In this document: positions 1 to 46,712 of the stretch, piece by piece
How the letters are laid out: each line of letters opens with the position of its first letter
Position numbering within the stretch: position 1 is the stretch's first letter
NCBI GenBank assembly: GCA_021324885.1
Contig: JAJPIF010000025.1
Span: forward strand, 1 to 46,712
DNA: 46,712 nt
Reading direction: 5' to 3'
Origin: Pseudomonadota bacterium
GTDB lineage: Bacteria > Desulfobacterota > Binatia > Binatales > Binataceae
Notes under the pieces: model-generated
The model's input: the letters and a program-made list of their open reading frames with translations, nothing else
Databases searched by the model: none
Told to the model about the DNA's origin: nothing
Position numbers and translations under genes: made by a program

Positions 1-999
1 CGGCTGGTCACCGGATGGGTGCGCGGCGCGGGCAGCGAGCAGTTCTTCAACAACGCCAATCCCGCCTACAATCGCGAGTTGTTCAACGAGGCCCATGATT
101 TTATCCTCCAGGCGTGGACGAAACCGGGCCCATGGCGGTACGAGGGCGAACATTTCCATTACCGTCACGTCAACCCGTGGGCGCTGCCTTATCAAAAGCC
201 GCATCCTCCGATTTGGATTCCCGGCGTCCTGAGCCCTGAAACCGTTCGTTGGTGCGCCGAGCATCGCTATCCATATATCGGACTGGGCACTGAACTGGGT
301 CCGACCTGCGACTTGTGGGACATCTATGCCGAAGAGGCGGCCAAACACGGCTATCAGGCCGGCACCGAGAACTTCGGCTATCTGCTGCCCACGGTCGTCG
401 CCGAGACCGACGAGAAGGCGGAGAAGATCGCCGAGAATTTTATCTTCGGCGGCGGCCAGAACGCATTCGCTCTGCCGGAATACGCCATGCCCTCCGGCTA
501 CAACAGCAAAACCGCCATCCGGATGCTGGCCAAGCAGCCGACCGGAAGCTGGCTCGGAATCAGCGGCGACAATCTGCAGCGACTGACCAAAGACGAGCAG
601 CGCGGCGGTGAGGTTGACTACAGCGAAGTGAAGAAGAAACTGGCGGCGGGATTGCGGCGCATCGAAGGCCGGCTCCAGTTGATTGCCGGCAGCCCCAAAA
701 CCGTTTTGGAAAAAGTCAAAATCGTGCTCAACGTGCTGCGTCCCGGAGTCTTCATCATGTTCAACGTGCAGGGCGCGGCCAGCAACGAGGAGCGGATGGG
801 CAACATGCGCCTGTTCGCGCAGGAAGTAATGCCTGGGCTGCGCGAGTATGGCAGGGAAATCGGCCTGCTCGACGCATTCCAGAAAACTCCCGGACAGACC
901 AGGCTGGAGGCCGGAACGCCACGCCAACCCGTCAATAATCGCGAGGTGTTGTACGAATTGGGCCTGTACAAGCGCCCCGAACAGCGCGCTCAGGCCTGA
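1..999 (+). CDS. LLM-class flavin-dependent oxidoreductase (5' truncated)
   Basis: The reading frame is open from the first base, so the N-terminus lies outside the window and the GTG at 19 is an internal codon. The visible 330-odd residues match the C-terminal two thirds of bacterial luciferase-like monooxygenases: a PPIWIPG strand, which in this family lines the flavin pocket, then a long helical part and an ISGD segment. Family members use reduced F420 or FMN to oxidise small organic substrates. The substrate here is unknown. The gene ends 54 bases before an NTF2-like gene with a strong ribosome-binding site, so the two are probably co-transcribed. A second LLM protein (9826) belongs to the same superfamily but is not a close copy. 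Confidence 0.85.
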   Translation, partial: RLVTGWVRGAGSEQFFNNANPAYNRELFNEAHDFILQAWTKPGPWRYEGEHFHYRHVNPWALPYQKPHPPIWIPGVLSPETVRWCAEHRYPYIGLGTELGPTCDLWDIYAEEAAKHGYQAGTENFGYLLPTVVAETDEKAEKIAENFIFGGGQNAFALPEYAMPSGYNSKTAIRMLAKQPTGSWLGISGDNLQRLTKDEQRGGEVDYSEVKKKLAAGLRRIEGRLQLIAGSPKTVLEKVKIVLNVLRPGVFIMFNVQGAASNEERMGNMRLFAQEVMPGLREYGREIGLLDAFQKTPGQTRLEAGTPRQPVNNREVLYELGLYKRPEQRAQA

Positions 1000-1053
1000 C
1001 TGTCAAGCTCCGTCCGCGCCGAGTCCGCTGGCACAGCGCAGGAGGAAAATCCG

Positions 1054-1617
1054 ATGCTGGTGATTGATCCTTACAGGACCTGGCAGACCCTGGCTGAGCG
1101 GCTCAAAACCGAGACCAACGCGCTCCATCGGCGGCAACTGGAGCAGATCATCAAACACATGAAAGGCGAGGCCGCCGGTGATATCGACGAGATTCTCACC
1201 ACGGTCTCGCCCCAGGCCACATACATCTCCTATGACAATCCGGGCGGGCCGCGCCGCTTTGAAGGGCACGAAGGCATTCGCCAGTTTTACCATCAGATGT
1301 TCGAGGTGGTGTCGGTCAATCTCGAGTTCTTTGTCGAACGGCTGGTGGTGGACGACTACTGCGTGGTGACCGAGGGAGCGAACAAAAGCGCGATGAAGGG
1401 CTCGGTGCTCGCCGCGATGGGTATAACGGTCGAGGATCCGGATGGCTTTTATCTGACGAGAGGACGAACCCTGGTCGTCTGGCCGTTCGATCGGGACGGG
1501 ATGATCCTCGGCGAATATATCTATCCCGGTTTTTCGACTGCCCCCGCTGAGGCGGCGCAGCGCCGGCTTCTCCCCGAAGAGATTGGCACGTTCCATAAAG
1601 CTCCCCGCTGCGGCTGA
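1054..1617 (+). CDS. NTF2-like/SnoaL-type small protein
   Basis: A 187-residue soluble protein. The alpha-plus-beta pattern, with an N-terminal helix, an ISYDNPGGPRRFEGHEGI segment and an FVERLVVDDYCVVTEG strand pair, is typical of the cone-shaped NTF2/SnoaL fold, used by isomerases, dehydratases and polyketide cyclases. No catalytic residues can be assigned safely. AGGAGG at 1040-1045 with an 8-base spacer supports the ATG at 1054. It lies directly behind the truncated LLM oxidoreductase and may process that enzyme's product. The fold call rests on sequence pattern only and is moderately secure; the function is unknown. Confidence 0.7.
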   Translation: MLVIDPYRTWQTLAERLKTETNALHRRQLEQIIKHMKGEAAGDIDEILTTVSPQATYISYDNPGGPRRFEGHEGIRQFYHQMFEVVSVNLEFFVERLVVDDYCVVTEGANKSAMKGSVLAAMGITVEDPDGFYLTRGRTLVVWPFDRDGMILGEYIYPGFSTAPAEAAQRRLLPEEIGTFHKAPRCG

Positions 1618-1881
1618 GGCTCAAGCCTGCACGCCGGCACCAGCCAATTCGAGAGCACACAGAATCCGCGCGAATGGGGTCGCCCATCTCCTTTTCACGA
1701 TCGACTGCTGTTTGGAAAAGGCGGGCGCACAGCCGATGGTCAAGTCAAAAAAAGCGCCCAGCGGCCGGAGTTGGCAGGGTTGCCAATCCGAGCCGTTGCA
1801 GCCTCGGTTCCCAGCCGCGCCTCGCATCGTGATATAGTTGCGGCAATGACCACAAAGCGGCGGCCTTGAGCACGGGTAGCG

Positions 1882-2505
1882 ATGCATCACGCGTTGGACC
1901 CCAATAGCATCGCCCAGGTAATTGAAACCTGGGGTTATGTCGCCATTTTCGTCTTTGTTTTCGCCGGTAATCTGGGGCTTCCGGTGCCCGAGGAATCGGT
2001 GGTGCTGGCCGCCGGGTTTGTCGCCGGACGCGCCATCCTGAGTCTCAAGGCGGTGATTTTGGTCGCCTTCCTCAGCGCCGTTGTCGGCGACAATTTCGGC
2101 TATATGCTTGGACGGACCGGCGGCCGGCAGGTGCTGCTGCGCGCCGCAGGATCGTCCAATTGGCTACGCTGCCGCTATCTGCGTTTTAAGTCGTTCTTCG
2201 AAGCGCACGGCAACAAGACAATTTTTCTCGCCCGTTTCGTTGCGGGCTTGCGCTTCGTCGCCGGCCCGATGGCGGGAGCCATGAGGATGCCGTTCTGGCG
2301 GTTCTTCGGATGGAATATCTGCGGAGCTGCGGTCTGGTGCACAGCGGTCGCCTATCTGGGATTTTTCCTGGGCGACGAATGGGAAACCGTTGCGCGTCAG
2401 TTCCACGCCGCCGTTCCGTGGGTGATGCTCGGGGCCGCCGTGCTGGTGGCGGCGGTGTACACGCTGCACACCCGCTACCGCGCCGCTTCCCGCATCGAGT
2501 CCTGA
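1882..2505 (+). CDS. DedA/SNARE-associated family membrane protein
   Basis: A 207-residue integral membrane protein of the DedA family, whose members act in membrane homeostasis and, for some, undecaprenyl-phosphate or phospholipid flipping. Family features visible are the N-terminal re-entrant segment GNLGLPVPEESVVLAAG, the conserved ARFVAGLRFVAGPMAG block (family form: A-R-F-x-P-G-x-R) with acidic and arginine residues, the WRFFGWNICGAAVW segment, and a last transmembrane helix near residues 172-194. The length is usual for the family. The proline of the ARFxPG motif is replaced by alanine. The gene is monocistronic as far as I can see, with 264 non-coding bases upstream. The start lacks a strong Shine-Dalgarno sequence. 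Confidence 0.85.
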   Translation: MHHALDPNSIAQVIETWGYVAIFVFVFAGNLGLPVPEESVVLAAGFVAGRAILSLKAVILVAFLSAVVGDNFGYMLGRTGGRQVLLRAAGSSNWLRCRYLRFKSFFEAHGNKTIFLARFVAGLRFVAGPMAGAMRMPFWRFFGWNICGAAVWCTAVAYLGFFLGDEWETVARQFHAAVPWVMLGAAVLVAAVYTLHTRYRAASRIES

Positions 2506-2615
2506 CCCGTACTTCGACTCCATTTGCGCGCACGTGATCGGCGATGGTAGCGTGCCGCCCAACCGTGGTGTTGCATCAAGACGGCTTTCACAGAGGGAAT
2601 CGGGAGGAGATTCAG

Positions 2616-3181
2616 ATGGCTTTGCTACCTTATGGCGACCAGGGCGCCGCATCGGAGGACACCCTTAAGCTGTTGAACAGCGCACGCGTCAAGCTCAACG
2701 TGGCGCGGATGATCGCCAACTCCAACGCCGTCTTCAAACCCTTCAACCTGCTGGGCGGCGCATTAATCGGCAAGGCGAAGCTCGATCCCAGGCTGCGCGA
2801 AATCGCGATCCTGCGCACCGCGAAGGTCAGCCGCTCAGTTTACGAATGGACCCAACACGTCCCGATGGCCAAACATGTCGGCGTCACCGACGCGCAGATT
2901 GCCGCGATGGACAACTGGCAGGGGGCATCCTGCTTCAACGAACTGGAGCGGACGGTGCTGCGCTTTACCGATGAAGTCGCGGTCAATGTCAAGGGCTCGC
3001 GCCAGGCTTTGGAAGCGCTCAGGAAGGATCTGGGGCCCGCCGAGATCGTGGAGCTCATCCTGAGCATCGGGTTCTGGGGATGGTCGCGCGGCTGCTGGAA
3101 ACGACCGAAGTCGATCTTGAAGATTTCGCGGGCAAGGTCGATCTGCTCGAAGCCAACGGCACCAGTGAGAAGAGGAGATAA
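2616..3181 (+). pseudogene. Carboxymuconolactone decarboxylase family gene, frameshifted copy
   Basis: First of two tandem CMD-family genes. It starts at ATG 2616 behind GGGAGGAG. It reads like its neighbour through the YEWTQHVPMAKHVGV core, then loses one base near 3080: GGGGATGG stands where the sister gene has GGGGAATGG. Past that point the uncorrected frame runs on as unrelated sequence to 3242, inside the next gene. Adding one base restores MVARLLETTEVDLEDFAGKV and a TAA stop at 3179-3181, four bases before the next ATG, exactly as expected for an operon. It is either a recent loss-of-function mutation or an assembly error. CMD proteins have an AhpD-like helical fold. The peroxidase CxxC motif is absent, so an alkylhydroperoxidase role is unlikely. 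Confidence 0.8.
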
Positions 3182-3547
3182 ACGATGGCTTTGCTGCCGT
3201 ATGGAAGCGAGGAATCGGTTCGCAACGCACCGGTCAAACTGAACGTGGGCCGCATGATCGGCAGCTCCGAAGCTGCCGCCAAACCATTCGCGCGCATGGC
3301 GAACGCGTTGGTAATGAAGACCAGGCTTGATCCCAGGCTGCGCGAAATCGCGATCCTGCGCACCGCGAAAGTCAGCCGCTCAGTTTACGAATGGACCCAA
3401 CACGTCCCGATGGCCAAACATGTCGGCGTCACCGACGCACAGATTGCCGCGATGGACAACTGGCAGGAGGCATCCTGCTTCAACGATCTGGAGCGGACCG
3501 TGCTGCGCTTTACCGATGAAGTCGCGGTCGATGTCAAGGGCTCGCGC
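2784..3547 (+). repeat. Near-identical 219-bp direct repeat inside tandem CMD genes (2784-3002 and 3329-3547)
   Basis: The middle of the two CMD genes agrees at all but six of 219 positions by my reading, while the first 150-170 bases and the last 150 or so bases of the genes differ clearly. Uniform divergence after duplication would not give such a sharp block, so gene conversion or partial reduplication is the likelier cause. Confidence 0.85.
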
Positions 3548-3721
3548 GAGACCCTGGAAGCATTGAAAAAGCATCTGGACGCGACCGAAATCGTCGAGCT
3601 GATTCTGGCGATCGGCTTTTGGGGAATGGTAGCCCGCGTTCTTGAAACGACGGAAGTCGATCTCGAGGAATTCGCCGGCCGGATAAATCTGCTGGACCCG
3701 GTGAAATCCGGGCAGCCTTGA
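3185..3721 (+). CDS. Carboxymuconolactone decarboxylase family protein
   Basis: Intact 178-residue member of the CMD family. AGGAGA lies just upstream of the ATG. The family core spans roughly residues 45-150: a DPRLREIAILRTAKVSRSVY helix, then YEWTQHVPMAKHVGV, then the second helical pair ending GFWGMVARVLETTEVDLEE. The family takes part in protocatechuate-type aromatic breakdown, but many members, especially those near luciferase-like and amidohydrolase genes, have no assigned reaction. There is no CxxC pair. It is the downstream partner of a frameshifted paralogue, and 219 bases are nearly identical between the two. Its stop lies 34 bases from the convergent fdsB stop. Confidence 0.88.
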   Translation: MALLPYGSEESVRNAPVKLNVGRMIGSSEAAAKPFARMANALVMKTRLDPRLREIAILRTAKVSRSVYEWTQHVPMAKHVGVTDAQIAAMDNWQEASCFNDLERTVLRFTDEVAVDVKGSRETLEALKKHLDATEIVELILAIGFWGMVARVLETTEVDLEEFAGRINLLDPVKSGQP

Positions 3722-3755
3722 GGCGTGCAGTGCGCGCATAGAAGCGCTGAAAAAG

Positions 3756-5327
3756 TCAACGAACCTCGCCTGCCGCTTCGTCCCCCAAGCCGAAGTCCTG
3801 AGGAAAATACTTCAGCGCGCTGAGCACCGGCAGCGGGGTCAAGCCGCCCAACGCGCACAGCGATGCGTTGGTCATCGTGTCGCATAATTCCCGCAGCAGA
3901 AGCAAATTGGCGGCTTGATTCTGGCCGCCCACGATCCGGTCGATAACCTCGACGCCGCGGGTTGAACCGATTCGGCAGGGCGTGCACTTGCCGCACGATT
4001 CAAGCGCGCAGAACTCCATCGCATAACGCGCCATCTCGGCCATGTTGACGGTATCGTCGAAGACCACGATTCCGCCATGGCCCAGCAAGCCGTCGCGCGC
4101 CGCCAACTCCTCGTAGTCCAACGCGACGTCAAGCATCGATTGGGGGAAGTAAGCGCCCAGGGGACCGCCGACCTGCACGGCGCGCACGGGGCGTCCGCTC
4201 GCGGTGCCGCCGCCGTATTCGTAAACCATCTCGCGCAGGGTAACGCCGAAGGCTTTCTCGAACAAGCCCGGACGTTTCACATTGCCGGCCAGTTGAATCG
4301 GCTGCGTGCCGCGTGAGCGTCCGACGCCGTAGTTTTTGTAAAAGGCACCGCCGCGAGCCAGGATGATTGGCAGCGTCGCCAGCGTCAGCACATTGTTGAT
4401 CACGGTAGGCTTGCCGAACAGCCCGCAGACCGCGGGGACCGGCGGCTTGTAGCGAACCATCCCGCGCCTGCCCTCCAGGCTTTCCAGCATCGCGGTCTCC
4501 TCGCCGCAGATATAAGAACCGGCGCCGACGCGCACTTCGAGGTCGAACTGCCGGCCGGTGTCGAGGACGTTTTTGCCCAGGTATCCGCGCGCGCGGGCGG
4601 CCGCGATCGCCGCCTTAAGCGTGCGCGCGCAATGCGGGTACTCGGAACGCAAATAGATGTACCCGCGCGTGGCGCCCGCGCACAGCGCCGCGATCGTCAT
4701 CCCTTCGATCAGCACGAAAGGATCGCCCTCCATGATCATGCGATCGGCAAAGGTGCCCGAATCGCCTTCATCCGCGTTGCACACGACGTATTTCTGATCC
4801 GCGGCGGTCTGCATCACGGTGCGCAGCTTGATTGCACACGGAAAGCCGGCCCCGCCGCGTCCGCGCAGCCCGGAATCCATTACTTCAGTCACGACCTGTT
4901 CGGCGCCCAACCGAGCCGCACGGGCAAGGCCTTCATAACCGCCATGCGCGAGGTAATCGTCCAGCGAGACCGGATCGATTACACCGACGCGCGCGAAGGT
5001 GAGCCGTTCCTGTTTTTTGAGCAGTGCGATTTCGTCGGTGGGTCCGAGGCAGAGGTCATGCGGGCGGCCGTCCAGAAAGCCGGCCTCAAACAGTCCTGGC
5101 ACCGATTCGGCGTCGACGGGGCCATAGGCAATCCGACGGCCATCGGCGACGACCTCGACCATCGGTTCCAGCCAGTACAGTCCGCGCGAACCGTTGCGCA
5201 CCAGGGTCAAATCAACTCCGCGCCCCGCCCCTTCGCCGGCGATAGCGCGGGCGACATCCTCTGCGCCCAGAGAAAGCGCGCCGCTGTCGCGAGGAACGAA
5301 AACGACCGGTTTCATCGATGTCTTCAT
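3756..5327 (-). CDS. fdsB: NAD-dependent formate dehydrogenase beta subunit type (FdsB/NuoF family)
   Basis: A 523-residue flavoprotein that takes electrons to or from NAD through FMN and a 4Fe-4S cluster. Residues 1-110 form a degenerate thioredoxin-like domain. The FMN/NADH-binding glycine loop is [10 protein letters not shown] at 154-163, followed by [10 protein letters not shown] at 183-192 and [13 protein letters not shown] at 268-280. The cluster ligands are C445, C448, C451 and C491. The DSGT form (NuoF has EPGT) and the [18 protein letters not shown] ending are what I know from FdsB of soluble molybdenum or tungsten formate dehydrogenases. The start at 5327 overlaps the fdsG stop as ATGA; the longer open frame upstream is the shadow of fdsG. 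No catalytic FdsA follows, because the next genes are convergent CMD genes. A NuoEF or hydrogenase-diaphorase role is the alternative. Confidence 0.85.
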
Positions 5328-5791
5328 TCCAGCGACTCCAGCAGCTTGTCGATTTTGGCGGGGCTTACGCGGCCGTAAATGTCGTCGTCCATCGTAATTG
5401 CGGGGGAGCAGGCGCAATTGCCCAGACAGTACACGGCGTCCAGCGTGATGCGCCCGTCGGCGGTGGTCTGACCGAAGTCGATTCCCAGCCGATCCTTGAC
5501 GTGGCGCGCCAGCGCGACGGCGCCCATCGCCTGGCACGATTCCGCACGGCACAGGCGCAAAACATGGCGGCCGGGCGGATGATCGCGAAAATCATGATAG
5601 AAGCTGATTACGCCATGGACCTCGGCGCGCGAAAGGTTGAGCGCGTCGGCAATCAACGGCACGCTTGGTTGGGGAATCCAGCCCAATTCATCCTGAATTC
5701 GGCGCAGGATCACCATCAGCGCTCCAGGCTGATCTTTCAGCTCCTGCGCGATAGCTGAGATCGAGGCCTTGTCCCAACCGTTGGTGTTCAT
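5324..5791 (-). CDS. fdsG: NAD-dependent formate dehydrogenase gamma subunit type (FdsG/NuoE family)
   Basis: A 155-residue thioredoxin-like 2Fe-2S ferredoxin that partners FdsB/NuoF. The cluster ligands are C81 and C86 (CRAESC) and C122 and C126 (CLGNC). The N-terminal helical bundle runs over residues 1-65 and contains the [10 protein letters not shown] segment typical of the family. I chose the ATG at 5791, which has an AGG-rich leader. An ATG at 5803 is possible, and upstream extension is not supported by family similarity. The gene overlaps fdsB by four bases. It is transcribed divergently from the nitrate-reductase-associated gene at 5975, which leaves about 180 bases for two promoters. 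Confidence 0.83.
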
Positions 5792-5974
5792 CGCAAACCT
5801 CATCAAGCCTGGCGGAATTGCTTTTCGAGTGTCCTTATGGACGCGCAAAGGCGTCCGCTTCAGGAGCGAACCCCCCGCTCGCTGCCTTCCTGATGGTGTT
5901 ATACTATCGTGACGGGGTAATCCCAATACTCAACCTGACCGGCTACAACGCCGCAGCGGCAGGAGGAAGGCCCG

Positions 5975-6445
5975 ATGTTTCGCCGCTTTCATTTTGAAGA
6001 TGATATCTACTGCACGCTGGAATGCGTGCCGATGACGGTGCGGCGCAAACTCGACCGCATCGGACTCAAAGTGCATCTGGCGCAATGGCAGGCGCTCAGC
6101 CAGGGCGAGCGGCTGGCAATCTGCCATCTGCCGGCGGGCGAGGCCGAGGAATGCGACGCGCTGCGAACCTTTATCGTCGAGGCGGTGCAGCGTACCAGCG
6201 GCGTGCAGCCCCAGGATTTGACCCCCGAGCAGCGGCGTGCCTCGGAGCCGCCTGAACAGGTGCCGCCGTCGCTGGTATCCGAGGCCGCGTCCGCCGGTGC
6301 AGTCCTGACACAATCAATGTGGGAGCGGCTGGACGCCGACGAGCGCTACATGCTGACCAAACTGGAAAAACGCGGCGCCAAACTCGCCATAGCCCTGCGC
6401 GAGCTGTTCGCCCAACCGCCGCAGGCATCTGCTGGAAGACAGTGA
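5975..6445 (+). CDS. Nitrate-reductase-associated protein family member
   Basis: A 156-residue soluble protein. The N-terminal 55 residues, with FRRFHFEDDIY, CVPMTVRRKLDRIGLKV and LAQWQALSQGERLAICHLP, match my recollection of the small NarAP-type family that sits beside assimilatory nitrate reductase genes in cyanobacteria and some proteobacteria. The biochemical role of that family is not known to me. Residues 75-105 are a proline-rich low-complexity linker, and the C-terminal helix (LDADERYMLTKLEKRGAKLA) may be a separate small domain. GGAGG precedes the ATG. Its placement opposite fdsGB is suggestive, since nitrate reductase and formate dehydrogenase both carry molybdopterin, but no molybdoenzyme is encoded in the window. 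Confidence 0.65.
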   Translation: MFRRFHFEDDIYCTLECVPMTVRRKLDRIGLKVHLAQWQALSQGERLAICHLPAGEAEECDALRTFIVEAVQRTSGVQPQDLTPEQRRASEPPEQVPPSLVSEAASAGAVLTQSMWERLDADERYMLTKLEKRGAKLAIALRELFAQPPQASAGRQ

Positions 6446-6498
6446 ATAATAGTTTAATCAAGCACCGATTTGATCAATCGAGATGCAGGTTAAGCTGA

Positions 6499-6552
6499 TG
6501 TGGCAATGATGTGGATAAGTCTGTGGATTGCTGTGGATAACCTTGTGGAGCC
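6499..6552 (+). repeat. Phased array of DnaA-box-like TGTGG repeats
   Basis: Five TGTGG elements start at 6499, 6510, 6522, 6532 and 6544, so they repeat every 10-12 bases, one helical turn. Those at 6510-6518 and 6532-6540 are perfect TGTGGATAA boxes (reverse complement TTATCCACA, the strong E. coli DnaA box). TGTGGATTG at 6522-6530 differs at the last two positions, and the two outer elements are weaker. The 60 bases to the left are AT-rich. The array could be a replication-origin or DnaA-titration site, or an operator for the radical SAM gene starting at 6603. The window has no dnaA or dnaN gene. Confidence 0.65.
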
Positions 6553-6602
6553 GGCCGATAACGCGCTAGGATGTAGCAGAATCCAACCGATGGTTAAAAT
6601 GC

Positions 6603-8372
6603 ATGCTACAGCGTAAACGGGCCGAGGAACGCATCCAGCGCGAACGCGTTCTCTTCGAGCGCCATCTTGGGGGGGACGTTTCCGCTTGCGTCATCTATCC
6701 CAACACTTATCCGCTGGCGATGGCCAACCTGGGTTTTCAGGCCGTCTTTCGCATCTTCGACGGCGAACCCGGCATCGCGGCCGACCGCGCATTTTTGCCG
6801 GACCCCGATGAACGCCAGGCGATGGAGGCGCGGGGCGAGAAGCTGCTTTCATTCGAGCAGGGCCGCCCACTGGGCGACTTTGATATCCTCGCCTTCTCGA
6901 TCTCGTTCGAAACCGACTATCTCAACGTGCTCGCAATCCTGGATCTGGCGGGAATTCCTTTTTCCAGCAGGGAGCGCCGCGACCGCAACTATCCTCTGAT
7001 CATCGCCGGCGGATCGGCGATCTTTCTCAACCCCGAACCGATCGCCGATTTTATTGACGTGTTCCTGATCGGCGAAGGCGAAGAGATGGTTGCGGAGTTC
7101 ATCGCGTCCTGGCGTACGGCGCGTAACTCGGGACTGCCGCGCGATCGGAGGCTGAAGGCGCTGGGCCGGGTGGAAGGCGTATACATCCCGGAACATTACG
7201 AGCCCAGGTATGATGTCACCGGCTGCCTGAGCGACGTGAAATACCATGGTCGGGGCGGGGGCAAGGTAAAACGCCGCCTGATCAAAGACCTCAACCGTTT
7301 CCAGACCAACTCGCTGATCCTGACGCAGGAGTCAGTGTTCGGCGACATGTACCTGGTCGAGGCCAGCCGCGGATGCCAATGGGGATGCCGGTTCTGCGCC
7401 GCCGGCTTCATGTACCGGCCGATTCGCTATCGAAGTCCTGAGGAAATCACTTCCCAGGCGCTGGCCGGACTCGAACAGCGAAAAGTTATCGGTCTGGTCG
7501 GCGCGGAGATGGCCAGTGTACCCGGGGTGGCCGGCATCGCTGCGGCGGTCGCCGACGCCGGCGGGCGCCTGTCGCCGTCCTCGCTGAAGGCTGATTGCAT
7601 CTCGCCAGAGCTGGCTTCCGCGCTGGCGCGCGCCGGCAATCGCAGCGTCACGATCGCGCCCGAAGCGGGCAGCGAGCGGATGCGCAAGGTCATCAACAAG
7701 AACCTCACCGAAGCCGAGATTCTGCGCGCCGCTCTCATGATGGTCGGGGAAGGCGTCGATAACCTGAAGCTTTATTTCATGGTCGGCTTGCCTGAGGAGA
7801 CCGACGCCGACGTCGAAGCGATCGCGCTGCTGACCGCCCGGATCCTCGATCGAGCGCGGGCCGCCAAAAGCCGGATCGGACACATCACGGTCTCGCTTAA
7901 TCCCTTTGTCCCCAAGCCCTGGACGCCATTTCAGTGGGACCCGATGGAAGAGGCGAAGTCGATCAAGCGCAAAATCGCGCTGCTGCGTTCGTTGCTGATG
8001 CGCCTGGGCAATGTCGAATTGGACGCCGAATCGCCCCGCGAGGCGTACTTCCAGACCCTCGTTTCCCGCGGCGATCGCCGTGTGGGGGGAATCCTGGAGC
8101 GGCTCCATCGCGAGCGGCGGCGTGAGCCGGGTGAGATCTGGCAGGCATTGCGGGAAATTCAGCGCGAAGCGTACCGCGCCAGGCCGGGCCCGTTACCCAA
8201 TCCCGACAACTACGTATATCGCCGCTATAATCAATATGAAATTCTACCGTGGGATTTCATCGATCATAGCGTGGAAAAATGGTTCCTTATGTCGGAACGC
8301 AAAAAAGCCCATTTCGAGCATCAAACCCGGCCCTGCGACGTAACTCGCTGCAAAGTCTGCGGCGCCTGCTGA
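6603..8372 (+). CDS. B12-binding-domain-type radical SAM protein
   Basis: A 589-residue protein with an N-terminal Rossmann-like segment resembling the cobalamin-binding module (residues 25-190, YPNTYPLAMANLGFQ at the start and PLIIAGGSAIFLNPEPI near 135-150). It is followed by a radical SAM TIM barrel. The cluster ligands are C258, C262 and C265 (CQWGCRFC). The C-terminus carries another cysteine set, CDVTRCKVCGAC, which may hold an auxiliary cluster. This layout fits the TIGR03960-type family of unknown reaction, often fused to or beside a DUF2344 partner. That partner is absent here. The classical DxHxxG cobalamin motif is not seen. No clear ribosome-binding site precedes the ATG at 6603. 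Confidence 0.85.
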   Translation: MLQRKRAEERIQRERVLFERHLGGDVSACVIYPNTYPLAMANLGFQAVFRIFDGEPGIAADRAFLPDPDERQAMEARGEKLLSFEQGRPLGDFDILAFSISFETDYLNVLAILDLAGIPFSSRERRDRNYPLIIAGGSAIFLNPEPIADFIDVFLIGEGEEMVAEFIASWRTARNSGLPRDRRLKALGRVEGVYIPEHYEPRYDVTGCLSDVKYHGRGGGKVKRRLIKDLNRFQTNSLILTQESVFGDMYLVEASRGCQWGCRFCAAGFMYRPIRYRSPEEITSQALAGLEQRKVIGLVGAEMASVPGVAGIAAAVADAGGRLSPSSLKADCISPELASALARAGNRSVTIAPEAGSERMRKVINKNLTEAEILRAALMMVGEGVDNLKLYFMVGLPEETDADVEAIALLTARILDRARAAKSRIGHITVSLNPFVPKPWTPFQWDPMEEAKSIKRKIALLRSLLMRLGNVELDAESPREAYFQTLVSRGDRRVGGILERLHRERRREPGEIWQALREIQREAYRARPGPLPNPDNYVYRRYNQYEILPWDFIDHSVEKWFLMSERKKAHFEHQTRPCDVTRCKVCGAC

Positions 8373-8395
8373 GCGCCTCGGTGGGCCGGGCCGGA

Positions 8396-8411
8396 GATCG
8401 GCTCACCGATC
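8396..8411. terminator. Small hairpin between convergent genes
   Basis: GATCGG and CCGATC (6-bp stem) with a CTCA loop lie between the radical SAM stop and the amidohydrolase stop, the arm edge touching the latter. There is no T-tract, so a terminator role is only suggested by the convergent context. Confidence 0.3.
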
Positions 8412-9567
8412 ACGAGCTCAGTCCAATACCGTAGAGCCGGGCGGCGTTGCCATATACGATTTTTTCCTTTACCTCGGCGGGAACTCCGGCAAAATCGCGC
8501 TCGACCACTTCGCGCGAATGCGGCCAGGTGCAGTCGCTGTGCGGAAAATCGGAGGCCCACATATAGTTATCTTCGCCAAAAAATTGGTACGTAGTTGGTC
8601 CAACCGGATCGTCCTGGAAAGTCGCCCACAACTGCCGCCGAACATATTCGCTGGGTTTGAGCGAGAGCGGCGAGCCGTCGGACATGGGACCGAACTTTTC
8701 GAATGCATGATCCAGCCGATAGAGGAAATGCGGCCACCATCCCGTGTCGTTTTCAGCCGATACGATCTTCAGCGTCGGGAAGCGTTCCAGCACGCCGCCC
8801 AGAATAATATCGATGAACGTACACTGAATTTCATGCAGCGCGGTCATGTACGAGCGCGAGAAATTTTTGCTCAGCACCTTCGGCGCGGCGTCCTGAGCCG
8901 GCATTTCCCCCGCCGCAGCACTATCGCGCTGTTTGGGGACCTTGCGGCCCGTTACCAGGTGCAGCGAGATGGGCATGGAGAGTTCCTGCGCAGCGGCCCA
9001 AAACGGATCGTAAATCCGGCTGTGGTACGGTTTGTCGGCGGTCGGCGCGCCGCAAATCATCGCGGATTTGAGCCCCAGCTTCGCGCATCGGCGCAGTTCT
9101 CGCACCCCTTCCTCGATGTCCTCCAGCGCGATGAGCGCGACCGCAGTCAGCCGTTTGGGATTGTATGAACAGAACTCTGCCGCCCAGTCGTTGTAGGTCT
9201 TGAAGCAGGCCTGGAGCAGCTCCACGTCGGGCAGGCTAAACAGGGTCATCCCCAGCGTGGTGTACAGGACCTCTGCTTCGACCCCATCAACGTCCTGGTC
9301 CTTGATGCGCTCGACCGGATCCCATCCGCTGGGCCGGGCGTCGGCGTAGGTTTTGGTTGCGAACTCCTTGAGCACCTCGCCGCTGGCGCCGTGGCTGAAT
9401 GCGCCGCCGACCGCAAAGGGACGCAGGCCGGGAGCAAGCAAAATGGCGCCTCTGTGGTCATTGACGACGCGCGGCGCGCGATCGGCGAACTTGCGGTCGA
9501 TGCGCACGGTCCACAAATCAGGCGGTTCGGTGAAATGCGAATCGGCGGAAATCATTCGTGCAGTCAT
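8410..9567 (-). CDS. Amidohydrolase-2 family metal-dependent hydrolase/decarboxylase
   Basis: A 385-residue TIM-barrel protein of the amidohydrolase-2 (ACMSD-like) family, whose members hydrolyse or non-oxidatively decarboxylate small acids with a divalent metal. Features are the N-terminal SADSHFTEPPDLW (metal-binding site region, where other members have DxHxxE), LHLVTG near the middle with a histidine ligand, SAENDTGWWPHFLYRLDHAF, and WASDFPHSDCTWPHS with the conserved catalytic aspartate. GAGGAG lies ahead of the ATG at 9567. A second, divergent family member lies at 17457. It is divergently transcribed from an LLM oxidoreductase with 258 bases between them, a pairing seen in catabolic loci. 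The substrate is unknown. Confidence 0.85.
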   Translation of the reverse strand: MTARMISADSHFTEPPDLWTVRIDRKFADRAPRVVNDHRGAILLAPGLRPFAVGGAFSHGASGEVLKEFATKTYADARPSGWDPVERIKDQDVDGVEAEVLYTTLGMTLFSLPDVELLQACFKTYNDWAAEFCSYNPKRLTAVALIALEDIEEGVRELRRCAKLGLKSAMICGAPTADKPYHSRIYDPFWAAAQELSMPISLHLVTGRKVPKQRDSAAAGEMPAQDAAPKVLSKNFSRSYMTALHEIQCTFIDIILGGVLERFPTLKIVSAENDTGWWPHFLYRLDHAFEKFGPMSDGSPLSLKPSEYVRRQLWATFQDDPVGPTTYQFFGEDNYMWASDFPHSDCTWPHSREVVERDFAGVPAEVKEKIVYGNAARLYGIGLSS

Positions 9568-9825
9568 CGCGGTTCTCTCCTCAGGCAGGTGGCGCTAAAG
9601 CCGCCCTATGACGCTCATTCATAATTGCGCCCGCAAACTGCCGCAAGGGAAACCGATCAGAGCTCAGACTCCCCCCTTTTCAATGGTCAAGCGCCTTTTC
9701 GCGCGAAGCATGGTTCGCCGTCGAGCAGGGCCTGCGGACCATAGTTTTATTTTCGCTTGCTGTGCGATACACCAGATGGAGTTTGGACGCCGTTGCCATT
9801 TGCACGGACATGGGAGAACAGCCGA

Positions 9826-10944
9826 ATGAAGCTTGGACTATTCCTGATGCCCAGCCATCCGCCGGAACGCGCTTTGCGGGCCGGTCACGAATGGGACCTC
9901 GAAGTGCTGAGGACCGCCGATCGCCTCGGCTATGAAGAAGCGTGGATCGGCGAGCATTTCACCTCGCCCTGGGAACCCAATCCCGCACCCGACCTGCTGA
10001 TCGCGCAAGCCTTGACCCAGACCAGCCGAATCAAGCTCGCCCCCGGCGCTCATCTGCTGCCGTACCATCAGCCGGCCGAATTAGCGGTACGCGTCGCCTA
10101 CATGGACCATCTCGCGAACGGCCGTTATATGCTGGGGATCGGCTCGGGCGGCCTGCCCAGCGACTTTCTCCTGTTCAATATCGACGCGGCGTCAGGGCAG
10201 CAGCGCGAAATGGTCCGCGAAGCCATCGACATTATGCTGAAGGTCTGGAACGGCGAGGGCGAGACGGAGTTCAAGAGCAAATACTGGAAGGGGAAAATCT
10301 CGTCTCCGATGTACGGCGGACTGCTGCGCCATCATATAAAGCCGCTGCAAAAGCCCTATCCGCCCATCGGAATCGCCGGCATCAGCTATAAATCAGACAC
10401 CCTGAAACTGGCCGGCGAGTATGGCTTTCTGCCGCTCAGCCTGGACATGGACGCCGCCGTGCTCACGACTCATTGGGAGGCCGTCGAGGAAGGTGCCGCA
10501 CGCACCCGGCGTCTGCCCAGGCGCTCGGATTGGCGAATCGTACGCGACATTTTCGTCGGCGATACCGACACCCAGGCGCGCGTGGATTGCCTGGAGGGTG
10601 GGATGGGGCGGAACTGGCGCGAATACCTGTTGCCGCTTTACCAGGAGCTGAAGTTCGTCAGCTTCTTCAAGCGCGACAAGGAGCTGCCCGACGAGCAGGT
10701 CACGATTGACTATTTACTGGAAAACAACTGGATCGTCGGTTCGCCGCAAACGGTGGCCGGGAAGCTGGCGGCGCTGTATCGCGAGGTGGGCGGCTTCGGC
10801 TACGTTTTGATGATGGGCGCGGACTGCGCCGATAATCCGCAGCCGTGGCTGAAGTCGATGCGGCTGATGGCCGAGGAGGTGATGCCGCGGGTAGCACGGT
10901 TGATTGGGCATCAACCGGGCGTTCAGGCCCAAGCGTCCAAATAG
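9826..10944 (+). CDS. LLM-class flavin-dependent oxidoreductase
   Basis: A 372-residue luciferase-like monooxygenase. Visible are the MKLGLFLMP first beta strand, the RLGYEEAWIGEHF block, KLAPGAHLLPYHQPAELAVR, the GRYMLGIGSGGLPSDF loop and PYPPIGIAGISYKSDTLKLA, in family order. The protein resembles limonene-monooxygenase-type members, which oxygenate alkenes, ketones or sulfonates with reduced flavin supplied by a partner reductase. The ATG at 9826 is preceded by GGGAGA, and an in-frame ATG at 9757 is not needed. Its stop is followed directly by the electron-transfer operon, whose first start codon is 14 bases away, so read-through transcription is likely. Confidence 0.88.
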   Translation: MKLGLFLMPSHPPERALRAGHEWDLEVLRTADRLGYEEAWIGEHFTSPWEPNPAPDLLIAQALTQTSRIKLAPGAHLLPYHQPAELAVRVAYMDHLANGRYMLGIGSGGLPSDFLLFNIDAASGQQREMVREAIDIMLKVWNGEGETEFKSKYWKGKISSPMYGGLLRHHIKPLQKPYPPIGIAGISYKSDTLKLAGEYGFLPLSLDMDAAVLTTHWEAVEEGAARTRRLPRRSDWRIVRDIFVGDTDTQARVDCLEGGMGRNWREYLLPLYQELKFVSFFKRDKELPDEQVTIDYLLENNWIVGSPQTVAGKLAALYREVGGFGYVLMMGADCADNPQPWLKSMRLMAEEVMPRVARLIGHQPGVQAQASK

Positions 10945-10958
10945 GAGCGAGGCCCGTT

Positions 10959-12506
10959 TTGGCAGAGCATACCAACCAGGTGGCAATAGATCCGGCGGAG
11001 ATTTGGCGGACGCTGCGGCAGTTTGACGCGTTCAGCACGTTCACCGATCAGCAACGGGAATCGCTTGAACATGCTATCGCGCATGAATTCGGGATGACCG
11101 TGCGCCGTTACGCGCAGGGCGATTATATCTGCCATAAGGGCGAGTTCGAACTTGATTTGTGCATCGTGCTTTCCGGGCGCGCCGAAGTGCATGATCGAGA
11201 CGACCGCGGCGTCGAAGTGCACACGGTTTACGAAGCAGGCAGCATTTTCGGCGAGTTGGGCGCGATGGGCGGACGGCCGCGATCCTTCGACGTCATCGCA
11301 GCGCAGCAGACGCTGGTGTTCCACATCCCGCGGCATGCGCTCAAGCATCTGGAAATCAACGAAAAACTCCGCGGGATTCTGGCTGAGCGCTACCGCGAGC
11401 GCGCCGTTCGCGCAATGAGCGCCAGGGTCGAGTTGTTCGCCCCTGTCCCCGAATCATTCATCGACGAACTGATCCCCCATTGCCAGATCGCGCGCTATGA
11501 CCTGCGCGGCGTGCCGATCCTGGAGCAAGGTCAGGCGGTCGACGGCTTTTACATCATCCTTGACGGATTCGTCCAAATCGTGCGCCATCGCGCGGACGGC
11601 CAGCGGCGCGTGCTCGCCTACCTGCGCGAGGGCGAGTACTTCGGCGAGATGGCGCTGCTGGGGACGGGGAACGCGTGGGCCAGCGTGTTTACCGCGGGCA
11701 AATGCGAGCTGATCAAAATCGACGCCGGGGAATTCGCCGAATTATGCCGACGCTATCCCGCCGTCGAGCGCGCGATGCGCGAGGCCATCGTGCAGCGCCA
11801 GCACCAGGAAGACACCATCACGGATGAACTTTCCGACCTGCTGGAGAAAAGCGGCCAGTTGGGCGTAATCCAGTCCGACGCGCTGCTCGTGATGGATCTC
11901 GATCGATGCATCAAGTGCGACAACTGCGTGCGCGCCTGCGAATCGCTGCACGGCCGCAGCCGGCTGATTCGCAACGGCGTGCAGATCGGCAAATATCTCG
12001 TGCCCAGCGCCTGCCGCCATTGCGACGATCCCAAGTGCATGAGCGCGTGTCCCACCGGCGCGGTGGCGCGGCGGCCTGAAGGAGAAATCTACTTCAAGTA
12101 CGACGTGTGCATCGGATGCGGCAACTGCGCGATCGCGTGTCCGTTCGACAACATCACGATGATCGACACGCCGTCATTCGATCTGGCGCAGGCGCGCAAG
12201 GCCGAAATCGTGGGCGGACGCGATTTCTTTCGCCCCTATCCGCAAACCCATCATGACGCCGGCGCCGGTTTGTTGGCGCGGCTGTTCGGATGGCATCAGG
12301 AGGCGCACGCGACGCCGCAGACTCATGAGCACGTCGCGCCCAGCTATCCAATCAAGTGCGACCTTTGCGACGGGCTGCCGTTCATGGGATGCGTGCATAG
12401 CTGCCCCACCGGCGCCGCGATCAGGATCGAAGCCGCCGAACTGTTCGAGGAGATTGGCGCGGTCAGCGCCCGGTCGCATATCCGCAAGGCCAATGAGGGA
12501 AAATAA
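10959..12506 (+). CDS. Double cyclic-nucleotide-binding domain fused to four-cluster ferredoxin
   Basis: A 515-residue cytoplasmic protein if translation begins at the TTG at 10959, behind AGGAGCGAGG. An in-frame ATG at 10845 lies deep inside the previous gene. Residues 25-133 are a first cNMP-binding domain (FGELGAMGGRPRSFDV, with the phosphate-contacting arginine). Residues 160-280 are a second (YFGEMALLGTGNAWASV), which lacks that arginine. Residues 310-500 are a DmsB/HybA-type ferredoxin with 16 cluster cysteines: 317/320/323/327, 352/355/360/364, 384/387/390/394 and 467/470/478/482. Such subunits pass electrons between redox partners. The nucleotide domains suggest gating by cAMP, c-di-GMP or another ligand. 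There is no DNA-binding domain, so it is not a CRP regulator. It heads a three-gene operon with cytochromes. Confidence 0.9.
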   Translation: MAEHTNQVAIDPAEIWRTLRQFDAFSTFTDQQRESLEHAIAHEFGMTVRRYAQGDYICHKGEFELDLCIVLSGRAEVHDRDDRGVEVHTVYEAGSIFGELGAMGGRPRSFDVIAAQQTLVFHIPRHALKHLEINEKLRGILAERYRERAVRAMSARVELFAPVPESFIDELIPHCQIARYDLRGVPILEQGQAVDGFYIILDGFVQIVRHRADGQRRVLAYLREGEYFGEMALLGTGNAWASVFTAGKCELIKIDAGEFAELCRRYPAVERAMREAIVQRQHQEDTITDELSDLLEKSGQLGVIQSDALLVMDLDRCIKCDNCVRACESLHGRSRLIRNGVQIGKYLVPSACRHCDDPKCMSACPTGAVARRPEGEIYFKYDVCIGCGNCAIACPFDNITMIDTPSFDLAQARKAEIVGGRDFFRPYPQTHHDAGAGLLARLFGWHQEAHATPQTHEHVAPSYPIKCDLCDGLPFMGCVHSCPTGAAIRIEAAELFEEIGAVSARSHIRKANEGK

Positions 12507-12545
12507 CGGCGCGACAAGCTCGCGCGCATTGAGAGGGATTTTGCG

Positions 12546-13457
12546 ATGCGGTGTGACGGCGTAGTCAGCATCCGGGTGCCCGCTTCGCACCAGGCACGGC
12601 ATTTCGGGCGCCTGACGTTTTGGGCGCTGGGCGCCACGCTGGCGGCCGCCGTCGTCCATGCGGCGATGCCCGGGCTCGGCGCCCGCCTTGGCTCCTACCG
12701 CAGCGGGATTGTGACCGCGGCCCTGTTCGCGCTCGCGTCCATCTACACGATCCGCAAGCGCTGGATGTGGCTGACGGTGCGCGTTATGCGTATCGCCGCA
12801 CGGATGCCGCATACGATTGCGCATCGGATGCTTATAGCCGACCGGCTGGAGTCCTGGCGCCTGTATCACGTGATCATCGGCGCTGCGGTACTGGCACCAT
12901 TTTGGTGGCATCTGGATCAGGGCGCCGGCGCCAGCCGTCTGGAGGCGGCGCTGGCGGCGGTTGCAATCCTGCTGATGCTGAGCGGATTGGCCGGCGCCAT
13001 CATCCAGGATTTTTTGCCGCGCGCGATGAGGGTCCGCCCCGAGCAGGAGGTTCGCCCCGAAGATGTGGAAGCGGCTATCCACGACGTTTACGTGCAGGCT
13101 GAAGAGGCGATCCTCGGCCACTCTGAAGCTCTGGTCCATGCATACCTCAAACACGTCAGGCCGGTGATGCTCGGCGCCAGGCCGGCGCGCGCGATGCTTT
13201 TGGCCACCATCAGCGGCGCGGACCCGGCGGCGCCGGTCGTGGCGCGGTTGCGCGCGCACAAGGATGAAGCGCCGAATGAGGCGGAAACGTGGGAACGATT
13301 GGTGTTGCTGGCGCAACGCAAAGTGCGCCTCGACCATAACCGTTTCAATCTGGCGCTGGGCGCCGGCTGGATGCGACTGCACATTGCGCTGGCGATTGTG
13401 CTTGCGGTCCTGACCGCGTTTCATGTCGCCGGCGCGCTGTATTTTGCCGGGTTATGA
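12546..13457 (+). CDS. Predicted dihaem cytochrome b-type membrane subunit
   Basis: A 303-residue protein with five predicted transmembrane helices, near 22-40, 52-70, 105-125, 133-153 and 277-302. Two helices each hold a pair of histidines 14 residues apart: H108 and H122 in the third, H279 and H293 in the fifth. Two H-x13-H pairs are the classic way that bc1-type and ferric-reductase-type cytochromes bind two stacked b haems. A soluble loop of about 120 residues (155-275) joins them. I do not recognise the family by name. It lies 39 bases after the ferredoxin gene, and its stop overlaps the next start as ATGA. The sequence suggests the membrane-spanning electron carrier of the complex. Confidence 0.75.
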   Translation: MRCDGVVSIRVPASHQARHFGRLTFWALGATLAAAVVHAAMPGLGARLGSYRSGIVTAALFALASIYTIRKRWMWLTVRVMRIAARMPHTIAHRMLIADRLESWRLYHVIIGAAVLAPFWWHLDQGAGASRLEAALAAVAILLMLSGLAGAIIQDFLPRAMRVRPEQEVRPEDVEAAIHDVYVQAEEAILGHSEALVHAYLKHVRPVMLGARPARAMLLATISGADPAAPVVARLRAHKDEAPNEAETWERLVLLAQRKVRLDHNRFNLALGAGWMRLHIALAIVLAVLTAFHVAGALYFAGL

Positions 13458-15643
13458 GCGGACGCTGGCGTTGGCTTCTGGCAGGATGGGCCGGGCTTGC
13501 CGCACTGGCCTTCCTGGTGGTTCCGCGCGCCAGCTATCAGCCCGGCAAGCTGCTCGCCGCGCATTCTCATTTCGTTACGAAGTGCGCCGGATGCCATCGC
13601 CCGTGGCATCCGGTGGACAACGCGGCATGCATCACCTGCCACGGCGACTTTGGCGGCAATCCGCACGCCGGTTACGACGTCTTCGACGATAAAGAAGGCC
13701 TGATCGCGGGCCGGCACCTGGTCACGTTCAAGGATGATCTGAGCTGCCTCAGTTGCCACCGCGAACATCGGGGCCGCGACGCCGATCCCCGCGTGCAGGC
13801 GGCTTTTGCCTGCACCTGGTGCCATGAGCATCCCGCAATCCGCGCGGTCCAAAAACATCGCGGGGCCACGCTGGCGCGCCATGAAAGCGCCAATCAGATG
13901 TTCAAGCGGCCCTTCAACCACTATCAGCATCGGCTGCTGATCACGATGCAGTCGAGCAATTTTCCCACGGGCTTCGACTGCGTCACCTGCCATCAGGTGA
14001 CGGCTGTCGCACCTGGCAAGCCCGACCGGATGACTATCGCGTGGCGTCCGTGCGCCCTCTGCCATGTCAGCCCGCAGGAGCCGGCGTTGGCGTTACCGGC
14101 GGCTTTGGGTAAATCGCCGGCCGCGCTGCCCTATTCGGCAGTGGTGCGCACGCTGCACATCAACGCTGTGTTCAACCATTCCGGCGACCATTTGCAAGCT
14201 CGGTGCACGCAATGCCACCTCAAAGTAGCGGACAGCTCCGCACCTGCGGACGCCAACTCGCTGCTGATAACGCAATGCTTCACCTGTCATGCCCATCAGC
14301 AGGCGCCGTCCGGCCCATTGCGGCGGGTGGATAGCCGCGGAGCCCACGGCAAAACCCTTGCCGGTCTGGCAGACGTTGCGTTTGCCGGCGAGGCTCAGGT
14401 GCGGGTGGTGGCTTGCGGGCAATGCCATCTGTTTCATTTCCACGGCGCACTGCCGATTGCGGACTTCAGCAAACCGGCGCTCAGGCAGCCGCCGGGCGCG
14501 GTGGGCGGTTTTCCCCCGTGGGGAATCGGCGCGATTGCGGCCGTGATGATCGGAATATGCGGCATTGCCTGGATCGTCTTTCTGCCCGCCGCGCCGGACC
14601 GTCATAGCGCCGTGATGGACACGGCGCCCCAGCGGATCATCGAGACGCCGGTGCTGGACGACATGTACCAGACCAGCATCAAGGGCTTGTACATCATCGG
14701 GGAATTGGGCGGAACGGCGTCGATCAATCTGGCGATGCGCTCCGGGCGCCAGGTAATCGAGGCGATCGCCGAAAACCTGCGGTATCGCCCGGCCGTTCAG
14801 CAGCCGGGGATCTATGATGTTGCGATCGTCGGATGTGGTCCGGCAGGGCTCGGCGCGACCGCCACCGCCAAGGCGCGCGGGCTCAATTACGTTACGCTGG
14901 AACGGATGACGCCGGCGAGCACGCTGCGCACCTATCCGCGCGCGAAATTCGTGCAGGCCACGCCGATCGATATTCTGGAATATGGTTCATTTTTTCTGGA
15001 GGGCGACACCTCGCGCGAGGACCTGATTCGCGAGTGGGAGAAAATCATTTCGCAGGCCCGCCTGGTGATCCAGGATCGCGAAGAAGTGGTCGCGATCGAG
15101 CCGCGCGACGGATACTTCAACGTCAGGACGCTGCGGGAGCACGTGTTCCAGGCGCGATGCGTGGTGCTGGCGATCGGGTTGCGGGGCCATCCGCGCCGCC
15201 TCAATGTTCCAGGCGAAGCGCCGGGACGCGTCCATTACCAGCTCATCGAACCCGACGACTTCCGCAACCAGCGTATCCTGGTGGTGGGCGGCGGCAATGC
15301 CGGCGCCGAAGTCACGCAGGCGCTGGCCGCCCCCCACTTGGGCAACAAAGTCGCCTACTCGATCCGCGACGCCGTGCTCACCAGGGTCACGCACGAGAAC
15401 GGCGAAAAAATCATCGCGTTGCAGCGCTCCGGCGCGATCACCTTTTATCCGGCCACCGAAATCAAAGAACTTCGCGCTAAATCGGTGATCCTCAAGCCGG
15501 TCAAAGGACGGGCAGCGCCCAACGGACAAGCGGTCCGGGAAGTCGAATTGGACAACGACATCGTATTCGCGATGCTCGGCGCCGAACTGCCGACTCGATT
15601 TCTGGAATCGATCGGCATCCGGATGGAGGTCAAGCACCGCTGA
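13454..15643 (+). CDS. Nonahaem cytochrome c fused to thioredoxin-reductase-like flavoprotein
   Basis: A 729-residue fusion. Residues 7-24 form a signal-anchor helix. Nine CxxCH haem-c motifs start at 44, 59, 98, 120, 176, 200, 251, 275 and 321. A second membrane helix follows at 356-377, then a flavoprotein domain with an FAD loop VGCGPAGLGA (459-468) and an NAD(P) loop VGGGNAGAEV (611-620). The usual thioredoxin-reductase CxxC active site is missing. Ahead of the FAD loop, residues 407-438 (TSIKGLYIIGELGG and on) look like the segment that usually closes such flavoproteins. Topology would put haems in the periplasm and FAD in the cytoplasm. Related flavoproteins I know carry a ferredoxin instead of haems at the N-terminus. 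Overlap with the previous gene is ATGA. Confidence 0.9.
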   Translation: MSGRWRWLLAGWAGLAALAFLVVPRASYQPGKLLAAHSHFVTKCAGCHRPWHPVDNAACITCHGDFGGNPHAGYDVFDDKEGLIAGRHLVTFKDDLSCLSCHREHRGRDADPRVQAAFACTWCHEHPAIRAVQKHRGATLARHESANQMFKRPFNHYQHRLLITMQSSNFPTGFDCVTCHQVTAVAPGKPDRMTIAWRPCALCHVSPQEPALALPAALGKSPAALPYSAVVRTLHINAVFNHSGDHLQARCTQCHLKVADSSAPADANSLLITQCFTCHAHQQAPSGPLRRVDSRGAHGKTLAGLADVAFAGEAQVRVVACGQCHLFHFHGALPIADFSKPALRQPPGAVGGFPPWGIGAIAAVMIGICGIAWIVFLPAAPDRHSAVMDTAPQRIIETPVLDDMYQTSIKGLYIIGELGGTASINLAMRSGRQVIEAIAENLRYRPAVQQPGIYDVAIVGCGPAGLGATATAKARGLNYVTLERMTPASTLRTYPRAKFVQATPIDILEYGSFFLEGDTSREDLIREWEKIISQARLVIQDREEVVAIEPRDGYFNVRTLREHVFQARCVVLAIGLRGHPRRLNVPGEAPGRVHYQLIEPDDFRNQRILVVGGGNAGAEVTQALAAPHLGNKVAYSIRDAVLTRVTHENGEKIIALQRSGAITFYPATEIKELRAKSVILKPVKGRAAPNGQAVREVELDNDIVFAMLGAELPTRFLESIGIRMEVKHR

Positions 15644-15663
15644 GAGAAATCGTTGCCGGTTTG

Positions 15664-15683
15664 GGCTTGCAGCCAGGCAAGCC
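15664..15683 (+). terminator. Hairpin after the cytochrome-flavoprotein operon
   Basis: GGCTTGC and GCAAGCC form a perfect 7-bp stem with a six-base loop, 21 bases behind the stop. There is no T-run, so it may be a weak or factor-dependent terminator. Confidence 0.4.
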
Positions 15684-15802
15684 AGCGTCGTGCCTTCGAG
15701 CGCATCAGGCACCTTTACCTCGACCTCTTCGATAATGGGGAGGGCAAGGGTAAAGGCCTCGGGGTTGCGCTCGAATGCTCACCTGATGAGAGCTGTTTCT
15801 TC

Positions 15803-17308
15803 CTACAGCCTGACAAAGACCGACTTCATCTGCGTATACATCTCGATTGCGTGATTGCTGAACTCGCGGCCCTGTCCTGACTGCTTGTAGCCGCCAAACG
15901 GCATCGCGAAGTCCAGTACCATGTAACAGTTAATCCAGACCGTTCCCGCCTTGAGGCGGCGCGCTACCCTATGGGCGCGGCTGATATCGCGCGTCCAGAT
16001 GCCGGCGGCCAGACCATAGGTAGTGTCGTTGCCCTGCAACACCGCGTCGTTTTCATCCTTGAAAGGGATTACCGCGGCGACCGGGCCGAAGATCTCCTCG
16101 CGCGCAATCTTCATGTCGTTGCGCACAGCGGTGAACACCGTGGGCTGAACGAAGTAACCTTTGGGCTGCGGGCCCGCAGCGCCGCCGGCGACCGCCTTGG
16201 CGCCCTCGCTTTTGCCCGCTTCGATGTAGCCAAGCACGCGCTCATGCTGCACTTTCGACACCACCGGTCCCATCGTAACGCCCGGCTCGAATTGGCTTCC
16301 CAGCTTGTGCGCTTTCGCCCGCTGCACCATCCCTTCGACGAACTTGTCGTGGATGCTTTCCTGCACAAAGATGCGCGAGCCCGCAATACACGCCTGACCG
16401 GTATTACCGAAGATTCCGATCGCTGCATAATTCAGCGCCGGTTCCAAATCGGCGTCGGCGAATATGACATGCGGAGATTTGCCACCCAGTTCCAGGGAAA
16501 CGTGCTTGAGCGTCGCGACCGAAGCTTCGAGAATCTTTTTGCCGGTCGTGGTGGAACCAGTAAACGCGATCTTGTCCACGTCGGGATGATTGCTGAGCGC
16601 GGCGCCGGCCACCGGTCCGAATCCCGGCACGATGTTGACCACGCCTTCAGGAACACCGGCTTCCATCAGCAGCTCGCCCAGGCGCAGGACCACCAGGCAG
16701 GCCTGCTCGGCCGGTTTCAGCACCACGGTGTTGCCGGTCGAGAGCGCATGCGAAAGCTTGTTGGAGGCGGACATCAGCGGTCCGTTCCAGGGAATGATCT
16801 GGCCGCAAACGCCAATCGGCTCGCGCAGCGTGTAGTTGAACATGTCGGGGGCGGAGGGATTGGTCTCGCCGTAGATTTTGGTTGGCCATCCGGCAAAATA
16901 CGTGAACAGCTCGCTGGCCGACGCTACCTGCGCCTGCGCGCCGATCAATGGAGCGCCATTGTCGAGCGCGGACAGTTCGGCGAGCTGTTCCCCGTTTTTT
17001 TCGATCAGTTCGGCGACCTTCAAAAGCAATTTGGTCCGCTGATGGGGCGCCATCCGGCTCCATGGACCTTCCTCGAAGGCCTTGCGCGCTGCCTTGACCG
17101 CTTCGTCGATATCTTCGGGACCGGCTAGCGCCACTTCGGCCAGCACCTCTTCGTTGGCGGGATTGAGGCTTTCGAAAGTCTTGCCTGATTTCGCCGCCAC
17201 CCATTTGCCGTTGATCAGCAGCTTTTTCGGGCTGCCCCTGAGAAATTCCAGAGTGCCCGGGTTTTTCGCGCCCTTCGCTGCAACTTCCAATCGTGGTGCC
17301 GCTGCCAT
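15803..17308 (-). CDS. Aldehyde dehydrogenase (NAD(P)-dependent)
   Basis: A 501-residue member of the ALDH superfamily that oxidises an aldehyde to the acid. All key residues are present: N174 in the PWN motif, the FTGST cofactor loop at 249-253, general base E273 in LELGGKSP, and the nucleophile C307 in GQACIAGSR. The C-terminal YKQSGQGREFSNHAIEMYTQ segment is usual for the retinal/betaine-aldehyde-type branch. The ATG at 17308 follows GGAGA at a good distance. It is the last gene of a minus-strand set with an amidohydrolase and an SDR upstream, though a hairpin separates it from them. Substrate unknown; it probably serves a catabolic pathway. Confidence 0.95.
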   Translation of the reverse strand: MAAAPRLEVAAKGAKNPGTLEFLRGSPKKLLINGKWVAAKSGKTFESLNPANEEVLAEVALAGPEDIDEAVKAARKAFEEGPWSRMAPHQRTKLLLKVAELIEKNGEQLAELSALDNGAPLIGAQAQVASASELFTYFAGWPTKIYGETNPSAPDMFNYTLREPIGVCGQIIPWNGPLMSASNKLSHALSTGNTVVLKPAEQACLVVLRLGELLMEAGVPEGVVNIVPGFGPVAGAALSNHPDVDKIAFTGSTTTGKKILEASVATLKHVSLELGGKSPHVIFADADLEPALNYAAIGIFGNTGQACIAGSRIFVQESIHDKFVEGMVQRAKAHKLGSQFEPGVTMGPVVSKVQHERVLGYIEAGKSEGAKAVAGGAAGPQPKGYFVQPTVFTAVRNDMKIAREEIFGPVAAVIPFKDENDAVLQGNDTTYGLAAGIWTRDISRAHRVARRLKAGTVWINCYMVLDFAMPFGGYKQSGQGREFSNHAIEMYTQMKSVFVRL

Positions 17309-17352
17309 GATTTTTCTCCGATTTGCCTATTGACGTCTTCCTGCCAAAAAAC

Positions 17353-17409
17353 GAGAGGAAGAAAAAAAGAGCGGGCCATCCAGTCTCTACTCTTTTTCAG
17401 TTCCCTCTC
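17353..17409. terminator. A/T-rich imperfect hairpin between amidohydrolase and aldehyde dehydrogenase
   Basis: The arm at 17353-17371 (GAGAGG then an A-run ending AAGAG) pairs with 17390-17409 (CTCTTTTTCAGTT then CCTCTC), with small bulges and an 18-base loop. It follows the amidohydrolase stop on the minus strand and may terminate or attenuate transcription before the dehydrogenase gene. Confidence 0.4.
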
Positions 17410-17456
17410 ACTACTCAATCCTGTCCCCTAACTTCCATATCGTCTTGACCAACTGA

Positions 17457-18584
17457 CTACTTCAAACCATAAAAGCGTTTGGCGCCGCCGGCCAGGATGT
17501 TTTTCAGTGTTTGCGTCGGCATTCCCATCGCCTTGATCATGCTGGGAGCGCCGGGGAATCCGTCCAGATGCGGATAGTCGGTAGCCCAGAGTATATTCGT
17601 GGATCCCAGGTAATCGGCCAGCAGCGGCAGAGTTTTTTCGACCGGTTCGAAGGAGATGAAGCATTGACGATGGAAAATTTCGCTGGGGCGCGTGGTCAGC
17701 CGTGTATCGTTCATACCGACGTCGTCGAAATGGCGGTCCATCCGATCCAGCCATCCCGCCATCCATCCGCCGCCCGATTCCAGAAACGCCACGCGCATCC
17801 TGGGAAAACGATCGCACACGCCGCACATGATCATGCTGGTCGCCGCCGCCATCATCTCGAAGGTATGTGAAACCGCATGGCGCACCGCGCCGCCGCGCCG
17901 CGCAAAACGATCGATTCCGATAGTCTCCTGGGTCGTTTCCGAACCGCCGTGGATGCCAATTGCGAAATCGAGTTCCTGCGCCTCTTCCCACAGCGGATAG
18001 TAGTCGGGGTCGTGCAGCGCGCGGCCGTTGTAAGGGTTGGGGCGGACGAAGCCGGTGCGGAAACCCAACTCCTTCGCCGCAAAACGCATCTCTTTGATGG
18101 CGCCCTCGATTGATTGCATCGGCAGCATCGCGGCGCCAAACAGCCGATCCTTATATGGAGCGCAGTAATCCGCCAGCCATCGATTGTAAGCGCGGCAGGT
18201 CGCCGCGGCATAATCGGGATCCTTGATCGCTCCCAGAAACAGCGCGAGGCTCGGATACAAAAAAGCCGCGTCGATCCCTTCCGCATCCATGTCCGGAATC
18301 CGTGCATGCGGGTCGAAGCCGCCCTTCTTGCCCTCAAGGTAAGGAATTTTCGGCGAGACCGTTCCCTCGCGCGCGCCGAAGGCGCCAACCACGCCGAAGG
18401 TAACAGGTTTCTTGCCCTTTCCAATATCGAGCCCCTGGTTGCCCTCGATTCGCATCATCTCGCCGCCATTTTCAAGCAGGAACAGCTTGGGACAGATGTC
18501 GCGGTATTTGGGTTCGATGTACTTCTCCCACAGGTCGGGAGGTTCAAGGACGTGGCCGTCAGCGTCGATAACGTTGTATTCCAT
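17457..18584 (-). CDS. Amidohydrolase-2 family metal-dependent hydrolase
   Basis: A 375-residue TIM-barrel member of the amidohydrolase-2 family. It begins MEYNVIDADGHVLEPPDLW, with D-x-H metal ligands in IDADGH. It continues with PDMDAEGIDAAFLYPSL, GIHGGSET with a histidine ligand, and LWATDYPHLDGFPGAP with the catalytic aspartate. It is only distantly similar to the protein at 8410. The ATG at 18584 is preferred to an overlapping GTG at 18587. It sits 26 bases behind the SDR stop in the same direction, so the two are probably co-transcribed. In such loci these enzymes often hydrolyse or decarboxylate ring-cleavage products, but the substrate cannot be read from sequence. Confidence 0.88.
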   Translation of the reverse strand: MEYNVIDADGHVLEPPDLWEKYIEPKYRDICPKLFLLENGGEMMRIEGNQGLDIGKGKKPVTFGVVGAFGAREGTVSPKIPYLEGKKGGFDPHARIPDMDAEGIDAAFLYPSLALFLGAIKDPDYAAATCRAYNRWLADYCAPYKDRLFGAAMLPMQSIEGAIKEMRFAAKELGFRTGFVRPNPYNGRALHDPDYYPLWEEAQELDFAIGIHGGSETTQETIGIDRFARRGGAVRHAVSHTFEMMAAATSMIMCGVCDRFPRMRVAFLESGGGWMAGWLDRMDRHFDDVGMNDTRLTTRPSEIFHRQCFISFEPVEKTLPLLADYLGSTNILWATDYPHLDGFPGAPSMIKAMGMPTQTLKNILAGGAKRFYGLK

Positions 18585-18610
18585 CACGTTTACCCGATGC
18601 CGTGTTCAGA

Positions 18611-19339
18611 TTATTCGTACGTCACCATCTCACCGAAAAGCAGTACCGACTTCTCCGGGTCCGGGGGCAACGCATTCCAGATATTGCGCGCCGCCGTATC
18701 GATATCAAATGCCTTGCCGGCTTCGAGCGCCTTCTTGACAAACGGCGCCAGCGGCCATTGGCCGGGGTCGATGTTAATCGACGCATGTACGGCAGGCGTG
18801 TCGACGAAGCCCGGTCTGATGGCCACGACCCAGGGACCCGTGCCGCGCCGCTTGCGCTCGCGCCGCACCACTCGGACCCAGTGTTCCGCGGCGGCTTTGG
18901 CCGCGCAATAGACCGCGTCGCCTTCCCAGGGGACGCGCGCCGCCGCCGACGTGATCATCACCAGACCCGATTCATAGCCGGGTCGGCAGGCGCGCACGAA
19001 AGCATCGCCAAGCACCAAAGGCGCCGCTGCATTCGCAATCACCGCCTTGCGGTAAATGTCCGGATCGCCCTCGCCAACATATCCCTGCGCCGCGGCCATG
19101 TAGGCGTTGTGGATGAAGATGGCGCGCGTACCTTTAAAGCCGCGCAGCTCGTTTTGGAAATGGTCGGCGACCGTCTGCCAGGTCGCGGGCTCAGCCAAAT
19201 CAAAGCGCACGGTTTCGTACGCCGGATGCTGGCGGCGCGACAGATTGATGACTCTGGCGTTGGCATAGGGTACGTTGCGGGCAAGGCCCAATCCGAGGCC
19301 TTCAGTGGCGCCGCTGATCCATACGATGGTGTCTTGCAC
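18611..19339 (-). CDS. Short-chain dehydrogenase/reductase
   Basis: A 242-residue classical SDR that oxidises or reduces an alcohol/keto group with NAD(P). The cofactor loop is SGATEGLGLGLA, the structural IHNAY stands where NNAG usually lies, and the catalytic serine (MITSAAAR) and YCAAK tyrosine-lysine pair are present, as is the IRPGFVDT segment behind them. GTG at 19339 is chosen because GAGAGGAG lies six bases upstream; an upstream TTG at 19354 would sit in front of that site. First gene of a minus-strand run with the amidohydrolase. The upstream 176 bases are shared with a divergent lipoprotein gene. Confidence 0.88.
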   Translation of the reverse strand: MQDTIVWISGATEGLGLGLARNVPYANARVINLSRRQHPAYETVRFDLAEPATWQTVADHFQNELRGFKGTRAIFIHNAYMAAAQGYVGEGDPDIYRKAVIANAAAPLVLGDAFVRACRPGYESGLVMITSAAARVPWEGDAVYCAAKAAAEHWVRVVRRERKRRGTGPWVVAIRPGFVDTPAVHASINIDPGQWPLAPFVKKALEAGKAFDIDTAARNIWNALPPDPEKSVLLFGEMVTYE

Positions 19340-19515
19340 GGTATCTCCTCTCAAGGCTGATTATGCATGCGTTGAACGCAAATGCCACCAACGCGTATCC
19401 TGTGAAGGTCAACAAATCGGTGAGGATTACGTCAAACCCATGCGGACGCGGGAAAGGCCGATGGTTTCGTCCTTTCGATACCACGTCCCAATCTTAAAAA
19501 ATTGCGTGGCCCGCG

Positions 19516-20394
19516 ATGATTCAGCGATACGTTCAAGCTTCCGCCATTTTAGTGATTGCACTCATGCTCGGCTGCGCCGGCCGCCAGACGCAATCAAATT
19601 CAGAGCGCAGCGTTGGCCCGGCCCCCGCGCAGGCACGGCCGGCCAATCGCTTCATCTATGTGACCGACCAAAATCTACCCGACGAATGCTACACCAGCCT
19701 GGGACGGGTGACCTTCACCGAACCCTATGCCGACGCGCTCGTTGATACGGATCAATCAGAAGCGGCACAGCATTTACGGGCCGCCGCGCTCAAGGCCTAT
19801 CCGCACGACGTCGATGCCATTATCAATTTCAAGTCCTCGCAAAACGACGTCGGTACGCTGGTCACAGTGTCAGGCGAAGCGGTCCGGATTGAAGATCGCC
19901 CGACGATGCATTGTGCGGTCCGCAATACCGAGGGAGTGATGAACACTGCGGCCGAACTCAGCGCCGGCGGTATCGTAGGCGCAACGGCGGGAGGACTGGT
20001 TGGGGGAGCGAGCCTGGCCACAACTGCGGCGCTGGTCGGCATCTCCGCGATGGGCGCAAAGAAGGTTCTGGCGCACGAAGGGCTTACCGAACAGGAACAG
20101 GAGGAATTCAGAGAAAAGCTCGGGGAGCAACGGCGGCAGATAACGCATCTGTTACGAGAACGCGCGCAGTTGCAAAAATGTCAGGAGCAGGAAATCAAGC
20201 TGAAAAACTGCCCGTTGTCCGATTCGCAACTCGCGCAATCGGCGGCAGACCAGTCCGCCAGCGACAGTTACGATCGCGATCTGACCGATGCGACGCCGTT
20301 TGAAATTGAAAAACATCTTCAGGAGCAGCACGAATACATCAATCGTCTCGAGCGGGAGATCGAGCAAATTAAGTGGAAAATGGGGGGATCCTGA
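19516..20394 (+). CDS. Predicted lipoprotein with glycine zipper and coiled coil
   Basis: A 292-residue envelope protein. The signal peptide ends in a lipobox, MLGC, with C20 to be acylated. Residues 45-125 recall a small YbjQ-like beta-alpha domain (DAIINFKSSQNDVGTLVTVS), though the match is weak. Residues 143-170 are a glycine-zipper-type hydrophobic segment (GGIVGATAGGLVGGASLA). The rest is strongly charged and helical, with coiled-coil stretches at 178-213 and 262-288. Four cysteines lie in the mature part. I do not recognise a named family. It is followed by 240 non-coding bases and then the response regulator, so its relation to the two-component system is only positional. Confidence 0.65.
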   Translation: MIQRYVQASAILVIALMLGCAGRQTQSNSERSVGPAPAQARPANRFIYVTDQNLPDECYTSLGRVTFTEPYADALVDTDQSEAAQHLRAAALKAYPHDVDAIINFKSSQNDVGTLVTVSGEAVRIEDRPTMHCAVRNTEGVMNTAAELSAGGIVGATAGGLVGGASLATTAALVGISAMGAKKVLAHEGLTEQEQEEFREKLGEQRRQITHLLRERAQLQKCQEQEIKLKNCPLSDSQLAQSAADQSASDSYDRDLTDATPFEIEKHLQEQHEYINRLEREIEQIKWKMGGS

Positions 20395-20395
20395 T

Positions 20396-20411
20396 TGGCG
20401 CACCAATAGCT
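20396..20411 (+). promoter_or_regulatory. Possible sigma-54 promoter ahead of the NtrC-type regulator
   Basis: TGGCGC, five bases, TAGCT. The invariant GG and GC are exactly 10 bases apart, and most other positions agree with the TGGCAC-N5-TTGCA consensus. It lies 224 bases before the regulator's ATG and could serve autoregulation. It begins right behind the preceding stop codon. Confidence 0.35.
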
Positions 20412-20634
20412 CGCAGATGAAAAATCTGCATGCCCCTGTCAGCGGCGAGACAAAATTACATGGCGCGGGGCTGCTGATTGTTAGCCAATGCGCAAAAAAT
20501 GTCGCCACTTATCGTCAAAAGATACATGGCATGTCGATTGCTGCAAGAGCCCGGGAAACAAAGCTGGAACACTTGCCGAAGATCGTGCGCCGTCACACAC
20601 CAGCGGTCGCGTAGGTCAGGCGGCAGCGGGTGTT

Positions 20635-22002
20635 ATGGCCGAGTGCAAGCGCATTTTAATCGCGGAAGACGATCCTTCGGTACGAGGACTGCTTCGAGAA
20701 CTCCTCGTGCGCTGGAATTTCGAGGTGGCGGAAGCGGTGGACGGGCTGCAGGCCTGTAGTATGCTCGAAAGCTTCAGGCCCGACATCCTGTTGCTTGACA
20801 TCAAAATGCCCAAGCTCGACGGGTTGGCGGTGCTGAGCGAAATGCGCTCGCGCCAACTGTCGATCCCGACTTTCATCATTTCGGGCGAAGGTGGAATCTC
20901 CGACGCGGTCCGGGCGGTCAAACTCGGCGCCGAAGAATACCTGGAGAAGCCCGTCGAGCCCAACCAGTTGCGTCTGCTGCTGCGCCGAACCCAGGAACGT
21001 CTGGCCAGGGTGTCTGCAAGCACACCATGGCAGAAACTGGGCGAAGGTCCAATCATCGGCCAGTCCGCCGCGATTCAGCAGGTGATGGAGATGATTGGGC
21101 AGGTTGCTCCCACCGAAGCGCCGGTGATCATCGTGGGCGAAAGCGGGACGGGCAAGGAATTGGTTGCACGCACGATCCATAGCCTGTCGCCGCGCGGCGA
21201 TGGGCCGTACGTGGGGCTGAACTGCGCGGCGCTGCCTGCCAACCTCATCGAAAGCGAATTGTTCGGGCACGAGAAGGGTTCCTTTACCGGCGCCGAGGAC
21301 GCCCGCAAGGGCTGTTTCGAGCAGGCTCAGGGCGGCTCGCTGCTTTTGGATGAATTTACCGAAATGCGTCCGGAATTGCAGGCCAAGCTGTTGCGTGTAC
21401 TGGAAGATCGCAAACTGCGCCGGGTCGGCGGCAATCGCGAAATTCCGCTTGATGTTCGCACGATGGCGGCGAGCAACGGCGATCTGGGCCGGGCGATCGC
21501 GGAAGGCCGCCTGCGCCAGGACCTTTATTATCGCCTGAGCGTCTTCACCATCTCGGTGCCTCCCCTGCGCGAGCGGCCCGAGGACATCGTTCCGCTGACT
21601 CAGGCTTTTATTCAGCGATTCGCCGCTGAAAGCCATCGGGCCATTACCGGCGCTGACGAGGAATGCATGGTCGCCTTGCAGTCCTATAGCTGGCCCGGCA
21701 ACGTGCGTCAGCTGCGCAACGTGATTCAGCGCGCCGTCGCCCTCAGTCCCGGGCCTTACTTGAGAAGAGCCGACCTTCCACCCGAATTTCAATCGCGCCC
21801 GCTGGCCGGCACTACCTTCCAGGTCCGCGTCGGAACCACCCTGGAGGAAGTCGAGCAGGATCTGATCAATCGCACCATTGCCGCCTTTCGGGGCAACAAG
21901 ACAAGGGCCGCAAAAGCCCTGGGAATCAGCTTGCGGACGTTGTACAACCGCCTCTCACACCATCGCTCGGTCCGCGGTTCTGAAAAAGATCGGACTCGCT
22001 GA
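20635..22002 (+). CDS. NtrC-family sigma-54-dependent response regulator
   Basis: A 455-residue activator. The receiver domain (1-125) has acidic E11/D12, phosphoacceptor D55 and K105. The AAA+ domain (about 138-370) has Walker A GESGTGKE at 168-175, the sigma-54-contact loop GSFTGA at 215-220 (usually GAFTGA; serine variants occur), Walker B LLLDE at 236-240, and an arginine-finger region RQDLYYRL. A Fis-type helix-turn-helix closes the protein (EVEQDLINRTIAAFRGNKTR and RAAKALGISLRTLYNRL). ATG 20635 is chosen because it starts the receiver fold. The kinase gene follows after 18 bases. A sigma-54 promoter upstream of wza makes the exopolysaccharide locus a likely target. Confidence 0.95.
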   Translation: MAECKRILIAEDDPSVRGLLRELLVRWNFEVAEAVDGLQACSMLESFRPDILLLDIKMPKLDGLAVLSEMRSRQLSIPTFIISGEGGISDAVRAVKLGAEEYLEKPVEPNQLRLLLRRTQERLARVSASTPWQKLGEGPIIGQSAAIQQVMEMIGQVAPTEAPVIIVGESGTGKELVARTIHSLSPRGDGPYVGLNCAALPANLIESELFGHEKGSFTGAEDARKGCFEQAQGGSLLLDEFTEMRPELQAKLLRVLEDRKLRRVGGNREIPLDVRTMAASNGDLGRAIAEGRLRQDLYYRLSVFTISVPPLRERPEDIVPLTQAFIQRFAAESHRAITGADEECMVALQSYSWPGNVRQLRNVIQRAVALSPGPYLRRADLPPEFQSRPLAGTTFQVRVGTTLEEVEQDLINRTIAAFRGNKTRAAKALGISLRTLYNRLSHHRSVRGSEKDRTR

Positions 22003-22020
22003 GACACGGAACAGAGGTAG

Positions 22021-23850
22021 ATGGGCCTCCGAGCCAAGTTGGCGGTCGGGTTCATGGTGCCGCTCGCGGTAACCACCCTGGCGATCGGTCTGCTCGAAAC
22101 CGGCCGCACCACCCAGTCCATGGTCGACCACCTGTCCTCGCTAGGCAATTTGCTGGTTCACCAGACCTTCGAGCAAATGCGCGCCAGCAGACCTTCCAAC
22201 CTCCAGGATCTCCGCAACAATCGCGCTTTTCGCAGCTTCATCAATTCGGTGCTGGCCTTCGGCGACGCGGTGGTCTCGGTGCGCGTGGAGGACCCCAATG
22301 GCGTCACCGTGGTAGCGGCGCCCGAAGCCCTGGAGGGCCAGCGCGTCGCCGCGGAGCCTTCCATCGGTCAGCTCAAGGCCGAGGGCGGGTGGTGGGAAAC
22401 ACTCTCGATGTTTCTCAATCTGCAGCCGGCAACGATCTATAAAGCCACTGGAGCGGTGGAAATCAACGGCCAGTACGCGGGCACTATTCAGATTGAATTA
22501 TCCACCGCGTTGATCGCGGCACGAGTCCGGCAATCTATTATTACCGGCCTCTATCTTATCGGTATCGCACTGGCGCTGGGCTCGATAGCGGGGACTTTGA
22601 TGGTGGGCACGGTGCTGCGTTCGGTCACCGCTTTGAGCGCTGGCATCGAGCAGTTGGCGGCGGCGCAAACCAGCGGCGACGTGAAAATCCAATCCCGCGA
22701 CGAATTGGGACAACTGGCGGACAAGTTCAATCTGCTGTCGCGCCGGATCATGGCCGACCGCCACCAATGGGAACAGGAACGCGACCGCCTGACCCTCGCC
22801 GTCCGCTCGATTAATGACGCGGTGCTGCTGATTAATTCCTCCGGCCGCGTGATCTTCGCCAATTCCGAAGCATTGGGGCGCCTGGGTCTGCCCGACGGCA
22901 TAGCGCTGGGCAAGGACCTTGGCAGTCTGCTCGGCCGCGATCATCCGTTGGTGCGGCTGGCCGGCACGGCTTTGAAAGCCGGCGGCGATTTGCACAACGT
23001 ACGTCTGGATCTCAATGGATCCGGCCCGCCGCGGTTTCTGGTCTCATTGCTGGCGATGGATTTCGGTCACGGCCAGCGGGGTTCGTTGCTGCTGCTGCGC
23101 GACATATCCGCGGTCGAAGAGCTGGAAGATACCCTTAACTTCTCCCGCGTAATGGCGCGGCAGGGCCGTTTGCTTTCCGGAATCGGCCACCAGTTGCGCA
23201 ACCCCCTGCATGCCATCGGGATCCAGCTCGAGTTGCTGGCCGACGATGCGCGCAACGGCACTCCGCTGCAGGCCCGAATCGAGGGCATCCGCAGCGAACT
23301 CGGGCGCATGACGCGGACCATCAGCTCGCTGCTGCGTTTCATCCGCCTCGATCGCATCGAGCCCGTGCGTTTTTCAATCAACGACCTGGTCCGTGAAGCC
23401 GCCGTACGCCATGTCGCGGGTAAACATCAGGCCGAATATCAGCTCGACGAAAGCGCCCAGTATATAGAAGCGGACCGGGCGCTGATAGCTGAGGCCTTGA
23501 ACAACATCGTGGCTAATGCGGTCGAGGCGATGCCCGAGGGTGGAACCGTGACGTTTGGCACTGAGCTGCTGGATCCGGATCACGTGCGGATCACGGTCGC
23601 CGATCAGGGGGGCGGCATCGACCCTGACCATCTAAGCAGCATTTTCGATTTTTGCTTCACCACCAAGGCGGGCGGCGCCGGCCTGGGCCTTTCGATGGCG
23701 CTGCGGATAATCGATCTGCATCGTGGCACTTTGCAGATCGCTTCGCACCCGGGCCGCGGCACTATCGTGCGTATTACACTGCCGGTTGAACAGGCCGGGT
23801 CTCAGACCGATTATTGCACCGGCCTGAAAATACAAGAAGCTCATGCATAA
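22021..23850 (+). CDS. Membrane sensor histidine kinase with HAMP and PAS domains
   Basis: A 609-residue kinase, the partner of the NtrC-type regulator. An N-terminal membrane helix (residues 6-25) and a second near 172-198 enclose a periplasmic sensor of about 145 residues. HAMP (about 198-252) and PAS (about 255-370) domains follow. The phosphorylated histidine is H390 in GIGHQLRNPLHAI. The ATPase core has the N box (NNIVANAVEAM, near 494), G1 (DQGGGID), F box (FDFCFTTK) and G2 (GAGLGLSMA). The last 20 residues run past the catalytic fold. Its end overlaps the start of the next lipoprotein gene by eight bases, so all three form one operon. The signal sensed is unknown. Confidence 0.95.
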   Translation: MGLRAKLAVGFMVPLAVTTLAIGLLETGRTTQSMVDHLSSLGNLLVHQTFEQMRASRPSNLQDLRNNRAFRSFINSVLAFGDAVVSVRVEDPNGVTVVAAPEALEGQRVAAEPSIGQLKAEGGWWETLSMFLNLQPATIYKATGAVEINGQYAGTIQIELSTALIAARVRQSIITGLYLIGIALALGSIAGTLMVGTVLRSVTALSAGIEQLAAAQTSGDVKIQSRDELGQLADKFNLLSRRIMADRHQWEQERDRLTLAVRSINDAVLLINSSGRVIFANSEALGRLGLPDGIALGKDLGSLLGRDHPLVRLAGTALKAGGDLHNVRLDLNGSGPPRFLVSLLAMDFGHGQRGSLLLLRDISAVEELEDTLNFSRVMARQGRLLSGIGHQLRNPLHAIGIQLELLADDARNGTPLQARIEGIRSELGRMTRTISSLLRFIRLDRIEPVRFSINDLVREAAVRHVAGKHQAEYQLDESAQYIEADRALIAEALNNIVANAVEAMPEGGTVTFGTELLDPDHVRITVADQGGGIDPDHLSSIFDFCFTTKAGGAGLGLSMALRIIDLHRGTLQIASHPGRGTIVRITLPVEQAGSQTDYCTGLKIQEAHA

Positions 23851-24376
23851 ATCGTCGGTGCGGCTCGTCGCGCTGTTGATGGCGGGTGGTTTCTGCTCAT
23901 GCGCTTATCCGGGTGGCTATCAGGCGCAGTGGCTTAATCAGTGGGCCGCGCCACGGCACAATTATTCCTCGTCTTTCAGGCACGGCCGCCGAAGTGAGCA
24001 TACGCGCATCGCACATCTGCGTTCCCGTCGCGGCGAGCCCGATTACGCCGCAACCGTGAAGGCGACGGTGCCGTCCGAGGACAGTACCGTCAATCGCCTC
24101 ATGCCGCCGGCCTTGGCTTCCAGACCGCACTCCACTGTGACCCTGGCCGGCGATAGCCGGGACCGTCAACGCGCACAGGCGCTGTTGCGCAAGACCGACG
24201 TCACGCTGCTCCAAGCCAGGCGCCACCCCTTGAACGGAGCCGAGAAGGAAAATTACGAGCGCGCCAGTCAACTGGCCGGCAGGGCGCGGCGGGCACTTGC
24301 CGCCGACGACTACACGGCAGCTTCGAGCCTGGCCATGAAGGCCTGGTCGCTGTCTGCCGGCATGAGCGGACAATAG
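23843..24376 (+). CDS. Small predicted lipoprotein translationally coupled to the kinase
   Basis: A 177-residue exported protein with a signal peptide and a lipobox-like FCSC (C20). The mature part begins with an aromatic segment (YPGGYQAQWLNQW), is rich in Arg and His between 40 and 70, and ends in a predicted helical hairpin (residues 105-172, rich in Ala, Arg and Leu), which recalls tetratricopeptide-like or DUF4398-type bundles. I do not recognise the family firmly. Overlap with the kinase gene suggests a sensory accessory role. Its stop abuts the convergent glycosyltransferase stop at 24377 without a gap. Confidence 0.65.
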   Translation: MHKSSVRLVALLMAGGFCSCAYPGGYQAQWLNQWAAPRHNYSSSFRHGRRSEHTRIAHLRSRRGEPDYAATVKATVPSEDSTVNRLMPPALASRPHSTVTLAGDSRDRQRAQALLRKTDVTLLQARRHPLNGAEKENYERASQLAGRARRALAADDYTAASSLAMKAWSLSAGMSGQ

Positions 24377-25606
24377 TCAGGCCGTCACGGCAGCGTCGCC
24401 GGTTCGATCCCAGATTTGCTTAAGGCGCGCACCAATTGCGGTTGCGCCGAAACGCTCGGCGGCCGCTTGCGCGAGCTCCCGGCCGGCCTTTGCTCCGCTC
24501 CATCCGATAATAGCTTGCGCCAGACTCGCGGGCGATGTCTCGCACGCTATGCTTCCAAACCCGTCGCTCAACATCTCCGCAAACGGATAAACCGGATAAG
24601 CTATCACCGCAGTGCCGCAAAGCAGCGACTCGACCACGGCATAGCCCCATTCCTCAAACAGGCTCGAGGTTGCGAAGAGGTCGGCGCGCTTGACAATATC
24701 ATGCACCTGGTCGCGGGGCAGGAGCCCGGTTACTTCGATCGTGGCATTGGCCGGGAGCATGGAAATCCGCTTGTCCAGTTTGCGCGAGCCCGCGCCGATC
24801 GCCGTTAACCTCACTTTCCTGCCCATTTGAGCTATGTGTCCGACCGCGTCTATGAGATCACCGATATTTTTGCGCGGGTTCCCAAGGTCGGCGGCGCAGG
24901 TAACCAGAGTCAATTCAGAATCCTTGCGCTGCCCCCCGCTCCACCGCGCCCCGAGGTCTCGACTATCCGAACCGGGCGGCGTGAGCCACACCGGCGGTGG
25001 ACACGTCTCGCATGGTATGCCCTGGGCGCGCAGTTGAGCCGAAAGCATCTGCGTCGGTGCAACCACCAGGTCGCTGATACGAAAGGCCCGTTCATCCATC
25101 CGGTACAACGCGATTCCTTTGGCGGTTATGATGGAGCGTCGCAGATATCCTGAGCGGGGGTTGCCTCCCGTATGCCGCCATTGCGTAGAGATGCGCGCCT
25201 TCAGATCGTGCGGATAAAACCAGGCGGCCACCACCACCTTGTCGGCAAACGGCCTAATTGTCGCGGTCAACCCCATATTCAGGTGCGCGATCGCAAATCG
25301 CTTGCCCAGACCGCGCAGGCGCTGCGTACAATTAGGCCGCAACAACCGCTCCGCTGAACCCGGGACGATGCGACGGATAAGTTTAATCAACTCACCCGGC
25401 GGACGAAAACCCAAATCGACAATATGGATACCCAATCCACCCATTTGCCGCTCAAGCTTTTCGCTCATGGCGGTGTCAGTAGTAAGCAGGGTCACTTCGA
25501 AACCAGCCCTGGCCCCCGCCACGGCCACTCCTTCGGCATACTTGGAGATACCGCCCAGGTTGTCGTCGGCGATACCCACCAACAGTGATTTTTGATGAAC
25601 CGGCAT
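24377..25606 (-). CDS. Glycosyltransferase family 4
   Basis: A 409-residue GT-B fold enzyme. The N-terminal domain begins with SLLVGIADDNLGGISKYAEG, where the GGISKY glycine loop receives the acceptor. The C-terminal domain holds ADLGNPRKN, a donor-binding RADLFATSSLFEEWG, and the E-x7-E motif EEWGYAVVE, followed by GTAVIAYP. It would add one sugar, from a nucleotide donor, to a lipid-linked intermediate on the cytoplasmic side. ATG 25606 fits the family start better than the upstream in-frame start at 25648. It is the last gene of the minus-strand polysaccharide locus, 152 bases behind the preceding glycosyltransferase. Confidence 0.9.
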   Translation of the reverse strand: MPVHQKSLLVGIADDNLGGISKYAEGVAVAGARAGFEVTLLTTDTAMSEKLERQMGGLGIHIVDLGFRPPGELIKLIRRIVPGSAERLLRPNCTQRLRGLGKRFAIAHLNMGLTATIRPFADKVVVAAWFYPHDLKARISTQWRHTGGNPRSGYLRRSIITAKGIALYRMDERAFRISDLVVAPTQMLSAQLRAQGIPCETCPPPVWLTPPGSDSRDLGARWSGGQRKDSELTLVTCAADLGNPRKNIGDLIDAVGHIAQMGRKVRLTAIGAGSRKLDKRISMLPANATIEVTGLLPRDQVHDIVKRADLFATSSLFEEWGYAVVESLLCGTAVIAYPVYPFAEMLSDGFGSIACETSPASLAQAIIGWSGAKAGRELAQAAAERFGATAIGARLKQIWDRTGDAAVTA

Positions 25607-25758
25607 AGCGCAATTCACTTCAATCACGAACCGTAATAACGCCACCAATAACGGCGTCTGACGAACTGATGGTCACTCCGGCGGCTGAAAGCGCGGAAGC
25701 CCTTCCCGAAAAACCCCCCAGCTGCTGCTGATCGTTCAAAGCGCAGGGCCGCCGGCTT

Positions 25759-26961
25759 TTATTGCGCCAACGGGCTGCTCTCGGCAAAACGCAAGCCCGT
25801 AACCGAATCGATGATCCGGTTGAATTGTTCCTTTTCAGAGGTCCAGCTTAACCTTGCCGCCACCTCCGCCGCGCGCCGGGCCTGATCGGCTCGTCGTGCG
25901 GGGTCACGGTACAGCTCTTCGATAGCATTGCTCAGGTCCACCGGATCACCCGGCGTAAAGTAACGCACGGCATCATCGTCGAAGTAATATCGAATAGTGT
26001 TAAGCCGCGGCGCAACCACTGGAATTTCGGACATGGCATACTCAAGAAGTTTCACTGGAAGCATCAGTTGCGTAGCAACCGTTGCCCGATTGGGTACGAT
26101 GCCAAGGTCTGCCTGTGCAAAAATCTCCGGCAGCTTTTCGACGGGAGCAGGATCTGGAAACGTGATCCGGTCGCCGAGATTGAGACTCGCCGCCAACCGC
26201 TTCACCAGGGGCAACTCATCGCCGGTCCCAAGTGCCATCATGCGCAGGCAAGGGATGCGATCGCGCAGCAGCGACACCGCACGGATCGCCACATCCAGGC
26301 CCAAACGGTGAGTAACCGTGCCGTGATATATCAGTGTAAAAGGCTCCGAACGACGGCTGGCGGTGGCCCGCCGTGAGCAGGCTCTGAAGATCCGCGGGTC
26401 GGGCGTATTCATTACTACGTCAAGTTTTTCCTTCGGGATTCCGGCCTGCTCCAGGCGCCGGCGATGCGGCTCGTGCACCGCTATCACTCGATCGGCCAGC
26501 CGCGCGCAAAAGCGCTCCTGGGCAAACACCATGCGTGTTCCCGGATCGGTCGGACCCTTGCCGAATTTCTCCTGGTACAGCTCAGGCATGGTGTCGCGCA
26601 TGTCGAGGACAATCCTGCCCCCGAATAATCTTGCGGGCAGAGCGCAAAATACTATCGGGTCAGGCATGGTTGACGCCAGTATTACATCGTAAGGTTTGCC
26701 CGCGCTTCGACGCAAAGCTATCAAAGCGGCGGCGGAGAAAAACCGCGAGTAGGTTCTCAGATAATTGAAGCGCCGCGATCCCTGGTAGCGCCGCCAGTTG
26801 AGTTCGATCAGATTGACGCGCTCGTGTTTCTTCGCGACTGCCGGACTGGCCAGACAAATTACATCAGTGTCATAGCCTCTTTCCGCAAGAGCCTCAGCGT
26901 GACGCTGGCTGCGGGCGTCAAACGCATACCGATTGCAAAGTATAATCAAAGCCCGTGGCAT
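25759..26961 (-). CDS. Glycosyltransferase family 4
   Basis: A 400-residue GT-B glycosyltransferase. Residues 1-180 form the acceptor domain (MPRALIILCNRYAFDARSQR start, then LDMRDTMPELYQEKFGKG). Residues 205-380 form the donor domain with FTLIYHGTVTHRLGLD, FAQADLGIVPNR and PVKLLEYAMSEIPVVAP. The acidic LLEYAM stands in place of a full E-x7-E motif. The sequence recalls capsular GT4 enzymes with a WcaI/FnlB-like look. A weak sigma-54-like site lies about 90 bases upstream (27052-27067). Donor and linkage cannot be predicted. Confidence 0.9.
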   Translation of the reverse strand: MPRALIILCNRYAFDARSQRHAEALAERGYDTDVICLASPAVAKKHERVNLIELNWRRYQGSRRFNYLRTYSRFFSAAALIALRRSAGKPYDVILASTMPDPIVFCALPARLFGGRIVLDMRDTMPELYQEKFGKGPTDPGTRMVFAQERFCARLADRVIAVHEPHRRRLEQAGIPKEKLDVVMNTPDPRIFRACSRRATASRRSEPFTLIYHGTVTHRLGLDVAIRAVSLLRDRIPCLRMMALGTGDELPLVKRLAASLNLGDRITFPDPAPVEKLPEIFAQADLGIVPNRATVATQLMLPVKLLEYAMSEIPVVAPRLNTIRYYFDDDAVRYFTPGDPVDLSNAIEELYRDPARRADQARRAAEVAARLSWTSEKEQFNRIIDSVTGLRFAESSPLAQ

Positions 26962-27051
26962 GTACGTTCCTCAGGTAGTAGTTGACTCCGAACTCAGGGG
27001 TTTTAACTGTGAACTCGCAAAGTGTGTATCGAATTGACTTATCTTTCCCCC

Positions 27052-27067
27052 TGCAGACATTGCCCCA
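27052..27067 (-). promoter_or_regulatory. Weak sigma-54-like element upstream of glycosyltransferase gene
   Basis: TGGGGC, five bases, CTGCA on the minus strand: invariant GG and GC are correctly spaced, but three consensus positions differ. It lies in the 149-base gap before the gene starting at 26961 and, if real, would be an internal promoter of the locus. Confidence 0.2.
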
Positions 27068-27110
27068 ACGCCGTCGGTGAACACGGTGTTCAGACCGGCT
27101 CTAATCCGGC

Positions 27111-27968
27111 TCAGCGCCAGACTGTCTGCCTCATCAAAAGCCTGCGCATCTGCTGGCGGCGGGTGAAACTGACAACCTCAGGCGAGGCGGCGCGGGGCCA
27201 ACGGCACAGATAGCCCCGAAAATAACCCGCGAGCATCAACGCACCGCCGATCAGGGGCGGCCAACTGAACGTGCGCCACCCCGCCCGCGCCAGCATCCAA
27301 AGCGGCGATGCGCCGGCATTATACGCCGCATATCCCTGTGATACGCGGTTGCGCCAGCTCCCGCTGCTGGCGCCCTGCGGCCGATGATGGAACGCCCGTA
27401 TATGGGAAAACCGCGCCGTTCTAAAACCCAGCATCTGGGCCGACATGAGATCGATGGTATCCCAACCAAGACCAGGCTTAAGTCCGCCGATAGCCAGGAA
27501 ACACGCTGTCGAGTACATCTTGAGCGGCCCTGGAGCATGGAACGAGGGTTCCTGCTGCGGATGCCAACCGGAGGGCGACGGCTCGAACAGGACCGGACCC
27601 GCTATTCCCAGCCTGGAATCGTTGTCGAATTCCTTCATCAGCAACTCGACCATGTCGGATTCAAAGCTGGTATCCGCGTCGGCCCGTAAGATGAACGGGT
27701 AGCCAGCGAGAACCCTGTCGGTCAGAAACTGCATTATGACCGACTCTCCGCCCGGCGACCGCTTGCGCCCGTGCCTGAGATGATGGGCCTGGATCCATGG
27801 GTAGGTTCGGGCCGCTTCCGCGATGATTTGCCCGGTGGAATCCGTGGATCCGTCGTCAATAATTATCCAGCACGAAGGATGGCAGGTCTGAGCAGCCATC
27901 GAACGGATGAGCTGTGGAATGTATTTCTCCTCATCGCGGGCCGGAGTTATTGCAACATATTGTCTCAT
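27111..27968 (-). CDS. Glycosyltransferase family 2
   Basis: A 285-residue inverting GT-A enzyme. The N-terminal nucleotide-binding part has VAITPARDEEKYIPQLIRSM and IIIDDGSTDST. The metal-binding DxD appears as RADADTSF. The acceptor region has GWDTIDLMSAQMLGFRT. A hydrophobic segment at about 235-255 may anchor it to the membrane. ATG 27968 follows GAGGGTGACTGAA and is preferred to a start at 28019. It belongs to the polysaccharide locus between the Wzy-fusion gene (104 bases upstream) and a GT4 gene. Confidence 0.9.
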   Translation of the reverse strand: MRQYVAITPARDEEKYIPQLIRSMAAQTCHPSCWIIIDDGSTDSTGQIIAEAARTYPWIQAHHLRHGRKRSPGGESVIMQFLTDRVLAGYPFILRADADTSFESDMVELLMKEFDNDSRLGIAGPVLFEPSPSGWHPQQEPSFHAPGPLKMYSTACFLAIGGLKPGLGWDTIDLMSAQMLGFRTARFSHIRAFHHRPQGASSGSWRNRVSQGYAAYNAGASPLWMLARAGWRTFSWPPLIGGALMLAGYFRGYLCRWPRAASPEVVSFTRRQQMRRLLMRQTVWR

Positions 27969-28072
27969 TTCAGTCACCCTCACCCAGTCCGGCATCAATG
28001 GTTCAATATTAACTTGCACGCTGTGATTACGACTGAATAGTCAGCTAATCACCTGTTATTGGAATCTCGAAA

Positions 28073-30301
28073 TCAAAAGCCGGGGCGGTCCCATTTTTTG
28101 TTTTTCAACGCCGCCCTGACGTCCGCGATGTAATGGATCGCGCCGGGGTCGTACCAGGCGCCGGTGTACCAATCGCCGATGCAGCCCCAGAGCATCTGCT
28201 GCGGACTGCCAAACGGATAGCGCGGGTAGTCTCCGGCTGGAGTCTGCTGCGACAGATAATGGATATCGCCATTCATGCAGGCGCGCTGATACGCCAGCCT
28301 GAAGTCCACATTAAAGGCGGTGCTGTTTTTGGTTAATGGCCAGCCGCCGAAACTGCTGTATTTGACCTGCATGATGCCGTAACTTTCCTGGCATTCGACC
28401 CCGTTCCAGGCGCCCTCGTAGCCGCTTCCCGGCGGGCATTGACTCCGGTCGAAGCTGCGATCGCTGGCGCGCTGCTGGTTCCAGTCGGATTCAACTATGG
28501 CCTGGGCACGAACCACATCCTCGTCGATGCCCCATTTGCAGGCCCCCCAGCGCAGGATCTGGTCGGTCGTGCCGGTGAAGTCGCCGTCGACCCGCAGGAA
28601 ATCAGAAACCGGCGCGTAGGTTCCCTTGATGGGCGCGAGGTGAAATTCCATCAGTTGCATAAGGCTGGGAATGGTGTGATTGGCGGTGTAATTGGCGGGC
28701 CGCGGCTCCCATGACGTCCCTTTCCTTACGGCAATCGCGCACGCGGCGCCGCTGGGCAGGGCGGCATGCGGCGGCAAGGTCGAAAAGTGGCCGTCACTTT
28801 GGGCTCGCGCCGGCCTGGGAAGCATCACGAGCGCTAACAGCGCGAGCAGGTTTAATGCCGCCGCTGCCGCAGGCAGGGACGCATGTACCCTGCGAATCTC
28901 CGCCAGTTCGTCCTCGCGCCGCTGCAGCCGCGACCTCTCGCAGATCGCCCAGATCAGATAAAAACCCAACCCGATCAGGCCAAAACAGTCCGCGATCGAC
29001 GCTTCCGCCACGTTATGTACAAGCATCGGGATGACCATCCAGAAAGCCAGCGGCTTGAGCCGCCAGGGATCGTCCGGCCGGCGAAACAGCGAATACCAGG
29101 GGCGCAGGATGATGAACAACCACAGGAACAAGGCGGGGATTCCCACGCAGACCGCGCGATCGATATAACCGTCGTGTAGTGAACTTTGCGGTCCCTCGTC
29201 CCATGGTCCCCACCAGATCGGGAAATAGCGGCTTTCCAGAATTGCTCCACCGACTTCATATCCGTATCCAAGCAGCGGCCGCTGTTCGATCTGGCTAATC
29301 GCGAATTTCCAGATGTTTGTCCGCCCGGTGAGCGTCTGCACGCTGCCGCGCGCCAGGTAACTGTCGGTTGACAGCTTCAATTTTGCTGCGCCCGCTGCCA
29401 ACCCCAGCAGAAGCACGACGATGACGGCGCGTCCGCGATACCTCCACAGGAAATAGGAGGCGGCGCCCGCGGCCAGCGCGACGAAGGGAGTGCGGGAATC
29501 CGCCAGCGCCGCCGCGCCAATTGCCATCACCATCACCGCGGCCAGCAGCAGACGGCGTCGGCCCCTGGTGTCCGGCCAAAGCACCGCCGCACAGCCCACC
29601 GTCACCAGCATCAGAGCCCCTATTTCATTGGGGCCATTGAACAGGCTGCAAAACCTGACGACGCTGCCGGTGATTTCAGCATCCGCCGCGGTAGGAACCG
29701 CCCAGACAAAACTTTTGGGCAGGACAACGGCGGAAAGCGCCACCATCGCGACCACCACCGCGCATGCCCACATCATAGGGGCCAAGGTGCGGCGCACATC
29801 CTGCGGTCCTTTAACCTGGGAAGCGATCAGGGTCAGCGTCCCGAAGCCGAGCAGGGCTGTGAACATACGGGCGAGGGAGAAGGAGGGAGCGAGAGAATAG
29901 GAAATAGTCACCGCACACCAGGCAAAATACCAGGCGTAAAGTTTGAATCCGCCCTGCGCAAAGATACGGCGGCGGCGCCACACGGCCGGTAGCAGCGGCA
30001 GACAGAAAGCCGTTACAAGCCCGTAATGAAAGAGGGCCCGCGGGGTACCGGAAAGGAACCACGTCGCGTTAATCAATTCGATCAGAATCAAAACGCCCGG
30101 CAGCCAGATCGGATGGGCCGTCACATAGCGCACTGCCGCGAGCAACAGCGCCGCACCGACGATGGCGACAGGAATAGCGGCGATCTCGGGGCTGTAGCTC
30201 ACCACCACCATGATGATCACCACACCGATCGCCATCCCGGCCGCCATCATCAGATGATGCGGTGATGGCGGCGCCAACGCTCTCAGCGATTCGTCAGACA
30301 C
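28073..30301 (-). CDS. Wzy/O-antigen-ligase-type polymerase fused to a lysozyme-fold domain
   Basis: A 742-residue fusion. Residues 20-455 have about a dozen membrane helices with the O-antigen ligase/polymerase landmarks FNGPNEIGAL, GRTNIWKFAISQIEQRPLLG and SLHDGYIDRA. Residues 478-500 form a further hydrophobic segment ending PRPARA, which looks like a signal-peptide cleavage site. The exported tail (501-742) holds a transglycosylase-like fold: RWGACKWGIDEDVVRAQAIV, catalytic-type E604 in VESDWNQQ, and ESYGIMQVK at 639-647. The same domain closes the secreted protein at 42848. GTG 30301 follows GGAG. The polymerase links repeat units; the tail might cut or guide the polymer or open peptidoglycan for it. 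The reading frame is continuous, so this is not a chance overlap. Confidence 0.9.
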   Translation of the reverse strand: MSDESLRALAPPSPHHLMMAAGMAIGVVIIMVVVSYSPEIAAIPVAIVGAALLLAAVRYVTAHPIWLPGVLILIELINATWFLSGTPRALFHYGLVTAFCLPLLPAVWRRRRIFAQGGFKLYAWYFAWCAVTISYSLAPSFSLARMFTALLGFGTLTLIASQVKGPQDVRRTLAPMMWACAVVVAMVALSAVVLPKSFVWAVPTAADAEITGSVVRFCSLFNGPNEIGALMLVTVGCAAVLWPDTRGRRRLLLAAVMVMAIGAAALADSRTPFVALAAGAASYFLWRYRGRAVIVVLLLGLAAGAAKLKLSTDSYLARGSVQTLTGRTNIWKFAISQIEQRPLLGYGYEVGGAILESRYFPIWWGPWDEGPQSSLHDGYIDRAVCVGIPALFLWLFIILRPWYSLFRRPDDPWRLKPLAFWMVIPMLVHNVAEASIADCFGLIGLGFYLIWAICERSRLQRREDELAEIRRVHASLPAAAAALNLLALLALVMLPRPARAQSDGHFSTLPPHAALPSGAACAIAVRKGTSWEPRPANYTANHTIPSLMQLMEFHLAPIKGTYAPVSDFLRVDGDFTGTTDQILRWGACKWGIDEDVVRAQAIVESDWNQQRASDRSFDRSQCPPGSGYEGAWNGVECQESYGIMQVKYSSFGGWPLTKNSTAFNVDFRLAYQRACMNGDIHYLSQQTPAGDYPRYPFGSPQQMLWGCIGDWYTGAWYDPGAIHYIADVRAALKNKKWDRPGF

Positions 30302-30314
30302 GATCGACGCTCCA

Positions 30315-30334
30315 CCCGCCGCAAAAGCGGCGGG
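30315..30334 (-). terminator. GC hairpin in the flippase-polymerase gap
   Basis: CCCGCCGC and GCGGCGGG form a perfect 8-bp stem around a four-base AAAA loop, immediately before the polymerase Shine-Dalgarno GGAG (30309-30312). On the minus strand no T-tract follows, so it may control mRNA stability or translation rather than end transcription. Confidence 0.4.
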
Positions 30335-30362
30335 CTTTTGGTTGCGGTTGAATTCTCCAGGT

Positions 30363-31889
30363 TCATGATTGCGACAGTTGCGGTGCGGTTGTTTTGTTCA
30401 GATCGATTGCGCCGGCCACCATCGAGATGATGGTTTTCCCCTCGATCCAGACGAAGATTGCTCCCGCCGGCAGCGCAACGAAAAGCAGGGCCCATACTCC
30501 GCCGGCGCCGCACGCCGTCGCTAATACCTTGCCCGCCGCGGCGGCAAACGCGCAGGCTACAGCCAGACGCAATCCGGGCATCGCGGCTTTGAGCAAATCC
30601 GCAGGCCTCAGCTTTACCAGGGAAATCGCGATCAGCAGGCCGGCGATGCTGATTAGAGCTTCAACCCCGCTCATGCCCGCGCTGATTCCCACCAGGCCCA
30701 GTCTGGACAGACTAAAAACCGCGGCAACGATCATGACCAGGCGCGCGCTGTGCAAGTAAATATCGATTACCGGATGGCCCTTGGCGAAATACACCGATCC
30801 GATTCCGGTCCTCAAGCCGAGCAACCCCAGACCAAGCGACAGCAGGCGCAGCGGTTGCGCGGCGGGTAGCCATTTGGGTCCGTACACCGTACCGATTAAC
30901 TCCGGTGCCGCCACGGCCGCACAGGCAGCGACGGGCAGCACGAGCTTGCCGATATATTCAATGAAATTGCGATATCCGCGCCCGAGTTCGGCGTCATCGT
31001 CCTGGATTAGACAGAATGCGGGGAAAGCGACTCGGCCGGCGACTTTGTAAAGTCTGTCCGGCACGAAACGCAACAAGTCCCAGGCCAGCATGTAAAAGCC
31101 CAGCGCGGAGGCACCCAGCAGGCGGCCGACCAGCAGAAAGTCGGCGTTGGCCGATATGATACTGACGATGTTTCCGCCCCACACGCCGGCGGCAAATCTG
31201 CGCAGGTCCCGCAATGCGGCCATCGTTGGCCACGTCCGCGGCGGACGCGGCGCAGCGATCAACAAAAAGATCGCGCGGATTCCCAAACGCGCGGTCAAGC
31301 CGGCCATCAGGCTCCAGCGCGGACGCCCGACCCATAACAGGGCAAGCGCGGTGGCCAGAAACGCGAACTCGGCCGCGACCTCCGCCGCCGCTAAAGTCCC
31401 AAAGCGCAGTTCCCGCTGAAGGTGGGCGTTGGACGTCACCGCAAGGCAATCAAGAAATATAGCCGCGCAAATGAGGCGTATGCCGCTAGTCAGCCGCGGC
31501 ATCAGCATCATTTCGGAAACGATCGAGGCGCTCGCGTAAATCAGGAGCGCGCCGGCCAGGCCGAGGACCGCGCTGACGAACCATGCAGTCGCCTCATGAA
31601 CAGGATTGAGGTTTTTGCGCTGGACCAGTGCTTCGGTGAGTCCCGGCTGCAGAATCGTGGTGGCGAAGGCCGCCACCACCATCAGGACGCGCAGGATTCC
31701 GAACTCGGCAGCTCCCAACGCGCGCGCGAGCACGATCATCCCGGAAACGCGGACGGCCTGAATCAGGCATTCAGCCACGATGTTATCGCGAACGCTGCGG
31801 CTGAATTTGCGGCTCAGTGTCGCGCCGTCAATTCCAGCGGCGCTCCGCTTCAGCGTCACGCCCACCGCTTCCGTATCCGCCGACCACAT
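30363..31889 (-). CDS. MOP-superfamily polysaccharide flippase (Wzx/WzxC type)
   Basis: A 508-residue membrane protein with 12-14 predicted helices. The first block, RDNIVAECLIQAVRVSGMIV and LARALGAAEFGILRVLMVV, and the central NADFLLVGRLLGASALGFY are typical of the Polysacc_synt family. It flips undecaprenyl-linked repeat units across the inner membrane. The ATG at 31889 has a poorly placed Shine-Dalgarno, and starts up to ten codons later are possible. It lies between the deacetylase and the polymerase fusion, as expected in a Wzx/Wzy-dependent locus. The last helices (400-500) are less conserved. Confidence 0.9.
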   Translation of the reverse strand: MWSADTEAVGVTLKRSAAGIDGATLSRKFSRSVRDNIVAECLIQAVRVSGMIVLARALGAAEFGILRVLMVVAAFATTILQPGLTEALVQRKNLNPVHEATAWFVSAVLGLAGALLIYASASIVSEMMLMPRLTSGIRLICAAIFLDCLAVTSNAHLQRELRFGTLAAAEVAAEFAFLATALALLWVGRPRWSLMAGLTARLGIRAIFLLIAAPRPPRTWPTMAALRDLRRFAAGVWGGNIVSIISANADFLLVGRLLGASALGFYMLAWDLLRFVPDRLYKVAGRVAFPAFCLIQDDDAELGRGYRNFIEYIGKLVLPVAACAAVAAPELIGTVYGPKWLPAAQPLRLLSLGLGLLGLRTGIGSVYFAKGHPVIDIYLHSARLVMIVAAVFSLSRLGLVGISAGMSGVEALISIAGLLIAISLVKLRPADLLKAAMPGLRLAVACAFAAAAGKVLATACGAGGVWALLFVALPAGAIFVWIEGKTIISMVAGAIDLNKTTAPQLSQS

Positions 31890-32048
31890 TGGAAAGCTTC
31901 GACCTCGGTTTTCGCTTGCCCGCAGGATTTTTCAGATCTGTCCGTTTGGTTTCCTCTACGCCTATCCGCCTTGCCCGCCATGAATTTGAATTTGCGCGGA
32001 CATCCCCGAGCCGCACCTTACGTCACAGATGACTATCGGACCTCGCCC

Positions 32049-33284
32049 TTATGCTCTGCATTCCCAGCGAGCAAGCGCCTCCTGACTCAGCAGGCGCGGG
32101 GTGACGCCGTCGTGATCGCTTCTGACCATCGGTTGACCGTCGATCACGTGGAGTTCAGCGCGGTTGCGCTCACGCCACCATTGCGCGACCTGCGAGGGAA
32201 GCGCGTGCCATGCGTTGTCGATCTGCGAGAGGTACTCAAGCAGCTTGCTGTAGGCTTCCAGATAGGCGCCTTTTCCGCAGTAATCGGGATGAACCAGGAC
32301 CAGGATCATCCCGCCCCACGAGGCAATCCATCGCGCCTTGCGAATCCACATTGGCAGCGGATCGCGTCTGAGCAGGTGGATCATCGTATGGTCCTGGGGC
32401 AGCGTATAGGGCAGCTCCACCACCGTAGGATCGAGGAAAAAGGGGAAAATGCTGCAGGTGCCGCCGGGTTGAGGTTCGAAAATATCGGTATCGGCGAAAC
32501 TGCCATCGAACTCGCATTCCAATTGCGCAATCCACTGCGCGCGGCGCAAGGTCGACGGCGCTCGGAAACCCTTGAGGCCGTGGTCGCGCGCGATGCGCCT
32601 GATGCGCGGCGCCAGCGTCTTGAAATCCTGCTCGCTGCGAAACAGGCGCCCGTCGTGGCGGAGGCCATGCGCGCCGAACTCAAAGCCGCGCGCGCGCAAC
32701 TCGTCCACCCGCTTCCAGTCGATCGGATACTGCTCCAGCGGCAGATTCCAGGCCGACCGCATTCCGTAACGCTCCTCCAACTCCGCCATGCGTTCCATCG
32801 CGGCGAAGCCCTGCGGGCTTTCCACGTCATGGGTGAGCACCACCGCGCAGGATTTGCCATTGGGCCAGAAGCCGAGATGCCACATGTCCTGCGTTTCCAG
32901 CCGTTCCATGAAGGCCGCCAGCCCCAGACGCCATACGCGTAAAAGAGCGTCTTCACATGGCCAATCGGGGAAAGCCGGCCGGCGCCGATTCCTGATTGCG
33001 ATTGAATTCAACCGGTGCCGCACGCCTTCAGGTATGAAGCGCTTGAATCTGTAATAATGATTAAGAATCGAGGACGGCTGGCGCTGCCGCTCCTCCAGAT
33101 ACTCCTCCAACAGATAATGTCGGGCGTTTCGTTCGGACTCCTCGATTAAAGCTTCCAGACCCGGCCGGCAGGTCTCGGGCAGCTTCCAGAACGAGAACGC
33201 ATCGTTGCCCGAATTCGCGAGGGTCCGCTGTCGGCACACGGCGCCGGCCGCCACAGATACGGAGTTGTCCGTATTCAGTTCCAT
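32049..33284 (-). CDS. Polysaccharide deacetylase-family protein
   Basis: A 411-residue protein. The first 130 residues are helical and unlike known domains (LEALIEESERNARHYLLEEY). A NodB-like deacetylase domain spans about 130-350: VVLTHDVESP with the catalytic aspartate, FGAHGLRHDG with metal-binding histidines, FRAPSTLRRA, and LVLVHPDY with a further histidine. It would remove N- or O-acetyl groups from the polymer or its lipid-linked precursor. No signal peptide is seen, so cytoplasmic action is more likely. GAGGAG lies six bases before the ATG at 33284. It is the ninth gene of the locus counted from wza. Confidence 0.88.
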   Translation of the reverse strand: MELNTDNSVSVAAGAVCRQRTLANSGNDAFSFWKLPETCRPGLEALIEESERNARHYLLEEYLEERQRQPSSILNHYYRFKRFIPEGVRHRLNSIAIRNRRRPAFPDWPCEDALLRVWRLGLAAFMERLETQDMWHLGFWPNGKSCAVVLTHDVESPQGFAAMERMAELEERYGMRSAWNLPLEQYPIDWKRVDELRARGFEFGAHGLRHDGRLFRSEQDFKTLAPRIRRIARDHGLKGFRAPSTLRRAQWIAQLECEFDGSFADTDIFEPQPGGTCSIFPFFLDPTVVELPYTLPQDHTMIHLLRRDPLPMWIRKARWIASWGGMILVLVHPDYCGKGAYLEAYSKLLEYLSQIDNAWHALPSQVAQWWRERNRAELHVIDGQPMVRSDHDGVTPRLLSQEALARWECRA

Positions 33285-33368
33285 ACTTCTCCTCAAAAAC
33301 GGCCGCCTGACTTGCTGTCGGCGGACGAATCTGCCCACTTACGATGACCGTGAACGCGGCGTGCCTGT

Positions 33369-34802
33369 TCACAGACCTCCTCCACGCACAAGCTCCGGCA
33401 TCGTCAGCGCCAGGATCTTGAGGTCATTGGCAAGCGACCAGTTCTCCAGGTACTGCACGTCGAGACGAACCATGTCCTCGAACGACAGGTGATTGCGGCC
33501 GCTGACCTGCCACAATCCGGTAACGCCGGGAAGCGCTTCCAGGCGCCGGTGATGGCGCGGCTCATAGTGTTCCACTTCGTAAGGCAGCGCCGGCCGCGGT
33601 CCGATCAGGCTCATCTCGCCCCGGATGACGTTGAGCAGCTGCGGCAACTCATCGATACTGAACCGGCGCAGCCATCGGCCAATGGGCGTGATGCGATCGT
33701 CGGCGGCCAGTTTGAACACCGGGGCGCCGTTGCCCTGGCGACGCGCCGCGTCCTGCCCCGAGACGATCCACTGGCGCACGAACTCGCGGTGAACGTCATC
33801 GGCCGCTGTGGGCTTCATAGTGCGGAATTTCAACATCTCGAAACGCCGTCCATGCAGCCCCACGCGGGTTTGGCGATAGAAGATGGGCAGCCCGCTGGTG
33901 ATTGCAATCGCCGCGGCCGCCAGCGCCATCAAGGGCGACAACGCCACCAGCAAAGCGGTGGCGACCACCAGGTCGACTGCGCGTTTGAGCGCGTAGTTGA
34001 GACCCTCGATATTAGAGCCGCGCGGACCGACCAGCGGAATCGCGCCGATCATGTCCAGCCGCAACCCGGAGGCCATCGAACCAAACAGCCACGGCACGAT
34101 ACTCCAGCGAATCCTCAATTCCTCGCACAGCGCCACCAGCTCGGCCTGGGTGCTGGCGCCCGCTTCGGGCAGAGCGATGACAACCTCGAGCGAAGGATCT
34201 TCGCGCACCAGTTGACGCAAAGCGGAGGGCGGGCCGAGCATCGGCAGCCCGCGGTAGCTGGCGGCGTCGCAATTGTCGTCGAGGAACCCGAGCACCTCGT
34301 AATGGCTGATTTCGTCGAGCACCTGATCGCAAATGTAGCGGCCGACCCGATTGAGTCCGACAATCACCAAAGGCACGCAAACATCCCTGCTCGCGTACAG
34401 ATGCCTGATCGACCAGCGCAGCGCAGCGCGGAAAACCAGCACCGAAACCACCGCCAGCGGGTAGACCAGCAGGGTGGTGATTCGGGACAGGTCCAGATGG
34501 AGCAGGAAGGCGACGGTTATCGCGAGCAATGTTCCAAACAGATTCGCGCGGCAGATGGCCAGCAGTTCGGCCATCCCGCCGCCGCGCATTCGATAGAGAT
34601 CCAGCCAGCGAAAAATCAGAATGCAGCAGGCCAGCAGGGCGAGACTGACCAGGGTCAGCTCGGCGGCATTGGATTCCAGAGTGTTGCGCATCGCGTCGGA
34701 GGGGTCGTGAATGGCCAGCGCGCACCATGCGGCCAGAACCAACGCCGAGGCATCGGCGACGGCAAAGAGCACTTTTTGTTTATGCAACTCGTTGAGGAAC
34801 AT
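33369..34802 (-). CDS. Undecaprenyl-phosphate sugar-1-phosphate transferase (WbaP/WcaJ type)
   Basis: A 477-residue polyprenyl phosphoglycosyl transferase that starts repeat-unit synthesis by moving a sugar phosphate to undecaprenyl phosphate. Four to five N-terminal membrane helices (10-135) are followed by a Rossmann-like CoA-binding-3 domain (140-260, VPLVIVGLNRVGRYICDQVL). The catalytic domain (270-477) starts with KRAVDLVVATALLVALSPLM and carries MLKFRTMKP, RRFSIDELPQLLNVIRGEMS, LIGPRPALP and LPGVTGLWQVSGR, all conserved in the family. The gene is 18 bases behind the aminotransferase. The donor cannot be told from the sequence but is probably UDP-linked. Confidence 0.95.
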   Translation of the reverse strand: MFLNELHKQKVLFAVADASALVLAAWCALAIHDPSDAMRNTLESNAAELTLVSLALLACCILIFRWLDLYRMRGGGMAELLAICRANLFGTLLAITVAFLLHLDLSRITTLLVYPLAVVSVLVFRAALRWSIRHLYASRDVCVPLVIVGLNRVGRYICDQVLDEISHYEVLGFLDDNCDAASYRGLPMLGPPSALRQLVREDPSLEVVIALPEAGASTQAELVALCEELRIRWSIVPWLFGSMASGLRLDMIGAIPLVGPRGSNIEGLNYALKRAVDLVVATALLVALSPLMALAAAAIAITSGLPIFYRQTRVGLHGRRFEMLKFRTMKPTAADDVHREFVRQWIVSGQDAARRQGNGAPVFKLAADDRITPIGRWLRRFSIDELPQLLNVIRGEMSLIGPRPALPYEVEHYEPRHHRRLEALPGVTGLWQVSGRNHLSFEDMVRLDVQYLENWSLANDLKILALTMPELVRGGGL

Positions 34803-34820
34803 CGGTCATCAGTTCCCTTT

Positions 34821-35960
34821 TCATTGCGCATCGAGCGCACGCGTTACGGTCTGTGCCACGGTGGAGATTTCACGTTCAGTCAGATGGGGATGCATCGGCA
34901 ACGACAGGACATTGGCGGCCAGCCGCTCGCTGTGCGGAAAAGCGCCCTCGCCGTAACCAAGCCCGGCGCATGCGGGCTGGAGATGGAGCGGAACCGGATA
35001 ATGGACCCCGCAGCCAATTTCAGCCCGTATCAACGCTTCCTTAATCGCGTCTCTGTGGGGACTTCTGATTACGAAAAGATGGTAGCAGGATTCGGCTCCC
35101 TCGGGTTCCGTCGGGGTTTGAACGCCGCTGCCCGAGAGCAACTCACAGTAGCGGCGGGCGAGCGCGCGCCGGCGTAAATTCCACTCCTCCAGGCGCTCGA
35201 GTTTCGCCAGCAGCACCGCCGCCTGGAGCGTGTCCATACGCGCGTTGTATCCCGACTCGCTGTGCAGGTAGTGCGACTGGCGGCCATGATCGCGCAGGAG
35301 GCTTATGCGTTGCGCCAGTTCCGGATCGTCCGTGACGACCGCGCCGGCCTCGCCCCACGCGCCCAGATTTTTGCCGGGGTAAAAGCTGAAGCATCCCATA
35401 CTGCCGAGCGCCCCGGCTCGCTTCCATTCACCGCCCATGTAAACGCGCGCGCCATGCGCCTGACAGGCATCTTCTATAACCGTGAGCCGGTAGCGCCGCG
35501 CGATTTCCAGCAGCGGTTGCATCGCAGCCGGCAGACCGTACAGATGTACCGGGATGATGGCACGCGGCCCATTGCGCGTTTTGAACTTACCCGCTTCAAG
35601 ATAACGCCGGACCGCTTCAACATCGATGGTCGCGGTATCGGGATCGATATCGACGAACACGGGGGCGGCTCCGGTTTGGAAAATCGCCTCCACCGTCGCG
35701 ATGAACGTCATCGGCGTGGTGATCACTTCATCGCCCGGCCCGATACCGGCCGCGAGCAGCGCCAGGCGCAGGGCGTCGGTGCCGCTGCCCACGCCGACAG
35801 CGCATTTAGCGCCCAGAAATTGGGCGAATGCGGCTTCAAACTCCGCCACCTGGGCGCCGCCGATATATGAAGTGGTGCGGTGGATCCGCTCATACTCCTG
35901 ATCGACACGGGCGCGGATTTCGGCATTTTGCGCGGCGAGATCCAGGAACTTAATCGGCAT
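34821..35960 (-). CDS. DegT/DnrJ/EryC1/StrS-type sugar aminotransferase (WbpE-like)
   Basis: A 379-residue PLP-dependent enzyme transferring an amino group to a nucleotide 3-keto-sugar. Landmarks are [30 protein letters not shown] (phosphate-binding part), [20 protein letters not shown] with the PLP-stacking aspartate, and [16 protein letters not shown] with the Schiff-base lysine. ATG 35960 overlaps the acetyltransferase end by 11 bases and gives the family's usual start. Together with the oxidoreductase and acetyltransferase upstream it makes the WbpB-WbpE-WbpD set for UDP-2,3-diacetamido-2,3-dideoxy-hexuronic acid, a known surface sugar pathway. The pathway assignment is inference from three adjacent families. 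Confidence 0.93.
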
Positions 35961-36465
35961 TGATCCCGCCCTCCTGGCTTTTTGCGGCCTGCGCGCGTAC
36001 GCGCGCCGGATTACCCACCACAACCGCGCCGGCGGGCACGTCACGGGTGACAACGGCGCCGGCGCCGATCAGCGCGTCTTCGCCGACCGTGATGCCGCAC
36101 ATGATGACCGCACCGCTCCCGATCGCGGCGCGCCGGCCAATCAGCGTTCGCTCCATCAGCCAATCCTCGCCGCCCTTGAGCGAACCGTCGCTGTTGGTTG
36201 CCCGCGGCATCCGATCATTGATGAAGACCACGCCATGCCCGACGAAAACTTCATCCTCGATCGTCACGCCGGAACAGATAAAGGTGTGCGATGAAATTTT
36301 GCAGCGCCGCCCGATTTTGGCATCGGCCTGTACTTCGACAAATGCGCCAATCCTGGTGTCGTCGCCGATTTCGCAGCCGTACAGATTGACAAAACTGCTC
36401 AGACGAACGTTGCTGCCCAGCCGAACATCGTCGGCCACGCATGTATAAGCCGCAGCTTGCGTCAC
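35950..36465 (-). CDS. Hexapeptide-repeat N-acetyltransferase (WbpD-like)
   Basis: A 171-residue left-handed beta-helix acyltransferase. Hexapeptide repeats run through nearly the whole chain ([17 protein letters not shown], then [20 protein letters not shown], and [20 protein letters not shown]). The active-site histidine lies in [16 protein letters not shown], and the tail [11 protein letters not shown] closes the coil. It is expected to acetylate the 3-amino group made by the neighbouring aminotransferase, using acetyl-CoA, as a trimer. The gene starts 14 bases behind the oxidoreductase stop. Confidence 0.93.
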
Positions 36466-36479
36466 CGTGTCACCTCACC

Positions 36480-37589
36480 TCAATTCGTTTGGCTCAGCGG
36501 TACCTTGATGCCGCCGTTGCGCAGCGACGTTTGCGCCGCCTCGAGCACCGCCACCACGCGCAAGCCGTTCAGTCCGTCGGTCGCCGGCGTGAGATTGTGG
36601 CGGATACAATCCACGAAATGCTCGCACTCACGCTTGATCGGCTCGACCTCCTCGATGCGGGGAATATGGATATCGCCGTAGCGGTAGGCGTACTGGAATT
36701 CGCCGTAGTTGTCGTAATAGGGCTGGACGGTGACCCCGCGGTCATAGATCCGGATCTTCTCCTGCAGCGCGGTGTCGTCGTACACCAGCATCCGCCGCGA
36801 GCCAACGATGGTCGTGCGGCGGATCTTGTTGGGATCAAGCCAGCTCACATGGATAAAGGCGATCACGTTATGCGGCAGATGCAGCGTGATCAGGGCCACG
36901 TCCTCGACCTCATGCCGGAAATGGCTCTGCCCCTGGCATGACACCGACTCCGGCATCTGTCCCAACAGCATCAGAATGATCGAAATGTCATGGGTGGCGA
37001 GATCCCAGGCCACGTTGACGTCCTGCTGAAACAGCCCGAGATTGGCCCGCACCGAGCTTATATACAGCACCTCGCCGATCTCGCCGCTGGCAATCAGCTC
37101 ACGCAGCTTAAGAACCGGGGCGCTGTACTCGAAGGTGTGCCCCGCCATCAATACACGGTCGCGCAAACGGGCCAGCCGGACCAAATCCGCGGCTTCGGCG
37201 CGCGAAGTCGCCATCGGCTTTTCCACCACCACCGCCTTGTCGGCTTGCAGACACTGCTTGGCCAGACGGTAATGCGTGCTGACCGGGGTGGCGATCACGA
37301 CGCCGTCGATATCGGGGTCCCTGAGGACTTCGTCAAAGTTCTGGCTGGTCTCGACGCTGGGATACAGACCTTTCACGTGGCTCAGGCGTTCGGCACTCAG
37401 ATCGCACGCCACCAGCTTGTGCGCGCATTGCAATGAATAAAAGTTGCGGATCCAGTTGGGGCCCCAGTAACCCAGCCCCACCACGGCGATGCCGCGCAGC
37501 GGCCTGGGTGACGCGCTCGTACCATTTCTAACCGCGGGCACCGGGGTGGAAACCAAACCCCCGTTATGGTTGACGATTTCAAGCTTCAT
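36480..37589 (-). CDS. Gfo/Idh/MocA-type sugar oxidoreductase (WbpB-like)
   Basis: A 369-residue NAD(P)-dependent oxidoreductase. A 30-residue N-terminal extension precedes the dinucleotide fold (GIAVVGLGYWGPNWIRNF). The family's catalytic lysine-proline is in VVVEKPMATS, and the second domain follows from ANLGLFQQDVNVAWDLATHD. By analogy with WbpB/WlbA it would oxidise C3 of a UDP-N-acetylhexosaminuronic acid. The UDP-GlcNAc 6-dehydrogenase (WbpA) that makes the substrate is not in the window. Its first 11 bases overlap the end of the upstream P-loop gene. Confidence 0.92.
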   Translation of the reverse strand: MKLEIVNHNGGLVSTPVPAVRNGTSASPRPLRGIAVVGLGYWGPNWIRNFYSLQCAHKLVACDLSAERLSHVKGLYPSVETSQNFDEVLRDPDIDGVVIATPVSTHYRLAKQCLQADKAVVVEKPMATSRAEAADLVRLARLRDRVLMAGHTFEYSAPVLKLRELIASGEIGEVLYISSVRANLGLFQQDVNVAWDLATHDISIILMLLGQMPESVSCQGQSHFRHEVEDVALITLHLPHNVIAFIHVSWLDPNKIRRTTIVGSRRMLVYDDTALQEKIRIYDRGVTVQPYYDNYGEFQYAYRYGDIHIPRIEEVEPIKRECEHFVDCIRHNLTPATDGLNGLRVVAVLEAAQTSLRNGGIKVPLSQTN

Positions 37590-38373
37590 GATACCTCCTC
37601 AGAAAAGCCTTGCCCCATTTACGCAGCGGCGAGGGGAGCTCCGGCACACCGTTGAGGACCACTCCCGCAACCGTGCGCGAAGCCGCCTTAAGTGCCGCCA
37701 CCGTGGTGGCCAGTTCCTCGCGCTCGGTGCAACCGTAACGCGTGACCACGATGATTGGGTCGGTGGGACGCGCCAGCGACAGCAACCGCCCGTCCAGGCG
37801 CACCACCCCCAGATCCACGACCGCCAGCAGGAAACCGTCGAGCAAACCCTCGTAACCCTGCGCATAGCCAGGTTTCAGTCCGTCCGCGGCGGTGGGCAGA
37901 CAACTGGCCAGCTCCAGCCGCGGCATGGTCGAGGGCCGCAACACGAACTGATCGCCCAGCAGAAGCGGCGCATTGGACCCCAGCGCGGGCGGAAACATCT
38001 TGTGCAGTTCTGGCTTGCGCAGGTGGGCATCCACCAACAACGTGCGCAGTCCCAGCCGCTGGGTCAGGTCCAGCGCCAGACCGACGGCGACAGTCGAAGC
38101 GCCGTCACCGGGCCGGCATCCGGTCACCAGCAGGCGCACACTCTGACCGACTCCCGCCAGAGGAGCCACGCGTTCGTTCAAAACCTGCAGCGAGCGGTCG
38201 CGTGATGCTTCAAATGGGGCACGCGCCTGACGCAGTACCGGCACGCTGGTCAATGCGCGGGAAGAATCAGGAGCCGGCTCGATAATCGTTTCTTCTTCCG
38301 TGCCACCCGTCTCCCATAACGGTGTGGTGTGGCCGTTACGGCCACGACGCAGTATCTCGAAATAGTTCACCAT
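37579..38373 (-). CDS. CpsD/BY-kinase-like P-loop protein with degenerate Walker A
   Basis: A 264-residue protein related to bacterial tyrosine autokinases of exopolysaccharide loci. The Walker A motif is GCRPGDGAST (85-94): alanine 92 stands where the nucleotide-binding lysine of PGEGKST should be. Walker A' is recognisable at TLLVDAHLRKPELHKMF. Walker B is poorly kept (LLAVVDLGVVRLDG). The C-terminal tyrosine cluster is missing; a single tyrosine stands three residues from the end (RRYHEA). ATP hydrolysis and autophosphorylation are doubtful. It may act as a structural partner of the Wzz protein two genes upstream. It starts five bases after the AAA ATPase stop. Confidence 0.8.
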   Translation of the reverse strand: MVNYFEILRRGRNGHTTPLWETGGTEEETIIEPAPDSSRALTSVPVLRQARAPFEASRDRSLQVLNERVAPLAGVGQSVRLLVTGCRPGDGASTVAVGLALDLTQRLGLRTLLVDAHLRKPELHKMFPPALGSNAPLLLGDQFVLRPSTMPRLELASCLPTAADGLKPGYAQGYEGLLDGFLLAVVDLGVVRLDGRLLSLARPTDPIIVVTRYGCTEREELATTVAALKAASRTVAGVVLNGVPELPSPLRKWGKAFLRRYHEA

Positions 38374-38378
38374 GGCAC

Positions 38379-39815
38379 CTATTCCACGTCAGTGTCGTTG
38401 GCGTTTTGCGAACCGACCGAGGAAGACGGCAAATAAACGATCTCGCCCGGATACACACGGGCGGGATTGGCAATGTGCGGGTTCAGCCGCATCAGGCTGC
38501 TGACGGCACCAAAGGAGCCCAGATGGCGGATAGCGATGCCGCCCAGAGTGTCGCCCGGAGCGACCACCACGAACGGACGCCTGACGGTTGGAGCCGTGGA
38601 GACCGAGGTCGCGCCGCCTTCTCTTAGAGTGGCGGCCACGAAGTCCGCCGAGGCGCCGGTATTGACGACACTGCTTCCACCCGGCTCGGTTCCCGCGGAT
38701 GACGCGCCATCGTTGACCACCTCCCCATCGCCATCGGAAGATTTCGACTTCGCCCCGGCGGCCGTGGGTTGAAGGGCAGCGGGCAGTTTCGCATCAATTG
38801 CCGCCCGCGCAAACGGCCCAATCTCGGCTGTCGCGGACGATTTCAACGCTTGAAGATTACCCAGCGGATTCCGCTCCATCAGAAGCTGTCCGGTCATGAA
38901 GCCGGCGATTCCCAGGACCGTCAGGCCCAGCACCGGCCGCACCCAGCGTACGCTGTGCGCCAACCATTCCAGAACCCGGCTCTGGCGTTTGTTCTCCGTC
39001 ACCGGCTGGAGCAAGGCCACATATTCGCCCGCAGTCTCACGGGCCATCGCGGCGGTCACGCGCCGGGAGCCGCGCGCGAAAGCCAACAGCAAGGCGTTGT
39101 GGCATAGGGCGTTGATGCGTCGCGGCACGCCTTCGCTGTTGCGCACGATGCATTGGACCGCGCCGCGGGCGAAGATGCGGTCGGTGGTGGAACCGCACAG
39201 GCGCAGGCGATGTTCGATATATTCGCGGCATTCCAGTGCCGACAGCGACAGCAGAACCGCGCGCGCGCCAATCCGGTCGGTCAACTGGCGCATCCGGGGC
39301 TCGTTGAGCCGGCGCGCCAGCTCATACTGTCCGGCCAGGATTATCTGCGCCGCCTTGCGACCATGGCGCTCCAGGTTGGACATCAGGCGCAACTCTTCGA
39401 GCGCGTCGTCGCTGAGGGCTTGCGCTTCATCAATCAAAATCGCGATGCGCTGGTTAAGCGGCAACTCCATCGCAAACGCGGTAAAGGCGTTGAGCATCGC
39501 CGACTTTCCGCCCCGTGCCCCGCGGATGCCGAGCTGGCTCAGGATGGCGCCGAGCAATTCGACGAAGCTGAGTTTGGGGTTGCCGATATAGGCGGCGTGC
39601 ACATCGCGGTAATGGCGGGCCAGCAGCGCGCAAACCAGGGTGGTCTTGCCGGTTCCACTCTCGCCGATCAGCAGCGTCAGGCCGCTGGGCTCGTGCAGCA
39701 GACCCCATTCCAAGGCGGAGAGCGCCTCGCGATGAGTGCGGCTCATGAACAGCGCTATCGGCGATGCCGTGAACTGAAAGGGCGGCGCCTTAAGCCCGAA
39801 ATGCTCGAGGTACAT
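38379..39815 (-). CDS. ExeA/GspA-like AAA ATPase with membrane helix and LysM domain
   Basis: A 478-residue protein. The cytoplasmic AAA domain (1-275) has Walker A GESGTGKT (51-58), Walker B ILIDEAQAL, and the MYLEHFGLKAPPF start typical of the secretion-ATPase branch found beside exopolysaccharide and PEP-CTERM loci. One membrane helix follows (about 295-315), then a Ser/Gly/Ala-rich linker and a LysM domain (about 417-462, VVVAPGDTLGGIAIRHLG to VYPGEIVYLP) that should lie in the periplasm and bind peptidoglycan. No exosortase is present. The likely role is to organise the export machine across peptidoglycan. It starts three bases after the wzz stop. Confidence 0.92.
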   Translation of the reverse strand: MYLEHFGLKAPPFQFTASPIALFMSRTHREALSALEWGLLHEPSGLTLLIGESGTGKTTLVCALLARHYRDVHAAYIGNPKLSFVELLGAILSQLGIRGARGGKSAMLNAFTAFAMELPLNQRIAILIDEAQALSDDALEELRLMSNLERHGRKAAQIILAGQYELARRLNEPRMRQLTDRIGARAVLLSLSALECREYIEHRLRLCGSTTDRIFARGAVQCIVRNSEGVPRRINALCHNALLLAFARGSRRVTAAMARETAGEYVALLQPVTENKRQSRVLEWLAHSVRWVRPVLGLTVLGIAGFMTGQLLMERNPLGNLQALKSSATAEIGPFARAAIDAKLPAALQPTAAGAKSKSSDGDGEVVNDGASSAGTEPGGSSVVNTGASADFVAATLREGGATSVSTAPTVRRPFVVVAPGDTLGGIAIRHLGSFGAVSSLMRLNPHIANPARVYPGEIVYLPSSSVGSQNANDTDVE

Positions 39816-39818
39816 CGG

Positions 39819-41336
39819 TTATTCCTGGTTCAGTTCTCTCAACTGGGCGATGGTTTTCAGCCCGGTAACCGTGGCGATACCGGAGGCCGAATAGATGCGG
39901 GGGTCGAGCAATTCTTCGACGTAAGCGACGCCCAAAGCGCAGCCAATCGCCAGCAGAACCCCCAAGGCCAGGTTAAGCGGCACGATCGGATACGACGGTG
40001 AGACCGGCTGGCTGGGCGGCTCAGCGACACTGACGTTGAGAATTCGGCTGCGATTAAGCGCTCCCGCGGCGCGAGCTTCCTCTCCGCGCCGGAGATAGGA
40101 CATGTAGGCCTGCTTCTCGGCATCAACCATCCGCTGCAAGCGCTCATCCTCGACGCTTGCGTCAAGCAAGACCTTTTCCTGCTGCTGCGCCTTGGCGATC
40201 TGCGCGTTGAGCGCGGCTTCGCTGGCCTCCAGGGCGGCGGCCTGCGCATTGGCCTGCTGCAAGTCAGTATCCAGTTTCTCCCAGATCGGATTTATGTCGG
40301 TGCTTTGCTCCTGGACCTCGGTATGGTTTTCGTGATTAAGAATTTTTTCGGCGGCGGCAATGCGCGCGTCGATCTCCTTCATCCGTTCGCTGTCGGGCTG
40401 ATAGCGGGTGAGGAGTTCCGCGCGCTGCGCTTCCAGTTGCAGCACTTGAGGCTTGAGGGCCTGCAGCGCCATATTCTGCACCACCTTGACTTCCTTGCCC
40501 ACGCGCATCGGCGTGGTCTTGAGTTCGGCCTGCACCACCGTGGCGCGTTCTTTTGCCGCAGCTAAATCAGCGGCGTTTTTGGCCAGTTCGTTTTCCAGCC
40601 CAGCGATACGTGTGATCAGCGCCTGCTTTTGGGCCTGCGGATTGGCGATACCGGTCTGCATCTGGTAGCCGCGCAACTGGTCCTCGGCCGCGCGCAGCCG
40701 GTTGCGCAGGATTTCAGCCTGGGCTTGGAAAAAACGCTCAGCCTGGGGGTCGTGCGAAATGTTGCTGTGGAATTCCTGGTACTTGTCGATCAGCCGCGAC
40801 AGGAAGTCATGCGACCATTTGGGGTCGTGCGAGGTGTAGCTGATCTCGATCACATTGGAGCGCTTGATCACGTAGGAGGAGAAATGGCGCTCGATCCGAT
40901 GCGCCCACACCGCCCGCGGGCTTTCGGGCGCGGCGCCGTGAATCAGGCCGTAAATGCGGCTGGGCAGATCCATTATCTGCTCCGCGACCGCGACCAGTTC
41001 CCCGCTGGCGCCGGGCTTGGGCGCGGGCAATCCTTCCAGCGCTTCCTGTACCAGGTAGTCGCTGGAAATCAGTTCGCGCTCGGAATTGAGGTCCTCTTCC
41101 GTAACCGCGTTGGTCACCACGGCCGGCTGGTTGGGCGTGTTGTTCTCCAGCGCAGGCGAGACCAGCAACTGAGCGCGGTTGTCCTGAATCAGAATATCGG
41201 CGGTCGATTTATAAGACGGTGGCCAGACGAAGGTTGCCACCGCCACCGCGGCGAGAATCGCCACCGCCACCTCGGCCATGATTACCCGCCGGCGCAGTGC
41301 AAACTGAATCCATTGCTCGAAGGAATATTCGTGCAT
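39819..41336 (-). CDS. Wzz/GumC-type polysaccharide co-polymerase
   Basis: A 505-residue inner-membrane chain-length regulator. The cytoplasmic N-terminus EYSFEQWIQFALRRRVIMAE leads to the first helix (about 17-38), a large periplasmic part with long coiled coils (200-400, rich in A, Q and E, with LEAQRAELLTRYQPDSERMK), the conserved proline-rich approach AEPPSQPVSPSYPIVP, and the second helix (about 447-468). GAGG lies upstream of the ATG. It lacks a fused kinase domain; that function, if any, is in the separate P-loop gene two genes downstream. It lies 14 bases after wza. Confidence 0.92.
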   Translation of the reverse strand: MHEYSFEQWIQFALRRRVIMAEVAVAILAAVAVATFVWPPSYKSTADILIQDNRAQLLVSPALENNTPNQPAVVTNAVTEEDLNSERELISSDYLVQEALEGLPAPKPGASGELVAVAEQIMDLPSRIYGLIHGAAPESPRAVWAHRIERHFSSYVIKRSNVIEISYTSHDPKWSHDFLSRLIDKYQEFHSNISHDPQAERFFQAQAEILRNRLRAAEDQLRGYQMQTGIANPQAQKQALITRIAGLENELAKNAADLAAAKERATVVQAELKTTPMRVGKEVKVVQNMALQALKPQVLQLEAQRAELLTRYQPDSERMKEIDARIAAAEKILNHENHTEVQEQSTDINPIWEKLDTDLQQANAQAAALEASEAALNAQIAKAQQQEKVLLDASVEDERLQRMVDAEKQAYMSYLRRGEEARAAGALNRSRILNVSVAEPPSQPVSPSYPIVPLNLALGVLLAIGCALGVAYVEELLDPRIYSASGIATVTGLKTIAQLRELNQE

Positions 41337-41350
41337 CTCCAGGCCCTCGC

Positions 41351-42127
41351 TTAAATCGCCGGCAGCGGCAAAGTCATGTAAGGCGGGAACGGCAGCAGGT
41401 TCTGCACGTACTGCTTGACAAAAAGGTCCACATTGGCGATCGCGCTGCGCGGCACGACCACGATGTCCGAGGGCATCAGCGCTACATCTTCCATGTGTTT
41501 GCCGTTGTCCGCTCCGCGCAGATCGATCTTTTGCCCATGCGCGTTTCCGCAGGCGTCGCGCCGGATCAGCACCGCGTCACCAGCCCCTGCGTTCTCCGTG
41601 ACCCCGCCGGCTTCGGCAATCGCCTGCATGGCGGTCTCGCCGGGCTCCAGCGGGAAGGAGCCGGCATGAGCCACCTGGCCCTGCACATAGACACGCCAGG
41701 TCGGACTTTTCACGATATGCACGACCGCGCCGGGGTTGCGCAGCTCTCGCAGGTAGGCGTGATTGAGCTTGTCGGCGAGCTGCTCGGGCGTCAGCCCGGC
41801 GGCGGGCATCGAACCTACCAGATCCAGACTGATATCGCCGTCAGGCCTTACCGTTACGGTGCGGTTGAATTCCGGGTTAAGGTAAAAATCAAGTTGCAAC
41901 TCATCGCCCGGCCTGATGACGTAGATTCCTTTCTCGGCCTCCTGCGCGGCCAGCATCAGGGCGGGTGAACAGGTGTTCTTGCGGGTTGCGGCGGCAGAGA
42001 GCTGATCGCCGTTATCGGTGCTGCTCGCCGCTGCACAGCCCGACACCAAGGCTGCGGCGAGCACCAGGCCGAGAAATGGATTGAGCAGAGAAGCCGTACG
42101 GTAAACATACGACGCGCCCACAGTCAT
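41351..42127 (-). CDS. wza: Wza-type polysaccharide export lipoprotein
   Basis: A 258-residue outer-membrane export protein. The signal peptide ends in lipobox VSGC (C31). The Poly_export domain (about 65-150) has YVIRPGDELQLDFYLNP and TVRPDGDISLDLVGSMPAAG, followed by one SLBB-type domain (about 155-240, RVYVQGQVAHAGSFPLEPGE). It is shorter than E. coli Wza and lacks a clear C-terminal outer-membrane helix. ATG 42127 has GGGAGGGCGA directly upstream and is clearly better than the longer frame to 42319, which would cover the promoter. It heads a 14-gene minus-strand locus. Confidence 0.9.
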   Translation of the reverse strand: MTVGASYVYRTASLLNPFLGLVLAAALVSGCAAASSTDNGDQLSAAATRKNTCSPALMLAAQEAEKGIYVIRPGDELQLDFYLNPEFNRTVTVRPDGDISLDLVGSMPAAGLTPEQLADKLNHAYLRELRNPGAVVHIVKSPTWRVYVQGQVAHAGSFPLEPGETAMQAIAEAGGVTENAGAGDAVLIRRDACGNAHGQKIDLRGADNGKHMEDVALMPSDIVVVPRSAIANVDLFVKQYVQNLLPFPPYMTLPLPAI

Positions 42128-42227
42128 TCGCCCTCCCATGTTAAAGCCAGCTCTTGCTTTCCAAGACCACCGAAAGCTCGGATCTGAGAGCTGCGCCACA
42201 GCAAACCGCGCAGCCGCCCGGGACACT

Positions 42228-42244
42228 CCGCAAGACCGGTGCCA
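42228..42244 (-). promoter_or_regulatory. Sigma-54 (-24/-12) promoter of the exopolysaccharide locus
   Basis: On the minus strand the sequence is TGGCACCGGTCTTGCGG: a perfect TGGCAC, a five-base spacer and TTGC, matching the TGGCAC-N5-TTGCW consensus except for the last base. The GG-N10-GC spacing is exact. Transcription would start near 42218, giving a leader of about 90 bases before wza. The NtrC-type regulator encoded at 20635 is the obvious candidate activator. Confidence 0.7.
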
Positions 42245-42808
42245 GCACGCTGCGCCAAGGAAAACTGGGCAATTTCCAAAGGCAGCGATGCAGAATCTGC
42301 ACAGTTTGATGAAAATCATCTCTGTAGAAATTACTTCGGTTCACGCTCGGCCGTACCGGTAAAAATCCGGCTTACAGCAAACAACCGCAGGCAATCGCGA
42401 TGATCGTGCCTCGCCCGCAGAACCCAACCGTGCCGCAGCCCGCCCTTTTGGCTGCTGGCACAAGGTCGCGCGAGCCGGGCAACTCGCCGGTTGCGATTGC
42501 CTTGCGCTTTACTTGCGCTGATTACAAATCGCTTTTCGATTACTACTCAGAACAGAGCATCGCTCATGAACTAGTGAGTATTTTGCTTCGGCGTGAAATG
42601 TTGCGTAGCCGGAAATAGCTTGGCTTTCGTTTCGCGGCGTCCTTTCACAGTCTGAGGTTTCACCGCGATCAGCGCAAATACCGAACGGGGCCAGGGAGAA
42701 TAGCGATCGGGAAATTATTCAAAATGCCGATCGAACAAGCAGCGTGATGAAATTTACTATTGCGCTTCGATCGAGTGTGGAAGATTGCTTTATTTTGCCG
42801 AAAATGAA
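42245..42808. other. Non-coding upstream region of the exopolysaccharide locus
   Basis: About 560 bases between the wza promoter and the terminator of the secreted lysozyme-fold gene. A 72-codon frame at 42400-42618 (plus) has no ribosome-binding site or recognisable product. Enhancer sites for an NtrC-type activator would be expected here; I could not identify a convincing dyad by eye. Confidence 0.5.
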
Positions 42809-42840
42809 GCAGGCGGCGGAAATCCTGATCCACCGCCTGC
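42809..42840 (-). terminator. Terminator of the secreted lysozyme-fold gene
   Basis: GCAGGCGG and CCGCCTGC form a perfect 8-bp stem with a 16-base loop, eight bases behind the stop at 42848. On the minus strand it is followed by TTCATTTT. Confidence 0.6.
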
Positions 42841-42847
42841 TCTCGGG

Positions 42848-44527
42848 CTAACGCCGTCCTCCGGGCCAGGACGAGTTGTTTAGAATGTACAGGAACCCCC
42901 AACTGTTGCTGGTCAGGTAATTGACTGCCCCGCTGTCATACCATCGCCCGGAATAATGGGTTGCGATGCAGCCAAGGGCGAGATACTGAAGGTTGGTTTC
43001 ATTGGTGAAGAGGTCGGTTGGTCCGGCCTGGCCCGAGGGCACCAGCCCGCCCGGATTGGACTCAGCCCTCGAGACCGCGTTGAGATAATCGGAGTTGTTG
43101 CCGAACCAGGTCGCATAGTCGCCATTGACGCAGGCGCGGTACTTGGCCCAGCGATAATCCTCACCCCATGCAGTGCTGAGCGCGATCATCGGCCAGGTGT
43201 ACCATTCGTAGCTCTGAACCTTGCTCTGGATAATGCCCCAGGAGGCCCACTGGCCGCCGCAACCGCTGTCGCCATAGCCGTTGGTGCCAACAAAGGACGC
43301 GGAGCTGTTCGTCACCGGAAATCCCATGAAGCTGAGATTCGCGGTCTCGCCGCCGCTGTTGCTGTCGGGATTGTTGCAGTCGCCGCCGGCGTGGCAGGTC
43401 GTGCCGCCATGCAGTTGCGCGCAATCCTGAACCCACCCGTGTTCCTGGCTGCTTTCCGCATAGGCCCAGTCTTCGTCAACGCCCCACTTGCACGCCGCCC
43501 ACCGTATGATGTCCTGCGTGCTGCCCGCATACTTGCCGTCGACCGCCGCAAAGTCGGCGTTGGGAGCAAGGCCGCGACCGGCATTGGCGTAGAAATAAGA
43601 CGGTGTCGTCCAGACCTGGTTGTTGTAGTCCCATCCGGTGCCGTCATTCACGTTGGCCGGGTTGGTCTCCGGAAAATTCGACTGGTTGGCCAACGTCGCG
43701 CAGGTTGATTCCGAGGGCAGCAAGGCTTTCGGCCCCAGATTGCTCAGATGCGCAACCGGCGCCGGAGTTGCCGTCGGTTTCGGCGAGGAAGTGGGCTTCG
43801 GCGATGGTGTGGCGGTCGGTTTTGGCGTGGAAGTAGGCTTCGGCGATGGTGTCGGGGTAGGTTTTGGTGTGACCGTCGGCGTGGGCATGGGCGTGGACGC
43901 AGCCACGGTTCCATTTTGGATCTTCAGCAATTCGGAGGTGCTGCCCAGTACAAGACTGCCTGGATTTTCGCTCTGGCTGGTCACCTTAATGGTGTAGGTT
44001 GCGTTTGTGTAGGCCGTGCTTTGCAACACCACCTTGCCCGGTGGGAAATCCGCCACGTGGCTGCCATTTACAAAGAGACTTTCGAACCATAGACCGGGAC
44101 AAGTGTCGTTGGTGGAAATGGCCACGCTCGATCCGCTCACCGTCGCGCCCGCTAAAGGACTCTTAATGCTGATGCAGGAGGGGTTCTGAATGTTTACGGT
44201 CTCCGATGCGCTGGCGAGCGTGACACTGCCCGGGTTCTCGCTCTGGCTGGTCACCTTGACGGTGTGACTGCCGTTGGAGAACTTCGTGGTGTTCAGGACC
44301 ACCGTATCCGGAGGAAAGTCGCCGATATAGGTGTTGTCCACATACAGGCTTTCGAACCACATACCGGGGCAGGTGTCGCTGGTACGAACGGCGACGCTCG
44401 AACCGCTGACAGTGGCGCTCGCAGCCGGACTGATGATGCTGATGCAACCCGCAGCGGCATTGCTCGCGGCGAAGATGGCCGGTGCGAAAAACACCATGCA
44501 CATCAGAACCGCGCCGCCACGGGTCAA
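42848..44527 (-). CDS. Secreted protein with tandem Ig-like repeats and lysozyme-fold domain
   Basis: About 559 residues. A hydrophobic signal (AVLMCMVFFAPAIFAAS) precedes two tandem 88-residue beta repeats (CISIISPAASATVSGSSVAV and CISIKSPLAGATVSGSSVAI, each with a SENPGS strand). A repetitive PTPKPT-type Pro/Thr/Ser linker follows (about 43740-43910), then a C-terminal domain with DIIRWAACKWGVDEDWAYAE, ESSQEHGW and SWGIIQSK, matching the tail of the Wzy fusion at 28073. Many cysteines suggest disulfides. The start is uncertain: TTG 44527, ATG 44503 and ATG 44671 are all in frame, and none has a strong Shine-Dalgarno. A cell-wall or polymer-cleaving enzyme of the locus is the best guess; catalysis is unproven. 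Confidence 0.8.
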   Translation of the reverse strand: MTRGGAVLMCMVFFAPAIFAASNAAAGCISIISPAASATVSGSSVAVRTSDTCPGMWFESLYVDNTYIGDFPPDTVVLNTTKFSNGSHTVKVTSQSENPGSVTLASASETVNIQNPSCISIKSPLAGATVSGSSVAISTNDTCPGLWFESLFVNGSHVADFPPGKVVLQSTAYTNATYTIKVTSQSENPGSLVLGSTSELLKIQNGTVAASTPMPTPTVTPKPTPTPSPKPTSTPKPTATPSPKPTSSPKPTATPAPVAHLSNLGPKALLPSESTCATLANQSNFPETNPANVNDGTGWDYNNQVWTTPSYFYANAGRGLAPNADFAAVDGKYAGSTQDIIRWAACKWGVDEDWAYAESSQEHGWVQDCAQLHGGTTCHAGGDCNNPDSNSGGETANLSFMGFPVTNSSASFVGTNGYGDSGCGGQWASWGIIQSKVQSYEWYTWPMIALSTAWGEDYRWAKYRACVNGDYATWFGNNSDYLNAVSRAESNPGGLVPSGQAGPTDLFTNETNLQYLALGCIATHYSGRWYDSGAVNYLTSNSWGFLYILNNSSWPGGRR

Positions 44528-44550
44528 AAACCCAGGGTTGGAGACCGCGG

Positions 44551-44566
44551 GGCAAGGCAGCTGCCC
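44551..44566 (-). promoter_or_regulatory. Possible sigma-54 promoter of the secreted lysozyme-fold gene
   Basis: GGGCAG, five bases, TTGCC on the minus strand with exact GG-N10-GC spacing. Three edge positions differ from consensus. It would start transcription near 44541, just before the TTG 44527 and ATG 44503 starts. It conflicts with the longer frame starting at 44671. Confidence 0.35.
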
Positions 44567-44770
44567 GCGTGAGGCGACGGCGTTATAATGATCCCACTTG
44601 CTGTGACCTGCGGTGAACCGCGTCCCCGCTCTCTCAGTCCAGGAGAATACAGAAAAATCGGCTCTCTTCATGCGCCCGTTCTCGCCGACTTGACGGGCCT
44701 TGAGCGCGAAGAGACAATTGAGTTCGCCAGCCTCGATTGTGTCCGCGATGCTCGGGCACGTCAGGTTAAG

Positions 44771-44802
44771 CCCGATGCGGCCGCGCCAACGGCCGCATCG
44801 GG
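44771..44802. repeat. Perfect 12-bp inverted repeat
   Basis: CCCGATGCGGCC and GGCCGCATCGGG are separated by eight bases. The hairpin is very stable but has no T-tract on either side. It could be a factor-dependent terminator, a protein-binding dyad or a leader hairpin of the gene to its left. Confidence 0.6.
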
Positions 44803-45487
44803 GCATCCAAAACTATCTGGACCCTAGCTTTGAAGCGGGTGTAGCGGGCTGTCCCGCACCGGTACGACATAAGCGCGTTTGTTCATTTGAAATCCTTCCT
44901 CACCCGCGCCACCTCCTTGGGATTTTGCGCATGGCCGAGGTCTTTCGCTCCACCAAACCTGTTTTACCCCGAATTGCCGTTCATTGGGGTACACAAGCAA
45001 ATCCAACGCCAATCCACGGGTTTCACCGGCCCGAAAACTGGAATAGCAAGCACCGGTTTGGCACTAGAAGGTCCCACAATGCATAAGGTTTCCCGCATTT
45101 ACAATAAGGAAATATAAAGATCTATCCACAGCCAAATTTCGCCCTTGTAACGACAATAAACTATCCACGATGCAGAGTACACGGGGTAAGAGTCACGTTT
45201 CAAGTAGATTTTACTCAGGAGTGGCAATTTTTTGCGTGTTTTTTCCAGATTGATCGTGCATGAATTGCATGAACAATCCGTCTTCATTCGGAAACCAACC
45301 GGAAAAGTCACAATAATTGCAGCATTAGCCAGTTCGAAATAAGAATTGATTAGATTGAACGCATGTCTTTATAAAAGAAATTTAGAGATGATAAATAACT
45401 ATTAAGACGTGGATTTGGATGAAAATACAATGAACTGTCCGCGGTCAAACCGGTAGAACTGCAGACAGCGAGCTCCTAACGCCGGAT
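44803..45487. other. AT-rich non-coding gap
   Basis: About 685 bases with no supportable gene. From about 45090 to 45480 it is clearly richer in A and T than the rest of the window, with runs such as AATTTTTTGCG and TATAAAAG. It holds two one-to-two-mismatch DnaA-box-like sites (45122-45130 CTATCCACA, 45161-45169 CTATCCACG) and an 8-base direct repeat TGCATGAA at 45257 and 45266. It could be a promoter region, an undetected RNA or foreign DNA. Confidence 0.5.
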
Positions 45488-46276
45488 TCAGGACAGCTTG
45501 TTGAATTTTCTCGATTGAAGGGAATTCATCAACCTGGTGGCCGCCCGGCGGTCCGGCGTACACAACAGCCGCGCCGCCTCCCCGTTGTCTCCCACAAACC
45601 ATGTGGGGCCGTCCTTTAAGTGAGCGAGGCCCCCCTGCGCGATCATTGCCGGATCGACCCCATGATTGCGGCCCCGAGCGGGAATGGCACCTGCGACGCA
45701 GCACAAAACATCCACGCCGTACGGCTTCAATTCGTGCCACAACCCTTCAGTGAAGATCTGCTCGAAGGCCATGGAGCCGGCATAAGCGGCCATCTCGGCG
45801 CCACCGGCGCATCCCTGGATCGAGCCGACAATGACAATGCCACCGCGCTGGCGACGGCACATCTCGGCGGCATAATGATGGCATAATGTCGTGGGTCCGA
45901 TCACGTTGCGCCGGATGGTCTGGAGCACAGCCTCAAGCGGGCTTTGCACGAAGGGCGCACGCTCCTCGCCCCCGGCGCCGTCGAAGACGAACAGACCAAC
46001 CTCGAGGCCGGCCGTCAGCATTTTGGCCTGCTCCAAATCGGCGTCAACCGTCAAATCGAGCGGCGCGGCCCGGACCTCGACCTGGTTGTGCGCGGTTATC
46101 GATCGCGAAAGCGCCACCAGCGGCTGCGGTTTTTTATCAAACAGGAAAATCCGGATTCGATGTGCCGCAATCGCGCGCGCGAAAGCGCCACCGACCCCTT
46201 CACAGCCGCCCGCGATTACGGCCCAGGGACCGTATTGCCTGGCGAACTCGTCCCGCGGATAAAGGTCAAAATCCAT
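45488..46276 (-). CDS. Atypical short-chain dehydrogenase-like protein
   Basis: A 262-residue SDR-fold protein. The cofactor loop is AGGCEGVGGAFA, and the serine of VGSIQG is in place, but the catalytic Tyr-x3-Lys reads YAGSM, so the lysine is replaced by methionine. The following FEQIFTEGLWHELKPYGVDV segment shows that the alignment is right. Activity is therefore doubtful, or the chemistry is different. ATG 46276 is preferred to the TTG just before it. It lies 52 bases behind the partial SMP-30-like gene in the same direction and may share its operon. Confidence 0.78.
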   Translation of the reverse strand: MDFDLYPRDEFARQYGPWAVIAGGCEGVGGAFARAIAAHRIRIFLFDKKPQPLVALSRSITAHNQVEVRAAPLDLTVDADLEQAKMLTAGLEVGLFVFDGAGGEERAPFVQSPLEAVLQTIRRNVIGPTTLCHHYAAEMCRRQRGGIVIVGSIQGCAGGAEMAAYAGSMAFEQIFTEGLWHELKPYGVDVLCCVAGAIPARGRNHGVDPAMIAQGGLAHLKDGPTWFVGDNGEAARLLCTPDRRAATRLMNSLQSRKFNKLS

Positions 46277-46328
46277 CAATCGCCATCGTGGACAACCGAA
46301 CCATCCAGCACAACCGGATGGCGCGCAC

Positions 46329-46712
46329 TCAGCCGGCGAACCGCGGCTCTGGTTTGCCTTTCACGCCGAGACCACGGATAACGTACAGTCCGCCGTCGGC
46401 CGCGTTGGGTTGAAGCACCCCGCCCAGCGAACTGCCGATCGAGGTTATATAAAGTTCATCGAGATTCTCGCCCCCGAACATGGTGCTCGAAACATGCCTG
46501 GGTGGAACCTCGATGACGCGTTCCAGCCTGCCGTCGGGCGTAAAGCAGGCAACCTGTCCCGACCTCACCAGCGCGGACCAGACCCGCCCTTCGCTGTCCA
46601 CGGTGCAGCCATCGGGGCTGCCGTTGAGTTCGGTGGTTTTGGCGAACACGCGGGTGTTGGAGACGGTCCCCGTGTCCGGGTCGTAGGTGGAGGCGAAAAT
46701 AGTGTCCGCGGT
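46329..46712 (-). CDS. SMP-30/gluconolactonase-like beta-propeller protein (5' truncated)
   Basis: The frame is open to the right end of the window, so only the last 127 residues are seen. They include LNGSPDGCTVDSEGRVWSAL, GQVACFTPDGRLERVIEVP and MFGGENLDELYITS, which are the blades of a six-bladed propeller with the metal-binding N-x-PDG and the FGG-x-LD-x-LY-x-TS signature. Members hydrolyse sugar lactones or related esters. A sugar- or lactone-degrading role in the neighbourhood of the SDR is plausible but not shown. Confidence 0.85.
   Translation of the reverse strand, partial: TADTIFASTYDPDTGTVSNTRVFAKTTELNGSPDGCTVDSEGRVWSALVRSGQVACFTPDGRLERVIEVPPRHVSSTMFGGENLDELYITSIGSSLGGVLQPNAADGGLYVIRGLGVKGKPEPRFAG

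Follow-up and report, generated by a model that had tools for sequence, protein, structure and literature searches.

A three-gene operon predicted to encode a transmembrane NAD(P)H-to-multihaem cytochrome c conduit with cyclic-nucleotide-binding domains

Three consecutive genes in the window (the whole stretch analysed, contig JAJPIF010000025.1, positions 1 to 46,712) raise the question of whether a cyclic-nucleotide-binding ferredoxin, a membrane cytochrome b and a multihaem cytochrome fused to a flavin reductase work together as one electron conduit across the inner membrane. A sequence-only reading had proposed such a conduit, switched by a cyclic nucleotide. Genes A, B and C are all present as that reading described them (Table 1). 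The tight operon was confirmed, with 39 bases between A and B and an overlap of the B stop with the C start.

Table 1. Features of the A-B-C operon, given as window positions; all lie on the plus strand.
Feature	Position	Strand	Description
Gene A	10959..12506	+	two cNMP-binding domains, then four-cluster [4Fe-4S] ferredoxin, 515 aa
A, cNMP domain 1	11247..11291	+	phosphate-binding cassette, FGELGAMGGRPRSFD
A, cNMP domain 2	11640..11684	+	phosphate-binding cassette, FGEMALLGTGNAWAS
A, cysteine groups	11907..12404	+	four groups, 16 Cys, predicted four [4Fe-4S] clusters
Gene B	12546..13457	+	predicted five-helix dihaem cytochrome b, 303 aa
B, helix 3 motif	12855..12911	+	W104-x3-H108-x13-H122
B, helix 4 motif	12981..12995	+	SGxxG, S146-G150
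B, helical insert	13047..13319	+	between helices 4 and 5, about residues 168-258, predicted cytoplasmic
B, helix 5 motif	13368..13424	+	W275-x3-H279-x13-H293
B/C junction	13454..13457	+	ATGA, B stop overlaps C start
Gene C	13454..15643	+	nonahaem cytochrome c, membrane helix, flavin reductase, 729 aa
C, N-terminal helix	13475..13531	+	hydrophobic, residues 8-26, signal anchor or signal peptide
C, haem motifs	13583..14428	+	nine CxxCH haem-binding motifs, residues 44-325
C, second membrane helix	14525..14581	+	about residues 358-376
C, GD segment	14621..14788	+	displaced C-terminal FAD 'GD-motif' segment, before first Rossmann loop
C, FAD loop	14831..14848	+	GCGPAG dinucleotide loop, residue 460
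C, NAD(P) loop	15287..15304	+	GGGNAG dinucleotide loop, residue 612

The three gene products

Gene A was assigned the ATG at 10959, where its homologues also start; the mechanical open reading frame opens upstream at GTG 10845. The double cNMP domain on a four-cluster ferredoxin was borne out by a Pfam profile search, in which A scored 134.6 bits with cNMP_binding (cut-off 27.5) in two stretches, and by 16 cysteines in four groups. Fifteen of the 16 cysteines are invariant across 15 aligned sequences, and the remaining one is missing solely in the most distant sequence. The domain 1 cassette has its Glu in 15/15 sequences and its Arg in 14/15 (missing in relative L042). The Arg of domain 2 occupies its usual place in 11/15; it is absent in the window and in L015, and shifted by one residue in L010 and L011. 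In the window's A, both the Glu and the Arg of the site are found in domain 1 only. The host genome contains one class III cyclase gene. A cyclic-nucleotide switch of the conduit is plausible from this domain content: the cNMP domains are there, domain 2 has lost its phosphate-binding Arg, and the switching itself is what we infer.

B is a predicted dihaem cytochrome b whose two H-x13-H pairs, noted earlier, would provide the ligands for both haems. All four histidines are invariant in 14/14 aligned relatives, down to 15% identity, and W275, G147 and G150 are likewise invariant in this set, which includes one Bacteroidota sequence. Hydropathy analysis gave four segments above threshold. The AF2 model, built from 13 sequences, contains all five helices (mean pLDDT 69), with the insert a block of pLDDT 86-96 at residues 171-260. 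Structure matches to the model were generic helical bundles (best Z 9.8), and cytochrome b561 (4o7g) was among them at Z 6.6, which is within helical-bundle noise. No fold is claimed for B because the model has a pLDDT of 69 and matches generic helical bundles only. B matched no Pfam family at E ≤ 0.1, and a search against the sequences of solved structures returned nothing meaningful (one row, E 0.71).

C scored 34.4 bits with Cytochrom_c3_2 (cut-off 25), and one haem site reads CX4CH instead of CXXCH in 9/13 aligned family members. The earlier description of C as nine haems, a helix and an FAD/NAD(P) reductase with both dinucleotide loops was correct apart from its single membrane helix, as a helix is also present at residues 8-26. 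Judged from its sequence, the C reductase is circularly permuted with the GD segment moved to the front, a feature newly described here. Rotating the sequence lowered the score with the AhpF model from 38.7 to 35.1 bits, opposite to the YpdA and TrxR trend; the shuffled-tail control for the permutation used four of nine printed shuffles. The AF2 model of C was poor (pLDDT 49.6) and lowest over the haem part. A flavin reductase that is circularly permuted, tethered to the membrane and fused with nine haems makes an unusual design in its own right.

Among solved structures, those closest to the C reductase belong to bacillithiol disulfide reductases and thioredoxin reductases. This kinship would suit a reading in which A, B and C are mere neighbours that form no complex and the reductase works by itself on thiols or ferredoxin. 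The score of 121.8 bits with NCBIfam TIGR04018 (YpdA), far below the cut-off of 339.9, argues against that reading. When the three-gene order was sought in other genomes, it was found to be kept at 17 of the 18 B loci read in the host's family, the exception being a divergent short copy, and in other families as well; the same parts also occur fused in differing combinations. The trio is not due to chance, since residues are kept in relatives 15-81% identical and the gene order is kept too. We regard mere adjacency as very improbable.

Little else of the window neighbourhood is conserved outside the genus. The LLM and amidohydrolase genes were dropped as partners because they are kept with the operon in two genus relatives only. 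As an exception, L031 has an amidohydrolase-like ORF at 4.6 kb from its operon.

Haem genes and NAD(P)H modules beside B

Forty-nine B loci were examined, 18 in the host's family and 31 outside it. A same-strand multihaem gene (at least five CxxCH, within 1 kb) was found at 45/49 loci, a cNMP-ferredoxin within 1 kb of B at 30/49 and an NAD(P)H-type module within 6 kb at 36/49. Outside the family, 20 of the 31 B loci have a module at E < 1e-10 with a gap of less than 5 kb. Twelve of these 20 modules lie 0-21 bases from B (one of the 12 on the other strand), and 6 of the 20 are on the strand opposite B. A midpoint control at 5 kb was weak, with 11 modules in 213 kb near vs 4 in 127 kb far, and the four far modules sit at 5.1-5.9 kb.

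The modules take several forms, unrelated or rearranged. They comprise the permuted YpdA-like reductase, a canonical-order YpdA-like reductase fused to two cNMP domains and Fe-S clusters (Sphingobium), a canonical-order YpdA-like reductase fused to FHA and Fer2 (L125), NuoF with a NuoG-like 2Fe-2S domain on A (L044 and L122), and an FAD/NAD/Fer2 reductase. Related sets elsewhere appear to keep the membrane wire, while the predicted fuel-side enzyme is often different. Class genomes with the permuted reductase carry B in 18/18 cases at E < 1e-100 and in 21/21 at 1e-50, with a B baseline of 42/148 genomes in the class sample. A full-length permuted match but no B match was found in 3/13 genomes of the phylum sample. 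A clear B is present in just 16/41 family genomes, so the system is dispensable.

B may instead be quinone-active, in which case the operon would link the quinone pool and the periplasmic haems, with A and the reductase regulatory or accessory. The same motif set already has a quinone model in the text of He et al. (PMC5566968), and complexes I and II, alternative complex III and complex IV are reported for Binatota genomes in the text of PMC8262859. The NAD(P)H module is also out of reach at 13/49 B loci, 2 of the 13 being cut by contig ends; at six module-free loci, in other families, the cNMP-ferredoxin, B and a multihaem gene stand together. Quinone coupling is harder to square with the several independent NAD(P)H modules that adjoin B, with the fusion of the module to the cNMP-ferredoxin in Sphingobium or, in the family of the host, to the haem protein, and with the occurrence of the permuted reductase mostly in genomes that carry B. 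The evidence favours NAD(P)H coupling over quinone coupling of B, and the quinone reading is unlikely. Because several unrelated NAD(P)H modules stand beside the same kind of dihaem membrane protein, a direct route from NAD(P)H to haem can be put to the test, and named strains of Sphingobium, Alteromonas and Methylophaga also lend themselves to this.

Proposed electron path and its direction

The preferred reading, which we hold to be fairly probable, is that the three proteins make up a single complex of the inner membrane, a transmembrane oxidoreductase between NAD(P)H and multihaem cytochrome c for which the quinone pool would be unneeded. Cytoplasmic NAD(P)H would give two electrons to the FAD of the permuted reductase domain of C, and the four Fe-S clusters of A would accept electrons from the FAD singly. 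Two stacked b haems in B, bound by the inner pair H108/H279 and the outer pair H122/H293, would pass electrons over the membrane. In the periplasm, the nine c haems of C would take them and hand them on to periplasmic acceptors, and C would cross the membrane with its cytoplasmic end as the entry and its periplasmic end as the exit. Tuning of the FAD-to-cluster step probably falls to the cNMP domains of A, in the window mainly to domain 1. The sequence-only interpretation is partly supported: its electron conduit is backed by conserved gene order, invariant predicted ligands, and the multihaem genes and NAD(P)H modules beside B.

Haem-maturation genes are present in the host genome. PF11854, which covers MtrB/PioB porins only, had no match in the host genome, and PF14537 matched C alone. 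Extracellular electron transfer in the host is not supported by these searches for an MtrB/PioB-type porin and for PF14537.

The set has no energy-coupling module, so outward flow would be downhill and the conduit would act as an electron valve. The chain could run inward if a low-potential periplasmic donor fed the haems, and the same conduit would then make cytoplasmic NAD(P)H. Such a flow is suggested by Alteromonas macleodii, where a B / 7-haem / FAD-NAD-Fer2 set adjoins hydrogenase genes, and by the PCC3/PCC4 models in the text of PMC5566968, in which electrons enter from a donor outside the cell. The genes next to the operon in the window instead encode an LLM oxidoreductase, an amidohydrolase and an aldehyde dehydrogenase; none of these is a low-potential donor of the periplasm. 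Donors at iron or cytochrome potential, moreover, cannot reduce NAD(P)+ without energy coupling. Inward flow is considered somewhat unlikely, and outward flow from NAD(P)H is preferred.

The operon could also represent a widespread, so far unnamed class of quinone-bypassing NAD(P)H : multihaem c oxidoreductases. Members would have a NOX-like dihaem b core, an NAD(P)H module swapped repeatedly (permuted or canonical YpdA-like, NuoF/NuoG-like or FNR/Fer2-like), and gating by cyclic-nucleotide or FHA (phospho-threonine) domains placed on the ferredoxin or the haem subunit. This generalization is tentative, a serious possibility that falls short of a probable one. A wire for respiration or electron overflow under direct cyclic-nucleotide control would tie second-messenger signalling to electron disposal with no transcription step.

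Comparison with known systems

A search of the open-licence literature found no described system of the same composition as A-B-C. The ferric reductase superfamily (NOX, FRE and MsrQ/YedZ; PF01794) resembles B in that helices 3 and 5 each carry H-x13-H; helices 3 and 5 of B share one orientation, as deduced from charge counts only. The superfamily places an NAD(P)H flavin domain inside, contains two b haems and delivers electrons outside, a logic that the proposed conduit would share. Unlike ferric reductases, B has no Pfam PF01794 match (1 of 14 aligned relatives reached E 1e-4 with 22.8 bits, cut-off 28), and in hhalign comparisons the B family matched neither MsrQ nor YodB of E. coli. B also differs in its helical insert between helices 4 and 5. 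The window encodes a separate Fe-S subunit and a predicted periplasmic multihaem acceptor, whereas the acceptor in the superfamily is O2 or Fe3+.

Bdr/YpdA and TrxR-like ferredoxin-NADP+ reductases have sequence and fold in common with the C reductase domain, which possesses the YpdA/Bdr dinucleotide loops for FAD and NAD(P) and a GD-type segment. Unlike Bdr/YpdA, the C reductase is permuted, membrane-tethered and joined to nine haems.

In Sphingobium, a plasmid operon (L141, L142) whose products carry the annotations hypothetical, cNMP-binding and cytochrome c3 family protein has the same order as the window: two cNMP domains with Fe-S clusters, a B-type cytochrome b and a multihaem c. Its reductase has the canonical order and is fused to A, whereas that of the window is permuted and fused to C. 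The Sphingobium haem protein carries 10 haems, its N-terminus is FHA-like (Yop-YscD_cpl, below cut-off), and a CpdA-like phosphoesterase gene follows the operon.

The earlier statement that no named complex has this set must give way for the membrane protein, which has a published relative. The text of He et al. (2017; PMC5566968) describes PCC3 and PCC4 as putative porin-cytochrome c clusters that share a conserved protein of the inner membrane; it has five predicted helices, of which the third and fifth bear WX3HX13H and the fourth SGXXG. The window's B shares these motifs (W104/H108/H122 and W275/H279/H293 on helices 3 and 5, SGXXG at S146-G150) and, likened by motifs, is not new in kind. 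Gene A matches pfam13247, like the Fe-S gene upstream of the membrane protein in PCC4 subgroup II, which also has a 10-haem cytochrome. Membership in PCC3/PCC4 was rejected because the window has no porin beside B and its haem set differs: a single nonahaem protein, compared with 4, 5 and 10 haems in PCC4 and giant multihaems in PCC3. The same text notes that most membrane proteins with two HX13H beside multihaem proteins have no porin next to them, and that another redox protein is often present. The window's Fe-S protein carries cNMP domains, and the word 'cyclic' does not occur in the main text of He et al.; the fusion of a permuted reductase to the haem protein also sets the window apart from the PCC3/PCC4 described there. 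He et al. proposed quinone coupling for PCC3/PCC4, and the inner membrane crossing had been assumed to be of this kind. If NAD(P)H coupling is true, the inner membrane step of PCC3/PCC4 would shift from quinone to NAD(P)H.

The three-gene unit and its distribution

Gene A (cNMP-ferredoxin), gene B (predicted five-helix dihaem cytochrome b) and gene C (nonahaem cytochrome c joined by a helix to a flavin reductase) form a tight unit, all on the forward strand of the window, in a source assembly of 4.5 Mb and 30 contigs. The sequence-only reading had described this set, and its coordinates, two cNMP domains, 16 cysteines, H-x13-H pairs, nine CxxCH motifs and reductase were all found. Pfam assigns C to the Cytochrom_c3_2 and Pyr_redox families and gave no match for B, which has four clear hydrophobic segments and a weaker one around H108-H122.

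Features in the window and at loci of relatives fetched for comparison (L-numbers)
Feature	Locus	Coordinates	Strand	Content
Gene A	window	10959-12506	+	two cNMP-binding domains; 16 Cys in four [4Fe-4S]-type groups
Gene B	window	12546-13457	+	two H-x13-H pairs
Gene C	window	13454-15643	+	N-terminal hydrophobic helix, nine CxxCH, second helix, flavin reductase
Upstream gene	window	9757-10944		LLM-class (luciferase-like) oxidoreductase, ending 14 bases before A
Downstream region	window	20488-37589		genes for sigma-54 response regulator and histidine-kinase-type ATPase proteins, followed by a gene cluster of exopolysaccharide type (glycosyl transferase, sugar transferase, O-antigen-ligase-like and flippase-like)
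Second cNMP-ferredoxin copy	L024, one family member	5905-6999		directly 5' of A-B-C; cut by the fetched stretch
Second B-type protein	L043	8591-9379		262 aa; lacks the helical insert and a multihaem neighbour
Ankyrin-repeat protein	L059	7413-9524		703 residues, between permuted reductase and B; 21- and 29-haem proteins follow
Sphingobium plasmid set	L141	6353-12397		reductase-2xcNMP-FeS fusion, B, 10-haem protein with FHA-like start
Sphingobium plasmid set	L142	5317-11375		as L141
Alteromonas macleodii plasmid set	L144	5974-16417		FAD/NAD/Fer2 reductase, B-type cytochrome b and 7-haem protein adjoining hydrogenase genes (small-subunit and maturation)

The same order and strand of A, B and C recur at 16 of 16 further family loci from 15 genomes, with gaps only at contig ends. 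The search for the three-gene order proposed in that reading thus finds A-B-C at 17 of the 18 family B loci, the window counted. A divergent, shorter B-type gene (L026/L043) lacks A and C as neighbours, and its genome also has the operon. A second listing of 13 family loci has all three genes in 12 (L039 ends before B); judged by length, 12 of the contigs are the same as in the first set and not additional. The only other window genes travelling with the operon are the LLM-class oxidoreductase and an amidohydrolase, in both genus relatives (2/2); beyond the genus the single trace of them is an amidohydrolase-like ORF 4.6 kb off in L031. A clear B is present in 16 of 41 family genomes (one further at E 3e-4), and a wider profile (E ≤ 0.001) finds B in 42 of the 148 genomes of the class and in 21 of 395 sampled from the phylum, so the distribution of B is patchy.

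The proposed NAD(P)H partner of B

Neighbourhoods were compared at 49 B loci (17 family including the window, L043, 18 from other class families, eight from elsewhere in the phylum and five plasmid), covering 33 of the 42 class genomes in which B was matched and eight of the 15 such phylum genomes outside the class. A multihaem gene (at least five CxxCH, same strand) lies within 1 kb of B at 45 of them. L054 and L135 have theirs behind the reductase adjoining B, L122 has only a 4-haem ORF adjoining B on the opposite strand and L043 has none. Large ORFs of about 1280-1305 aa with 9-10 CxxCH occur near B at L124, L127, L056 (cut by the fetched stretch) and L122. A cNMP-ferredoxin lies within 1 kb of B at 30 of the 49 loci, and an NAD(P)H-type module (E < 1e-10) within 6 kb at 36. 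The 13 loci without a module include L013 and L121, which are cut by contig ends; L123, L124 and L128-L131 have a cNMP-ferredoxin, B and a multihaem gene and no such module within 6 kb. Outside the family (31 loci, without L043), 20 have exactly one module, with a gap below 5 kb; 12 of these modules are 0-21 bases from B (that of L134 on the other strand), and B and its module are on opposite strands at six of the 20. A rough count of modules on either side of 5 kb separates near from far only slightly, since four of them fall at 5.1-5.9 kb.

The module differs in kind between loci. A permuted YpdA-like reductase, with its C-terminal FAD segment before the first Rossmann loop, is fused to the haem protein in the window family and L042 and is separate in L054, L059, L132, L134, L135, L137, L139 and L140, in some with an Fe-S domain. 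In Sphingobium a canonical YpdA-like reductase forms one fusion protein with two cNMP domains and Fe-S clusters, and in L125 one carries FHA and Fer2 domains; by profile, L126 is similar in its reductase and FHA parts. L044 and L122 have a NuoF-type module (Nuo51 FMN and NADH_4Fe-4S domains), and A there has a NuoG-like 2Fe-2S domain. An FAD/NAD/Fer2 reductase was found in L143 and L144 by Pfam and in L133, L136 and partly L058 by profile. The membrane and haem parts stay constant while the partner varies, which is the best evidence that the conduit needs what the partners share, the ability to oxidise NAD(P)H or reduce NAD(P)+.

The permuted reductase and its co-occurrence with B

By both sequence and fold, the nearest relative of the C reductase is bacillithiol disulfide reductase (Z 17.2, 249 residues, rmsd 14.9, low-confidence model). 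Its FAD segment (about residues 390-445) precedes the first Rossmann loop, and phmmer aligns it out of order, weakly. Moving the segment to the end extended the TIGR04018 match from 1-264 to 1-312 of 316, with a small gain from 125.7 to 130.3 bits; four shuffled tails gave matches to 265-273 at 123.4-125.0 bits, and the AhpF model changed by -3.6 bits after rotation. The permuted arrangement is common over the whole length to nine aligned sequences, the window among them. The permuted-family profile matches Sphingobium in unpermuted order (positions 67 or 77-335, then 8-56), the moved piece at E about 6e-9. This alignment and the Sphingobium order argue for the permutation more strongly than the rotation score does. 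L125 is canonical, with Pyr_redox_3 matched from 1-305 of 305 in a single stretch.

Permuted reductases at E < 1e-100 occur in 18 of 145 class genomes and B in all 18; at E 1e-50, B is found in 21 of 21, three of these being partial matches. The Fisher value for the class is 8e-12, with the B count taken from the 148-genome search. The phylum sample gave 16 of 395 genomes at E ≤ 1e-50, from which G043, G167 and G410 were dropped because the moved segment was uncovered; one match split over two contigs was still counted. B is present in 10 of the 13 kept (p 4e-12; 2e-7 without the window's family), the B and reductase samples being assumed to be the same genomes. Genome relatedness makes these co-occurrence p-values too small.

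Predicted electron path and relation to known clusters

An alignment of 14 B-type proteins, including one from Bacteroidota (Emticicia), keeps the four His, W275, G147, G150 and G54 without exception at identities to the window down to 15%. Positive residues far outnumber negative ones in the loop joining helices 2 and 3 (mean 9.9 K+R vs 2.1 D+E, 13 sequences), which is therefore placed inside; the N-terminus (4.0 vs 3.1, 13 sequences) carries little topological information. With this loop inside, H108/H279 would be the inner haem pair and H122/H293 the outer pair. Motif and topology suggest a resemblance to NOX-type ferric reductases; Pfam and hhalign tests of a ferric-reductase-type relation were negative, and one B relative, L044, matched the ferric reductase Pfam at E 1e-4, below the cut-off.

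Electrons would pass from NAD(P)H to the FAD of C, to the four Fe-S clusters of A, to the two b haems of B, and through the nine c haems of C to a periplasmic acceptor; we consider this whole path moderately probable. With no visible energy coupling, outward is the favoured direction. Hydrogenase genes beside the Alteromonas macleodii set suggest a possible inward, hydrogenase-linked use there. Neither an MtrB/PioB-type porin nor a further PF14537 protein was found in the source genome, which favours a periplasmic acceptor over an extracellular one.

A cyclic-nucleotide switch had also been proposed. The phosphate-binding cassette of the first cNMP domain of A keeps its Glu, and 14 of 15 sequences also have its Arg (L027/L042 has lost it); the second keeps its Glu, with Arg in the standard position in 11 of 15, absent in the window and L015 and shifted one residue in L010 and L011. 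In CRP the corresponding residues bind ribose and phosphate. One match to class III cyclases occurs in the source genome. A metallophosphoesterase gene, annotated CpdA in one record, lies behind the Sphingobium operon and matches cyclic-nucleotide phosphodiesterase models well below cut-offs. Other relatives have FHA domains, in L042 and L121 on the haem protein and in L124 and L131 on A. Together these features suggest that some regulatory input recurs around the conduit.

The terms 'multiheme' and 'cyclic nucleotide' are absent from the main text of the Binatota metabolic survey (PMC8262859). The inner membrane protein of the putative porin-cytochrome c clusters PCC3 and PCC4 is described as having five helices, SGXXG and two WX3HX13H motifs and is read as a dihaem cytochrome b that may be quinone-active; in PCC4 subgroup II an Fe-S gene lies 5' of its gene, and PCC4 haem proteins are 4-, 5- and 10-haem (He et al. 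2017, PMC5566968). Window B has both motifs. L124-L126 and L130 combine a 4-CxxCH ORF, cNMP-Fe-S, B and a 10-haem protein, a likeness to PCC4 judged by these genes, porins aside. Unlike PCC3 and PCC4 as described, the window operon is compact and porin-less, with the NAD(P)H reductase built into the haem protein. The shared membrane-protein motifs and Fe-S gene point to the window operon as a compact, porin-less relative of these clusters.
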